From: Acidobacteriaceae bacterium
GTDB taxonomy: Bacteria; Acidobacteriota; Terriglobia; Terriglobales; Acidobacteriaceae
Assembly: GCA_003142935.1 (NCBI GenBank)
Contig: PLOG01000217.1
Location: forward strand, 43,834 to 91,474
Length of the DNA stretch: 47,641 bases
Direction: 5' to 3'
The notes under the pieces were generated by a model. It ran no database searches and was not told where the DNA came from. It was given only the letters and a program-made list of their open reading frames with translations. The translations under genes were made by a program, and so were the position numbers. Positions 1 to 47,641 of the stretch are shown here, piece by piece. Positions within the stretch are counted from its first letter, which is position 1. Each line of letters begins with the position of its first letter.

Positions 1-39
1 GCGCTGGCAGTTCTTCGGCGGGCCATCCCCCGGGCAACA

Positions 40-3000
40 TTGGTTCTGACAACATTGGTTCTGGCAACATTGGTTCCATCGGCGCTGGTGGTTGCAGCGG
101 CCCGGCCGGCAACTGCGCAGGCGGCAGGTGCGGTTCAGCAGGCGCAAGCCAGAGCGCAACAGACGAATCTGCCTCCGCGCGTGATTCAGGCCCAGCGGTT
201 CCTGGCCGAGCGAGGCTGGACCTCTGCCCACGGGTTGGCCGCTAGGCATTCAGTCAGCAAAGTTGCGGCTGGGCAGACAAGAATGGCGGGAATCGAGGCT
301 GCAACCGCGGAAACCGCGACCTGGCAGCCCCTGGGACCGACGGCCGTGCAGACTCCAGGGTTTGGCCTGGTGACGGGCCGCGTGGCAGCAGTGGCCCTGG
401 ACCCTTCGGACGCGACCGGCAACCACCTTTACCTGGGAACAACCGGGGGTGGGGTGTGGGTGGCGCAAAATGCAGGAACCTCCAACGCTTCCTCAGTGGT
501 TTTTACGCCGCTTACCGACACACTGGCGGCATTGGGCGGAGCCGCGGACGCTTCCATCAGCATTGGCGCACTGACGGTTCAGCCGGGGGGGACGCGAGTG
601 ATTCTGGCCGGCACCGGCGATCCGAACGACGCGCTCGACTCCTACTATGGCGGCGGCATTCTGCGTTCGACCGATGGCGGAAATAGCTGGACCCTGATTT
701 CTGCAACCGACGACGCCGAACAGGGCCTGGGAGCCCAGAACTTCAGTTTTGCCGGGGAGGGATTCGCGGGGTTTGCCTGGAGCACCGTCAATCCGCAAGT
801 GGTGGTGGCGGCGGTGTCGCAGGCTTACGAAGGCACGCTGGTGAATGCGGAGCAGACCGGCAACAGCTACGAGGGGCTGTATTACTCATCCGATGGTGGC
901 GCCACGTGGCACCTGGCCACCGTTACGGATAGCAGCGGAAACTATGTCCAAGGGCCGCTGGCTGCTTTTGCAGCGCCCGATGGCAATGCCGCCACTTCAG
1001 TGGTGTGGAACCCGGTGCGGCAACTGTTTGTGGCGGCGGTGCGCTTCCACGGCTACTACCAGTCGCCGGACGGCGTGACCTGGACGCGCATGACAGCGCA
1101 GCCCGGCGCCGGCCTCGGCACGGCTCTCTGCCCGACGAGCCCGGGAAGCACAGGTTCGATCGCCTGCCCCATCTATCGCGGCACGCTGGCGGTCAATCCG
1201 TCTACCGGAGACACGTTTGCCTGGACCGTGGACGGGAACGACCAGGACCAGGGTCTGTGGCAGGACCAGTGCAACGTGAGCGGCGCGGCGTGCAGCAACC
1301 AGACCATGACATTCGCGCAGAACTGGAGCACGGCCGCCCTCGAGACCAACACATCGTTAGGGGCGGCGACGATCGCCGACGGCAGCTACAATCTGGCGCT
1401 GGCCGCGGTGCCGGCGGGCTTAGGGGCAGGGCAGGATACGCTGCTGCTGGCTGGCGCTAACGATCTGTGGAAATGCAGCCTAGCCCTGGGATGCGCGTGG
1501 CGCAACACCACCAATTCGACGTCGTGCATGAGCGCCCAGGTGGGCGAATATCAGCACGCCCTGGCCTGGAATACGGCCAATCCGCTGGAAGTGTTTGTGG
1601 GCAACGACAGCGGGCTCTGGCGCTCGACCGATGCGGTGGGCGAAAGCGGACAGGTCTGCTCGGCGGCCGATTCCAGCCATTTCCAGAACCTGAACGGTAG
1701 TCTCGGTTCGCTGGCCGAGGTGGTGAGCATCTCCGGGATTGTGACGACTCCCTACACCATGATGGCCGGGCTGGGAGTAAACGGGACCGCGGGCGTGAAG
1801 AGCATTTCGGCCACTATCGACTGGCCCCAGATTCTTGGCGGCTACGGCGGCCCAGTGGCCATCGACCCCCTCAACAGCACCAACTGGTATGTAAACAACC
1901 AGTCGGGAGTCTCCATCTACTTGTGCGCGCAATCGCCAGAGTGCACGGCGGCGAATTTTGGAGCGGCTCCGGTGGTGAGCGACGCGGATGTGGGTGGGGA
2001 TGGAGACACCATGCCCACGCCGGCGCCGTTTCTCGTGGATGCAATTGACCCGTCGCAGTTGCTGGTTGGAACTTGCCGGGTGTGGCGCGGGCCGGCCGAC
2101 GGAAGCGGCTGGAGCGCGACGAACGCCATCAGTCCGATTCTCGACAACGGCGCTACGAGCGGCGCTTGCAGCGGCGATTCCCTGATTCGCTCAATGGATG
2201 TGCTGGCTTTACCGGGTGACGTGGAGCAAGTCTACCTGGGCATGTACGGCTCCGCGAGTGGCGGCGGGAACCTGGCCGGCCACGTGCTGGGCGCAACCAT
2301 CAACCCGGCCTCGGGCGCTTTGCCGGTGTGGCAGGATCTTACGCTGGGCCCGGTGACCAACGACACCGACCCTCTGAACAAGGTCGGCATGGATATCTCC
2401 AGCATTTACATCGACAGCCACGACACAACCGGAAATACGGTCTACGTGACGGTCGAAGGAGCGGCGAGTTCGACTGAAAATGCGCGGGTGGCCTACCGCA
2501 CGACCGATGGAGGGGCGCACTGGTCGGATCTGACGGCAAACCTGCCGGAGACGCCAGTCAGCAGCATTGTGGTGGATCCCCAGGACGCCAACACGGTCTA
2601 TATCGCGACGGACGAGGGAGTCTATTTCACAACCCAGGTGGGAAGCTGCGCGGTTGCGGCGTCTAACTGCTGGTCGGTTTTTGGAGCTGGACTGCCGGAA
2701 GCGCCCGTTGTTGCGCTCAGCGCCGCTCCTATAAGCGCGGTGTCTCCGGTGTTGGTGGCGGCGACCTATGGGCGCGGAATATGGCAAACTCCGTTATCGA
2801 CAGCCGGAACAAGCCTGACCACCGCCGCGGCCAGTCCCACCGCTCTCACCTTTGCCAGCCAGGCGCTCGGCACCGCAAGCAGCGCGCAGACGGTGACCCT
2901 TCAGAATACGGGCGCTACGGTTCTGACGGTAACGACCATCGCCATGAGCGGTGACTTCAGCGAGACGGACAATTGTGTCAATTCGAGCGTGGCCGTGGGG

Positions 3001-4908
3001 TCGTTCTGCACGATCCAGGTGACGTTTACGCCCAGCGCGGCCGGAAGCCGCACCGGCCTGATGACCATCGGCGTCAACGTGGCTGGCGGGCAATTGGTGG
3101 TGGATATGAGCGGCGCCGGGGCTGCGGCGGGCGTGGTCAGCCTGACTCCCGGTAGCCTGGATTTCGGGCCGGTGGGGGTGGGTTCCACATCCGCGCCTCT
3201 CCAGGTTGAGGCCAGCAACAACAATCCGACCACGGCGGTTCCGATCAGCGGAGTTACCATTACTTCTCCCTTTACGATTTCGAGCAACTCGTGCGGGACA
3301 ACCACGCTAGCGGCAAACACCAGTTGCCAGGTGATGGTGACGTTTACGCCCGCGCAAGCCGGGGCGGCGACAGGCACGCTGACGTTTACCGATGGCGGCG
3401 GAACTCAGACGGTGGCGCTGGCCGGGACCGGGGCCGCACCGGCGACCGACGGCCTGAATCCGACGTCGTTGAGTTTTCCAACCACGCCGACGGGCACGCT
3501 GTCCGCGGCACAAACCGTTCAGCTGACGAACGCGGGGAACGAGGTGCTGACCTCGATCGGCGTGTCGGTGAGCGGAGCCTTTCAGACTTCCAACAACTGC
3601 GGAACGCAACTGACCGGGCCCGCGGCCTGCACTATCAGCGTGATCTTTGCACCAACTCAGTCGGGGAGCCAATCCGGCACCCTCACCGTTTCCGACGCTC
3701 TGCGCACGCAGACAGTGGCGCTTACCGGCACCGGCGTTACCGCGGCGGCTTTCGGCGTCAACCCTTCCAGTTTGAGTTTCTCGACGCAGCAGCCCGGAGT
3801 GCCGAGTGCGCCGCAGACGGTGACGGTGACGAACACCGGCGGAGCGGCGATGGCCAACGTTGGGTTTCAGATCACGGGCCCGGCGGCAGCCAGCTATTCG
3901 ATCGGTATTACCACCTGCGGAACTACCCTGAACGGCGGTGGCAGTTGCACAGTGCAGGTGATTTTTACCCCGCCGGCGACTGGAGCCACTGCCGCGACGC
4001 TTACGATTTCCTCTTCGACGCTTGGCGTGACGCCGGCCTCGGTGTCGCTCAACGGTTCCGGCCAGGGATCGGGCGGGTTGGGCGCCAACCCCGCGCTGTT
4101 GACCTTTCCCGAAGTGGGGGTAGGTCAATCGAGCGCCGCACTGCCAGTGACGATCGGCAATACCGGCAACATTGCAATCGGGTCGCTGGCGCTTGTGGTC
4201 AGCGGCCCGTTTCAACTGACGACGAACACCTGCGCCGCCAGCCTCGCCGCCGGAGCAAGCTGCGGCGCGACAGTCACGTTTCAGCCCATTGCCAGCGGGG
4301 CCGCGACAGGAGCGTTGACGGTGAGCTCAAGCGCCGCGGCTTCCGCAGCCAGCGTCGCGCTGTCGGGAACGGGCTTTGATTTTACGGTCGCAATCTCTGG
4401 ATCGAGCAGCATTTCCGTGGCAGCCGGCCAGACCGCTAACTATACGGTGACGATCACTCCTGCCAGCGGAGCCAAAGGGAGCTTCACTTACACCTGCGGC
4501 ACGCTTCCGGCCAATGCGCTGTGCCTGTTCAGCCCCGCCACGACGACGGTGAGCGCCGGCTCCACGGGAAGCGTGACAGTTCAGATTTCGACCGGGGCGC
4601 CCGGTTCGGCGCGCATCGAGAGCCCGGCTGGCTGGCGCATGATTCCAATGGTCTGCGGGCTGCTGCTGTTGCCGCTGGCGTTGGGGCGTCGCCGGAAAGC
4701 GCTCGTCAAAGCGCTCTTCCCGATCCTGCTGATGGCAGTAGTTTCGGCGGGCGTCTCCAGTTGCACCAGTTCAGGCGCGGGACTAAAACAGGGATACGGC
4801 GGCTCAGGCGGCGGCTCCGCTACCCCCACTGGAACCTACACGATTCCGGTCACCTTTACTTCAACCGGTATCTCCCACGCGGTAACCGTAACTTTGATAG
4901 TGGATTGA
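40..4908 (+). CDS. Large secreted protein: N-terminal BNR/sortilin-like glycosidase-fold repeats, then tandem choice-of-anchor-D/ASH-like Ig domains and a C-terminal membrane hairpin
   Basis: 1622-aa ORF; signal-like N-terminus; 'STDGGNSW', 'YRTTDGGAHWSDLT' Asp-box motifs; repeated 'L.F..Q..G..S..QTVTLTNTG...L....I..SG.F....NC....L..G.SC.I.VTFTP...G...G.LT' units. The frame is open to base 1, so the true start may lie upstream of the window. Confidence 0.85.
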   Translation: MVLTTLVLATLVPSALVVAAARPATAQAAGAVQQAQARAQQTNLPPRVIQAQRFLAERGWTSAHGLAARHSVSKVAAGQTRMAGIEAATAETATWQPLGPTAVQTPGFGLVTGRVAAVALDPSDATGNHLYLGTTGGGVWVAQNAGTSNASSVVFTPLTDTLAALGGAADASISIGALTVQPGGTRVILAGTGDPNDALDSYYGGGILRSTDGGNSWTLISATDDAEQGLGAQNFSFAGEGFAGFAWSTVNPQVVVAAVSQAYEGTLVNAEQTGNSYEGLYYSSDGGATWHLATVTDSSGNYVQGPLAAFAAPDGNAATSVVWNPVRQLFVAAVRFHGYYQSPDGVTWTRMTAQPGAGLGTALCPTSPGSTGSIACPIYRGTLAVNPSTGDTFAWTVDGNDQDQGLWQDQCNVSGAACSNQTMTFAQNWSTAALETNTSLGAATIADGSYNLALAAVPAGLGAGQDTLLLAGANDLWKCSLALGCAWRNTTNSTSCMSAQVGEYQHALAWNTANPLEVFVGNDSGLWRSTDAVGESGQVCSAADSSHFQNLNGSLGSLAEVVSISGIVTTPYTMMAGLGVNGTAGVKSISATIDWPQILGGYGGPVAIDPLNSTNWYVNNQSGVSIYLCAQSPECTAANFGAAPVVSDADVGGDGDTMPTPAPFLVDAIDPSQLLVGTCRVWRGPADGSGWSATNAISPILDNGATSGACSGDSLIRSMDVLALPGDVEQVYLGMYGSASGGGNLAGHVLGATINPASGALPVWQDLTLGPVTNDTDPLNKVGMDISSIYIDSHDTTGNTVYVTVEGAASSTENARVAYRTTDGGAHWSDLTANLPETPVSSIVVDPQDANTVYIATDEGVYFTTQVGSCAVAASNCWSVFGAGLPEAPVVALSAAPISAVSPVLVAATYGRGIWQTPLSTAGTSLTTAAASPTALTFASQALGTASSAQTVTLQNTGATVLTVTTIAMSGDFSETDNCVNSSVAVGSFCTIQVTFTPSAAGSRTGLMTIGVNVAGGQLVVDMSGAGAAAGVVSLTPGSLDFGPVGVGSTSAPLQVEASNNNPTTAVPISGVTITSPFTISSNSCGTTTLAANTSCQVMVTFTPAQAGAATGTLTFTDGGGTQTVALAGTGAAPATDGLNPTSLSFPTTPTGTLSAAQTVQLTNAGNEVLTSIGVSVSGAFQTSNNCGTQLTGPAACTISVIFAPTQSGSQSGTLTVSDALRTQTVALTGTGVTAAAFGVNPSSLSFSTQQPGVPSAPQTVTVTNTGGAAMANVGFQITGPAAASYSIGITTCGTTLNGGGSCTVQVIFTPPATGATAATLTISSSTLGVTPASVSLNGSGQGSGGLGANPALLTFPEVGVGQSSAALPVTIGNTGNIAIGSLALVVSGPFQLTTNTCAASLAAGASCGATVTFQPIASGAATGALTVSSSAAASAASVALSGTGFDFTVAISGSSSISVAAGQTANYTVTITPASGAKGSFTYTCGTLPANALCLFSPATTTVSAGSTGSVTVQISTGAPGSARIESPAGWRMIPMVCGLLLLPLALGRRRKALVKALFPILLMAVVSAGVSSCTSSGAGLKQGYGGSGGGSATPTGTYTIPVTFTSTGISHAVTVTLIVD

Positions 4909-5040
4909 GGAAGGAGGCTGGGATCGCGGTGAGCGATCTGCAATGGTCTGCGGGCTATACTCTATCTTCGGGCTTTGCCGAGGCGAGCGCCGGCAGCGGA
5001 ACTCGCAGGCAGACGGGGTCCGATTAGACGGAGATCTCGA

Positions 5041-5352
5041 ATGGCCGCCAAAGTAACAGTAGAAGAAGTGCAGCGCGTGGCAGAACTGGCTCACCTTGAG
5101 CTAACTCCGGACGAGACCGGAGGCATGCTCACCGACCTGAATGCCATTCTGGACTACGTGGCGGAGCTGAATGAGCTTGACACGGCGGGCGTGGCGCCGC
5201 TGGCCCAGGTGAGCGAGTTGGGAGATTCGGCAGGCGCGAGCAAGCTGCGCGCGGATAAGGTGCAACCCTCGCTCGATCGGGCGGCCGTGCTGTCGCAGGC
5301 GCCGGAAAGCGACCAGGTCTTCTTTAAAGTTCCCAAGGTCATTGAGCGATAG
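5041..5352 (+). CDS. gatC: Asp-tRNA(Asn)/Glu-tRNA(Gln) amidotransferase subunit C
   Basis: MAAKVTVEEVQRVAELAHLELTPDE...DYVAELNELDT; followed by gatA. Confidence 0.93.
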   Translation: MAAKVTVEEVQRVAELAHLELTPDETGGMLTDLNAILDYVAELNELDTAGVAPLAQVSELGDSAGASKLRADKVQPSLDRAAVLSQAPESDQVFFKVPKVIER

Positions 5353-5404
5353 GCGCGGCAGCAGGCCTCGGGGAAGCAATGAAATTTCGATAAGGAAGGT
5401 TCGA

Positions 5405-6886
5405 TTGTCCAGCGAAGTCAAAGCAGCGGAAACGTTTGTGGAAAAGCCCAGGACTCTGGCTGCCTTGCGCGCCGAAATTGCCTCGGGCCGGGTCAAGGCT
5501 ACCGATCTGGCTGCCGGCTATTACCAACGCATTGCACAAATCAACCCGCGGCTGAACGTTTATCTGAGCCTGACCAAAGAGCGTGCGCTCGAACAGGCCG
5601 CTCGCGTGGACGAAGCCGCCGCCAAAGGCGATCCGCTTGCGCCTCTGGCCGGGATTCCGGTTGGAATCAAGGATGTGCTGGTGATGCAGGGAGCACCGGC
5701 CACGGCGGGGTCGAAGATTCTGAAAGGCTATCGGCCTCCCTACGACGCCACCGCTGTGGCAAGACTTGAAGCAGCGGGGGCGGTGCTGCTGGGCAAGATC
5801 AACTGCGACGAGTTTGCCATGGGCTCGTCGAACGAGAACTCGGCTTATGGGCCGGTTCGCAACCCGGTGGATACGGAGCGGGTTCCGGGCGGCTCAAGCG
5901 GCGGCTCGGCGGCAGCGGTGGCAGCCAACATGGCTGTGGCCACACTGGGTTCGGACACCGGCGGCTCCATCCGCCAGCCGGCCAGTTTTTGCGGAGTTGT
6001 GGGCGTATTGCCTACCTACGGGCGCGTGTCGCGCTACGGACTGATTGCCTTTGCCTCGTCGCTGGACCGCGTGGGACCGTTTGCCGCCAATGTGCGCGAC
6101 GCCGCTACGCTGCTGGGCGTGATTGCCGGCCACGACCCCAAGGACGCAACCAGTTCACTGGCCCCGGTTCCCGACTACGCGGCCGAAAGCGATAAGCCGG
6201 TCAAAGAATCGGGAAAGGCGGGTCTCCGCATCGGCGTTCCGACGGAGTACTTCGCCGAGGGGCTCGACCCGGAGGTGCGCGCGGCCATTGACAAGGGAAT
6301 TGCGGCTCTTGACAAGGCTGGCTGCGCCATCAAGCCGGTTTCGCTGCCGCACACAAAGTACGCTGTCCCGACATATTACTTGATCGCCACGGCTGAGGCC
6401 AGCGCTAACCTGGCGCGTTTTGACGGCGTGCGCTACGGCTATCGATCGCCCAAGTCGGAGACCTTGTCCGCGATGTACTCGCACTCCCGCGACGAGGGTT
6501 TTGGCGCTGAAGTGAAGAGGCGCATTCTGCTGGGGACATACGCGCTTTCGGCGGGCTATTACGACGCCTATTATCGGAAGGCTCAGCAGGTGCGGCGGTT
6601 GCTGGCCGAGGAGTATCTGCGCGCCTTCGCCGAGGTGGACGCAATCGTGACTCCCACGGCTCCCACGCCGGCGTTCAAGCTGGGCGAAAAGACCGGCGAT
6701 CCGCTGGCCATGTATCTGGCTGACATTTATACGGTGACGGCGAGCCTGGCGGGCATTTGCGGCGTGACCGTGCCCTGCGGCGCCACCAAGGCAGGTCTGC
6801 CGGTGGGGATGCAGGTATTGGCCGCGCACCTGAACGAAGGCGCGGCATTCAGGGTGGCGCGCGCCGTGGAGGCAGCGGAGCTGTAG
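5405..6886 (+). CDS. gatA: Asp-tRNA(Asn)/Glu-tRNA(Gln) amidotransferase subunit A
   Basis: Amidase signature 'VPGGSSGGSAAAVAANMAVATLGSDTGGSIRQPASFCGVVG'; TTG start at 5405 preferred over the longer ORF start at 5342. Confidence 0.93.
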   Translation: MSSEVKAAETFVEKPRTLAALRAEIASGRVKATDLAAGYYQRIAQINPRLNVYLSLTKERALEQAARVDEAAAKGDPLAPLAGIPVGIKDVLVMQGAPATAGSKILKGYRPPYDATAVARLEAAGAVLLGKINCDEFAMGSSNENSAYGPVRNPVDTERVPGGSSGGSAAAVAANMAVATLGSDTGGSIRQPASFCGVVGVLPTYGRVSRYGLIAFASSLDRVGPFAANVRDAATLLGVIAGHDPKDATSSLAPVPDYAAESDKPVKESGKAGLRIGVPTEYFAEGLDPEVRAAIDKGIAALDKAGCAIKPVSLPHTKYAVPTYYLIATAEASANLARFDGVRYGYRSPKSETLSAMYSHSRDEGFGAEVKRRILLGTYALSAGYYDAYYRKAQQVRRLLAEEYLRAFAEVDAIVTPTAPTPAFKLGEKTGDPLAMYLADIYTVTASLAGICGVTVPCGATKAGLPVGMQVLAAHLNEGAAFRVARAVEAAEL

Positions 6887-6897
6887 GAGAGCGGTAA

Positions 6898-7635
6898 ATG
6901 AGCAAGGGCCCCAGGGTTGCAATCCGGGTTGCCGTGGCGATGCTGAGTCTGGCGTCGATGCTGCTTGAAACTCCGGCCCATGCGGCTCCGCGCAAGGTGC
7001 ACGTTGTTGGGCTGGGCGCGACGAAGCGCGTGCCCTACTCGAAGGCAGGCGATCCGGGAGGGGCAGGCTCCAATGAAGATGCGCTCAAGATTCGCCCTCT
7101 GCTCGTAGACGCCGTTTTGAAGGAGTGGACCACCGGCGACTCTCACGACGTGACTGACCGCAGCTTTGTGGTCCGCAGAGCGATGCGCATCAACGACACG
7201 CTACCCGGAGACAAGCAGAGTCACTGGGTCTGGCAGCGCGGACCCTGGCTGATGGTGGACCGGGTGACCGGACGGGTGACGCCGCTCAAGCTGCCGGATT
7301 ACGATCCCGGCGTGAGCCAGGTGAGCTGGTTCCGCGACTACGGAGCCTACTGCGGAGTGACAACGAGCGGCAAGGGCCTCTACGCCGTCGTGGCTCAGTT
7401 GGCTGCCCGCAAGCCGGTGCTGTCTAAGAAGCTGGCGGCCTTCGACGAGCAAAATCGCCCGGATCCGGCCTGCGATGGAGCCGAGTGGCAGCGCGAGCCG
7501 CTGCGCATCACCTTTCACCCCACCGGCAAGGATGCCGTCAGCTTCGATATTGTTCCAGGGTCGGCGGTTCTGGTCGAGGATTCGGGCGACGATGCGGAGA
7601 CTCCGGTCGCGGCTCAGGAAACGCCGGCAAAATGA
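6898..7635 (+). CDS. Hypothetical secreted protein
   Basis: 245-aa ORF directly downstream of gatA with a signal-peptide-like N-terminus (VAVAMLSLASMLLETPAHA). Confidence 0.75.
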   Translation: MSKGPRVAIRVAVAMLSLASMLLETPAHAAPRKVHVVGLGATKRVPYSKAGDPGGAGSNEDALKIRPLLVDAVLKEWTTGDSHDVTDRSFVVRRAMRINDTLPGDKQSHWVWQRGPWLMVDRVTGRVTPLKLPDYDPGVSQVSWFRDYGAYCGVTTSGKGLYAVVAQLAARKPVLSKKLAAFDEQNRPDPACDGAEWQREPLRITFHPTGKDAVSFDIVPGSAVLVEDSGDDAETPVAAQETPAK

Positions 7636-7691
7636 TGAGTTGGCAAGTCCGCACGGCAGTTCAAGAGAGGCCCGACAAAGGTCTGCAACTC

Positions 7692-7985
7692 CTAGCGCTT
7701 GATCTCTCTGTGCAGATTCCAGAGCATCCATAACATGAACCCTATGGCAATCGCAGCTGGAACCAGCCACAGATACTCGGGTTTTAATTCGTATGTGATG
7801 GCGACTCCCCTTCCTGTTTTTTGCGGCTCCATCCAGGCTTGCTTCAAGCGCGCCCGGAGCGGAAAGCGTTCTGATTCCAGATGAAACCCGAGCCAGTAAA
7901 AATGGAGTAGCCAACCTGTAAGGGCTTTATAAAGGGTTGGGACGGCCTGGGCGGAGGCCAATTCCCGCGCCATGCGCCTTGACAC
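7692..7985 (-). CDS. Hypothetical small protein with one C-terminal transmembrane segment
   Basis: 97-aa ORF ending 'LWLVPAAIAIGFMLWMLWNLHREIKR'; fills the gap between flanking genes. Confidence 0.45.
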   Translation of the reverse strand: MSRRMARELASAQAVPTLYKALTGWLLHFYWLGFHLESERFPLRARLKQAWMEPQKTGRGVAITYELKPEYLWLVPAAIAIGFMLWMLWNLHREIKR

Positions 7986-8350
7986 GCAACCGGGGGGGCG
8001 TATCTTATCTTTCTAGGCATTCTTTTGGGATCCGGGCAGACAGGGAAAAGATTGTACGGTCAAATTCCCGCCGCTGGAGCGCAAAAGGAAAGCTGTGTCG
8101 AACAGGAAGCAGACGGCGGCAGGGTTTTTGAGGGACGGATGCAGGCACGCGATGGGAATCCGATTCCCGTCACACGCCAGTCAGGCCGTCCATTCCGGCG
8201 TTTGGCCAGAGCCTGGGCTGGATTTGAACCGACAGCCAGGACCGTTCCCGGAGACAAATTCATTTCCAAGGCACCCGGCGAAAGGCCGTGTGTGCCTGTG
8301 CCCTGACGAGCGGCAAGTTTTTTAGGCTTGGGGGCGAGCAAAGGATAAGT

Positions 8351-8671
8351 GTGGCGACGAGTTTCGCGTTGATTTTGGCAGGACCCGGACCAGCAGGTGG
8401 CGGGCTGACGGTGCTGTTGCCCTTGCTGTTGATTCCGATCCTCTACCTGTTGATGATCCGTCCGCAGCAAAGGCGGCAAAAGCAGTGGCAGGCGATGCTC
8501 GGGTCGATCAAGACCGGCGACCGCGTAACCACCGCCGGCGGCATTCGCGGCATCATCATGTCCATCAAGGACGATACGATTATTATTCGCGTAGCCCCGG
8601 ACAACCTTAAACTGGAGATAGCCAAGAACGCGATTGCCTCCGTTACCCAGGAAGACGCTTCGGGTTCATAG
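8351..8671 (+). CDS. yajC: Preprotein translocase subunit YajC
   Basis: 'LLPLLLIPILYLLMIRPQQRRQKQWQAMLGSIKTGDRVTTAGGIRGIIMSIKDDTIIIRVAPD'; upstream of secD; GTG start at 8351 preferred. Confidence 0.93.
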   Translation: MATSFALILAGPGPAGGGLTVLLPLLLIPILYLLMIRPQQRRQKQWQAMLGSIKTGDRVTTAGGIRGIIMSIKDDTIIIRVAPDNLKLEIAKNAIASVTQEDASGS

Positions 8672-8737
8672 CACGCGCCTTCGGGTTTTCAAGACTCGGA
8701 CGGGCTTTTTAGCGATTTGAAGTAGAGAAACGGAATC

Positions 8738-10378
8738 ATGAAGAAGAATCTCAAGAACAAGATTGCTCTAATTATTGCAGTGCTGCTGATTTGCCTCTAT
8801 GGAATCTTCGGGATTCCGTCGGGCCTGAGCGGAAAGGCCCTGCTCGAGGGGATGAGTGGCAGAATTCACCTCGGCCTGGATCTCCGCGGCGGCGCCCACC
8901 TGATTCTGCAGGTGAAGGTTGAGGAAGCGGTAAGCGCGGAGACAGATAACGTGGTGGCCCAGATTCAGCAGGATCTGAAGGGGGCCAGCCTCACCTATTC
9001 GCAGGTATACAAACCCGATCCAGCCAAGCCGACGCTCATTCGGGTTGAAGGCACGCCGGTGGCCAGCTCGAATGCTGTCCGCACGCTGCTGGACACCAAG
9101 TATTCCAACGAATACAACCTGGATAGCGGGTCAGACAACGCCTGGACGCTGAACATGAAGCCGACCGTGCTGAAAGCTCTCGAAGAGAAGACAGTGCAGC
9201 AGGCCATTGTTGCCCTCGGGGATCGCGTGAACGCGCTGGGCGTCAGCGAGCCTGTGATTCAGGAGTATGGCCTGGGCGCCAACGAGATTCTGGTCGAGCT
9301 GCCGGGCGTCGAAAACGAGAGCGAGATCGAAAAAATCATCCAGGGAACCAACCGCCTGGAGGTCCACGCCGTTGTCGGCGGCCCTTATAAGGACGAGCAG
9401 GATGGGCTGGCCAGTGTGGGCGGCAATTTACCGGCGGACGAGGAGTTGAAGACCTTCTCTCCCGTTTTGGCGGGCGGTTCGGAGACCGGAGGCGTGTACG
9501 TTCTCCATCGTCAGTATGTGGTGGGCGGCAGCGACTTTCGCTCCGCCGATCCTGGTGTCGATTCGAACACCGGGCGGCGGCAGGTGCAGTTCACCCTCAC
9601 CAACGAAGCCGGCGACCGGTTCTACGACTACACAAGCAAGAATGTGGGCCAGAGCATGGCCGTGGTCATGAACGACCAGGTTCGCGAGGTGGCCACCATC
9701 CAGAGCGCCATCCGCGACCGAGGCGAAATCACGGGCAGCTTTACGCAGGATGAAGTGGCCGCGCTTTCGAAGCTCCTGAGCACCGGCGCATTGCCGGCCT
9801 CTCTGGTGCAATTGGAAAAGCGGTTTGTCGGCGCGTCCCTGGGCGCGGATTCGATTCGCGAGGGAGTGATGGCGGCCGTGGTGGGCGTGCTGGTTGTAAT
9901 GATATTCATGCTCATCTATTACCGCGGCTCGGGCATCAACGCCGATCTGGCGCTGATCTTGAACCTGGTGATTTTGCTGGGCGTGCTGGGCCTTTCCAGT
10001 GCCATGTCCGGTGGCGCCAACGCGCTCACCTTGACTTTGCCGGGAATCGCCGGAGTCATTCTGACCATCGGTATGGGCGTCGACTCGAACGTTCTGATCT
10101 TTGAGCGCATTCGTGAAGAGGTGCGGGCCGGCAAGGCGCCCTCCGCTGCCGTGGACCAGGGCTTTGCCCATGCCTGGGTCACTATCGTGGATACGCACGT
10201 CACGACCATCGTTTCGGCGGCCATTCTATTCATGTTTGGCACCGGCCCGGTGAAGGGCTTCGCGGTCACCTTGACAATAGGTTTGGCCGCCAACCTTTTC
10301 ACGGCGGTGTATGTCTCCAGGGTGATCTTCGAGGCGCACCTGAACAGATTGAAGCCAGGGGAAATGGTGTCTATCTAG
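8738..10378 (+). CDS. secD: Protein translocase subunit SecD
   Basis: 'HLGLDLRGGAHLILQV', 'GADSIREGVMAAVVGVLVVMIFMLIYYRGSGINADLALILNLVILLGVL', 'GMGVDSNVLIFERIREE'. Confidence 0.96.
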   Translation: MKKNLKNKIALIIAVLLICLYGIFGIPSGLSGKALLEGMSGRIHLGLDLRGGAHLILQVKVEEAVSAETDNVVAQIQQDLKGASLTYSQVYKPDPAKPTLIRVEGTPVASSNAVRTLLDTKYSNEYNLDSGSDNAWTLNMKPTVLKALEEKTVQQAIVALGDRVNALGVSEPVIQEYGLGANEILVELPGVENESEIEKIIQGTNRLEVHAVVGGPYKDEQDGLASVGGNLPADEELKTFSPVLAGGSETGGVYVLHRQYVVGGSDFRSADPGVDSNTGRRQVQFTLTNEAGDRFYDYTSKNVGQSMAVVMNDQVREVATIQSAIRDRGEITGSFTQDEVAALSKLLSTGALPASLVQLEKRFVGASLGADSIREGVMAAVVGVLVVMIFMLIYYRGSGINADLALILNLVILLGVLGLSSAMSGGANALTLTLPGIAGVILTIGMGVDSNVLIFERIREEVRAGKAPSAAVDQGFAHAWVTIVDTHVTTIVSAAILFMFGTGPVKGFAVTLTIGLAANLFTAVYVSRVIFEAHLNRLKPGEMVSI

Positions 10379-10482
10379 GTTTTGGAACAATGCCGCCGGT
10401 CACAGTTTGCTGGCCGCCGGCGAAACAGAATTGAGAGCTGGGGCGCCGAGAGCCTCCAGCCTCCAGGAAGCGGAGAAAACCA

Positions 10483-11469
10483 GTGGAATTGTTTCACGGC
10501 GTAAATGTGGATTGGCTGGGGAAGAAGTGGTACTTCCTCGCCTTTTCAATGATTTTCAGCATCGCGGGCATTGTTTCGATGAGCATGCACTGGACGCACC
10601 CGGTCGGCGGAATGCATAGTCCTGTTCCTCTTGGCGTGGACTTCCGCGGCGGCACGGATGTGCGGGTGCAGTTCGCCCAGACTCCAAACATCGAAGCGAT
10701 TCGCCAGGCGATCGCGGCGGCCGGCATCAAGGACGCGACCATCCAGAGCATCCAGGAGGAGGTCAGCGCGGCTCCCGGCAATGACGTGCTTATCAGCCTG
10801 CCCGAGCAGACCAACGAGAACGCGCTCGACGCCGGGCGCCAGCAGATTGTCAATGCTTTGCAGGCGCACTACAACAACCCGTTCACGGTGCAGAATGTCC
10901 AGATTGTCGGCCCCACTGTAGGCCGTCAGCTTGAGACAAAGGCCGGTCTGGCCACGCTCTACTCCATGGCGGGCATGCTGGTGTATCTCTGGTTTCGTTT
11001 TCAATTGATCTATGGCGTAGCCGCGGTGGTGGCCTGCTTCCACGACACGCTGATTACCGTGGGCTTTTTCGCGCTTACCAATCAGGAGATCAGCCTGACT
11101 GTCATTGCGGCCATTCTTACCCTGGTCGGCTACTCGATGAACGACACGATTGTGGTGTTCGACCGCATTCGCGAGAACTTGCGCATGAGCCGTCGCGAGG
11201 CCCTGCCGGATGTAGTCAACCGCAGCATTAACCAGACGTTGAGCCGAACCGTGCTTACGTCGGGGCTGACCTTCCTGACGGTGCTTTCGCTGTATATTTT
11301 TGGCGGTCCAGTGTTAAAAGGCTTTTCATTCGCGCTTGTGGTGGGTATTCTAATCGGTACCTATTCATCGATCGCCGTGGCCGCTCCAATGTTGGTCGCT
11401 TGGCAGGAGTGGCGCGGGAAGCGTGGCACATCTACGGCTCTACCGGCCGCCAAGCGCGCGCGAGTGTAG
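10483..11469 (+). CDS. secF: Protein translocase subunit SecF
   Basis: 'LGVDFRGGTDVRVQF', 'VVACFHDTLITVGFFALTNQEISLTVIAAILTLVGYSMNDTIVVFDRIREN'. Confidence 0.96.
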   Translation: MELFHGVNVDWLGKKWYFLAFSMIFSIAGIVSMSMHWTHPVGGMHSPVPLGVDFRGGTDVRVQFAQTPNIEAIRQAIAAAGIKDATIQSIQEEVSAAPGNDVLISLPEQTNENALDAGRQQIVNALQAHYNNPFTVQNVQIVGPTVGRQLETKAGLATLYSMAGMLVYLWFRFQLIYGVAAVVACFHDTLITVGFFALTNQEISLTVIAAILTLVGYSMNDTIVVFDRIRENLRMSRREALPDVVNRSINQTLSRTVLTSGLTFLTVLSLYIFGGPVLKGFSFALVVGILIGTYSSIAVAAPMLVAWQEWRGKRGTSTALPAAKRARV

Positions 11470-11768
11470 GGATTGGCAGTGCGTCCTGAGCAAACGGGTA
11501 CAGACAACCGTGCGCAAGGGGAGGTTTTCTTGAGTCAGGCGCCACTTGATTCAACCGGCTTTGGGCGCGGTAACGGGATCACGTCGGTGCAGCCATGGGA
11601 AGATGTGGGAGACAAGAATTGCACCAGTTTTTGCAGCAGGCTTTGCAGGTGAGGCGTTGTTCTGATAAGGTGAACACGCTTCTAAAGGGACGATTTTTGA
11701 GCACGGGAACATTTGCGGTTCTCGCGGTGTCTAATTAGAAGTAACCAACACCCGATTCGAGGCTGGCC

Positions 11769-12485
11769 ATGTTTGAAGATTCTACGTTTGAATCCGGAGG
11801 CAGGATCAAGACCAAGAGCGGCCGTTGGATGATGTTCACAGGCATCGTCAACGGTTCCATCCTTGTGCTTCTTATCCTTATTCCGCTGATCTATCCCGAG
11901 GCGTTGCCCAAGGGCGCCATGCAGACCTTGCTTTTTGCTCCGCCTCCGCCGCCCCCTCCGCCTCCGCCTCCGCCTCCACCCGAGGTCGTGCACATTGTCC
12001 ATGTGCAGTCGGAGATGATGAACAACCAGCTGACTGCGCCCACGCGAATTCCACATAACATCACCATCGTGGCCGAGAAGGAAGCCCCACCCTCCACTTT
12101 CGGCGTGGCCGGAATGGAAGGCCTTGGTGGAAGCGCCAGCGGCGTGACCGACAGCATGTTTAACCAGGCCAACAAGGTAAAGGTCGCCCCGCCCAAAAAA
12201 GTGAGCATCTCGGCCGGCGTCATGGTCGGCATGCTGATCCAGAAGACGCAGCCGATCTATCCGCCGATCGCCAAGGCTGCCCGCGTCTCTGGCACGGTGG
12301 TGCTCCAGGCTACCATCTCCAAGGCGGGAACGATTGAAAACCTGCACGTCATCAATGGGCCGGCCATGTTGCAGCAGGCTGCGATGGATGCCGTGAGGTC
12401 CTGGCGCTACAGACCCTACCTGCTCAATAATGAGCCGGTAGAGGTAGAAACCACGGTGAACGTGATCTTCACCCTGGGCGGATGA
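11769..12485 (+). CDS. Energy transducer TonB
   Basis: N-terminal TM, 14-Pro run, C-terminal TonB domain 'QPIYPPIAKAARVSGTVVLQATISKAGTIENLHVINGPAMLQQAAMDAVRSWRYRPYLLNNEPVEVETTVNVIFTLGG'. Confidence 0.92.
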   Translation: MFEDSTFESGGRIKTKSGRWMMFTGIVNGSILVLLILIPLIYPEALPKGAMQTLLFAPPPPPPPPPPPPPPEVVHIVHVQSEMMNNQLTAPTRIPHNITIVAEKEAPPSTFGVAGMEGLGGSASGVTDSMFNQANKVKVAPPKKVSISAGVMVGMLIQKTQPIYPPIAKAARVSGTVVLQATISKAGTIENLHVINGPAMLQQAAMDAVRSWRYRPYLLNNEPVEVETTVNVIFTLGG

Positions 12486-12495
12486 CAGACACCCT

Positions 12496-12532
12496 GGCTC
12501 CCTGTTGATTCTTGACAGGGAGCCTAGCTTTT
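12496..12532 (+). terminator. Intrinsic terminator after tonB
   Basis: Perfect 10-bp stem GGCTCCCTGT (12496-12505)/ACAGGGAGCC (12515-12524), then a T-rich tail tagctttt. Confidence 0.75.
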
Positions 12533-12628
12533 GACCTGAATGCGAATCGTCAAAGAGCCGCATTCCCAGCAGTCCGCCGCGGCGGATAGTCTTCAGTTCA
12601 CAAGAAACTCCTTAGGAGGAACGATTCA

Positions 12629-13369
12629 GTGATTCTCGCTCAACTCGCACACTTCGCTACGCATACGGTCAGCAGCCTGGCACTTTTCCAGGATGAGCAG
12701 ACGGTCAGCTTCAGCCCCATGGGGCTGTGGGATCATATGGGATGGGCTGTTCGCGCCATCGCCATCACGCTTTTCATCGAGTCGATCTGGTCGCTGGCCG
12801 TTATGATCGACCGTTACCTGTACTTCTCTGCCGCCCGCAAGCAGTCGCGCGAGTTCGCGCCTAAGGTTGCCGGCGCATTGAAGGACAGCAAGCTGGAAGA
12901 GGCGATCAAGATCGCCGACCGTAACAAGAAGTCCCACCTGGCCGAGGTCGTCACGGCTGGTTTGCAAGAGTTCCGCGCTTCTGGTGGCACCGCTACCGAG
13001 GAGACCATCGCGAGCTCCGGCCGTGCGTTGGAGAGGGCTGAGGCCATCGTTCACGCCAAACTGAAGAGGGGCCTCTCGGTTCTCGCCACCATCGGCGCAA
13101 CCGCTCCCTTCGTCGGACTGCTCGGCACCGTCATCGGCATTCTGCACGCCTTTCAGCAGATCGCCACTCAGAAGACTTCGGGCATCGGCGCAGTTGCCGG
13201 CGGCATCTCGGAAGCCTTGGTCACCACCGCCTTCGGGTTACTGGTCGCCATCCCCGCCGTCATGACCTTCAACTACTTCACCGGTCGTGTCGAGAATTTC
13301 GACGTGGAGATGGATAACTCCTCCAGCGAACTCGTCGACTACTTCATCAAGCAGAGCCACAAGCGCTAA
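12629..13369 (+). CDS. MotA/TolQ/ExbB proton channel family protein
   Basis: 'RGLSVLATIGATAPFVGLLGTVIGILHAFQQIATQKTSGIGAVAGGISEALVTTAFGLLVAIPAVMTFNYF'. Confidence 0.92.
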   Translation: MILAQLAHFATHTVSSLALFQDEQTVSFSPMGLWDHMGWAVRAIAITLFIESIWSLAVMIDRYLYFSAARKQSREFAPKVAGALKDSKLEEAIKIADRNKKSHLAEVVTAGLQEFRASGGTATEETIASSGRALERAEAIVHAKLKRGLSVLATIGATAPFVGLLGTVIGILHAFQQIATQKTSGIGAVAGGISEALVTTAFGLLVAIPAVMTFNYFTGRVENFDVEMDNSSSELVDYFIKQSHKR

Positions 13370-13525
13370 GCGAGGCGACTGTCGGTTCGAGCGAGAACCT
13401 TCGGGGGCGGGAGAACCTGAAATCTCTCCTGCCCACCGCTTTCGACCTCGCGCAGACTACGCCTGCTTTCCAGCAATGCCGGAAGCCATCCGGGACGGAA
13501 ATTCAAAGGCAACGGAGTTTTAACA

Positions 13526-13966
13526 ATGGGAATCGCGGTTCGTAACGAAGGCTCCAAGGTTAACTCGAATATCAACGTCACACCCATGGTGGATGTGATG
13601 CTGGTACTGCTGATCATCTTCATGGTGATCACCCCCATGCTCCAGAACAAGGTCCAGATCGATATGGCGCAAGTGGACAACGCCGTTGCCATGCCCGACG
13701 CTGACAAGGAAGACGCCATTGTGGTCGCTGTCACTCGCGATGGTGGTTTGTTCCTGGGGCAGGACAAGGTCGCTCCCGATCAGCTCGGCCGGATGGTGGC
13801 AGACAAGCTGGCTGATAAGCCAGGCAAAACGATCTATGTTCGCGCGGATGCGCGGGCGCAGTATAAGGCGGTCGAAGACGCCATCGACGACGTTCGCACT
13901 GCCGGCGTGGATGAAGTGGGCTTGCTGACCCAGAAAAAGGCCGGCGACCTCGCAGGTGGCGAATAA
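13526..13966 (+). CDS. ExbD/TolR biopolymer transporter (first copy)
   Basis: 'SNINVTPMVDVMLVLLIIFMVITPMLQ'. Confidence 0.92.
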   Translation: MGIAVRNEGSKVNSNINVTPMVDVMLVLLIIFMVITPMLQNKVQIDMAQVDNAVAMPDADKEDAIVVAVTRDGGLFLGQDKVAPDQLGRMVADKLADKPGKTIYVRADARAQYKAVEDAIDDVRTAGVDEVGLLTQKKAGDLAGGE

Positions 13967-14020
13967 GTCTGCCGTTGTGCTGGCTCTTAACGATTTCAAG
14001 TAAACGAGGAGTTTGAAACC

Positions 14021-14458
14021 ATGTCAATGACGACTGGAGGCGGGGGAGGCTACTCGTCCGACATCAATGTTACGCCCATGATCGACATTCTGCTGGTGCT
14101 GTTGATCATCTTCATGGTCATCGTGCCGGTGACTCCAAAGGGCCTGGATGCGCTGGTGCCCCAGCCGCCCAAGAACCCTGAGAAGCAGCAGCAGCCCAAT
14201 GACCGCACCATCGTCGTTCAGGTTCTGTATCGTCCCGGCGCGCCGCCGGCATACAAGATCAACGAGACGGATGTGGCCAAGACCGATTTGCTGTCCAGGC
14301 TGACAGAGATTTACGCCAACCGTGCCGAGCGCGTCATGTTCGTCAGGGGCGACGACGATCTCAACTTCGCCTATATTGCCGAAGTGATCGATATCGGCCG
14401 TGCGGCCAACGTGGATCACATCGGGTTGATGACGCCGAAGATTCAGGCTGGCCAATAG
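14021..14458 (+). CDS. ExbD/TolR biopolymer transporter (second copy)
   Basis: 'SDINVTPMIDILLVLLIIFMVIVPVTPKGLDALVPQ'. Confidence 0.92.
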   Translation: MSMTTGGGGGYSSDINVTPMIDILLVLLIIFMVIVPVTPKGLDALVPQPPKNPEKQQQPNDRTIVVQVLYRPGAPPAYKINETDVAKTDLLSRLTEIYANRAERVMFVRGDDDLNFAYIAEVIDIGRAANVDHIGLMTPKIQAGQ

Positions 14459-14762
14459 CTAGGCGCCGCAGGGATTCCCAATGCAGAGGGAGTCGCTGGG
14501 TTAGCCGGTATCGGTCATGCGGTCGGCGCAGACAGAGAGTTTCAGGTGCAAGATTCAGGCTGGACGGCTGAGAAAGAGGGATGGATCGAGTTTCCCTGAT
14601 TTTCCAGAGTTTAGCCAGCCACGTCCGGAAGCGGTAAAGCCGGACGGAAACGGGAGTACAATTTTTCAATCCTGGTTTTGGGTGCTCCCGCCCGCGGCCA
14701 GTTGTAAAAAGATTCCGGGCGCGCAACCGATAGGCTCTCGCCCGAAGGAGAAGGATACGATC

Positions 14763-15599
14763 ATGAATGGACCCGCACGTATTACGGCGTTAGCGGTTAC
14801 CCTTGCCGGCATGGTGCTTTCCATGAGCGGGTGCGACCAGCTTCAAGCCCGCGACCAGTTGAACAAGGGAGTGGAAGCGTACAAGAGCGCCCACTATGAA
14901 GAGGCGATCGGTCACTTCCAGAAAGCGACGCAACTTGACCCAAGCCTGCCTATGGCAAAGACCTATCTAGCCACCGCGCTGGCCCAGAACGTTGTGCCCG
15001 GCCTGGATACCGTGGAGAACCTGAAGACCGCGAATCAGGCCATCGATATCTTCAAGGATGTTCTGGTCAAGGACCCAAGCGATGTCAATAGTTTGAAGCA
15101 GGTCGCGGGTATTTATTTCCAGATCAAGAAGCTGGATGACGCCAAGGAATGGCAGAAGAAGGTTTTGGCCGTGGACCCGAAGGATCCCGAGGCCGCATAT
15201 ACGATTGGCGTTATCGACTGGACCGAGGCACATGAAAACACTCTGACAGCCCTGCAGTCAGCCGGCGTTAACGACGATGGCGAAGGCAATTTAAAGGCGC
15301 CCAAGAAGGTGATGGAGCCTCTCAAGGCCCAGAATGGTCCGCTGGTTGACGAGGGCTTGAAGTACCTCAACGATGCGGTGGCGAATCGGGCCAACTATGA
15401 CGACGCCATGGCCTATCTCAACCTGATTTACCGGCGCAAGGCTGACGTGGATTATGGCGACACCGCCGCAGTCAAGGCAGATCTCGCCGCTGCGGAGGAT
15501 TGGCGCACCAAGGCGATGGGTACGCGTAAAGCCAACGAAGAGAAGAAGAATGCGGGTCCTGGCGGTATCACCATGGATTCGAGCGGCAACCTGAAGTAA
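14763..15599 (+). CDS. TPR-repeat lipoprotein
   Basis: 'MNGPARITALAVTLAGMVLSMSGCDQ' lipobox, then TPR-like 'NKGVEAYKSAHYEEAIGHFQKATQLDPSLPMAKTYLA'; ATG at 14763 within the longer ORF. Confidence 0.85.
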   Translation: MNGPARITALAVTLAGMVLSMSGCDQLQARDQLNKGVEAYKSAHYEEAIGHFQKATQLDPSLPMAKTYLATALAQNVVPGLDTVENLKTANQAIDIFKDVLVKDPSDVNSLKQVAGIYFQIKKLDDAKEWQKKVLAVDPKDPEAAYTIGVIDWTEAHENTLTALQSAGVNDDGEGNLKAPKKVMEPLKAQNGPLVDEGLKYLNDAVANRANYDDAMAYLNLIYRRKADVDYGDTAAVKADLAAAEDWRTKAMGTRKANEEKKNAGPGGITMDSSGNLK

Positions 15600-15624
15600 G
15601 CAATTTCGGTTCGTTCTTCAAAAG

Positions 15625-15659
15625 AAACGGCCCTTCTCTAACTGAGGGGGCCGTTTTTC
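15625..15659 (+). terminator. Intrinsic terminator after the TPR gene
   Basis: AAACGGCCC (15625-15633)/GGGCCGTTT (15648-15656), then a T tract. Confidence 0.85.
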
Positions 15660-15735
15660 TTGCGCCTTCTTTCGGCTGTCGAGGGTTTCCGAGAAGTCGA
15701 GTCGACGGCGCAGGGGACGCCATTGAGGGTTGAGA

Positions 15736-15764
15736 TTGACGCCGATTCCCGGTTTAGATATATT
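15736..15764 (+). promoter_or_regulatory. Near-consensus sigma70-type promoter
   Basis: TTGACG (15736-15741), 17-nt spacer, TATATT (15759-15764). Confidence 0.6.
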
Positions 15765-15770
15765 TGACCG

Positions 15771-15901
15771 ATGGAGATTCGAATCATCCCGGCTGTGAGC
15801 GACGCAAGTTGTTGCGTGCAGTTCAGGCTGTGTGGGTGAATCCGAAAAGATTCAACGATTCTCCACATGGCCGCGTTTCAGCCTCAGCTGACGCGGCTTT
15901 T
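15771..15901 (+). ncRNA. Candidate structured small RNA or 5' leader element ending in an intrinsic terminator
   Basis: Nested pairings TGGAGA/TCTCCA (15772-15777/15860-15865), GAATC/GATTC (15781-15785/15849-15853), ATCC/GGGT, ACGCAA-GTTG-TTGCGT (15802-15817), then terminator stem GCCGCGT/ACGCGGC with T-rich tail. Confidence 0.5.
15870..15901 (+). terminator. Orphan intrinsic terminator
   Basis: GCCGCGT (15870-15876)/ACGCGGC (15891-15897) then TTTTCTATTT; no CDS ends just upstream on this strand. Confidence 0.65.
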
Positions 15902-15955
15902 CTATTTCCAGCGTAAGAAAAAATCGCCCCATTCCGGAATACACATCAAGGTGCA

Positions 15956-16030
15956 ATGAGCTTCGCTTCTTCCCCTTCCCGGCTACACGCCTCCGCCCAG
16001 CAGCGGAGCGCTTGTTGTTGTTGTCGCTAG
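15956..16030 (+). CDS. Poly-cysteine leader peptide (uORF) upstream of the TonB-dependent receptor
   Basis: ATG...TAG encodes MSFASSPSRLHASAQQRSACCCCR*; four consecutive TGT codons (16013-16024) just before CGC TAG; absent from the ORF track because it is below 60 aa. Confidence 0.6.
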   Translation: MSFASSPSRLHASAQQRSACCCCR

Positions 16031-16156
16031 CTCACGCCCGTCCCCACACAAACTGAATGTTGAGCGCAAGACCAGGGAATCCACCGGTCCCACGCTCACC
16101 TGAACGCGCCGGCCTCTCGATAGGCCGCACATGCAACCCACTTCCTCGGAGGCAAC

Positions 16157-19100
16157 GTGATTCTCACCACAAAGCTGCATCGCATATTGGCCGTTCTGCC
16201 GCTGCTTGTTCTTTCAGTGGCCGCACACGCACAGATCGTTGGTGGATCCATCAGCGGCCTGGTCAAGGATTCAACTGGGGCGTCGCTGGCCGGCGCAACG
16301 GTAACCGTGCGCCAGATTGAAACCGGCGCGACACGCATACTTGCCACCAACGGTGACGGCCGGTTCTACGCTCCTTCCGTGCCTGTCGGCGATTATCTGG
16401 TCTCGGTGGCCCATGACGGGTTTGAGACCGGACGGCAAAGCGGCATCTCTCTGGCCATTGGACAGAGCCTGCAATTGAACTTCGCGCTGGGCGTAGAAAA
16501 GAGCCAGCAGCAGATCGTTGTCAACGCCGAACAAAGCAGCGTGAATACTACAACTCAACAGACTGCCGGCCTCATCAATGAACGCGCGGTCAAAGAGCTG
16601 CCCCTGAACGGCCGCAGCTTCGATGAACTGCTCACACTGAATCCGGCAACGGTCAATTACACCAACCAGCGCTCCGGCGGCATCGGCACCTCGAATTCCT
16701 CTGTCGGCAACATGTTTGCCGTCAGCGGACGCCGCCCCCAGGACAATGTCTTCCTGCTCAATGGCATTGAATACACCGGCGCCTCTCTTATCAATGTCAC
16801 GCCGGGCGGCACCAGCGGCGAACTTCTGGGCGTGGATGCTGTTCGCGAGTTCAACGTGGCCACCGATACTTACGGCGCGGCCTTCGGCAAGCGCGACGGC
16901 GCTCAGGTCAGCATCGTCACCTCTTCCGGGACCAACAAGCTGCACGGCGCGGCGTTCGAGTTCATCCGCAACAGCGCGCTCGACGCCAGGAACTACTTCG
17001 ACGTTGGATCGATCCCCGAATTCCAGCGCAATCAATTCGGCGGCTCGCTCGGCGGACCCATTCGCCACGACAAGTTCTTTCTGTTCGGCAACTACGAAGG
17101 CTTCCGGCAAAACTGGGGACTGAGCGCGGTCACGCTGGTTCCGGACAACGAGGCGCGGCTGGGGTATCTGCCCAACTCGGCGGGTGTCGAGCAGCATATT
17201 GGCGTCAACGCCGCCGTGCAGCCGCTGCTGGCGCTATGGCCGGTTGCGAATGGTTCCGAACTTGGCGGCGGCATTGCGGAAGCCTTCAGCCATCCGCAGC
17301 AAAAGATCCGCGAGAACTTCGGCACCGCTCGTTTCGACGACAATCTCGCCGCCAACGATTTGCTCTTTGGCGTCTACACCGTTGACGACAGCAGCGCCAA
17401 CACGCCCTCGCAGAATCCGCTCAGCCTGATCAACGAGAGCCTGCGCGAGCAGGTGGCCAGCATTCAGGAGCAGCATGTATTTTCTCCTTCGCTGCTCAAC
17501 ACGGCGCGCTTCGGCTACTCGCGCGCCAGCTTCTTCTTCACCGGGTACACGCCGATCAATCTGTCCGGTTGGGTCAGCGGCAAGCCCATCGGAGCCATCG
17601 TCATCAGCGGCAGCACCGCATCGAATGGCGCATCGGCAATCACGCAGGCCGGCCTGAACGTGGGCAGCAACAACACCACGGCACGCAATCTTTTCACTGT
17701 CGACGATCACGTTTACTGGTCGCATGGCAAGAGCCAGATCGAAGCGGGCGTCTGGCTGCAGCGCCTCCAATCCAACGACTTGCTTGCGCAGGACCAGTAT
17801 GGACAGGCTTCGTTCGGCACGCTCGCCACTTTCCTGCAAGGCACGGTGAAGACCTTCACCGTTGTCCCCTCCCCTACCGAGCTAGGCTGGCGTTCCTTTG
17901 AGGGCGCCGGCTTCGTCGAAGACACGGTCAAAGTGACGCCAAGGCTCGAGCTGCGCGCTGGATTCCGCTTCGAGTCGACCGACGGTTGGAACGAAGCACA
18001 GGGGCGCGCGGCCAACTATGCTCTCGTCAACGGCGTCCTGCAGACGCAACCGATTGTCGGCAGTTCGGCGCTCACAAACAACCGTGCTAAGTTTCTGCCT
18101 GCGCCGCGCGTCGGATTTGCCTGGGACGTGTGGGGCAACGGCAAGACCGCAATCCGCGGCGGCTTCGGCCTCTATCATGGCCTGCTGGATACGCTCGATT
18201 ATCGCCTCGATCAGACGGCGCCTTTTAACACCGCCGAATCCATCAAGAACATCGCCGTCTCCCACCTCTCCTTCACCCCCGGAACTCCCCCGCCTGCCGG
18301 CGCGCTCGTCTCGCCCAGCAACGTGCAGCCCGACATTGCCACGCCCGCGGTGCTGGAGTGGAGCCTGCGTGTCGAACAGCAGGTTGAGTCGAACACCTCG
18401 CTCACCGTTGCCTATGTGGGTTCGCACAGCTATCATCAGATTCTCTCTGAAGACATGAACGAGCCTGTGCCGACCTATCTCGCCAATGGATCGCTCTTCT
18501 ATCCCACAAACGCCGCGAATGCGAATCCGAGTCTCGCCAACTCCACATCATGGGTATCGCAGGGCGTGGGTCTCTACAACGCGCTGGAAGTGGATGTGCG
18601 CCGCTCCTTTGCAAACGGTTTTCAGTTCCGCGGCAACTACACCTGGTCAAAGAACCTCGACGACGGCTCGGCATGGAACACCAGCGTCAGCGGCAACACG
18701 CCCGCCTTTGTCGAGTTCCCGTTAGATCCCAAGTTGGACTGGGGCCCCGCGGCCACCGACGTGCGTAACGCAGCCTCCATCAATGGCAGTTACGAGCTTC
18801 CCTTCGGACCGCAGCATCGATTCCTCAACCACGCATCGAAGCCAGTCGATTTCCTGGCGGATGGTTGGACTGTCAGCACCATTGTCGCCCTCGAAACCGG
18901 CTTTCCTTTCACACCGCAGCTGGGCTATAACCCCACCGGTAATGGCGACACACGCAATCCGGTACGGCCCAACTGGAACCCGGCATTCCACGGAAACCTC
19001 TATCCGCGCACGGCCAGCCAATACTTCAACCCCGCTGCGTTTCTTCCCCCGGCCACCGGAACTTACGGCAATGTTTCGCGTGATTCCCTGACCGGGCCGG

Positions 19101-19330
19101 GACTATCGGAGCTTGACCTCTCGGCGACAAAGAACTCGCACATCACGGAACGGCTTGGCTTGCAGTTCCGTGCGGAGTTCTTCAACATCATCAACCGCAC
19201 AAACTTCCTGACGCCGAACGAGGTGGTCTACTCTGCGGCGGGCTCGGGCATCTCGCCGACCGCCGGCCTGGTGACAGCGACGTCCACAACCTCCCGGCAG
19301 ATTCAGTTCGGGGCAAAGCTACAATTCTAG
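16157..19330 (+). CDS. TonB-dependent receptor with N-terminal carboxypeptidase-regulatory-like domain (Oar-like)
   Basis: 'GGSISGLVKDSTGASLAGATVTVRQIETGATRILATNGDGRFYAPSVPVGDYLVSV', plug 'LPLNGRSFDELLTLNP', C-terminal 'LGLQFRAEFFNIINRTNF...QIQFGAKLQF'; GTG start with SD cGGAGG. Confidence 0.93.
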   Translation: MILTTKLHRILAVLPLLVLSVAAHAQIVGGSISGLVKDSTGASLAGATVTVRQIETGATRILATNGDGRFYAPSVPVGDYLVSVAHDGFETGRQSGISLAIGQSLQLNFALGVEKSQQQIVVNAEQSSVNTTTQQTAGLINERAVKELPLNGRSFDELLTLNPATVNYTNQRSGGIGTSNSSVGNMFAVSGRRPQDNVFLLNGIEYTGASLINVTPGGTSGELLGVDAVREFNVATDTYGAAFGKRDGAQVSIVTSSGTNKLHGAAFEFIRNSALDARNYFDVGSIPEFQRNQFGGSLGGPIRHDKFFLFGNYEGFRQNWGLSAVTLVPDNEARLGYLPNSAGVEQHIGVNAAVQPLLALWPVANGSELGGGIAEAFSHPQQKIRENFGTARFDDNLAANDLLFGVYTVDDSSANTPSQNPLSLINESLREQVASIQEQHVFSPSLLNTARFGYSRASFFFTGYTPINLSGWVSGKPIGAIVISGSTASNGASAITQAGLNVGSNNTTARNLFTVDDHVYWSHGKSQIEAGVWLQRLQSNDLLAQDQYGQASFGTLATFLQGTVKTFTVVPSPTELGWRSFEGAGFVEDTVKVTPRLELRAGFRFESTDGWNEAQGRAANYALVNGVLQTQPIVGSSALTNNRAKFLPAPRVGFAWDVWGNGKTAIRGGFGLYHGLLDTLDYRLDQTAPFNTAESIKNIAVSHLSFTPGTPPPAGALVSPSNVQPDIATPAVLEWSLRVEQQVESNTSLTVAYVGSHSYHQILSEDMNEPVPTYLANGSLFYPTNAANANPSLANSTSWVSQGVGLYNALEVDVRRSFANGFQFRGNYTWSKNLDDGSAWNTSVSGNTPAFVEFPLDPKLDWGPAATDVRNAASINGSYELPFGPQHRFLNHASKPVDFLADGWTVSTIVALETGFPFTPQLGYNPTGNGDTRNPVRPNWNPAFHGNLYPRTASQYFNPAAFLPPATGTYGNVSRDSLTGPGLSELDLSATKNSHITERLGLQFRAEFFNIINRTNFLTPNEVVYSAAGSGISPTAGLVTATSTTSRQIQFGAKLQF

Positions 19331-19424
19331 GGTCGAGTGGCCTTTGAGGGATCTCCGCACAGTTTTCAGTACGGGGATCCCGCTAGGGGCTACGGCCGCG
19401 CTAGTTCAAAACTACGAGGTGTTT

Positions 19425-19865
19425 TCAGGCGGGTCGCTGGGCTTCTTCGTAAATCACGCCGGCCTCGCGCAACATGGCTTGCGCGATCTCGCATTCTGCC
19501 AGCCAATGGGCGGGAGTTGCGCCTGCAATGGTGACCACCCTGACGATCCCAGCCTGAATCAGCAGCGCCGCGCATTGAGGGCATGGACAGAAAGTAACGT
19601 AGGCTGTGGCGCCCTTCAGGCCGTGACCGTTGCGGGCCGCGGCGGCAATGGCGTTGGCTTCGGCGTGGACGATGAGGCGATACTTCATCTCCCGCCGATG
19701 AAGGCGCTCGTCGTCGGCAATGCCGCGCGGAAACCCGTTGAAGCCCTCGGAAAGCTGGGCGTGGTCAGAGTCGGCAATCACGCAGCCAACCTTCGTCGAG
19801 GGATCTTTCGACCACGAACTTACCAGCGCTGCCATTTCAATAAACTTGCGATCCCATCCGTTCAT
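19425..19865 (-). CDS. Deoxycytidylate (dCMP) deaminase family protein
   Basis: 'WDRKFIEMAALVSSWSKDPSTKVGCVI', 'HAEANAI', 'CPCPQCAALLIQAGI' zinc-binding deaminase motifs; internal ATG preferred. Confidence 0.9.
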   Translation of the reverse strand: MNGWDRKFIEMAALVSSWSKDPSTKVGCVIADSDHAQLSEGFNGFPRGIADDERLHRREMKYRLIVHAEANAIAAAARNGHGLKGATAYVTFCPCPQCAALLIQAGIVRVVTIAGATPAHWLAECEIAQAMLREAGVIYEEAQRPA

Positions 19866-19985
19866 GCAGCCCTCTTGCGCTCGCGTGCGAGCCGTAATCC
19901 ACATGATCGCATGACGGTGTGCCGCCGGAGTACTTGAGTGTGGCCTTTCTCCGAATCTCGATCTACAATTCGCCATCAAACAGGC

Positions 19986-20981
19986 ATGACCCTTCTTCCA
20001 GCCGAGCGGATTGGCCGCAGATACCTCAACCCGGTGCCGACCCAGGTGGGTGGGCTATCGATAATTTTCAAGATCGGCCCGCGATTCTTATTTGGAGCGG
20101 CGGCGCGGTCGCCGAAGCAGGCGCCGGGGCCGTTTCACACCGACCCGCGAATTTATCAAACAAGCCCACAGTCCGGGCTGCGCGTGACCTGGTTCGGGCA
20201 CTCTTCGTCCCTGGTTGAAATTGACGGCGTGCGCGTGCTCATCGATCCGGTGTGGGATGAGCGCGCGGCTCCGACGCAGTGGGCCGGTCCGAAGCGGTTC
20301 TTTCCGCCTACGCTTGCGCTTGAAGCTTTGCCGGCGATCGATGCGGTGCTGATCTCGCACGATCATTACGATCATCTGGGGGAAGGCACGGTTCGGCGTC
20401 TGGCGCAGATGGAGAACCTGCGGCAGGCGCGATGGATTACCCCGCTGGGAGTGGGGGCTATTCTGGCGCGCTTCGGCGTCGATGCGGGGAAGTGCACGGA
20501 ACTGAATTGGATGAAGCAGGTTAAAGTTGGCTCGCTGACCATTACGGCGCTGCCGTCGCGGCATTTCTCGGGACGCAGCCTCTTCAATCGCTTTGAGACG
20601 CTGTGGGCTTCGTTTGTTCTTGCCGGTCCGGAGCATCGCGTCTATTACGGGGCCGACTCGGGAGAGTGGTCCGGCTTCAGCGAGATTGGCGAGACGTATG
20701 GCCCGTTCGATTTGACCATGCTTGAAATCGGCGCTTCGAATCCGCTGTGGGCCGATGTCCATATGGGGCCGGAAGGAGCGGTGCGGAGCTTTCGCGCACT
20801 AGGTGCCAGCGGGAAGCTGATGCCGATTCACTGGGGACTTTTCGATCTGGCACTGCATCCGTGGGCAGAGCCGATTGAGAGGGTCTTCGCAGTGGAGGAT
20901 CTCAAGTTGTGGTCGCCCGAACCGGGGATGCCGTGCGAGGTGGTTGCGGAGCAGGAGATTCGGTCGCAGTGGTGGCGGTGA
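19986..20981 (+). CDS. MBL-fold metallo-hydrolase (NAPE-PLD/RomA-like)
   Basis: 'VTWFGHSSSLVEIDGVRVLIDPVWDERAAP', 'LISHDHYDHL', 'ALPSRHFSGRSLF', 'MPIHWGLFDL'. Confidence 0.9.
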   Translation: MTLLPAERIGRRYLNPVPTQVGGLSIIFKIGPRFLFGAAARSPKQAPGPFHTDPRIYQTSPQSGLRVTWFGHSSSLVEIDGVRVLIDPVWDERAAPTQWAGPKRFFPPTLALEALPAIDAVLISHDHYDHLGEGTVRRLAQMENLRQARWITPLGVGAILARFGVDAGKCTELNWMKQVKVGSLTITALPSRHFSGRSLFNRFETLWASFVLAGPEHRVYYGADSGEWSGFSEIGETYGPFDLTMLEIGASNPLWADVHMGPEGAVRSFRALGASGKLMPIHWGLFDLALHPWAEPIERVFAVEDLKLWSPEPGMPCEVVAEQEIRSQWWR

Positions 20982-21116
20982 GGGATTGGAGTTTGATCCC
21001 ACTCATGCGCAAAGAACGCCGACCCAGAGGGTCCCCCGAATGGGGCACCCAGCACGCCGACGTCAAAATGGGGTTCCCAGCACTCAGACGATGAGTGGGG
21101 TTCTGAGACGCGCAGG

Positions 21117-22160
21117 TTATTGCGCGCCTTGCTTGAGAATCTGGTCGGCGAGGTAGTTCTGAATCTTGGCCTCATTCTGGAGTTTCTCGAAGTAGGCGTT
21201 CTCAAGCAGTTGCACCCGGTTGTTGTGCAGGGTGGTGTGGATGGCCTGCTGGACGCGCGGGTCGTTCAGTTCCCGCTGGCCGGCGGGGTCGCGGGAGAGG
21301 AGCCTGTAGATGGCGTAGCCGATGGGCTTGTTTCCAGGTCCAGCGAGAGGCATAACATCAGTGAACTGTCCGGGCTTGAGCTTATTGAGGGCGTCATAGA
21401 CCTGGGGGTCGGCCTTTAGCGCCGACTCCGCCACAAAGCCCATGTCGCCGCCATTGGAGGCGGTATTTGGATCTTCAGAGAAGTTCATGGCCACGGCGCC
21501 AAAATCCTCGCCGCTTTCGAGCCGGTTGTGCAGAATCTGGATCTTCTTTCTGGCGTCGGCATCGTTGGAGGCCTTGCTGTTTTGCAGGTTGCCGGACTGC
21601 TGCGCGGGCGCGCTGGTAACGATAATCTGGGCCAGGTGATATTGCGGCTCAATTAGATTGAACTCCGCCTTGTGGGCAGCGTAGTAGGTGGAGATTTCAG
21701 CGTCGGTAATGTTGACTCGGGACTCGATCTCCTTGTTGATCAACTTGTCTTTGGTCAGGGAGCGGCGAATGTTGCGCTTTAGGTCGTCCAAAGTCATGTC
21801 GCGCTGCTTGAGCTGGTTGTCGAACTCCTCCTGCGTGTAAGGCGCCTTGAGCTCCGTGATCTTGGCGTTCACATCCTCATCGGAGGCGGCAAGGTTTAGC
21901 TTGCCGGCACGCTGCTCCAGAATTTCGTCGGTGATCATCTGGTGGAGAATGGTGAGGCGCCGAATGTCGGCTTCCTCCGGGGAGAGCTTCTGCGGCGCAT
22001 CGCCCAGGCTAGCTTTGTAGTTGCGGTCCAGCTCCGCGCGCATCAGCTCCTTGCCGTTTACAGTGGCCACTACGTCCGCGGACGGCGAACGATGGCATCC
22101 GGCGATACCGGCCAGGGACGCTCCGGCGATGAGAATCAAGAAAGCAACGCGCAGACGCAT
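21117..22160 (-). CDS. SurA-like peptidylprolyl isomerase lipoprotein
   Basis: 'MRLRVAFLILIAGASLAGIAGCHRS' lipobox; parvulin domain 'FGAVAMNFSEDPNTASNGGDMGFV...LKPGQFTDVM'. Confidence 0.88.
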   Translation of the reverse strand: MRLRVAFLILIAGASLAGIAGCHRSPSADVVATVNGKELMRAELDRNYKASLGDAPQKLSPEEADIRRLTILHQMITDEILEQRAGKLNLAASDEDVNAKITELKAPYTQEEFDNQLKQRDMTLDDLKRNIRRSLTKDKLINKEIESRVNITDAEISTYYAAHKAEFNLIEPQYHLAQIIVTSAPAQQSGNLQNSKASNDADARKKIQILHNRLESGEDFGAVAMNFSEDPNTASNGGDMGFVAESALKADPQVYDALNKLKPGQFTDVMPLAGPGNKPIGYAIYRLLSRDPAGQRELNDPRVQQAIHTTLHNNRVQLLENAYFEKLQNEAKIQNYLADQILKQGAQ

Positions 22161-22280
22161 TCGAGCAATCGATTCAACTTGCGATTCAACTTGCAACCTG
22201 GTGACTCCTGCGGGACCCGTGAAGGCCCCGGCACTCAAGGATAAATCCACAGACCGGTTTTCCGATAGCATGGCGAGCAC

Positions 22281-23234
22281 CTATTTAGCGGCTCCGGCTT
22301 TACCAGCTCCGTCGGGCATGGGCGGGGCTGCCGGGGATGCGGCCGGTTCGGCTGGAGGCTTTTCGCCCTCGGCGCGCAGCGCGCGGTCAATTGCCATCCA
22401 GACCTCTTCCTCAGCGACGGCGCCATTGATGCGTTCGCCGTCGATAAACAAGGCCGGGGCTCCATCGAGGCCAAGAGCCGATGCCTCCTTCAGCGAACCG
22501 TTGACCGCGGATTCGTCCTGCTTGGCGAGGCAGGCGTCCAGCTTGGTGGAGTCCAGCTTGGCCACGGTGGCCTCCTGGCGGGCGATGCGGTCCAGGGCCG
22601 CGAAGCTTCGGGTCTGATCGCGGTCCGGGCCGCTGACCTCTTCGCCATGCGAATGGAGGTAATCGACGTAGTTCCAATAGACATCGCCGCTCTGGGCGGC
22701 CAGGCAGTTGGCGTCCACTGACGCATGCATGGCCCAGGGGTGAATCTCGCTGAGCGGAAAGTCCTTGTAGACGAACCGCACCTGGTCTTTGTAGCGCTTC
22801 AAGGTGGCCGGGAACAGCGCCTGGTGCATGCGCGCGCAGTAGGGACATTCAAGGTCGTCAAAGCTGATGACGGTGACCTTGGCGGCCGGATTGCCGCGGA
22901 TCGGCCGGCCGGCGATGTCGATGTCGGAGCCGGGGGCCTTGGTCAGGTCGAACGTCCCAAGATGCGCCAGCGTCTTGCCGTCAGCCGAGATCAGGAAGTC
23001 CACGACCTGCGAATGATCGCCGTGGGAGAGAGTGATGGGCAAATCGTCGTAGCCGGTAAACGAGCTTGGCTTGCGGACGCCGAGGACAACGTTGTAATCC
23101 TGCGGGACGTTGAATTGGGAGCGAACCGTGACCTCGATGCGGCGGTCGAGCGTGGGGTCGGACGCGGTCTGGGCTTTGCAGCCGGCGGTGAGCGAAAAAG
23201 CCAGCAAAACCGCCAAAAAACGTAGGTGCGACAA
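22281..23234 (-). CDS. DsbA-family thiol-disulfide oxidoreductase lipoprotein
   Basis: 'VISFDDLECPYCARMHQALFPATLKRYKDQVRFVYKDFPL'; TTG start at 23234 with AGAGGAAC SD and lipobox 'LAFSLTAGCKA'; the longer ORF start runs through a heptad repeat. Confidence 0.87.
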   Translation of the reverse strand: MSHLRFLAVLLAFSLTAGCKAQTASDPTLDRRIEVTVRSQFNVPQDYNVVLGVRKPSSFTGYDDLPITLSHGDHSQVVDFLISADGKTLAHLGTFDLTKAPGSDIDIAGRPIRGNPAAKVTVISFDDLECPYCARMHQALFPATLKRYKDQVRFVYKDFPLSEIHPWAMHASVDANCLAAQSGDVYWNYVDYLHSHGEEVSGPDRDQTRSFAALDRIARQEATVAKLDSTKLDACLAKQDESAVNGSLKEASALGLDGAPALFIDGERINGAVAEEEVWMAIDRALRAEGEKPPAEPAASPAAPPMPDGAGKAGAAK

Positions 23235-23343
23235 ATTAAGTTCCTCTGAGGAAAGGATACTCCAGCGGGGGGACTTGAGCCCGGCCGGGGGAGACGATTT
23301 TCCAGGCGATAGGGAGTGGACGCGGAAGGGAGGGAAAGGTGAT

Positions 23344-23387
23344 GGGAATAGGGAACAGGGAATAGGGAACAGGGAATAGGGAACAGG
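23344..23387. repeat. Heptad array A: (GGGAATA GGGAACA)x3
   Basis: Six tandem 7-mers alternating GGGAATA and GGGAACA. Confidence 0.95.
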
Positions 23388-23672
23388 CTGGTTCGGGGGC
23401 TCTCGATTGAGGGAAAGATATCGCTCACGGATTCTGGCATCTACTTTGTCAAACCGCGGGGAATGAGCGGTTGGGCACACGCAAAGCTCGGGTATTATCA
23501 GGTGCCAGTATCGGCCATCACACTCATCGCCGACAAGATCTAGTAAACACTCACTCGGTGCGCCAACCTGCACTGTCGGAGCGGGAATCGAGCGCATAAT
23601 CCCACGGTCGCGCTATTCCCATCCCGCGTATTCCAGGCTCTCTCGGGAGGGAAATCTGCCAGGAGGAACCCT

Positions 23673-24230
23673 ATGCATCGATTCAAGCTCTTGCCTTCGC
23701 TTCTCGCCGCAACGTTGCTCTTTGCCATGGGGGCCATGGCATCTGCCCAGCAAAGTCCCAAGCCCGATCCTGAACTAACGAAATTGCATGCGTTCCTCGG
23801 ACATTGGAAGTACGAAGGAGAGGTCAAGCCCGGGCCCTGGGGACCTGGTGGCGAGATCGCAGGCGAAGCCACCACTCAAATGACTCTAGGCGGTTTCGTC
23901 ATGAGGACGATTGAGAAGCAAAAGGGATCGGGTATGACCGTCGCCCTTGGCATAGACACATACGATTCATCAAACAAAGACTTTTCAAGTAACTGGTACT
24001 ACGCCGATGGAACTATATTCTCAGGAACATTAGTCCCTAACGGAAATACATTCACCTGGACAGGAAAGTTCATCCTTGCGGGCAAGCAATATCTGTTGAA
24101 GATGCCACTCGTAATTTCCCCGGACTCGATGAGCGCGACCGAGACCGGCGAAGTCTCAGTTGATGGGAGGACATGGGCGCCCTTTATCGAAGCCAAAATG
24201 CTCAGAGCTATTCCCTCAGCGAAGAAGTAG
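23673..24230 (+). CDS. Secreted DUF1579-like protein
   Basis: Signal peptide 'LLPSLLAATLLFAMGAMASA' then 'LTKLHAFLGHWKYEGEVKPGPWGPGGEIAGEATTQMTLGGFVMRTIEK'. Confidence 0.7.
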   Translation: MHRFKLLPSLLAATLLFAMGAMASAQQSPKPDPELTKLHAFLGHWKYEGEVKPGPWGPGGEIAGEATTQMTLGGFVMRTIEKQKGSGMTVALGIDTYDSSNKDFSSNWYYADGTIFSGTLVPNGNTFTWTGKFILAGKQYLLKMPLVISPDSMSATETGEVSVDGRTWAPFIEAKMLRAIPSAKK

Positions 24231-24416
24231 CTACAATCGGCGAATCGAGCGGCGATCCTTCGACTGCGTTCGGAATGACGAGCGCTTTCGCGGTTGCTGG
24301 CGGATCACCGGTACCCGTCGCCAATCCGGAAGTCACTTTTTCGCCGATGTTGTCTCAACAGATTACGCTGAGCATTTTCAGCAAGGGTGAGATTTGCGGT
24401 TCTTGCCGGTTTCACT

Positions 24417-26987
24417 TCAATAGGCAGGCGGCAGGGTGGGATCGCGGAAGATGGAGTTGGAGCGGCGGATGTCGCCTACGGAGCCGAAGTTCGCCAGGGT
24501 AAAGCTGTAGAGATATTGGGTTTCGTCGCGAACGGAGCCGAGCTGGAAGCGGCGGTAGCCGAAGGTGAGGCCGCAGCAGCCCCAGTTGTAGGTTGCCTGG
24601 ATGCCGGCATATTGCAACTGGCCGAGGACGAAATCGTAACCGCCATTGGCGGCGAGGTTGAAGCCGGCGCCAGTGGGCTTGCCGATGGCGAGGAAGGGCT
24701 GCAACTGCTGGCTCTTGATGGTGGAGGCCGCGCCCCGGCTTTCGTCGACGGCGTTGAGCAGGGCATGGCCCAGGCCCACGGTGGTCCGGCCCCAACTGTA
24801 ACCGGCGTAGAGGTTGTCGGAGCTCAGTTGGCCCAGCTTGGGATCGTAGTCCAGATCCCACTGGATGCGCAGGTTGTCGATAGCCTCGAAGCGCAGGCGC
24901 GAGGTGATGGGCGCCAGGTTCCGCGGCGAAGTGAGGAAGGCCACGGCGCTCATATCGAGCGTGGAGTCGAAGACGTTGCGGCGGCCGGGGATGAGCGCTC
25001 CGCCAAAGTTGGGATCGATAAAGACATTCTGGGCAATCTGCCAACTGGCCCACTCGCGGGCGCGCGCCGGGCACGGGCCGGAGGCGTCGGCGCTCGAAGC
25101 GTTGGTGCTGGAGACGTCGGCTCTTGTGCAGGGCTGCTCGTTTCTGGGGCGGAGGTAAAAACGCTGGGTGAGCGAAAAACCGGCTTCGTTGGTGTCGGTG
25201 GCCGTGTCCGTGGTGTCGACCAGGAGCACGTTCTGGGCCTGCTTTCCGATGCCGCCCACATACCGGTAGGTCAGCTCGGGTTCGATGACATGGCGCAGGA
25301 CGCGGTTCCAGCGGGCCAGCACAAAGTCGCGCTCAATGGCCGGCGGCCGGATGTCCACGGAGGCCTCGGCATCGATGCGGTCGAGCGGATCGTGGCTGAT
25401 GGTGGGGACGCCGTGGCGCAGGTCGGCAAGGTCTGGGATCTGGCTGATGGAGTAGGCGGTGAGACGGAAGGCGCCTTCGGGGACGAAACTCCAGCCGCCG
25501 GCGCTGAAAGGCAGGGCAAGATGAGGATAGAGGTCGAAACGGCCCACGTTGCGGGCATGGAAGCGGGGCTCGGAGCGGCTGAGGTAGGCGAGCGAAGAGC
25601 CGAGGCCCCAGTAAACAGGCGAGGAACCTAAAGGCCGATCGAGCACGTCGTAGCGCAGGCTGGGCAGGTGCAGAATCCTCGCCTCGTCGCCGTTGGCCGA
25701 GCTGGCGAAGGTCTCGAAGCGGTCCAGCGAAATGGACGGGATTCGTCCATTGCGGTCGTGCGTAAGCGAGACGTCGCTGGCCACTTCAGAGCTGATGGCC
25801 TGTGAGAAGTTGTCATTGAAGACCAGCCGGTAGAGATAGCTGGAAAGATATTCGACAGTGCCGGCGGCATGGAGTTGGGGCGTAAAGTCCTTGCGCCCCT
25901 CGGCCACTGTATCTACTCCGCCCTGGTTCACGCGTTCATAGCCAATGGGACCTGGCAGCGTGGCGAAAGGCTGCGTGCCTGGCTGTGTTGCGCCTGTGGG
26001 CAGAGTGTTTCCAATCTGTTGTTCGACGCCGCGGTCGAGCAAGGCATTCCAGCGCACGATCAGGTGGTCGAGGTTCCGGCCCTTGTAGCGGAAGTCGCCG
26101 TTAGGCGCCCAGCCGCGCTTGCTGTAGAGTTCCATGCCGGCGACCATGTCCATGCTGCGGTTGATGACCCAGTAAACCTGCTCGCCGACGATGAAGCCCT
26201 TGATGGACGAGTTGCTGAGGACCGGAATCAGCAATCCGCTCTCGCGGCCGTTCTCGTCCACCGGATGACGAAGGTAGGGCAGATAAAACACGGGAATGTC
26301 CAGAAGCTTGAATATGGAGTTCGATGTAGACGCCGTGTTGTTTTCCAGGTTGATGGAGCGGGAAATGATCTTCCAGTCGGGCCTGGGAAAGCGGCAGTTG
26401 GTCATGGTGCCGTCAATGAGGCGGTATTGGTCGTCGCCAGTCTGCAGCACCACCCTCGCGGTAAACAGGAACGGGGTGGATGTGGAGTAGACGGTGGTGC
26501 GGCCGCCGGAGTGGATGCCCTGCGAGCCGCTTACGTTGTAGTAGCGCGCGGTGTGCATGTTGAGGCGCATGTCGCCGTGAGTGGCGTTGATGAGCACGCT
26601 GTTGGGGCCGCCGGAGACCTGGAGATGGCCGTCCGCCTCAAGTTCCGATGTCGACTGGTGATAGACGACCTTATCCGCGCGGAGAATGTAGTCCTGGTAG
26701 TGCACCACCACATTGCCGTCCAGGGTGACCACGTCGCCTACATGCGTTTGGCCGTCGGCGTCAAGCTGAACGGGCACGCCGCTGGGCGGAGCTGGCTCGG
26801 CCTGGGCAACGGGAATCATCTCCTGGCCGGGGTCGTCAGGGAGTTGCGCGGCCGGGCCGTCAGTTGGATCGGCAATGACCACGGAGGGCTGTTCGGGGGG
26901 CGCGGGTAACGCATTGGTCAACGCCTGCCCCGAAAGTTGCGCGTGACAGAGGGCGATCAGCGTGATAATTACTAAGTTACGAGGATG
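24417..26987 (-). CDS. lptD: LPS-assembly protein LptD (OstA)
   Basis: N-terminal OstA domain 'LDGNVVVHYQDYILRADKVVYHQSTSELEADGHLQVSGGPNSVLINATHGDMRLN'; C-terminal barrel; ATG at 26987 (MHPRN) is the likely start. Confidence 0.9.
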   Translation of the reverse strand, partial: HPRNLVIITLIALCHAQLSGQALTNALPAPPEQPSVVIADPTDGPAAQLPDDPGQEMIPVAQAEPAPPSGVPVQLDADGQTHVGDVVTLDGNVVVHYQDYILRADKVVYHQSTSELEADGHLQVSGGPNSVLINATHGDMRLNMHTARYYNVSGSQGIHSGGRTTVYSTSTPFLFTARVVLQTGDDQYRLIDGTMTNCRFPRPDWKIISRSINLENNTASTSNSIFKLLDIPVFYLPYLRHPVDENGRESGLLIPVLSNSSIKGFIVGEQVYWVINRSMDMVAGMELYSKRGWAPNGDFRYKGRNLDHLIVRWNALLDRGVEQQIGNTLPTGATQPGTQPFATLPGPIGYERVNQGGVDTVAEGRKDFTPQLHAAGTVEYLSSYLYRLVFNDNFSQAISSEVASDVSLTHDRNGRIPSISLDRFETFASSANGDEARILHLPSLRYDVLDRPLGSSPVYWGLGSSLAYLSRSEPRFHARNVGRFDLYPHLALPFSAGGWSFVPEGAFRLTAYSISQIPDLADLRHGVPTISHDPLDRIDAEASVDIRPPAIERDFVLARWNRVLRHVIEPELTYRYVGGIGKQAQNVLLVDTTDTATDTNEAGFSLTQRFYLRPRNEQPCTRADVSSTNASSADASGPCPARAREWASWQIAQNVFIDPNFGGALIPGRRNVFDSTLDMSAVAFLTSPRNLAPITSRLRFEAIDNLRIQWDLDYDPKLGQLSSDNLYAGYSWGRTTVGLGHALLNAVDESRGAASTIKSQQLQPFLAIGKPTGAGFNLAANGGYDFVLGQLQYAGIQATYNWGCCGLTFGYRRFQLGSVRDETQYLYSFTLANFGSVGDIRRSNSIFRDPTLPPAY

Positions 26988-27299
26988 CATCCCAGGAACC
27001 CATAACCGGTGCAAGGCTTAGCTTAGCAAAAGCGGGCCGCATTGGATGGGACGCTCTCCCCGCAGCTCTGGCAGCAGGATAAATTCGGCCTGTTCTTACC
27101 GGTCACGGATCTCAGGATTCGGACCGCACCCCCGTTTTTCCCGCGAACCTCCTTTTCTCGATTGCAAGGCATGTCTGAGTTGCCCTGGTGGCCGTCTAGG
27201 CTCCAACTGGGACCGAAACACTGTACGTTCTCCTCGATGCCCGGTCAGATGCCGGACAGAGGGCGAGCCGGGAGCCGAATCGGAAGGGACACAGAAGCT

Positions 27300-28655
27300 T
27301 TGAGCACATTGCCGAACCAGGTCAACATCTCATCCACGTGGAAACAGGAAGTAAACCAGATTGTTGCCGCGCATAAGGACCGGAAGGCCTCTTCCTTTGC
27401 GGAGCCGGGAGCCGTCTCCGCGGCCCACCACGCCGCCGACGCCCGGGCTGTGGCTGCCGCGGCCCGGGTTGCCGCCCGCTTTGCCAGGGCGCCCAGCTAC
27501 AGCGAGATGCTGGCCGCAGAAGCCCGCGCCGCCGTGCGCGCCGCCGAGGCCGCGTCCAAGGCCGCGCTCGAGGCCCAGGCCGCCGCTGAATCGGTACTGG
27601 CCGGGCTTGAGGCTGCCTCTGCCGCTGAGCCGGTATGGGAGCTGCGGAGCACTGAAGTTGAGGTCCTGCAGTCGGATCAGGGAGCCCAGACCGCCTGCTC
27701 CAATGCATTTCCCGGCGAGTTGACAGTCGATGGGCAGAACCCCGAACCGGAGGGTTTCAAAATTCGCTGGGAGCCGGATATGCCAACGCGGCAGACAGAG
27801 CCCGCGGCGATCCGCGCAACCCACGGGGACGAAATTCCGGATCCGGCCCTGGATAGCTGGATGGATCGGCAGTGGCCCAGGCAACCCGGCCCTGGCAGCG
27901 ATGCAATCGAGGCCGTGGAACCCGGACTGCCGATTCATGCCAACCTCATCGAGTTTCCTCGCGAGATTGTGGCGACGCGCAAGGTGCGTCCGCGGCTGGT
28001 TGAAGGGGCGTTTGCCGCGCCCGAAGGTCAGTTGAGCATCTTCGAGGTTGACCCCAATTCAATTTCGATGGAACCCTCGGCGGTGAGTGCAGTCGATGTG
28101 GAGACAGAATCCTGCTTGCCGGGACCGGAGTGGTCGGGCATTGAGCTTGATGCGCAACCAAGGAGTGAATTTCCGGAGCACGATCCCGATGCGCCATTGA
28201 CGGGGCCAATGCTCGAGACGGACGAACTCCCGGATGAGGCGCCGGATGCACAGCTTGCGCCGATGAGCTTGCGGCTGATGGCCGCAGTGGTGAATGGCTC
28301 GCTGATTGTGGGCGCATTCCTTGCTGCCGTCCTGGTGGCTGCGGCCAGCGTGAAAGATCTGCCGCCGCTTCGCGGAATTGAAGTGGGTTTAACCGTAGCG
28401 CTCGCGGTGATTGCCGCGCTTTACCATGGGCTTTTCTGCGCCTGTGCCATGGGTACGCCGGGAATGCATTACGCCGGCCTCTCCCTGAGCACCTTGGAAG
28501 GCCGGAAGCCGACGCGCGCGCGACGGTTCTGGCGGCTGATGGCGATGATGCTGTCGGTGGCGCCCATGGGACTTGGCGTGATGTGGGCCATCTTTGACGA
28601 AGACCGCCTGAGCTGGCACGATCGGCTGTCGCAGACTTATCTGCGGAAGCGCTAA
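27300..28655 (+). CDS. RDD family membrane protein with long Ala-rich N-terminal region
   Basis: C-terminal 'MSLRLMAAVVNGSLIVGAFLAAVL...LSWHDRLSQTYLRKR'; TTG start (LSTLPNQVN...STWKQEVNQ) preferred. Confidence 0.8.
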   Translation: MSTLPNQVNISSTWKQEVNQIVAAHKDRKASSFAEPGAVSAAHHAADARAVAAAARVAARFARAPSYSEMLAAEARAAVRAAEAASKAALEAQAAAESVLAGLEAASAAEPVWELRSTEVEVLQSDQGAQTACSNAFPGELTVDGQNPEPEGFKIRWEPDMPTRQTEPAAIRATHGDEIPDPALDSWMDRQWPRQPGPGSDAIEAVEPGLPIHANLIEFPREIVATRKVRPRLVEGAFAAPEGQLSIFEVDPNSISMEPSAVSAVDVETESCLPGPEWSGIELDAQPRSEFPEHDPDAPLTGPMLETDELPDEAPDAQLAPMSLRLMAAVVNGSLIVGAFLAAVLVAAASVKDLPPLRGIEVGLTVALAVIAALYHGLFCACAMGTPGMHYAGLSLSTLEGRKPTRARRFWRLMAMMLSVAPMGLGVMWAIFDEDRLSWHDRLSQTYLRKR

Positions 28656-28661
28656 AGACAG

Positions 28662-28690
28662 AGATCAGGGATCAGGGGTCAGGGGTCAGG
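28662..28690. repeat. Heptad array B: AGATCAG GGATCAG GGGTCAG GGGTCAG
   Basis: Four tandem 7-mers of form NNRTCAG. Confidence 0.9.
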
Positions 28691-28844
28691 GCGCCCCTTG
28701 GCTGGTGAGAGCGATCCTCCCTGTGACCGGTTTCGACTTGGGTACCGGGTTGGCGGCATCGACAAACCCCGAAAATCTGGAACTATGGATCGCGGGGACA
28801 CGTACCCCAATTTGAGCGAAATACTGCTCGGAGCGGGAGAACGT

Positions 28845-29225
28845 ATGAAGCGAATTGCGATTGCCACTCTGTTCGGCGTGGGTGCGGGTGTGATTTGCGG
28901 GACACTGTTATTCACCTTCGGCATCATGAAATTTAGCGTTGTCACCCTGGTGTTTGTCTTGCTGAACAGGGCGGTGATGGGCTTTGCGATCGGCATATCC
29001 AGGCTGACGGTGCACTGGGCCTGGAACGGCATCGCCGTCGGGCTCGTCGTGGGTTCGATCTTCTCTTATTTCCTTTTCATGAGCCTGGGAGCGGGGGCGC
29101 TGCCGGTCATCAACTTCCTTGTTAACGGGCTGTTTGGATTGATCGTCGAGTTCTTTACGACCGTGGTGTGCAAGCAGCGGGCTGTGGCGATCGCGCAGAC
29201 GAAAGAACGCGCATTGGCGATTTAG
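28845..29225 (+). CDS. Hypothetical multi-pass membrane protein
   Basis: 'MKRIAIATLFGVGAGVICGTLLFTFGIMKFSVVTLVFVLLNRAVMGFAIGISRL...'; good SD upstream of 28845. Confidence 0.7.
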   Translation: MKRIAIATLFGVGAGVICGTLLFTFGIMKFSVVTLVFVLLNRAVMGFAIGISRLTVHWAWNGIAVGLVVGSIFSYFLFMSLGAGALPVINFLVNGLFGLIVEFFTTVVCKQRAVAIAQTKERALAI

Positions 29226-29322
29226 GACTCGCCGCGACCCTGCAGGCGGTTTTTTATTCTCTCTGGTCTCATCCATCGCGGTGGACGAGACCTGGGGCGA
29301 CGGGCTGGCGCCGCGCCGGGCA

Positions 29323-29352
29323 GTTTGGCATATACTGGTGTATATGCCAAAC
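29323..29352. promoter_or_regulatory. Perfect palindrome, probable VapBC operator
   Basis: GTTTGGCATATAC (29323-29335)-TGGT-GTATATGCCAAAC (29340-29352), 13-bp arms, just upstream of vapB. Confidence 0.8.
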
Positions 29353-29367
29353 GTGAGGGAGGCCTCT

Positions 29368-29595
29368 ATGCAGCGGATAGCGAAGGTTTTCATGAACAAC
29401 CGCAGCCAGGCGGTCCGGATACCGAAGGAGTTTCGCTTCTCGGTGGCAGAGGTCTACATCCGCAAGCAGGGCGACGATGTGATTCTGTCCCCGAGGCCCA
29501 AGGACTGGTCTGCCTATCTTTCTTCGCACGCCATTGCCTCTGAAGAGTTTATGGAAGGGGTCGAGGATCTTCCGTTTGAGGAGCGTTCGTTTTGA
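29368..29595 (+). CDS. vapB: VapB-like (AbrB/SpoVT fold) antitoxin
   Basis: 'MQRIAKVFMNNRSQAVRIPKEFRFSVAEVYIRKQGDDVILSPRP'; SD GGGAGG. Confidence 0.9.
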   Translation: MQRIAKVFMNNRSQAVRIPKEFRFSVAEVYIRKQGDDVILSPRPKDWSAYLSSHAIASEEFMEGVEDLPFEERSF

Positions 29596-29999
29596 TGGCG
29601 GAGTACATGCTCGACACGGACATTGCCTCCTACATCATGGGGAGCAAAAGCCGGACCGTTTTGGAAAAGCTGCAAACCGTGCCCACCAGCGCGGTGTGCA
29701 TTTCGGCAATTACGAAATCGGAAATCACGTACGGCGTGGAGATTTCCCCGCGACGAGAACGAGACCGTGCGGCACTGGAGTTCTTGTTGCGCCATGTCCA
29801 GGTGCTCGATTACCCCGTGGAAGCAGCGGCAGATTACGGCCAGATTCGCGCCGCGCTCAGGAAGCTTGGAGCACTGATCGGACCCAATGACACACTCATC
29901 GCCGCGCACGCCCGCTGCCTGGGGCTGACGTTGGTAACCAACAATACGCGCGAGTTCGGACGGGTTCCTGGGCTCAAGATTGAGAACTGGACCGAGTAG
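29595..29999 (+). CDS. vapC: VapC-like PIN-domain ribonuclease toxin
   Basis: 'YMLDTDIASYIM', 'ISAITKSEITYGVE', 'IGPNDTLIAAHA', 'LVTNNTREFGRVPGLKIENW'; start overlaps the vapB stop. Confidence 0.92.
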   Translation: MAEYMLDTDIASYIMGSKSRTVLEKLQTVPTSAVCISAITKSEITYGVEISPRRERDRAALEFLLRHVQVLDYPVEAAADYGQIRAALRKLGALIGPNDTLIAAHARCLGLTLVTNNTREFGRVPGLKIENWTE

Positions 30000-30075
30000 A
30001 GCATCTGCAAGGCGGCAGGTCACGGGGTGAAGTCTCGGCAGGGTGTAAGCTCTCTCCGAGGAGGCGCTCCCCAGG

Positions 30076-30354
30076 ATGTGGACCGTTGAACTGACCAAAC
30101 AAGCGCGCGCGGCTGCGATTACCTCGGTGCAGCGCTATTTCGAAGAGAACCTGCCGGAGCCGATCGGCAATCTGCCTGCGGGCCTGCTGCTGGACTTCTT
30201 TATCGAGGAAGTGGGGCCTGCAATCTATAACCAGGCCATTGCCGACGCACAGGCGCGCCTGCAGCAGCGTGTAGCCGACCTCAGCGGAGAGCTTTTCTCC
30301 GATGAATTTCAGTATTGGCCCCGAGCGGACAGCAAACGAAAGAGCCGGCGGTGA
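30076..30354 (+). CDS. DUF2164-like protein
   Basis: 'VELTKQARAAAITSVQRYFEENLPEPIGNLPAGLLLDFFIEEVGPAIYNQAIADAQ'. Confidence 0.75.
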   Translation: MWTVELTKQARAAAITSVQRYFEENLPEPIGNLPAGLLLDFFIEEVGPAIYNQAIADAQARLQQRVADLSGELFSDEFQYWPRADSKRKSRR

Positions 30355-30402
30355 GAATGGGCTCGATTCAGGGTCTGGGGGGAAAAGCTAGGTCCGTGTA
30401 CT

Positions 30403-30434
30403 CCCTGGTCTCAAATGCGAGACCTGGGGCACCC
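30403..30434. repeat. Palindromic intergenic repeat copy 1 (cccTGGTCTCaaatgcGAGACCtggggcaccc)
   Basis: GGTCTC/GAGACC stem; related inverted copy near 31562-31591. Confidence 0.6.
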
Positions 30435-30537
30435 GGTTTGGTGTTGGAGTTCATCGAATCCCACCCTAGCGACAAAAACAAGAACGTCGTGCCCCGACCC
30501 GGAGGGTACCCCGGCGCCCAGATGGGGCACCCGGACG

Positions 30538-31437
30538 TTACTGCGTCAGTGCCCACAATGCCGACACGCCGGCGCCGAGGAACGCGATTTCGTCGTCGGG
30601 GGGAAGGATCTCGAGCGAGAAGCTTTGCAGCGGCGTCATCTTGACCATGGATTCGATATGCGCGCGCAGCCGCGGGAGTTCGACGTAGCCTACGTTGTGG
30701 CCGGTGAAGTAGAAGCGGCCGGGGCCGGCGATGTGGATGAACGACGCGGTGGCCGCGGCCAGGGCGCGATGCCATAGGTCGACGAACTCGAGGCAGCGCT
30801 GGTCGCCGTGCTTGGCGTTGGCGAAGACTTCTTCCGGTTCGAGGTCGAGGAAGCGCATGCGCATGGCTCGATAGCCCATGATGCCTTCAAGATGGCCGAT
30901 GCCGCCGCAACCGCAGTAGCGCTCTTTGGGGTCCAGGGTGACGGTGATGTGGCCGCCCTCCCAAACGCCCTCGGCATAAGGCCAGCGGCCGTATCCGATG
31001 CCGTTGCCGATGGTCCACACGCGGGTGAGTTTCTCAAGCCGGCCGTGGGTCGCGGCTACGCCGGCGGCAATGGCGTCGGCATCGTTGGCGATGTGCACGG
31101 GGGTGGCGATGCTCCGGGCGGCCAGCGATTTTTTCAGATCGTGGGCCAGGCGCATTCCCTTGACCTGGGTCAGGTTCGGCGAGTCCTCGACCACGCCGTC
31201 GCGGATGATGCCGGGGATTGCGACGCCGATGGCGTCGATCGGCTTTGGATCGGTTTTGGCCAGGTAGGCGATCTGGCCGGCCAGGATCTCCACCAATTCG
31301 CTGGGGGGAAGCGCGGCAAGCGCGTCAGGCTCCGCGGGGTCGGCGGGGAAGCGCAGCGGCTTGGCCGTGAGGCGATGGTCCTCAAGCCTGCCGGCGACGA
31401 TGTGGTCCGTAATCACGATGCCGATGGCGGTGGTCAT
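30538..31437 (-). CDS. ROK family protein
   Basis: 'IDAIGVAIPGIIRDG', 'NDADAIAAGVA', 'KERYCGCGGIGHLEGIMGYRAM'. Confidence 0.88.
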   Translation of the reverse strand: MTTAIGIVITDHIVAGRLEDHRLTAKPLRFPADPAEPDALAALPPSELVEILAGQIAYLAKTDPKPIDAIGVAIPGIIRDGVVEDSPNLTQVKGMRLAHDLKKSLAARSIATPVHIANDADAIAAGVAATHGRLEKLTRVWTIGNGIGYGRWPYAEGVWEGGHITVTLDPKERYCGCGGIGHLEGIMGYRAMRMRFLDLEPEEVFANAKHGDQRCLEFVDLWHRALAAATASFIHIAGPGRFYFTGHNVGYVELPRLRAHIESMVKMTPLQSFSLEILPPDDEIAFLGAGVSALWALTQ

Positions 31438-31463
31438 GAAAAAGCCCTCCGGGTATTGGCAGC

Positions 31464-31491
31464 TTCTAGCTTTTAGCTCCTAGCTTTTAGC
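31464..31491. repeat. Heptad array C: TTCTAGC TTTTAGC TCCTAGC TTTTAGC
   Basis: Four tandem 7-mers of form TYYTAGC. Confidence 0.9.
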
Positions 31492-31561
31492 TGCGCTGGA
31501 GCAGGTGAGGAACGCATTGACCTCACCAAGTCTCTGACCGCGTTTGTTGTACCAACTGTCG

Positions 31562-31591
31562 GCGCCCCAGGGTCTCAAAATCGAGAGATGG
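31562..31591. repeat. Palindromic intergenic repeat copy 2, inverted relative to copy 1
   Basis: gcgccccaGGGTCTCaaaatcGAGAgatggg; flank gcgcccca is the reverse complement of the tggggc(a/g)c flank of copy 1. Confidence 0.45.
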
Positions 31592-31632
31592 GAAAGCAAG
31601 AACTCAAAGCACGAAATCACATGGCCGGAAAC

Positions 31633-33036
31633 CTAGTCCGACTGGTAGCGGTGCAGACGGCCAAGGCCGTTGAAGGCGGCTACTTTGTAACATTCGGCCA
31701 GGGTGGGGTAGTTGAAGACCGTGTCGATGAAGTAGTCCACCGTGCCGCCCAGGGTCATCACGGCCTGGCCGATGTGGACCAGCTCGGTGGCGTCTTCGCC
31801 GATAATATGCACGCCCAGCACCTTGCGGGTATCGCGGTGGAAGATGAGTTTGAGGCGGCCGGTGGTGTCGCCGCGAATCTGGCCGCGCGCCACTTCGCGA
31901 TAGTAGGCCATGCCGACCTCGTAGGGAACGTCTTCGCCGGTCAACTGCTCTTCGGTCTTGCCTATGAAGCTGATCTCGGGAATGGTGTAAATACCGTAGG
32001 GATAAAAGCCGGGATTGGAAGTGGCTGCCTGGTCGTTGAAGGCGCGGGCAGCGGCGATCCGGCCCTGTTCCATCGAGACTGAGGCCAGGGCGGGAAAGCC
32101 GACCACGTCGCCGGCGGCGAAGATGTGCTCGACCTTGGTCTGGTAATGCTCGTCGACGGCGATGCGGCCGCGGTTGTCGGCTTCCAGGCCAGCGGCGGCA
32201 AGGTTCAGGTCGTCCACGTTGCCCTGGCGGCCTACGGCGTAGAGCAGAGCGTCGCCGGAGACCTTCTTCTTGCTCTCGAGGTTCGCGACCACGGTGCCCG
32301 GAGACGGCTCTTCAACACTCTCGACCTCTTCGCCAAGGCGCAGCGTGACACGGGCGTCGCGGAGATGGTAGCTGAGAGCCTCAATGATCTCGCGGTCGGC
32401 GAACTCCAGCAAACGGTCGCGCTTTTCGATCAGCGTGACGCGCACGCCGAGCACCGCGAACATGCAGGTGTATTCGACGCCGACCACGCCGCCGCCCACA
32501 ACGATGAGTGTGCGGGGCAGCTCGGGGATATCGAGAATTTGGTCGCTGTTCACAATGCTGCGGCCGTTCACGGGCACCTTGGGCGAGCAGGCGGGTTTGG
32601 TGCCCACGGCGATGATGATGCGATCGGCTTCGAGAGTGGTTTCGGTCTGCGGACCCGTGACGCGCACCGTGTGGGGATCGACAAAGCTGGCGATGCCGTG
32701 CACCACGTCGATGCCATTGCGCGAGAGCTGCGCTTCGGTCACATCGACCTCGGTCTTGATGACGGCCTGAACGCGAAATGCCAGGTCGGCCATGGTGATT
32801 TTTTCCTTGACCCGGTAATTGATGCCGTAGATGGAGCGGTAGTTATAGCCGGAGAGGTGGAGCACCGCTTCGCGCATGGTTTTGGAAGGGATGGTGCCGG
32901 TGTTGACGCAGACACCGCCGACGACCGTCCGGGCCTCGACGACCGCCACGCGTTTGTTCATCTTGGAGGCAGCCACAGCGGCGCGCTGGCCGGCGGGTCC
33001 GGAGCCAATGACGATCAGGTCATACTTAACGCTCAT
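31633..33036 (-). CDS. sthA: Si-specific (soluble) NAD(P)+ transhydrogenase
   Basis: 'YDLIVIGSGPAGQRAAVAASKMNKRVAVVEARTVVGGVCVNTGTIPSKTMREAVLHLSGY'; single Cys at the redox site as in STH rather than lipoamide dehydrogenase. Confidence 0.9.
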   Translation of the reverse strand: MSVKYDLIVIGSGPAGQRAAVAASKMNKRVAVVEARTVVGGVCVNTGTIPSKTMREAVLHLSGYNYRSIYGINYRVKEKITMADLAFRVQAVIKTEVDVTEAQLSRNGIDVVHGIASFVDPHTVRVTGPQTETTLEADRIIIAVGTKPACSPKVPVNGRSIVNSDQILDIPELPRTLIVVGGGVVGVEYTCMFAVLGVRVTLIEKRDRLLEFADREIIEALSYHLRDARVTLRLGEEVESVEEPSPGTVVANLESKKKVSGDALLYAVGRQGNVDDLNLAAAGLEADNRGRIAVDEHYQTKVEHIFAAGDVVGFPALASVSMEQGRIAAARAFNDQAATSNPGFYPYGIYTIPEISFIGKTEEQLTGEDVPYEVGMAYYREVARGQIRGDTTGRLKLIFHRDTRKVLGVHIIGEDATELVHIGQAVMTLGGTVDYFIDTVFNYPTLAECYKVAAFNGLGRLHRYQSD

Positions 33037-33174
33037 GGAGGGGTATCTCCCAGGGTTCGGTGCAGGTTTTGGCCGCAAGCGCATGCCGCCGGGCCGCGGC
33101 GATTGTTGTTAACCGGAGGCTATCACAGCGGCGGTGACTGGACGAGAAATTGGGATCAGAGAGCCTCAGAAGAG

Positions 33175-33209
33175 AAAAAACAACGCTGCCGGAGGGGAGT
33201 CCGGCAGCG
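33175..33209 (-). terminator. Intrinsic terminator for the minus-strand chemotaxis gene
   Basis: Perfect 10-bp stem CGCTGCCGGA (33184-33193)/TCCGGCAGCG (33200-33209); T tract on the minus strand. Confidence 0.85.
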
Positions 33210-33317
33210 CGGTGAGAGAGGTGGTACAGGCGGGAGCCCCGGCGAAAGATGAAAACCGGCCGCCGGGGCCGCTGATCTGGGGATCCCCGCCTGGCTTGAT
33301 GTTCCGTTCTTGGAAGC

Positions 33318-35030
33318 TCAGTTGTGCGCCGGCTGCATGGGCCGCTGGCGCACAGGGTGCGTTCCGGAGGTAAACTTTCCTCCGGGTTGCCTGTCTCCTT
33401 CGAGGCGGAACTGGCGAATGATGCCGTCCAGGTCGCTGGCCAGCGAGGCCATGCCCTTGAGCGCTTCGACGGCCTCTTCGGCGCCCTGCGCATTTTGGTT
33501 GGACAGGGACGAAATCTCTCCGGCGGACTCTGAGATTTCACCGGAAGCGGAGGTTTGCTCGGTGGCCGCGGTGGCGATCAGGTTGATCTGTTGCTCCACC
33601 TGTTTTGACGACTCGATAATGGCATCGAGACTCTGCCGGGCGCGCGAGGTTTCTTCCATTCCGCTTTCCACGGCGCTGCGGCTCTGGTGCATCACCTCAA
33701 GGGTTTCGCGGGTCTCATCCTGAATGCTGCGGATGGTGCCTGCGATCTCTTCCGTGGCGCCTTTGGTGCGTTCGGCCAAGCGGCGAACTTCGCCGGCGAC
33801 GACGGCAAAGCCGCGTCCATGTTCACCGGCGCGGGCAGCTTCAATGGCGGCGTTCAAGGCCAGCAGGTTGGTTTGCTCGCTGATCTCCTGAATGACGTTG
33901 ACGACCTTGCCGATTTCTTCGGAGCGATGGGCGAGGGAGGTCATTTTGTCGGAGACGGAGCTGGTGGCGGCGGCAATCTTCTCCATGGTGACGGCGGCTG
34001 CCTGCATCACGGCTCCGCCCTGATTGGCGGTTTCGGCCGAGATGCGGCTGGCGGCAGCGGCGCCTTCCGCGTTGTGACTGATCTCGCCGATGGTGGCTGT
34101 CATCTCCTGTGCCGCGGCGGCAATCTGGTTGATCTTGCTGGACTCGTTGTGCGCGTCGCCTGCGCTCTGCACCGCGCGGGCGCTGATCTCGATAGTGGCT
34201 GCGGAGAGGGTATCCGCGCCTTGAGCTACGGACTCAAGCACCGAGCGCATGGAGGCGACGCTGGAGTTGAGTGCTTCGCCGAGCTGGCCTATTTCGTCGG
34301 TGCCGGTGACCGTAACGTTCGCCGTCAGGTCTTTGGCTGCCATGGTTTCCAGTGCATTCTTGAGCCTGTTCAGGCGAGGTGCGATTTCGCGGGTAAGAAC
34401 CAACCCAATCAGCGCACAAAGGAAAACAATCAGCAGCGTGGAGGCCACGTTGATCCAGGTTGCGCGGGTGCTTTGCGCCGTGGCGTCCCGAGCCGACTTC
34501 ATTCCCTCCTCCACGTTTAGATTCTTGCCGTCATTCGAATCCTTGAGGGCGTTCCGAAGTTCCTGAGTCACAGCGTCCGACATCACCAGACCCTGGGCAT
34601 CTCCGGTTTTGCCCGAGGCCAGAAGTGCACTGGCTCGGTCGCTGTTTTCCTGGTATTGCGCAAAATCCGACGTGAACTTCTGGTAGAGTTCGCGCTCGCC
34701 CGGATAGGAGATGTAAGGCTCGTAAGCCTTGACCGCCGTTTGATAGTCGGCCAAAGCCTTTACGCGCATGTCGCGGTAACTGGCCCGACAGTCGGGTGTG
34801 GCGCAAAGAAGCTGGGCGAGGTCCGCGCGGCGCTCCGTGTTGATCGCGGAACCAACCTCCGCAAGTAGTACCACAGAGGGAAAACCGTTTTCGCTCACGT
34901 CTCTGTTGATGGTAGCGATGCCGCGAAATGTTACAGAGGAGTAGGCTCCAAGCAACAAACTGAGAGTACACACGATGCCGAAGGCAAAGAGGAACTTACG
35001 GGAGATAGGGAGATTGCGGATTACAGACAT
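33318..35030 (-). CDS. Methyl-accepting chemotaxis protein (4HB sensor, HAMP, MCP signal)
   Basis: '[55 protein letters not shown]'. Confidence 0.94.
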
Positions 35031-35233
35031 TGAAGAGATCCTTTCTCTTTTCCGGCTGGCAATATTTCTTTTTGGCAGCCCTGGCGCGATGGGATGCGGT
35101 GATCGTCAGCCCCAGACAAGTCCGTCATCGGCGAAAACCGGGAAAACATGATGGGAGGCCGGCTGCCGTGGGTCGGCGGCTTGGCGCGGTCTCGGTCATT
35201 GACGCGCGGTTGTCTGCGCCGTAGGCTCATAAC

Positions 35234-35785
35234 ATGGAGTTCAAAGTTAGCGAGCTGGAGCGGGAGCCGATCGATTTTGACCTGGAACTGGCTCCGGGGG
35301 TGGTCGATCTGGGCGAGGAGGCCACGCAGGTCGGGGCTTTGGCCACGTCCGGGCATGCAGAGGTGCTGCACGAGCATCGCGGGCCCAGGGATATTGTGGC
35401 CGACATCCGGCTGCGGGGGAACTTTGCCGGCAAATTCGAGGTTCCGTGCGCGCGCTGCGTGGAGCCGGTCGAAATTCCACTCGGCGCCGACTTCGACCTG
35501 ATTTTCCGGCCGGCAGCAGCCGACGCCGAGGCCACCGAACGGTCGATTACAGCGCCGGAAACGGAAATCGGTTATTATTTAAAAGACAGTCTGTTGCTTG
35601 AAGATGTGCTGCGGGAGCAGGTGCTTTTGTCCCTGCCGGTCAGAACATTGTGCAAGCCCGACTGCAAAGGACTTTGTCAGCGCTGCGGTGCAAACCGTAA
35701 CAGTCAGGCCTGCTCGTGCGATGAGGGTCCGAGCGACCCCCGCTGGGAGGCACTGTCCGGGCTTCGCAGCCGGATCAAGTCCTGA
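35234..35785 (+). CDS. DUF177 (YceD-like) protein
   Basis: 'VPCARCVEPVEIPLGADFDLIF...LSLPVRTLCKPDCKGLCQRCGANRNSQACSC'; upstream of rpmF. Confidence 0.9.
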   Translation: MEFKVSELEREPIDFDLELAPGVVDLGEEATQVGALATSGHAEVLHEHRGPRDIVADIRLRGNFAGKFEVPCARCVEPVEIPLGADFDLIFRPAAADAEATERSITAPETEIGYYLKDSLLLEDVLREQVLLSLPVRTLCKPDCKGLCQRCGANRNSQACSCDEGPSDPRWEALSGLRSRIKS

Positions 35786-35905
35786 AGATAACCCCCTGAA
35801 CATCAATTCAGGATATTGAGGGTGTTCTGCCGAGCCAAGTGGCTTTGAAGGCTGCTTGCGGCCTGTAGGTTGAGCAAACCGGCGGGACACGAAAGGAATT
35901 GCATC

Positions 35906-36094
35906 ATGCCTAATCCGAAAAGGCGCCACTCGACGCGCCGCACCGCACTTCGCCGCTCCCACGACTTTCTGACCGCTGTGGGACTCTCCGAGTGCCCCAC
36001 CTGTCACGAAAAGAAGCTGCCCCACCGCGCCTGCCCCAAGTGCGGCGCCTACAAGGGCCACCAGGTGCTTGACGTAAAGGAAGCAGCCAAGTAG
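35906..36094 (+). CDS. rpmF: 50S ribosomal protein L32
   Basis: 'MPNPKRRHSTRRTALRRSHDFL...CPTCHEKKLPHRACPKCGAYKG'. Confidence 0.95.
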   Translation: MPNPKRRHSTRRTALRRSHDFLTAVGLSECPTCHEKKLPHRACPKCGAYKGHQVLDVKEAAK

Positions 36095-36105
36095 TCTGAG
36101 CACCC

Positions 36106-37173
36106 ATGCTCATCGACATTGCTCTTGACGCCTTAGGTTCCGACAAAGCTCCCGAGCCGGAGATTCGCGGGGCGATTCTCGCTTGCCGTGCTCTGCCTGT
36201 GCGTGTCCACCTGATTGGACCGGAGGCGGAGTTGCGCGACGTTCTGGACGAACACCTGGAAAACGAAGACCTGCCCATCGTGATTCACCATGCCTCCGAA
36301 CGCATCGGCATGGAGGAGAAGGCGGCCCATGCGGTGCGGACCAAGAGAGACAGCTCCATACGGGTGGGGCTCAGGCTGGTGCGCGAAGGCAAGGCTGCCG
36401 GCTTTGTGACCGCGGGCAACACCGGCGCGGCCATGGCCACGGCCAAAATGGTTCTGGGCGCGCTGCCCGGCGTGGACCGGCCTGCCTTGGCGACCCCGAT
36501 GCCCAGTTCGACAGGGAATCCGTGCGTGCTGCTCGATGTGGGCGCCAATGTCGATTGCAAGGCTCACAACCTGGAGCAGTTCGCCGTGATGGGCGAGATG
36601 TATGCCCGCACTGTGCTCAAGATCAACGAGCCGCGGGTGGGGCTGCTTTCCATCGGCGAAGAAGAGACCAAGGGCAACGACCTGACGCGCGAGGCCTATC
36701 CGCTGCTAAAGGCGCTGCCGATCAAATTTATCGGCAATGTGGAAGGGCGCGACATCTTCAGCGGTCTGGCGGACGTAATTGTCTGCGACGGGTTTGTAGG
36801 CAACGTGGCGCTGAAGACCAGCGAGGGCGTGGGCCGCTTTGTGCGCGACGTGCTGCGCGAGTCGCTGACGCGCACGGTGACCGCCCAGGTGGGCGCGCTG
36901 CTGTCGCGGCGGGCGTTCAACGACTTCCGCCAGCGTCTGGATTACCGGGAGTACGGCGGAGCGCCGCTGCTGGGCGTGCGCGGCGTGTGCATCATCGGCC
37001 ACGGCTCCTCGAACGATCGTGCCATCTTCAACGGGATTCGCGTGGCCTATGAATTTGCCAAGGGCGGAACCGTCGAACGCATCGAGCGGGAGTTTGCCGG
37101 CCATGCGAAACGGAACGCAGTGCGTCCGGACGCCGGCCAGGACGACAAGGCGGATACGGCTTCGATACAGTGA
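36106..37173 (+). CDS. plsX: Phosphate acyltransferase PlsX
   Basis: '[19 protein letters not shown]', '[36 protein letters not shown]', '[22 protein letters not shown]'. Confidence 0.94.
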
Positions 37174-37222
37174 TTAGGCGGCGCGCATAAATAAGTGCTT
37201 CACATGCGTGGGGCTGTGTCAG

Positions 37223-37277
37223 GGCACGACTTTAGTCGTGCCGAAAAGGGCCTCAAAAACCAAGGGCTTTAGCTCCT
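37223..37277. repeat. REP-like two-hairpin intergenic element
   Basis: GGCACGAC-TTTA-GTCGTGCC (37223-37242), then a second imperfect palindrome AAGGGCTTTAGCTCCT, both with a TTTA core. Confidence 0.6.
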
Positions 37278-37323
37278 GTGGAATTGCGGCCAGAATCTGC
37301 TGAACCAATTTTGAAACACGCTC

Positions 37324-37351
37324 TAGTGATTAGTGGTTAGTGATTAGTTTT
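37324..37351. repeat. Heptad array D: TAGTGAT TAGTGGT TAGTGAT TAGTTTT
   Basis: Four tandem 7-mers beginning TAGT. Confidence 0.9.
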
Positions 37352-37369
37352 CAGCGGCCGGCCAATCTC

Positions 37370-37564
37370 ATGGAACCAAAACCAAAACTGCAATCGCAAT
37401 TTGACCTCGCTCAAATGAGCCAGTTGGCTTGCCCCGCCTGTCTTGGGGAATTGCTGGTAGAGGAAACGCGCCTGCTCTGTGTGGGCTGCGGACGGGGCTA
37501 TCCGATTGTGGATGGAATTCCGGCTTTGATTGCGGAACGGGCTTCGGCTCCTGGAGCGTGCTGA
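37370..37564 (+). CDS. Trm112-family protein
   Basis: 'LACPACLGELLVEETRLLCVGCGRGYPIVDGIPALI'. Confidence 0.85.
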   Translation: MEPKPKLQSQFDLAQMSQLACPACLGELLVEETRLLCVGCGRGYPIVDGIPALIAERASAPGAC

Positions 37565-37614
37565 GATCGGAAATAATCACCCGACTCAAGAGTCGTTTCG
37601 GTCGCGCAAACCGC

Positions 37615-37779
37615 TCACCGCCGCAAATAAAACGGCATCACGATCAACAGAGCAAAGACGATGGCCGCCACCAGGGCCAGCGCGATGAGGCTGTAGATCA
37701 GGACCAGATTCGGTCCCTGGCCCGGTCCCTGGGATGGGGCCTCTTCCGGGGCGGACGGATTCGGCTCCGGGCTACTCAT
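37615..37779 (-). CDS. 54-aa single-TM membrane protein, overlaps the upstream permease stop
   Basis: MSSPEPNPSAPEEAPSQGPGQGPNLVLIYSLIALALVAAIVFALLIVMPFYLRR*; start overlaps the permease stop (tATGAGTAG); below the 60-aa ORF-track threshold. Confidence 0.7.
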   Translation of the reverse strand: MSSPEPNPSAPEEAPSQGPGQGPNLVLIYSLIALALVAAIVFALLIVMPFYLRR

Positions 37780-39046
37780 ATTTAAGCGCGTCGACGGGAT
37801 CCATCTGCGCGGCGCGTGTCGCCGGAACGGTGCCGAAAATCACCCCCACGGCTACCGCGGCTGTGAGAGCAATAATCACCGACCAGGGCGAGATGGGCAG
37901 ATCGTAGTCGGTAAAGAAGCGGATCGACAGCGGCACTGCCATGCCGACCAGTGTGCCCACAACTCCCCCGGTAAACGAGATGATAAGGGCCTCGGCAAGA
38001 AACTGCAGCTTGATTTCGCGGTTGGTGGCGCCCAGCGCCTTGCGAATGCCGATTTCGCGGATGCGCGAGCGCACGTTAGCCAGCATGATGTTCATAATGC
38101 CCACGCCGCCCACGGCCAGGGTGACGGCGGCCACCAGCACCAGCACCGCGGTCAGCGCCAGCGCGCTCTGGTTCGCCACGTCCAGCAGTTCCTTCAGCGT
38201 TTGCGCCTTGTACACCGAGTTGCCGCGGTGACGCGCCTGGATGATGCGCACGATTTCCTTGGCGGCGTCCGGCACTTCATCCATATTGCGCATGGAAAAG
38301 TAAATCTGATTCACGCGCTCGGTTCCGGTAAAGTAGCGCACCACGGAATAGGGAATCAGGATGGTCTGGTCGGCGATCTCCGACTGGCCAAAGTCGTTCA
38401 CGCTCATCTTGAAGACGCCGATTACGGTAAACGGGATGCCGCTGATCTCGAAGGTGCGGCCAATCGATGCATCCGCATTGCCATACCGTTCCCTGGCAAA
38501 CAGCTCGCTGACCACGGCGCATTTCTGGTGGGTCGCATCGTCGGTATCGTCGAAGAAGCGCCCCGCGGTGACGATGAGATTGTGGATCAGCAAGTATTCC
38601 GGACTGACGCCCAGCACCAGCGTATCCTTCACCACGCCGCTGCCAAAGCTGATGCGGTCGTGCATGTCCATCACCGGCGAGGAGTACATGACGCCGGGCA
38701 ACTGCGCGTCCACGGCCTTTTCGTCTTCGCGGGTAAGGTAGTCGGAGTAGCGCACGCGCTCGGCGTTGGTTGCGCCGCCGCCGACGTACTCCACCTCCAC
38801 CGAGTTGGTGCCGAATTTCTGAATCAGTTGCAGAACATATTGCCTGCCGGTCATGCCGATGGTGACCACCAGGATTACCGAGGCGGTTCCGATCACCATG
38901 CCCAGCGCGGTGAGCGCAAACCGCGTCTTCGAGGCGCGGAAACTGTCCATGGCCAGCTTGAGAATCTCGCTTAGCAGCATGGTGCGCCGGGCGCTCAGCA
39001 GCGTCTGTTCGAAGGAGGTATGGGGCCTGTGAACGGTCGGATTCAT
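37772..39046 (-). CDS. MacB-like ABC transporter permease
   Basis: 'AMDSFRASKTRFALTALGMVIGTASVILVVTIGMTG', 'GGVGIMNIMLANVRSRIREIGIRKALGATNREIKLQFLAEALIIS', 'TVPATRAAQMDPVDALKYE'. Confidence 0.93.
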   Translation of the reverse strand: MNPTVHRPHTSFEQTLLSARRTMLLSEILKLAMDSFRASKTRFALTALGMVIGTASVILVVTIGMTGRQYVLQLIQKFGTNSVEVEYVGGGATNAERVRYSDYLTREDEKAVDAQLPGVMYSSPVMDMHDRISFGSGVVKDTLVLGVSPEYLLIHNLIVTAGRFFDDTDDATHQKCAVVSELFARERYGNADASIGRTFEISGIPFTVIGVFKMSVNDFGQSEIADQTILIPYSVVRYFTGTERVNQIYFSMRNMDEVPDAAKEIVRIIQARHRGNSVYKAQTLKELLDVANQSALALTAVLVLVAAVTLAVGGVGIMNIMLANVRSRIREIGIRKALGATNREIKLQFLAEALIISFTGGVVGTLVGMAVPLSIRFFTDYDLPISPWSVIIALTAAVAVGVIFGTVPATRAAQMDPVDALKYE

Positions 39047-39747
39047 TGCTTCCTTCTTAAGATGCGCGAATGCGCTCCGCGGCTTCCGGAATTGCCGGGC
39101 GCAACCCTATCCGGCCAAACCCGCAGTGCCTCTCTAAACATAGCTTACGCTCGCCCTATTGCGCCGAGAGAGTCCGCTGCCCAGGCGCCACACAGGCCCT
39201 GGGACGTACAGAGGATTCGCCTTCTCTGAGGCGGTCTCCAAGAGCCCGCGGCAACTTCCAGTTCTCAGCCTCCGAACGTTGCAGAAAATTACGGACCACA
39301 AGCGCAAGATGAATGTATCGGCCCGTTCGAACTTATGCTGCCGTCTCACCGTTTTTCCCGGTCGGAAAGGCTCGATTTTTGCCCGATCTTCACCTTTTCC
39401 CAGGCATGGGAGGGTACCCCCCCCAGCGTAGGGGCATATTTCGGTTCGCGACTGGCAGGTAACATTAATAAAATGAATAACTTGATAGTTTACGCCTAGT
39501 TACTGACCGGTAAACAAAGTTCCGCGATTTTGGGCCGTTTAGGCCGGAAAATGCCCGCTTCTGCCTCGGAAATGGCCGCCTCGAAGGGAAAAACCCGGTC
39601 TTTCGTTCGCGTCGGCCGGCTTTGTCGCCGCACCTGCGCAAGAGCGCCTAAGATAGGTCTTCCGGCCCAATCGCACGGCAAACGGTTTGAACCACCCGAC
39701 TCGATCGCGGTTGAGCGAATGCCAGTTGTTCAAGTGAAAGAGGCTCC

Positions 39748-40731
39748 ATGCGCGCCCTGGTCTATACGGCTCCGCGCCACCTGATTGTCGAGGACTATCC
39801 GCGCCCAAATCCGGCAGCGGGAGAGGTAGAGATCGCTGTCGCCGCTGCCGGAATTTGCGGTGCGGACATTTCGGGATTCCTGGGCCGCAGCCGCCACCGC
39901 ACTCCGCCGCTGATTCTGGGCCACGAACTGGTGGGCCGCACGCCTAAAGGGCAGCGCGTGATCGTCGATCCCGTGATCGGTTGCGGGCGCTGCGCGCATT
40001 GCCGGAGCGGCCAAAAGAATCTCTGTCCCAGCCTGCGCCTTCTGGGCATGGATCCTCTGGCCGGCTGCTTTGCCGAGTTTGTCGCCGTTCCCCAGTCGCA
40101 GGTGTACGAAATTCCGGACGCGCTGGACGATTCGCAGGCAATTCTTGCCGAGCCGCTGGCCAACATCGTTCATCTGTTCCGGCTAGCCGCGCCACAGTCT
40201 CGTTTCCGCATGGGCATTGTCGGCGCGGGCACCATGGGTTCGCTGGCTCTGAAGATGGCGCTGCGCCTTGGGGCGAGCGAGGTGCTGGTTGAGGATGTGC
40301 AGGAAGTGCGGTTGGCCGCAGCAAGGCGGATGGGTGCAACACTGGCCGTGAATCCCAAGACTGACAGCGGCGAATCACGTAGCTTTGCCGGAGACGGTCT
40401 CGACCTGGTGCTCGATGCCTGCGGCGAGGAAAAGGCGCGGCAGCGGGCCTTCGACCTTTGCCGGCCGGGAGGCACGGTCGTGCTGCTGGGCATGGCGAAG
40501 GCACGAAGCGAAATTGACATCGCCGCCAGCATCCGCAAAGAGCACCGCGCGCTGATGTCGTTCGGCTACACGACAGAGGATTTCCGGCGTTCGCTCGATC
40601 TGCTCGTTGCCGGGGAGATCGACATGAAGGAATGGACCGCGGAGCTGCCGCTCGAAGATGGGCAAGCCGCCTTTGAGCAAATGGCCGGCTCACGCGGCGA
40701 CACGCTCAAGATGGTGCTGCGCGTGCGCTGA
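39748..40731 (+). CDS. Zinc-dependent medium-chain alcohol dehydrogenase
   Basis: 'GICGADISGF', 'LGHELVGR', 'CGRCAHCRSGQKNLC', 'GIVGAGTMGSLALKMALRLGA'. Confidence 0.92.
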   Translation: MRALVYTAPRHLIVEDYPRPNPAAGEVEIAVAAAGICGADISGFLGRSRHRTPPLILGHELVGRTPKGQRVIVDPVIGCGRCAHCRSGQKNLCPSLRLLGMDPLAGCFAEFVAVPQSQVYEIPDALDDSQAILAEPLANIVHLFRLAAPQSRFRMGIVGAGTMGSLALKMALRLGASEVLVEDVQEVRLAAARRMGATLAVNPKTDSGESRSFAGDGLDLVLDACGEEKARQRAFDLCRPGGTVVLLGMAKARSEIDIAASIRKEHRALMSFGYTTEDFRRSLDLLVAGEIDMKEWTAELPLEDGQAAFEQMAGSRGDTLKMVLRVR

Positions 40732-40775
40732 TGCCGCAGAGCCGTGGGGATGCAGAGCACGCCGATGCTGAATGA

Positions 40776-41117
40776 CTACTGAACGCTCTTGCCTTTGCCC
40801 CTCGAGCATTGCAGGGTTTCGTTATGGCTCCATGTCTGAATCTGGATTGGAGTTCCCTGCGTGCAGGTGGTCATGCCGCTGAATGGTGCACCGGCAAAAT
40901 CGATTCCGGCTCCAATGGCGGGCTTTGCACCCTTGATCAGCAAGCTAAAGAGTTTGCCGTTTTGCGAGTCTTTGACCACCAGGCAACCGGCCTCTACGCC
41001 GGCCTGAACACATCCCTTCCCTTTCACCTGGTTTGCATCAGGCGGAGGAGGCGCGCCTGCCGCCGATGCTACTCCGGCAAAAACCAACAATGCCGCTGCC
41101 AACGCAAATGTTTTCAT
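40776..41117 (-). CDS. Hypothetical secreted protein
   Basis: Signal peptide 'MKTFALAAALLVFAGVASAAGA'; four cysteines in the mature part. Confidence 0.7.
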   Translation of the reverse strand: MKTFALAAALLVFAGVASAAGAPPPPDANQVKGKGCVQAGVEAGCLVVKDSQNGKLFSLLIKGAKPAIGAGIDFAGAPFSGMTTCTQGTPIQIQTWSHNETLQCSRGKGKSVQ

Positions 41118-41252
41118 GCCCGTACTCCTTTGTACCCAGTCTGGTTTGTGCCCCTTGTTGTTTGTGCTTTGTCAAATACTCTAATGCTTTTCCGCCTCGC
41201 GGGTGAAGGGGTGAATGACCCACACTGGTTACCTCCGTCAGGCGGGCGACGG

Positions 41253-42056
41253 CTAAGATGGAGGGCGTGCTGAATTCAGACTCTTCCAGATCGCGGCCAA
41301 TGATTCGATGGACAAGGCTTCGGCGCGAGCCTGGGGATCGATAGCTGCCTGCGCCATTGCCGCGGCCGCGTCCGCGGGCGCGAATCCGGTGGCGCGGAGG
41401 TTGTTGGCGAGCGTCTTGCGTTTTTGCGCGAAGGCACTGCGCACGAAAGGAAGAAAACTGGTTTCCTCGACGCCCAACTCGGCAAAGCGCGGCGCAAACC
41501 GCCAGCGGAAGACCGTGGAGTGAACGTCGGGCGGCGGCGAAAAGGCGTCCGGCGGCAGCGTGAAGAGTGATTCGGCGGGGCCGAACATTTGGATCGTGAC
41601 AGAGAGCAGGCCGTAGTCGCGCGAGCCGGGCCGGGCGGTGACGCGATCGGCCACCTCCCGCTGCACCATGAGTACGGCAACGTCGAGCGCGGCATGGCTT
41701 GCCGCGAGCTTGAGCAGGATGGGAGAAGTTATGTAGTAGGGCAGGTTGCCCACGACGGGCAGACGCTCGCCTGCGATGGCTGCAACTTCAGCGAAATTGA
41801 AATTGAGGGCATCCTGCTCAACGACAGTCACTTTGTCCGGAGGAAACTGCACGCGAAGGCCGAGGGCGAGTCGGTGGTCCAGTTCAACGGCAACGACGCG
41901 GCCCGCCCGCACGGCCAGTGCCCCAGTGATGACGCCGCCGCCGGGTCCGATCTCGATGACGGTGCGTCCGGAAAGATCGCCAAGCGAGGCGACGATCCGC
42001 TCCACGGCTTGCGCATCGTCGAGGAAGTTCTGCCCGAGCTTGGGCTTGGTTGCCAT
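41253..42056 (-). CDS. rsmA: 16S rRNA (adenine1518-N6/adenine1519-N6)-dimethyltransferase
   Basis: 'KPKLGQNFLDDAQAVERIV', 'VIEIGPGGGVITGAL', 'VVGNLPYYITSPILLKL'; ATG at 42056 preferred. Confidence 0.94.
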   Translation of the reverse strand: MATKPKLGQNFLDDAQAVERIVASLGDLSGRTVIEIGPGGGVITGALAVRAGRVVAVELDHRLALGLRVQFPPDKVTVVEQDALNFNFAEVAAIAGERLPVVGNLPYYITSPILLKLAASHAALDVAVLMVQREVADRVTARPGSRDYGLLSVTIQMFGPAESLFTLPPDAFSPPPDVHSTVFRWRFAPRFAELGVEETSFLPFVRSAFAQKRKTLANNLRATGFAPADAAAAMAQAAIDPQARAEALSIESLAAIWKSLNSARPPS

Positions 42057-42213
42057 GAGCTGTCTAGATGGTAGATGAACGCGGAAGGCTGATTGCGGGG
42101 ACGGCGAAAACATTGGAACTTTCCAGGCTGGGGCCAGCCCTCGGAAACGGAAAGAGTGGTTTAACGACTGAGAATCAAAGGCCGGCAGAGACCCGCAGCG
42201 CGACCGAGCCACA

Positions 42214-42242
42214 TTGTGCAGACTCCGGCTTTTTGCTACTAT
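42214..42242 (+). promoter_or_regulatory. Sigma70-type promoter of the cys operon
   Basis: TTGTGC (42214-42219), 17-nt spacer, TACTAT (42237-42242). Confidence 0.6.
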
Positions 42243-42252
42243 GGTGAGACAC

Positions 42253-42321
42253 ATGAACCGCGAAACCCAACGCCGCTCTTGTTGTTGCCTGTCGAACATC
42301 TTCGACGGGTGTCCCCGCTAG
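42253..42321 (+). CDS. Poly-cysteine leader peptide (uORF) upstream of cysD
   Basis: ATG...TAG encodes MNRETQRRSCCCLSNIFDGCPR*; Cys codons TGT TGT TGC at 42280-42288; hairpin starts at the last base of the third Cys codon. Confidence 0.7.
   Translation: MNRETQRRSCCCLSNIFDGCPR
42288..42309 (+). promoter_or_regulatory. Hairpin directly after the Cys codons, inside the uORF
   Basis: CCTGTCGAA (42288-42296)-CATC-TTCGACGGG (42301-42309), 9 bp with one T-G pair. Confidence 0.65.
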
Positions 42322-42410
42322 TCTCTGATCCCAAGCACAATCGATTCAGAAGACACACCCGTAGCTGACATGCCGGGCGAGTCTTCACGTTGCACCGGCC
42401 TTCAGCATTC

Positions 42411-42430
42411 ACCTTCAAGTTAAATGAGGT
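42411..42430 (+). promoter_or_regulatory. Possible Shine-Dalgarno-sequestering hairpin before cysD
   Basis: ACCT(T)CA-agttaaa-TGAGGT, pairing the GAGG SD 7 nt before the cysD ATG (one bulged T). Confidence 0.4.
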
Positions 42431-42436
42431 CATGCA

Positions 42437-43393
42437 ATGCCGGCAGCCGAAACACAAACAGGTCCACAATCGCCGCACGTCACAGGCAACGCGCCGCCGC
42501 GGCTGAGTCACCTGCGCCTGCTTGAAGCCGAGAGCATCCACATCCTGCGCGAGGTCGCCTCGGAGTTTGAGCGGCCGGTGATGCTCTACTCCGTCGGCAA
42601 GGACTCGTCGGTGATGCTGCGGTTGGCGCAGAAGGCTTTTTATCCTGCGCCGATTCCTTTTCCGCTGCTGCATGTCGACACCGGATTCAAGTTTGCGGAG
42701 ATGCTGACATTCCGCGACGAGATGGCCCGCTCCATCGGCGCGGAGTTGCTGGTGTGGCGCAATGAACAGGCCATAGCCGCGGGGACAAATCCGATTGCGC
42801 TCGATACCAAACGCTGCTGCGGACTGCTGAAGACGCAGGCGCTGTTGGATGCGTTGCGGCACTACAACTTTGACGCCGCTTTCGGTGGCGCGCGCCGCGA
42901 CGAGGAGAAGTCGCGCGCCAAGGAGCGCATCTACTCGTTCCGCGACAGCGCGGGGCAGTGGGACCCGAAGAATCAACGTCCCGAGTTGTGGAACCTCTAC
43001 AACGCGCGCATCCATCCCGGCGAAAGCATTCGCGTCTTCCCGCTCTCCAACTGGACGGAGATGGATGTTTGGCAATACATCCACGAAGAGAAGATTCCGG
43101 TGGTCGATCTCTACTTTGCGAAGGAGCGGCCAATGTATGTCCGCGGCGATGAACTGCTGCCCATCGAGCAATCTTTTGTAGCGCGCCTCGGCGAGCAGCC
43201 GCAGATGGTGAAGTCGCGGCTGCGTTCGCTGGGCTGCAGCCCGTGCACGGGTGCTATCCGTTCCGATGCGGAGACCATTCCCGCGATTATCTCGGAGCTG
43301 ATTTCGTTCCGCTCTTCCGAGCGCGCCAACCGCGCCATCGACCACGATCAGGAAGGGTCAATGGAGATCAAGAAGCGGGAGGGATATTTCTAG
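42437..43393 (+). CDS. cysD: Sulfate adenylyltransferase subunit 2
   Basis: '[64 protein letters not shown]'. Confidence 0.96.
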
Positions 43394-45163
43394 ATGTCGA
43401 TGCTGGCGGCTCCCACATTCTCCATTGACGAGTTTCTGCAGCAGGAGCGCGAGAAGGACCTGCTGCGCTTCTCGACAGCCGGCAGTGTGGACGACGGAAA
43501 GTCCACACTCATCGGGCGGCTGCTTTACGATACGCAATCCGTCTACGAAGACCAGGTGCGCTCGATTGAAGGAAAGGGAACGACCGCGCCGGGACAGATC
43601 GATTTCGCGCTGCTTACGGACGGGCTCCGCGCCGAACGCGAACAGGGCATCACGATCGATGTTGCCTACCGCTATTTCTCCACGGCGCGGCGCAAGTTCA
43701 TCATCGCCGATACGCCCGGCCACGAGCAGTACACGCGAAATATGGCAACCGGCGCGTCGACGGCCGATGCGGCGGTGGTTCTGATCGACGCCAGCAAGGG
43801 AGTGCTGATCCAGTCGCGCCGTCACGCTTACATTGCGTCGCTGCTGCGCGTGCGTCACGTTCTGGTGGCGGTGAACAAGATGGATTTGATCGGCTACGAC
43901 GAAGCGGCCTTCCGCGCCATCGAGGCGGACTTCAGCGCCGTTCTGGATCAGATTGCGGCCGATACCGGCAACCCGGTGGAGCGGATCGTTGTGCCGGTGA
44001 GCGCGCTGAAGGGCGACAACATCGTTCACAAATCGAATGCGATGGATTGGTACAAGGGACCATCGCTGCTGGAGTTGCTGGAGACCGTGCCGCCCTCGGT
44101 CGACACGCGCACTGCGCCGTTTCGATTTCCGGTGCAACGCGTGCTGCGGCCTGACCACACGTTCCGCGGATTTGCAGGGCAGATTGCTTCGGGAACCATT
44201 CGTTCCGGCGATGCGATCACCGTGTTGCCTTCGGGTAGAAGCGCAAGAGTCGAGCGCATTGTTACCTGGGACGGCGATTTGACCGAAGCCATTGCGCCGC
44301 TTTCCGTCACGCTGGTGCTCGATCGAGAACTCGATATCAGCCGCGGCGATCTGGTTGTTTCTTCCGAGACTCCGGCGACGGTTTCGAAGAGCGCGAAGGC
44401 CGCGCTGGTGTGGATGGATCAAAGGCCGCTTGAGCTGCATCGCCGCTATCTGCTGAAGCACACCAGCCAGACGGTGCCTGTGTTCGTTACCTCCATCGGT
44501 CACCGCACCGACCTGGGCACGTTGAATCACGAGCCGGCGCGAACGCTGCACATGAACGACATCGGCTCTGTGACCGTGAACCTGCTGCGGCCCATCGCGC
44601 TCGATGCTTATGAAGAAAACCGCAGCACCGGCGCCTTTATTTTGGTTGACGCAGAGACCAACGGGACGGTTGCGGCGGGCATGATTTCCGCGGCGTACAG
44701 CGAGACGGCAGCGGGTGCGCCGTTGCTCGCCGACGCGTGGGGCCCTTTGACGGCCGGGGAAAAGGAGGCGCGTTGGGGGCATCGCGGCGCGATTCTCGAA
44801 CTGAAAGGACCGAAGGAATTGGTGGACGCGATTGAACGCTCGCTGTTTGCGGCCGGCGCTGTTCCGGTTCGCATCGAGGCCGGCGACGATGCCTTCGTGC
44901 TTCATCCGAGCCTGCTGGAGATTGCGACCGCATTGCAGGTGCGGGCCGGGCTGCTGGCGCTGGTTGTCGACGCGAACGAAGCCAGTACGCTGATTGCGCG
45001 AATTGAAGGCCGGGAGGCGATTGTGAATGCGGCTGACATGCGCGATGCGGACGATACCGACGATGCGAACGATGCCAGGCGAGCAGGCAAGGCCGTCGCG
45101 GCCGTTCACCAGCTGCTGCGCGATGCGGGAGTTTTTATCTCTTCGGAAATGGCGGGGTTGTGA
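43394..45163 (+). CDS. cysN: Sulfate adenylyltransferase subunit 1 with degenerate C-terminal APS-kinase-like extension
   Basis: 'LRFSTAGSVDDGKSTLIGRLLYDTQ', 'IADTPGHEQYTRNMATGAS', 'VNKMDLIGY'. Confidence 0.95.
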   Translation: MSMLAAPTFSIDEFLQQEREKDLLRFSTAGSVDDGKSTLIGRLLYDTQSVYEDQVRSIEGKGTTAPGQIDFALLTDGLRAEREQGITIDVAYRYFSTARRKFIIADTPGHEQYTRNMATGASTADAAVVLIDASKGVLIQSRRHAYIASLLRVRHVLVAVNKMDLIGYDEAAFRAIEADFSAVLDQIAADTGNPVERIVVPVSALKGDNIVHKSNAMDWYKGPSLLELLETVPPSVDTRTAPFRFPVQRVLRPDHTFRGFAGQIASGTIRSGDAITVLPSGRSARVERIVTWDGDLTEAIAPLSVTLVLDRELDISRGDLVVSSETPATVSKSAKAALVWMDQRPLELHRRYLLKHTSQTVPVFVTSIGHRTDLGTLNHEPARTLHMNDIGSVTVNLLRPIALDAYEENRSTGAFILVDAETNGTVAAGMISAAYSETAAGAPLLADAWGPLTAGEKEARWGHRGAILELKGPKELVDAIERSLFAAGAVPVRIEAGDDAFVLHPSLLEIATALQVRAGLLALVVDANEASTLIARIEGREAIVNAADMRDADDTDDANDARRAGKAVAAVHQLLRDAGVFISSEMAGL

Positions 45164-45861
45164 TGAGCACAGTTGAGATCAATTCAGAAGTGAACGCGAA
45201 GCTGGAGCATGTGCGCGCCACGCTCGCTCGGGAGATCAAGGGCAAAGGGGACGTGTGCCTCACTTGCAGCTTTCAAGCCGAGGACGTGCTGCTGACAAAG
45301 CTCGGGATCGCGCTCGATCCAGGGGTTCCGATTCTCTTTCTCGATACCGGCTATCACTTCAAAGAGACCTATGAGTATCGGGATCGGATTGCGCGCGAGT
45401 GGGGTCTGAACCTGATCAACCTGCTGCCGGAAAAGACAGTGGCCGAACAGGAGGCAGAGTTTGGCTTGCTCTATCAGACCGCGCCGGACCGTTGCTGCGG
45501 GCTGCGCAAGGTAGAGCCGCTGTTCAAGGCGGTTGCAAATTATCGCGTATGGCTTACCGGGCTGCGCCGGGAGCAGGCAAAGAGCCGCGCGGCACTTGAG
45601 GAATCGGCGATGTTTGCGTTGCCGGGGGGCAAGCAGGTGCTGAAACTTGCGCCGCTGGCCGAGTGGACCACGCGCGATGTGTGGTATGCGTGCGAGCAGT
45701 TGTCGATTCCGCTGCTGCCGCTTTACGAGCGCGGCTACTCTTCGATCGGATGCGAGCCTTGCACGACTCTTCCACTCGACCCGAACGATCCACGCTCGGG
45801 GCGCTGGGCCGGGCGCAAAGTGGAGTGCGGAATTCACATTCAGGCTGCGCCGGCACAGTAA
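45163..45861 (+). CDS. cysH: Adenylyl-sulfate (APS) reductase-type CysH
   Basis: 'CSFQAEDVLLTKL', 'FLDTGYHFKETYEYRDRI', 'CCGLRKVEPL', 'GCEPCTT'; the CC and CxxC motifs suggest a [4Fe-4S] APS reductase. Confidence 0.92.
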   Translation: MSTVEINSEVNAKLEHVRATLAREIKGKGDVCLTCSFQAEDVLLTKLGIALDPGVPILFLDTGYHFKETYEYRDRIAREWGLNLINLLPEKTVAEQEAEFGLLYQTAPDRCCGLRKVEPLFKAVANYRVWLTGLRREQAKSRAALEESAMFALPGGKQVLKLAPLAEWTTRDVWYACEQLSIPLLPLYERGYSSIGCEPCTTLPLDPNDPRSGRWAGRKVECGIHIQAAPAQ

Positions 45862-45890
45862 GACGCGAACGGAGAGATCGGGGCTAGGGG

Positions 45891-46658
45891 ATGCAGTACA
45901 TTATCGGGTTCATCATCGCACTGTTCATTGCGCTCACCGGCGTAGGCGCGGGAACTGTCACGGTGCCGATTCTAGTGCTGTTTCTCGGAGTCCCCGCGCC
46001 GGAAGCGGTTGGCATTGGACTGATGTTCGCCACGGCTGTGAAATTGATTCTGGTGCCCGCGCAGATTCTGCGCCGCAACGTGGCGTGGCGCACGCTGGGC
46101 TTTATGCTCCTTGGCGGAGTGCCGGGCGTTTTGCTGGGGTCTCTGTTTTTGAAACACCTGGTCACCACGGGCTCGCAAAATCTTCTCAATGCATTGCTGG
46201 GCACGATCCTGGTGAGTACGGCAAGTTGGCAGATCTTCTATGCTCTCCGTCCGGCGAGGGAGAATCACGATTCCCGCGACCGCAGTCCGCTGCTTGCGTG
46301 GCTGATGTTTCCGGTTGGCGCGGAGGTGGGCTTTTCCTCCGCAGGAGCGGGCGCGCTGGGCAGCGCTGCCTTGCTGAGCCTGACTCCACTGGCGCCCGCG
46401 CAGATTGTCGGCACCGACATCGCCTTTGGATTCACGGTCTCGCTCATCGGCAGCGGCGCGCATTGGTTTTCGCACGCGGCCAATCAGGAGTTACTGATTG
46501 CGCTCATTGCCGGCGGCGTCTTCGGGGCCATCACCGGGACGGTGTTGAGCACGCACATTCCGCGCCGGCCCTTGCGGTTTGCGCTCTGGGTCTGGCTGCT
46601 GATTCTGGGCGGGGAGTTCATATTCAATAGCTATCACGTGTGGGCGGCGACGCGGTAG
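45891..46658 (+). CDS. TauE/SafE-family sulfite exporter/anion permease
   Basis: 'IIGFIIALFIALTGVGAGTVTVPILVLFLGVPAPEAVGIGLMFATAVKL', 'VGFSSAGAGALGSAALLSLTPLAPAQIVGTDIAFG'. Confidence 0.88.
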   Translation: MQYIIGFIIALFIALTGVGAGTVTVPILVLFLGVPAPEAVGIGLMFATAVKLILVPAQILRRNVAWRTLGFMLLGGVPGVLLGSLFLKHLVTTGSQNLLNALLGTILVSTASWQIFYALRPARENHDSRDRSPLLAWLMFPVGAEVGFSSAGAGALGSAALLSLTPLAPAQIVGTDIAFGFTVSLIGSGAHWFSHAANQELLIALIAGGVFGAITGTVLSTHIPRRPLRFALWVWLLILGGEFIFNSYHVWAATR

Positions 46659-46898
46659 GCGCTTGCCGGGAAACACTCAAATGCCGCCCAGCCCGATATG
46701 ATTGAGTAAAGATCACCTTCGCGAAACCGTCTTTCAGTATTTCCCGTTACATGAACTCGCTGCGCAGGCCTTCGGTTTAGCCAATCTGGACCAGCGGGGG
46801 GAGTTTAACGAGTGCGCCATTGGGCGTGTGAATTCGTTGTATTATCTAGAAAACCCATTTTATGAGTCCTTCCATACGAGCTACCCGGAGAGAATGAA

Positions 46899-47641
46899 AT
46901 GGAATTACTGACTTCATCCATACCGACGACGAATAAACACCTGATCCGCTGGGTCGAGAAGATGGCTGACCTCTGCCAGCCGGAAAAAATCTACTGGGTC
47001 GATGGTTCCCAGGCCGAGTACGACCACCTCTGCGATGTGCTCGTCAAGGCCGGCACTTTCACCAAGCTCAATCAAGAGCTCTGGCCGGGCTGCTTCTACG
47101 CCCGATCGGCGCCCAACGACGTGGCCCGCGTGGAAGACAGGACTTTTATCTGCTCGCTTTCGAAAGACAACGCCGGGCCCACCAATAATTGGGAAGACCC
47201 GTTCACCATGCGCAAGAAGCTCAGGGGACTGTTCAGCGGCTGCATGCGCGGGCGCACCATGTACGTGATGCCGTTCAGCATGGGGCCGGTGGGATCGCCG
47301 ATGTCGCAAATCGGCGTGGAGCTTACCGACTCTCCCTACGTGGTTGTCAATATGCGGATCATGGCGCGGATTGGGGCGCCGGTGTTTGCCGAGATCGACA
47401 AGGACATCAAGCGGGTGGTTCCCTGCCTGCACTCGGTGGGCGCGCCTCTTGAACCCGGCGAGAAGGATGTGCCGTGGCCCTGTAACGACGTGAAATATAT
47501 CGTCCATTTTCCCGAGACGCGCGAGATTTGGAGTTACGGTTCGGGGTATGGCGGCAACGCGCTGCTGGGCAAGAAGTGCTTTGCCTTGCGCATCGCTTCA
47601 AACATAGCGCGCGACGAAGGCTGGATGGCCGAGCACATGCT
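46899..47641 (+). CDS. pckG: Phosphoenolpyruvate carboxykinase (GTP), 3'-truncated by the window
   Basis: '[23 protein letters not shown]', '[62 protein letters not shown]', '[23 protein letters not shown]'; absent from the ORF track because it has no stop in the window. Confidence 0.94.

Follow-up and report, generated by a model that had tools for sequence, protein, structure and literature searches.

The question raised by this locus is whether a TonB-dependent receptor (TBDR) gene of an Acidobacteriaceae bacterium is controlled by the charging of tRNA-Cys. The window, which is the whole 47,641-nucleotide stretch of DNA analyzed, contains a short upstream open reading frame (uORF) with a run of cysteine codons before the receptor gene. 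We call it uORF2, since a further uORF lies upstream of it. The elements are as follows.

15956-16030, forward strand: uORF2, MSFASSPSRLHASAQQRSACCCCR followed by a stop; ATG at 15956, TAG at 16028-16030, with a Cys run near the C-terminus that is conserved in orthologs
16148-16152, forward strand: Shine-Dalgarno (SD) sequence GGAGG of the TBDR
16157-19330, forward strand: TBDR of 1057 amino acids, CarboxypepD_reg and OMP_b-brl_4 (Pfam PF25183, E 1e-180; PF13620, E 1.6e-19)

uORF2 ends with four Cys codons, all of them TGT, followed by CGC and TAG, and a gap of 126 nt separates its stop from the TBDR GTG at 16157. The original prediction, made from the sequence alone, had described a 24-codon Cys4 uORF at this distance, had considered the Cys run before a stop unlikely by chance, and had assumed that TGT is disfavored against TGC. 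All three points held, and the coordinates were confirmed exactly. In the 5.2 Mb genome, TGYTGYTGYTGYCGN plus a stop occurs once (the pattern search gave two TRR matches, the other of which ends in TGG), against a chance expectation of about 0.02 by a mononucleotide estimate made by hand. TGT accounts for 25% of the Cys codons (41/166) in the 32 long ORFs of the window, whose GC content is 60.8%. A TGT-rich form of the Cys-run pattern matched 35 times in 399 genomes of the order, compared with about 11 times for a reversed-pattern control. Other CCC-N-stop matches in the same genome looked like coding noise and were set aside.

The receptor satisfies the criteria for an Oar-like TBDR, an N-terminal CarboxypepD_reg domain and an outer-membrane beta barrel, by PF13620 and PF25183. 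In the Pfam scan, the Plug model gave no match in the window protein and a weak match in one ortholog (L041). Upstream in the window, a TonB-like energy-transducing protein that contains an extended poly-proline stretch and then ExbB/ExbD-like frames were noted at 11769-12485 and 12629-14458; this annotation was made by eye only.

The original prediction had proposed an alignment of the regions upstream of orthologous receptors. The ortholog sample consisted of the TBDRs of the genus that share at least 63% identity and whose upstream sequence was available. Poly-Cys uORFs were found upstream of 21 of the 22 orthologs, most of which have both uORF1 and uORF2; the Cys runs are conserved and the other codons drift. 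A comparable uORF was found upstream of only two of 40 paralogs (about 28-40% identity; Fisher p = 3e-13). Among the paralogs, one uORF match and a similar near-miss belonged to the nearest paralog group or looked weak. The presence of the two uORFs and their conservation with this receptor are shown by sequence and comparison. The single ortholog without a Cys leader (G001) has a gene for an Rrf2-family regulator just upstream instead (PF02082, E 1.7e-33). This gene, CymR-like by eye, occupies the site where the Cys leader is expected (L108), and it is possible that RNA control was exchanged there for protein control.

Leadered TBDRs also occur in another genus of the family, including Terriglobus albidus, and are 60-64% identical to the window TBDR. 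Distant homologs at 52-56% identity (L121-L124, L128) have no poly-Cys uORF. In a sample of 396 genomes of the phylum, the exact-motif leader is essentially restricted to Acidobacteriaceae. Non-acidobacterial matches were about as many as the pattern is expected to give by chance, and they were set aside. Some further arrangements were observed. Two members of the closest paralog group (L194, L195; 35-37% identity) share a uORF ending ELDAKCCRAC-stop or ELAVKCCCTS-stop, possibly an independent Cys leader. In two genomes of genus g24 (L092, L094), TBDRs have successive uORFs ending CCCR-stop and then CCCCR-stop, about 125 nt apart. In G020 (L029/L042), a leader with the same terminator tail and CCRCCCCR-stop is followed by a possible inserted element and no TBDR.

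Upstream of uORF2, we found a promoter and uORF1.

15736-15764, forward strand: promoter TTGACG-N17-TATATT, found by promoter scan; a -35/-10 pair lies at the same place in orthologs
15771-15839, forward strand: uORF1, the Cys leader MEIRIIPAVSDASCCVQFRLCG followed by a stop, with the regulatory Cys codons TGT TGC at 15810-15815

The promoter scan upstream of uORF1 found one promoter, compared with a mean of 0.2 in shuffled sequences. Since the uORF1 ATG lies 6 nt past the -10 hexamer, the transcript is expected to start at or next to this ATG, and uORF1 would be leaderless. The start is inferred from the promoter and has not been mapped, and translation of the uORFs is likewise inferred. In 21 loci, the window included, the uORF1 start lies 6-10 nt after the -10 box. 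These orthologs (the window and 20 others) have a uORF1-like uORF of 22-26 codons whose Cys codons occupy similar positions, and the remaining residues vary, as in MGLCHTPAPCCACCCAPRRSCG and MRFHLRPAACRACCSTLCRSCR. TGT makes up 74% of the uORF1 Cys codons versus 25% in genes. Against an attenuator, the window uORF1 has only one CysCys pair and three Cys in all, and the orthologs have three to seven. The original prediction had missed the part that tells more, which is this leaderless uORF1, its promoter, the terminator described below and, at the far end of the window, a cysD operon headed by another Cys leader.

Two RNA structures follow from the uORF1 region.

15826-15872, forward strand: antiterminator helix, in which the 3′ half of uORF1 including the stop pairs with the pre-terminator segment and the terminator 5′ arm
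15869-15907, forward strand: intrinsic terminator, GGCCGCGTTTCAGCCTCAGCTGACGCGGC plus TTTTCTATTT, -19.1 kcal/mol; its position is shared by 16 orthologs, which show compensatory changes

The terminator is a G+C-rich hairpin with a T-run. Its stem is retained with compensatory changes in all 16 aligned close orthologs. In the window the T-run is interrupted (TTTTCTATTT), which counts against it, and the terminator is absent from one ortholog subclade (L116-L120), so that the transcriptional gate is not universal. The antiterminator was analyzed by constrained folding of truncated transcripts, with a ribosome placed either on the central CysCys codons or on the stop codon. In the window, the helix has -23.9 kcal/mol with the ribosome on CysCys and -2.1 with the ribosome on the stop. 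The same behavior, formation with CysCys occupied and loss with the stop occupied, was computed for 16/16 close orthologs. Arms from the same species pair with a mean of -18.7 kcal/mol versus -15.6 for arms of mismatched species, a difference reached in 3 of 20,000 permutations. Against dinucleotide shuffles, the z-scores average -2.5, and three orthologs are weak (L102, L107, L125). These statistics rest on related genomes; kinship affects the arm-swap test less than it affects plain conservation, but the test is not free of it. The promoter, the terminator and the co-variation of the antiterminator are shown by sequence and comparison. The leader fulfills three criteria of leader-peptide attenuators: a short ORF close to the promoter with regulatory codons for a single amino acid, an intrinsic terminator behind it and, by computation only, a mutually exclusive antiterminator set by the position of the ribosome. 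This arrangement is the classic one of ribosome-mediated transcription attenuators, and cysteine as its signal is inferred.

After uORF1 and the ribosome-dependent helices were found, we abandoned the idea that the structured 5′ region is a riboswitch. No Rfam family reached the gathering score in the window; one sub-threshold match lies on the terminator of the upstream gene, not on the leader.

We then consider uORF2. Its Cys run near the C-terminus is kept in orthologs, usually followed by (S)R-stop.

15988-15993, forward strand: GCCTCC inside uORF2, complementary to GGAGGC at the TBDR Shine-Dalgarno; suggestive only

In 10 of 17 orthologs, the best SD complement of the whole leader lies in the segment of uORF2 before the Cys codons (binomial p about 0.006), and in 17/17 the complement in this segment is within the top 10% of windows. 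The GCCTCC of the window can alternatively pair inside uORF2, which weakens the anti-SD reading. Furthermore, no consistent Shine-Dalgarno sequence for uORF2 itself was found across the orthologs, and we count this as a weakness. How uORF2 acts is inferred. Translational attenuation is slightly favored, and Rho-dependent attenuation remains possible.

Leaders of this type are also associated with sulfur genes. One such operon lies in the same window.

42214-42242, forward strand: promoter TTGTGC-N17-TACTAT of the cysD operon, read from the sequence; a TACTAT-like box lies at the same place in the cysD loci of the genus
42253-42321, forward strand: cysD Cys leader uORF, MNRETQRRSCCCLSNIFDGCPR followed by a stop; present at 29/30 cysD loci of the genus, with strong nucleotide conservation
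42437-46658, forward strand: cysD-cysN-cysH-TauE/SafE operon (PF01507, GTP_EFTU, PF01507, PF01925)

The form M....SRSCC[CR]LSNIFDGC.. plus stop was found at 29 of the 30 loci. The leader RNA (42253-42436) has a mean column identity of 71% over 29 sequences, third codon positions are conserved too, and a hairpin follows directly after the Cys codons; it has no Rfam match. Constrained folding of this leader gave no ribosome-dependent change in SD exposure (mean SD pairing 0.77 with the ribosome stalled versus 0.82 at the stop).

In relatives, a wide-net search for CCCCR-stop gave mostly coding-region noise (TGG endings and antisense frames, e.g., L043, L045-L053). We retained a match only if it was intergenic, had a start and was followed by a sulfur or outer-membrane gene. 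CCCC(C)R-stop leaders precede ATP sulfurylase/APS kinase (L059), a PAPS_reduct protein read as CysD (L071), ThiF-rhodanese MoeZ-like genes (L057, L063), ThiS-ThiF (L044), PF03601 YeiH-type transporters (L064, L065), a redoxin (L074), and TBDRs, including a TBDR with cysDNH. At L037, the leader precedes a DUF3034-type outer-membrane protein and then genes read as cysK and cysE; at L039, it precedes an Alginate_exp porin, then cysD-cysN-cysH and a TauE-like gene. The TBDR ortholog adjoins cysD in four genomes (G076, G014, G398, G008). In Terriglobus albidus DSM 26559 (NZ_JAGTAS010000058.1), the gene directly ahead of the leadered TBDR was read as a PF03601 transporter from its C-terminus, by eye and without a scan. 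The association with sulfur genes is shown by these comparisons. A point against the explanation given below is that the cysK and YeiH homologs of the window's own genome have no Cys leader upstream.

Two side observations concern these leaders. CCCCR-stop leaders occur on outer-membrane porin-like genes (DUF3034, Alginate_exp) at L037, L038, L039, L040 and L095, and these are candidate porins for sulfur nutrients. Before a redoxin-domain secreted protein (L074, L078, L090, L091, L093), a leader ending SRLCCCCR-stop is followed by a highly conserved stretch of about 40 nt; at L090 and L093, a separate uORF, MRTLSQLCCC(F/S)R-stop, lies nearby on the other strand.

We consider it likely that the 5′ leader of the TBDR is a cysteine-responsive ribosome-mediated transcription attenuator with a second, poly-Cys uORF gate, and that the TBDR belongs to a sulfur regulon; no expression, Ribo-seq or mutational data exist. 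In this view, transcription would start at or next to the uORF1 ATG and uORF1 would be translated leaderless. With ample Cys-tRNA, the ribosome would reach the uORF1 stop, cover the uORF1 tail and block the antiterminator, and the terminator at 15869-15907 would halt transcription. If charged tRNA-Cys runs short, the ribosome would wait at the tandem Cys codons at 15810-15815, the uORF1 tail would capture the terminator 5′ arm, and the polymerase would read on. The readthrough RNA would then reach the second gate, uORF2, where a waiting ribosome would probably mask a CCTCC-type anti-SD sequence or a C-rich Rho-loading stretch. The TBDR would be translated or fully transcribed only in cysteine shortage, and would join a cysteine/sulfur regulon that includes the leadered cysDNH genes of the same window. 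From this membership it follows that the receptor probably imports a sulfur-containing nutrient.

The original prediction had placed the receptor under the control of Cys-tRNA charging. This is supported by the conservation, the attenuator anatomy and the related leaders of sulfur genes, with the response to cysteine itself inferred. Its choice of the Cys4 uORF as the sensor had to be amended, as the evidence for a Cys sensor is strongest for uORF1, which lies upstream. The import of a sulfur- or cysteine-related nutrient, also part of that prediction, is an inference about the ligand only.

Four other explanations were considered. The one that survives best is that uORF2 governs Rho-dependent termination rather than TBDR translation, to which we give less credit than to its negation. 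In its favor, most orthologs have a spacer between uORF2 and the TBDR that is rich in C and poor in G; the window spacer has 51 C and 28 G. However, the SD complement is enriched inside uORF2, and PMC13236596, which cites Canestrari 2020, describes translational attenuation for the mycobacterial poly-Cys uORFs.

According to the second explanation, only uORF1 and the terminator matter, and uORF2 is a relic or a mere aid to reinitiation. The clean switch in uORF1 and the lack of a consistent SD for uORF2 speak for it. However, the uORF2 Cys run is kept across orthologs, the window uORF2 encodes all of its Cys residues with the rarer codon TGT, and other sulfur genes are headed by a single uORF of the CCCCR-stop type. 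This explanation is unlikely.

A third possibility is that the signal is a metal (copper or zinc) or the redox state, perceived by the nascent Cys-rich peptides, and not Cys-tRNA charging, as with CruR upstream of BfrG in Bordetella. A TonB-dependent transporter under a Cys-containing uORF is indeed already known (PMC9426467). However, CruR is a DUF2946 protein of about 140 amino acids that carries CXXC and the arrest motif RAPP and works through Rho, whereas the peptides here have 22-32 codons, are divergent except for the Cys placement, and head sulfur-assimilation genes. In addition, the RNA switch is placed for a ribosome stopped at Cys codons. We regard metal or redox sensing as very unlikely. 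Finally, that these are chance ORFs and the Cys run a TGT-repeat accident is all but excluded: intergenic DNA often contains short ORFs, and a loose CCCCR-stop pattern does match noise inside coding regions, but the ortholog-versus-paralog conservation (p 3e-13), the exact promoter-start spacing, the co-varying RNA and the sulfur-gene association already contradict it.

The tandem attenuator reading can be compared with known systems. In mycobacteria, leaderless short ORFs with poly-Cys have been reported to be cysteine-responsive attenuators (Canestrari et al. 2020, Mol Microbiol 114:93; PMC8764745; cited in PMC13236596). As there, a uORF with consecutive Cys codons, inferred to be leaderless, lies ahead of genes, and both criteria, CysCys and the heading of sulfur genes, are satisfied here. 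The present leader differs in its occurrence in Acidobacteriaceae, in the intrinsic terminator/antiterminator under uORF1 and in its two tandem Cys uORFs, and the mycobacterial uORFs are not known to have TBDR or porin targets. The Cys leaders of the two groups are inferred to be most likely convergent; within the phylum sample, the exact DNA motif hardly occurs outside Acidobacteriaceae. The uORFC-8-2 motif upstream of cysS in Rhodobacterales also has tandem Cys codons at positions 14-15 and then an intrinsic terminator, and is predicted to act by ribosome-mediated attenuation (PMC8632094). However, it belongs to another phylum, targets cysS and has a single uORF; the window leader, upstream of a TBDR, would work in a like manner, but is not a member. 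With the classical attenuators (trp, his, ilv; Mycobacterium tuberculosis ilvB1 in PMC13236596), the leader shares a leader peptide with regulatory codons and mutually exclusive antiterminator and terminator, whereas the cysteine signal, the leaderless start, the outer-membrane receptor as target and the second downstream uORF are different. CruR-BfrG of Bordetella (PMC9426467) likewise places a TonB-dependent transporter under a uORF, but CruR senses copper by CXXC in a long nascent protein, with RAPP arrest and Rho termination. Membership of the CruR type (DUF2946 protein, CXXC, C-terminal RAPP) is not met by uORF1 or uORF2, whose peptides have 22 and 24 amino acids, respectively, and no RAPP.

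The original prediction knew of no TBDR under a poly-Cys leader, and our targeted search of the literature available to us found neither a TBDR under a Cys leader nor a Cys leader in Acidobacteria. In a survey of 2010, hardly any of the attenuators predicted in Acidobacteria had been assigned a function (PMC2965389). The principle of attenuation is already known; the phylum, the kind of target and the tandem layout are new. To our knowledge, no TBDR under amino-acid attenuation has been reported earlier, and this would be the first. If true, it is a clear case of a tandem attenuator arrangement. The bolder reading, on balance the one we lean towards, is a tandem two-gate cysteine attenuator on the TBDR and a regulon of Acidobacteriaceae that joins sulfate assimilation to the import of an unidentified sulfur nutrient across the outer membrane. 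Many TonB-dependent receptors of Acidobacteria have no known substrate, and the TBDR query gave 22 matches in its own genome alone. The conserved cysteine-attenuation leader marks out one orthologous group of these receptors as related to sulfur, and offers a defined condition under which its ligand can be sought by assay.
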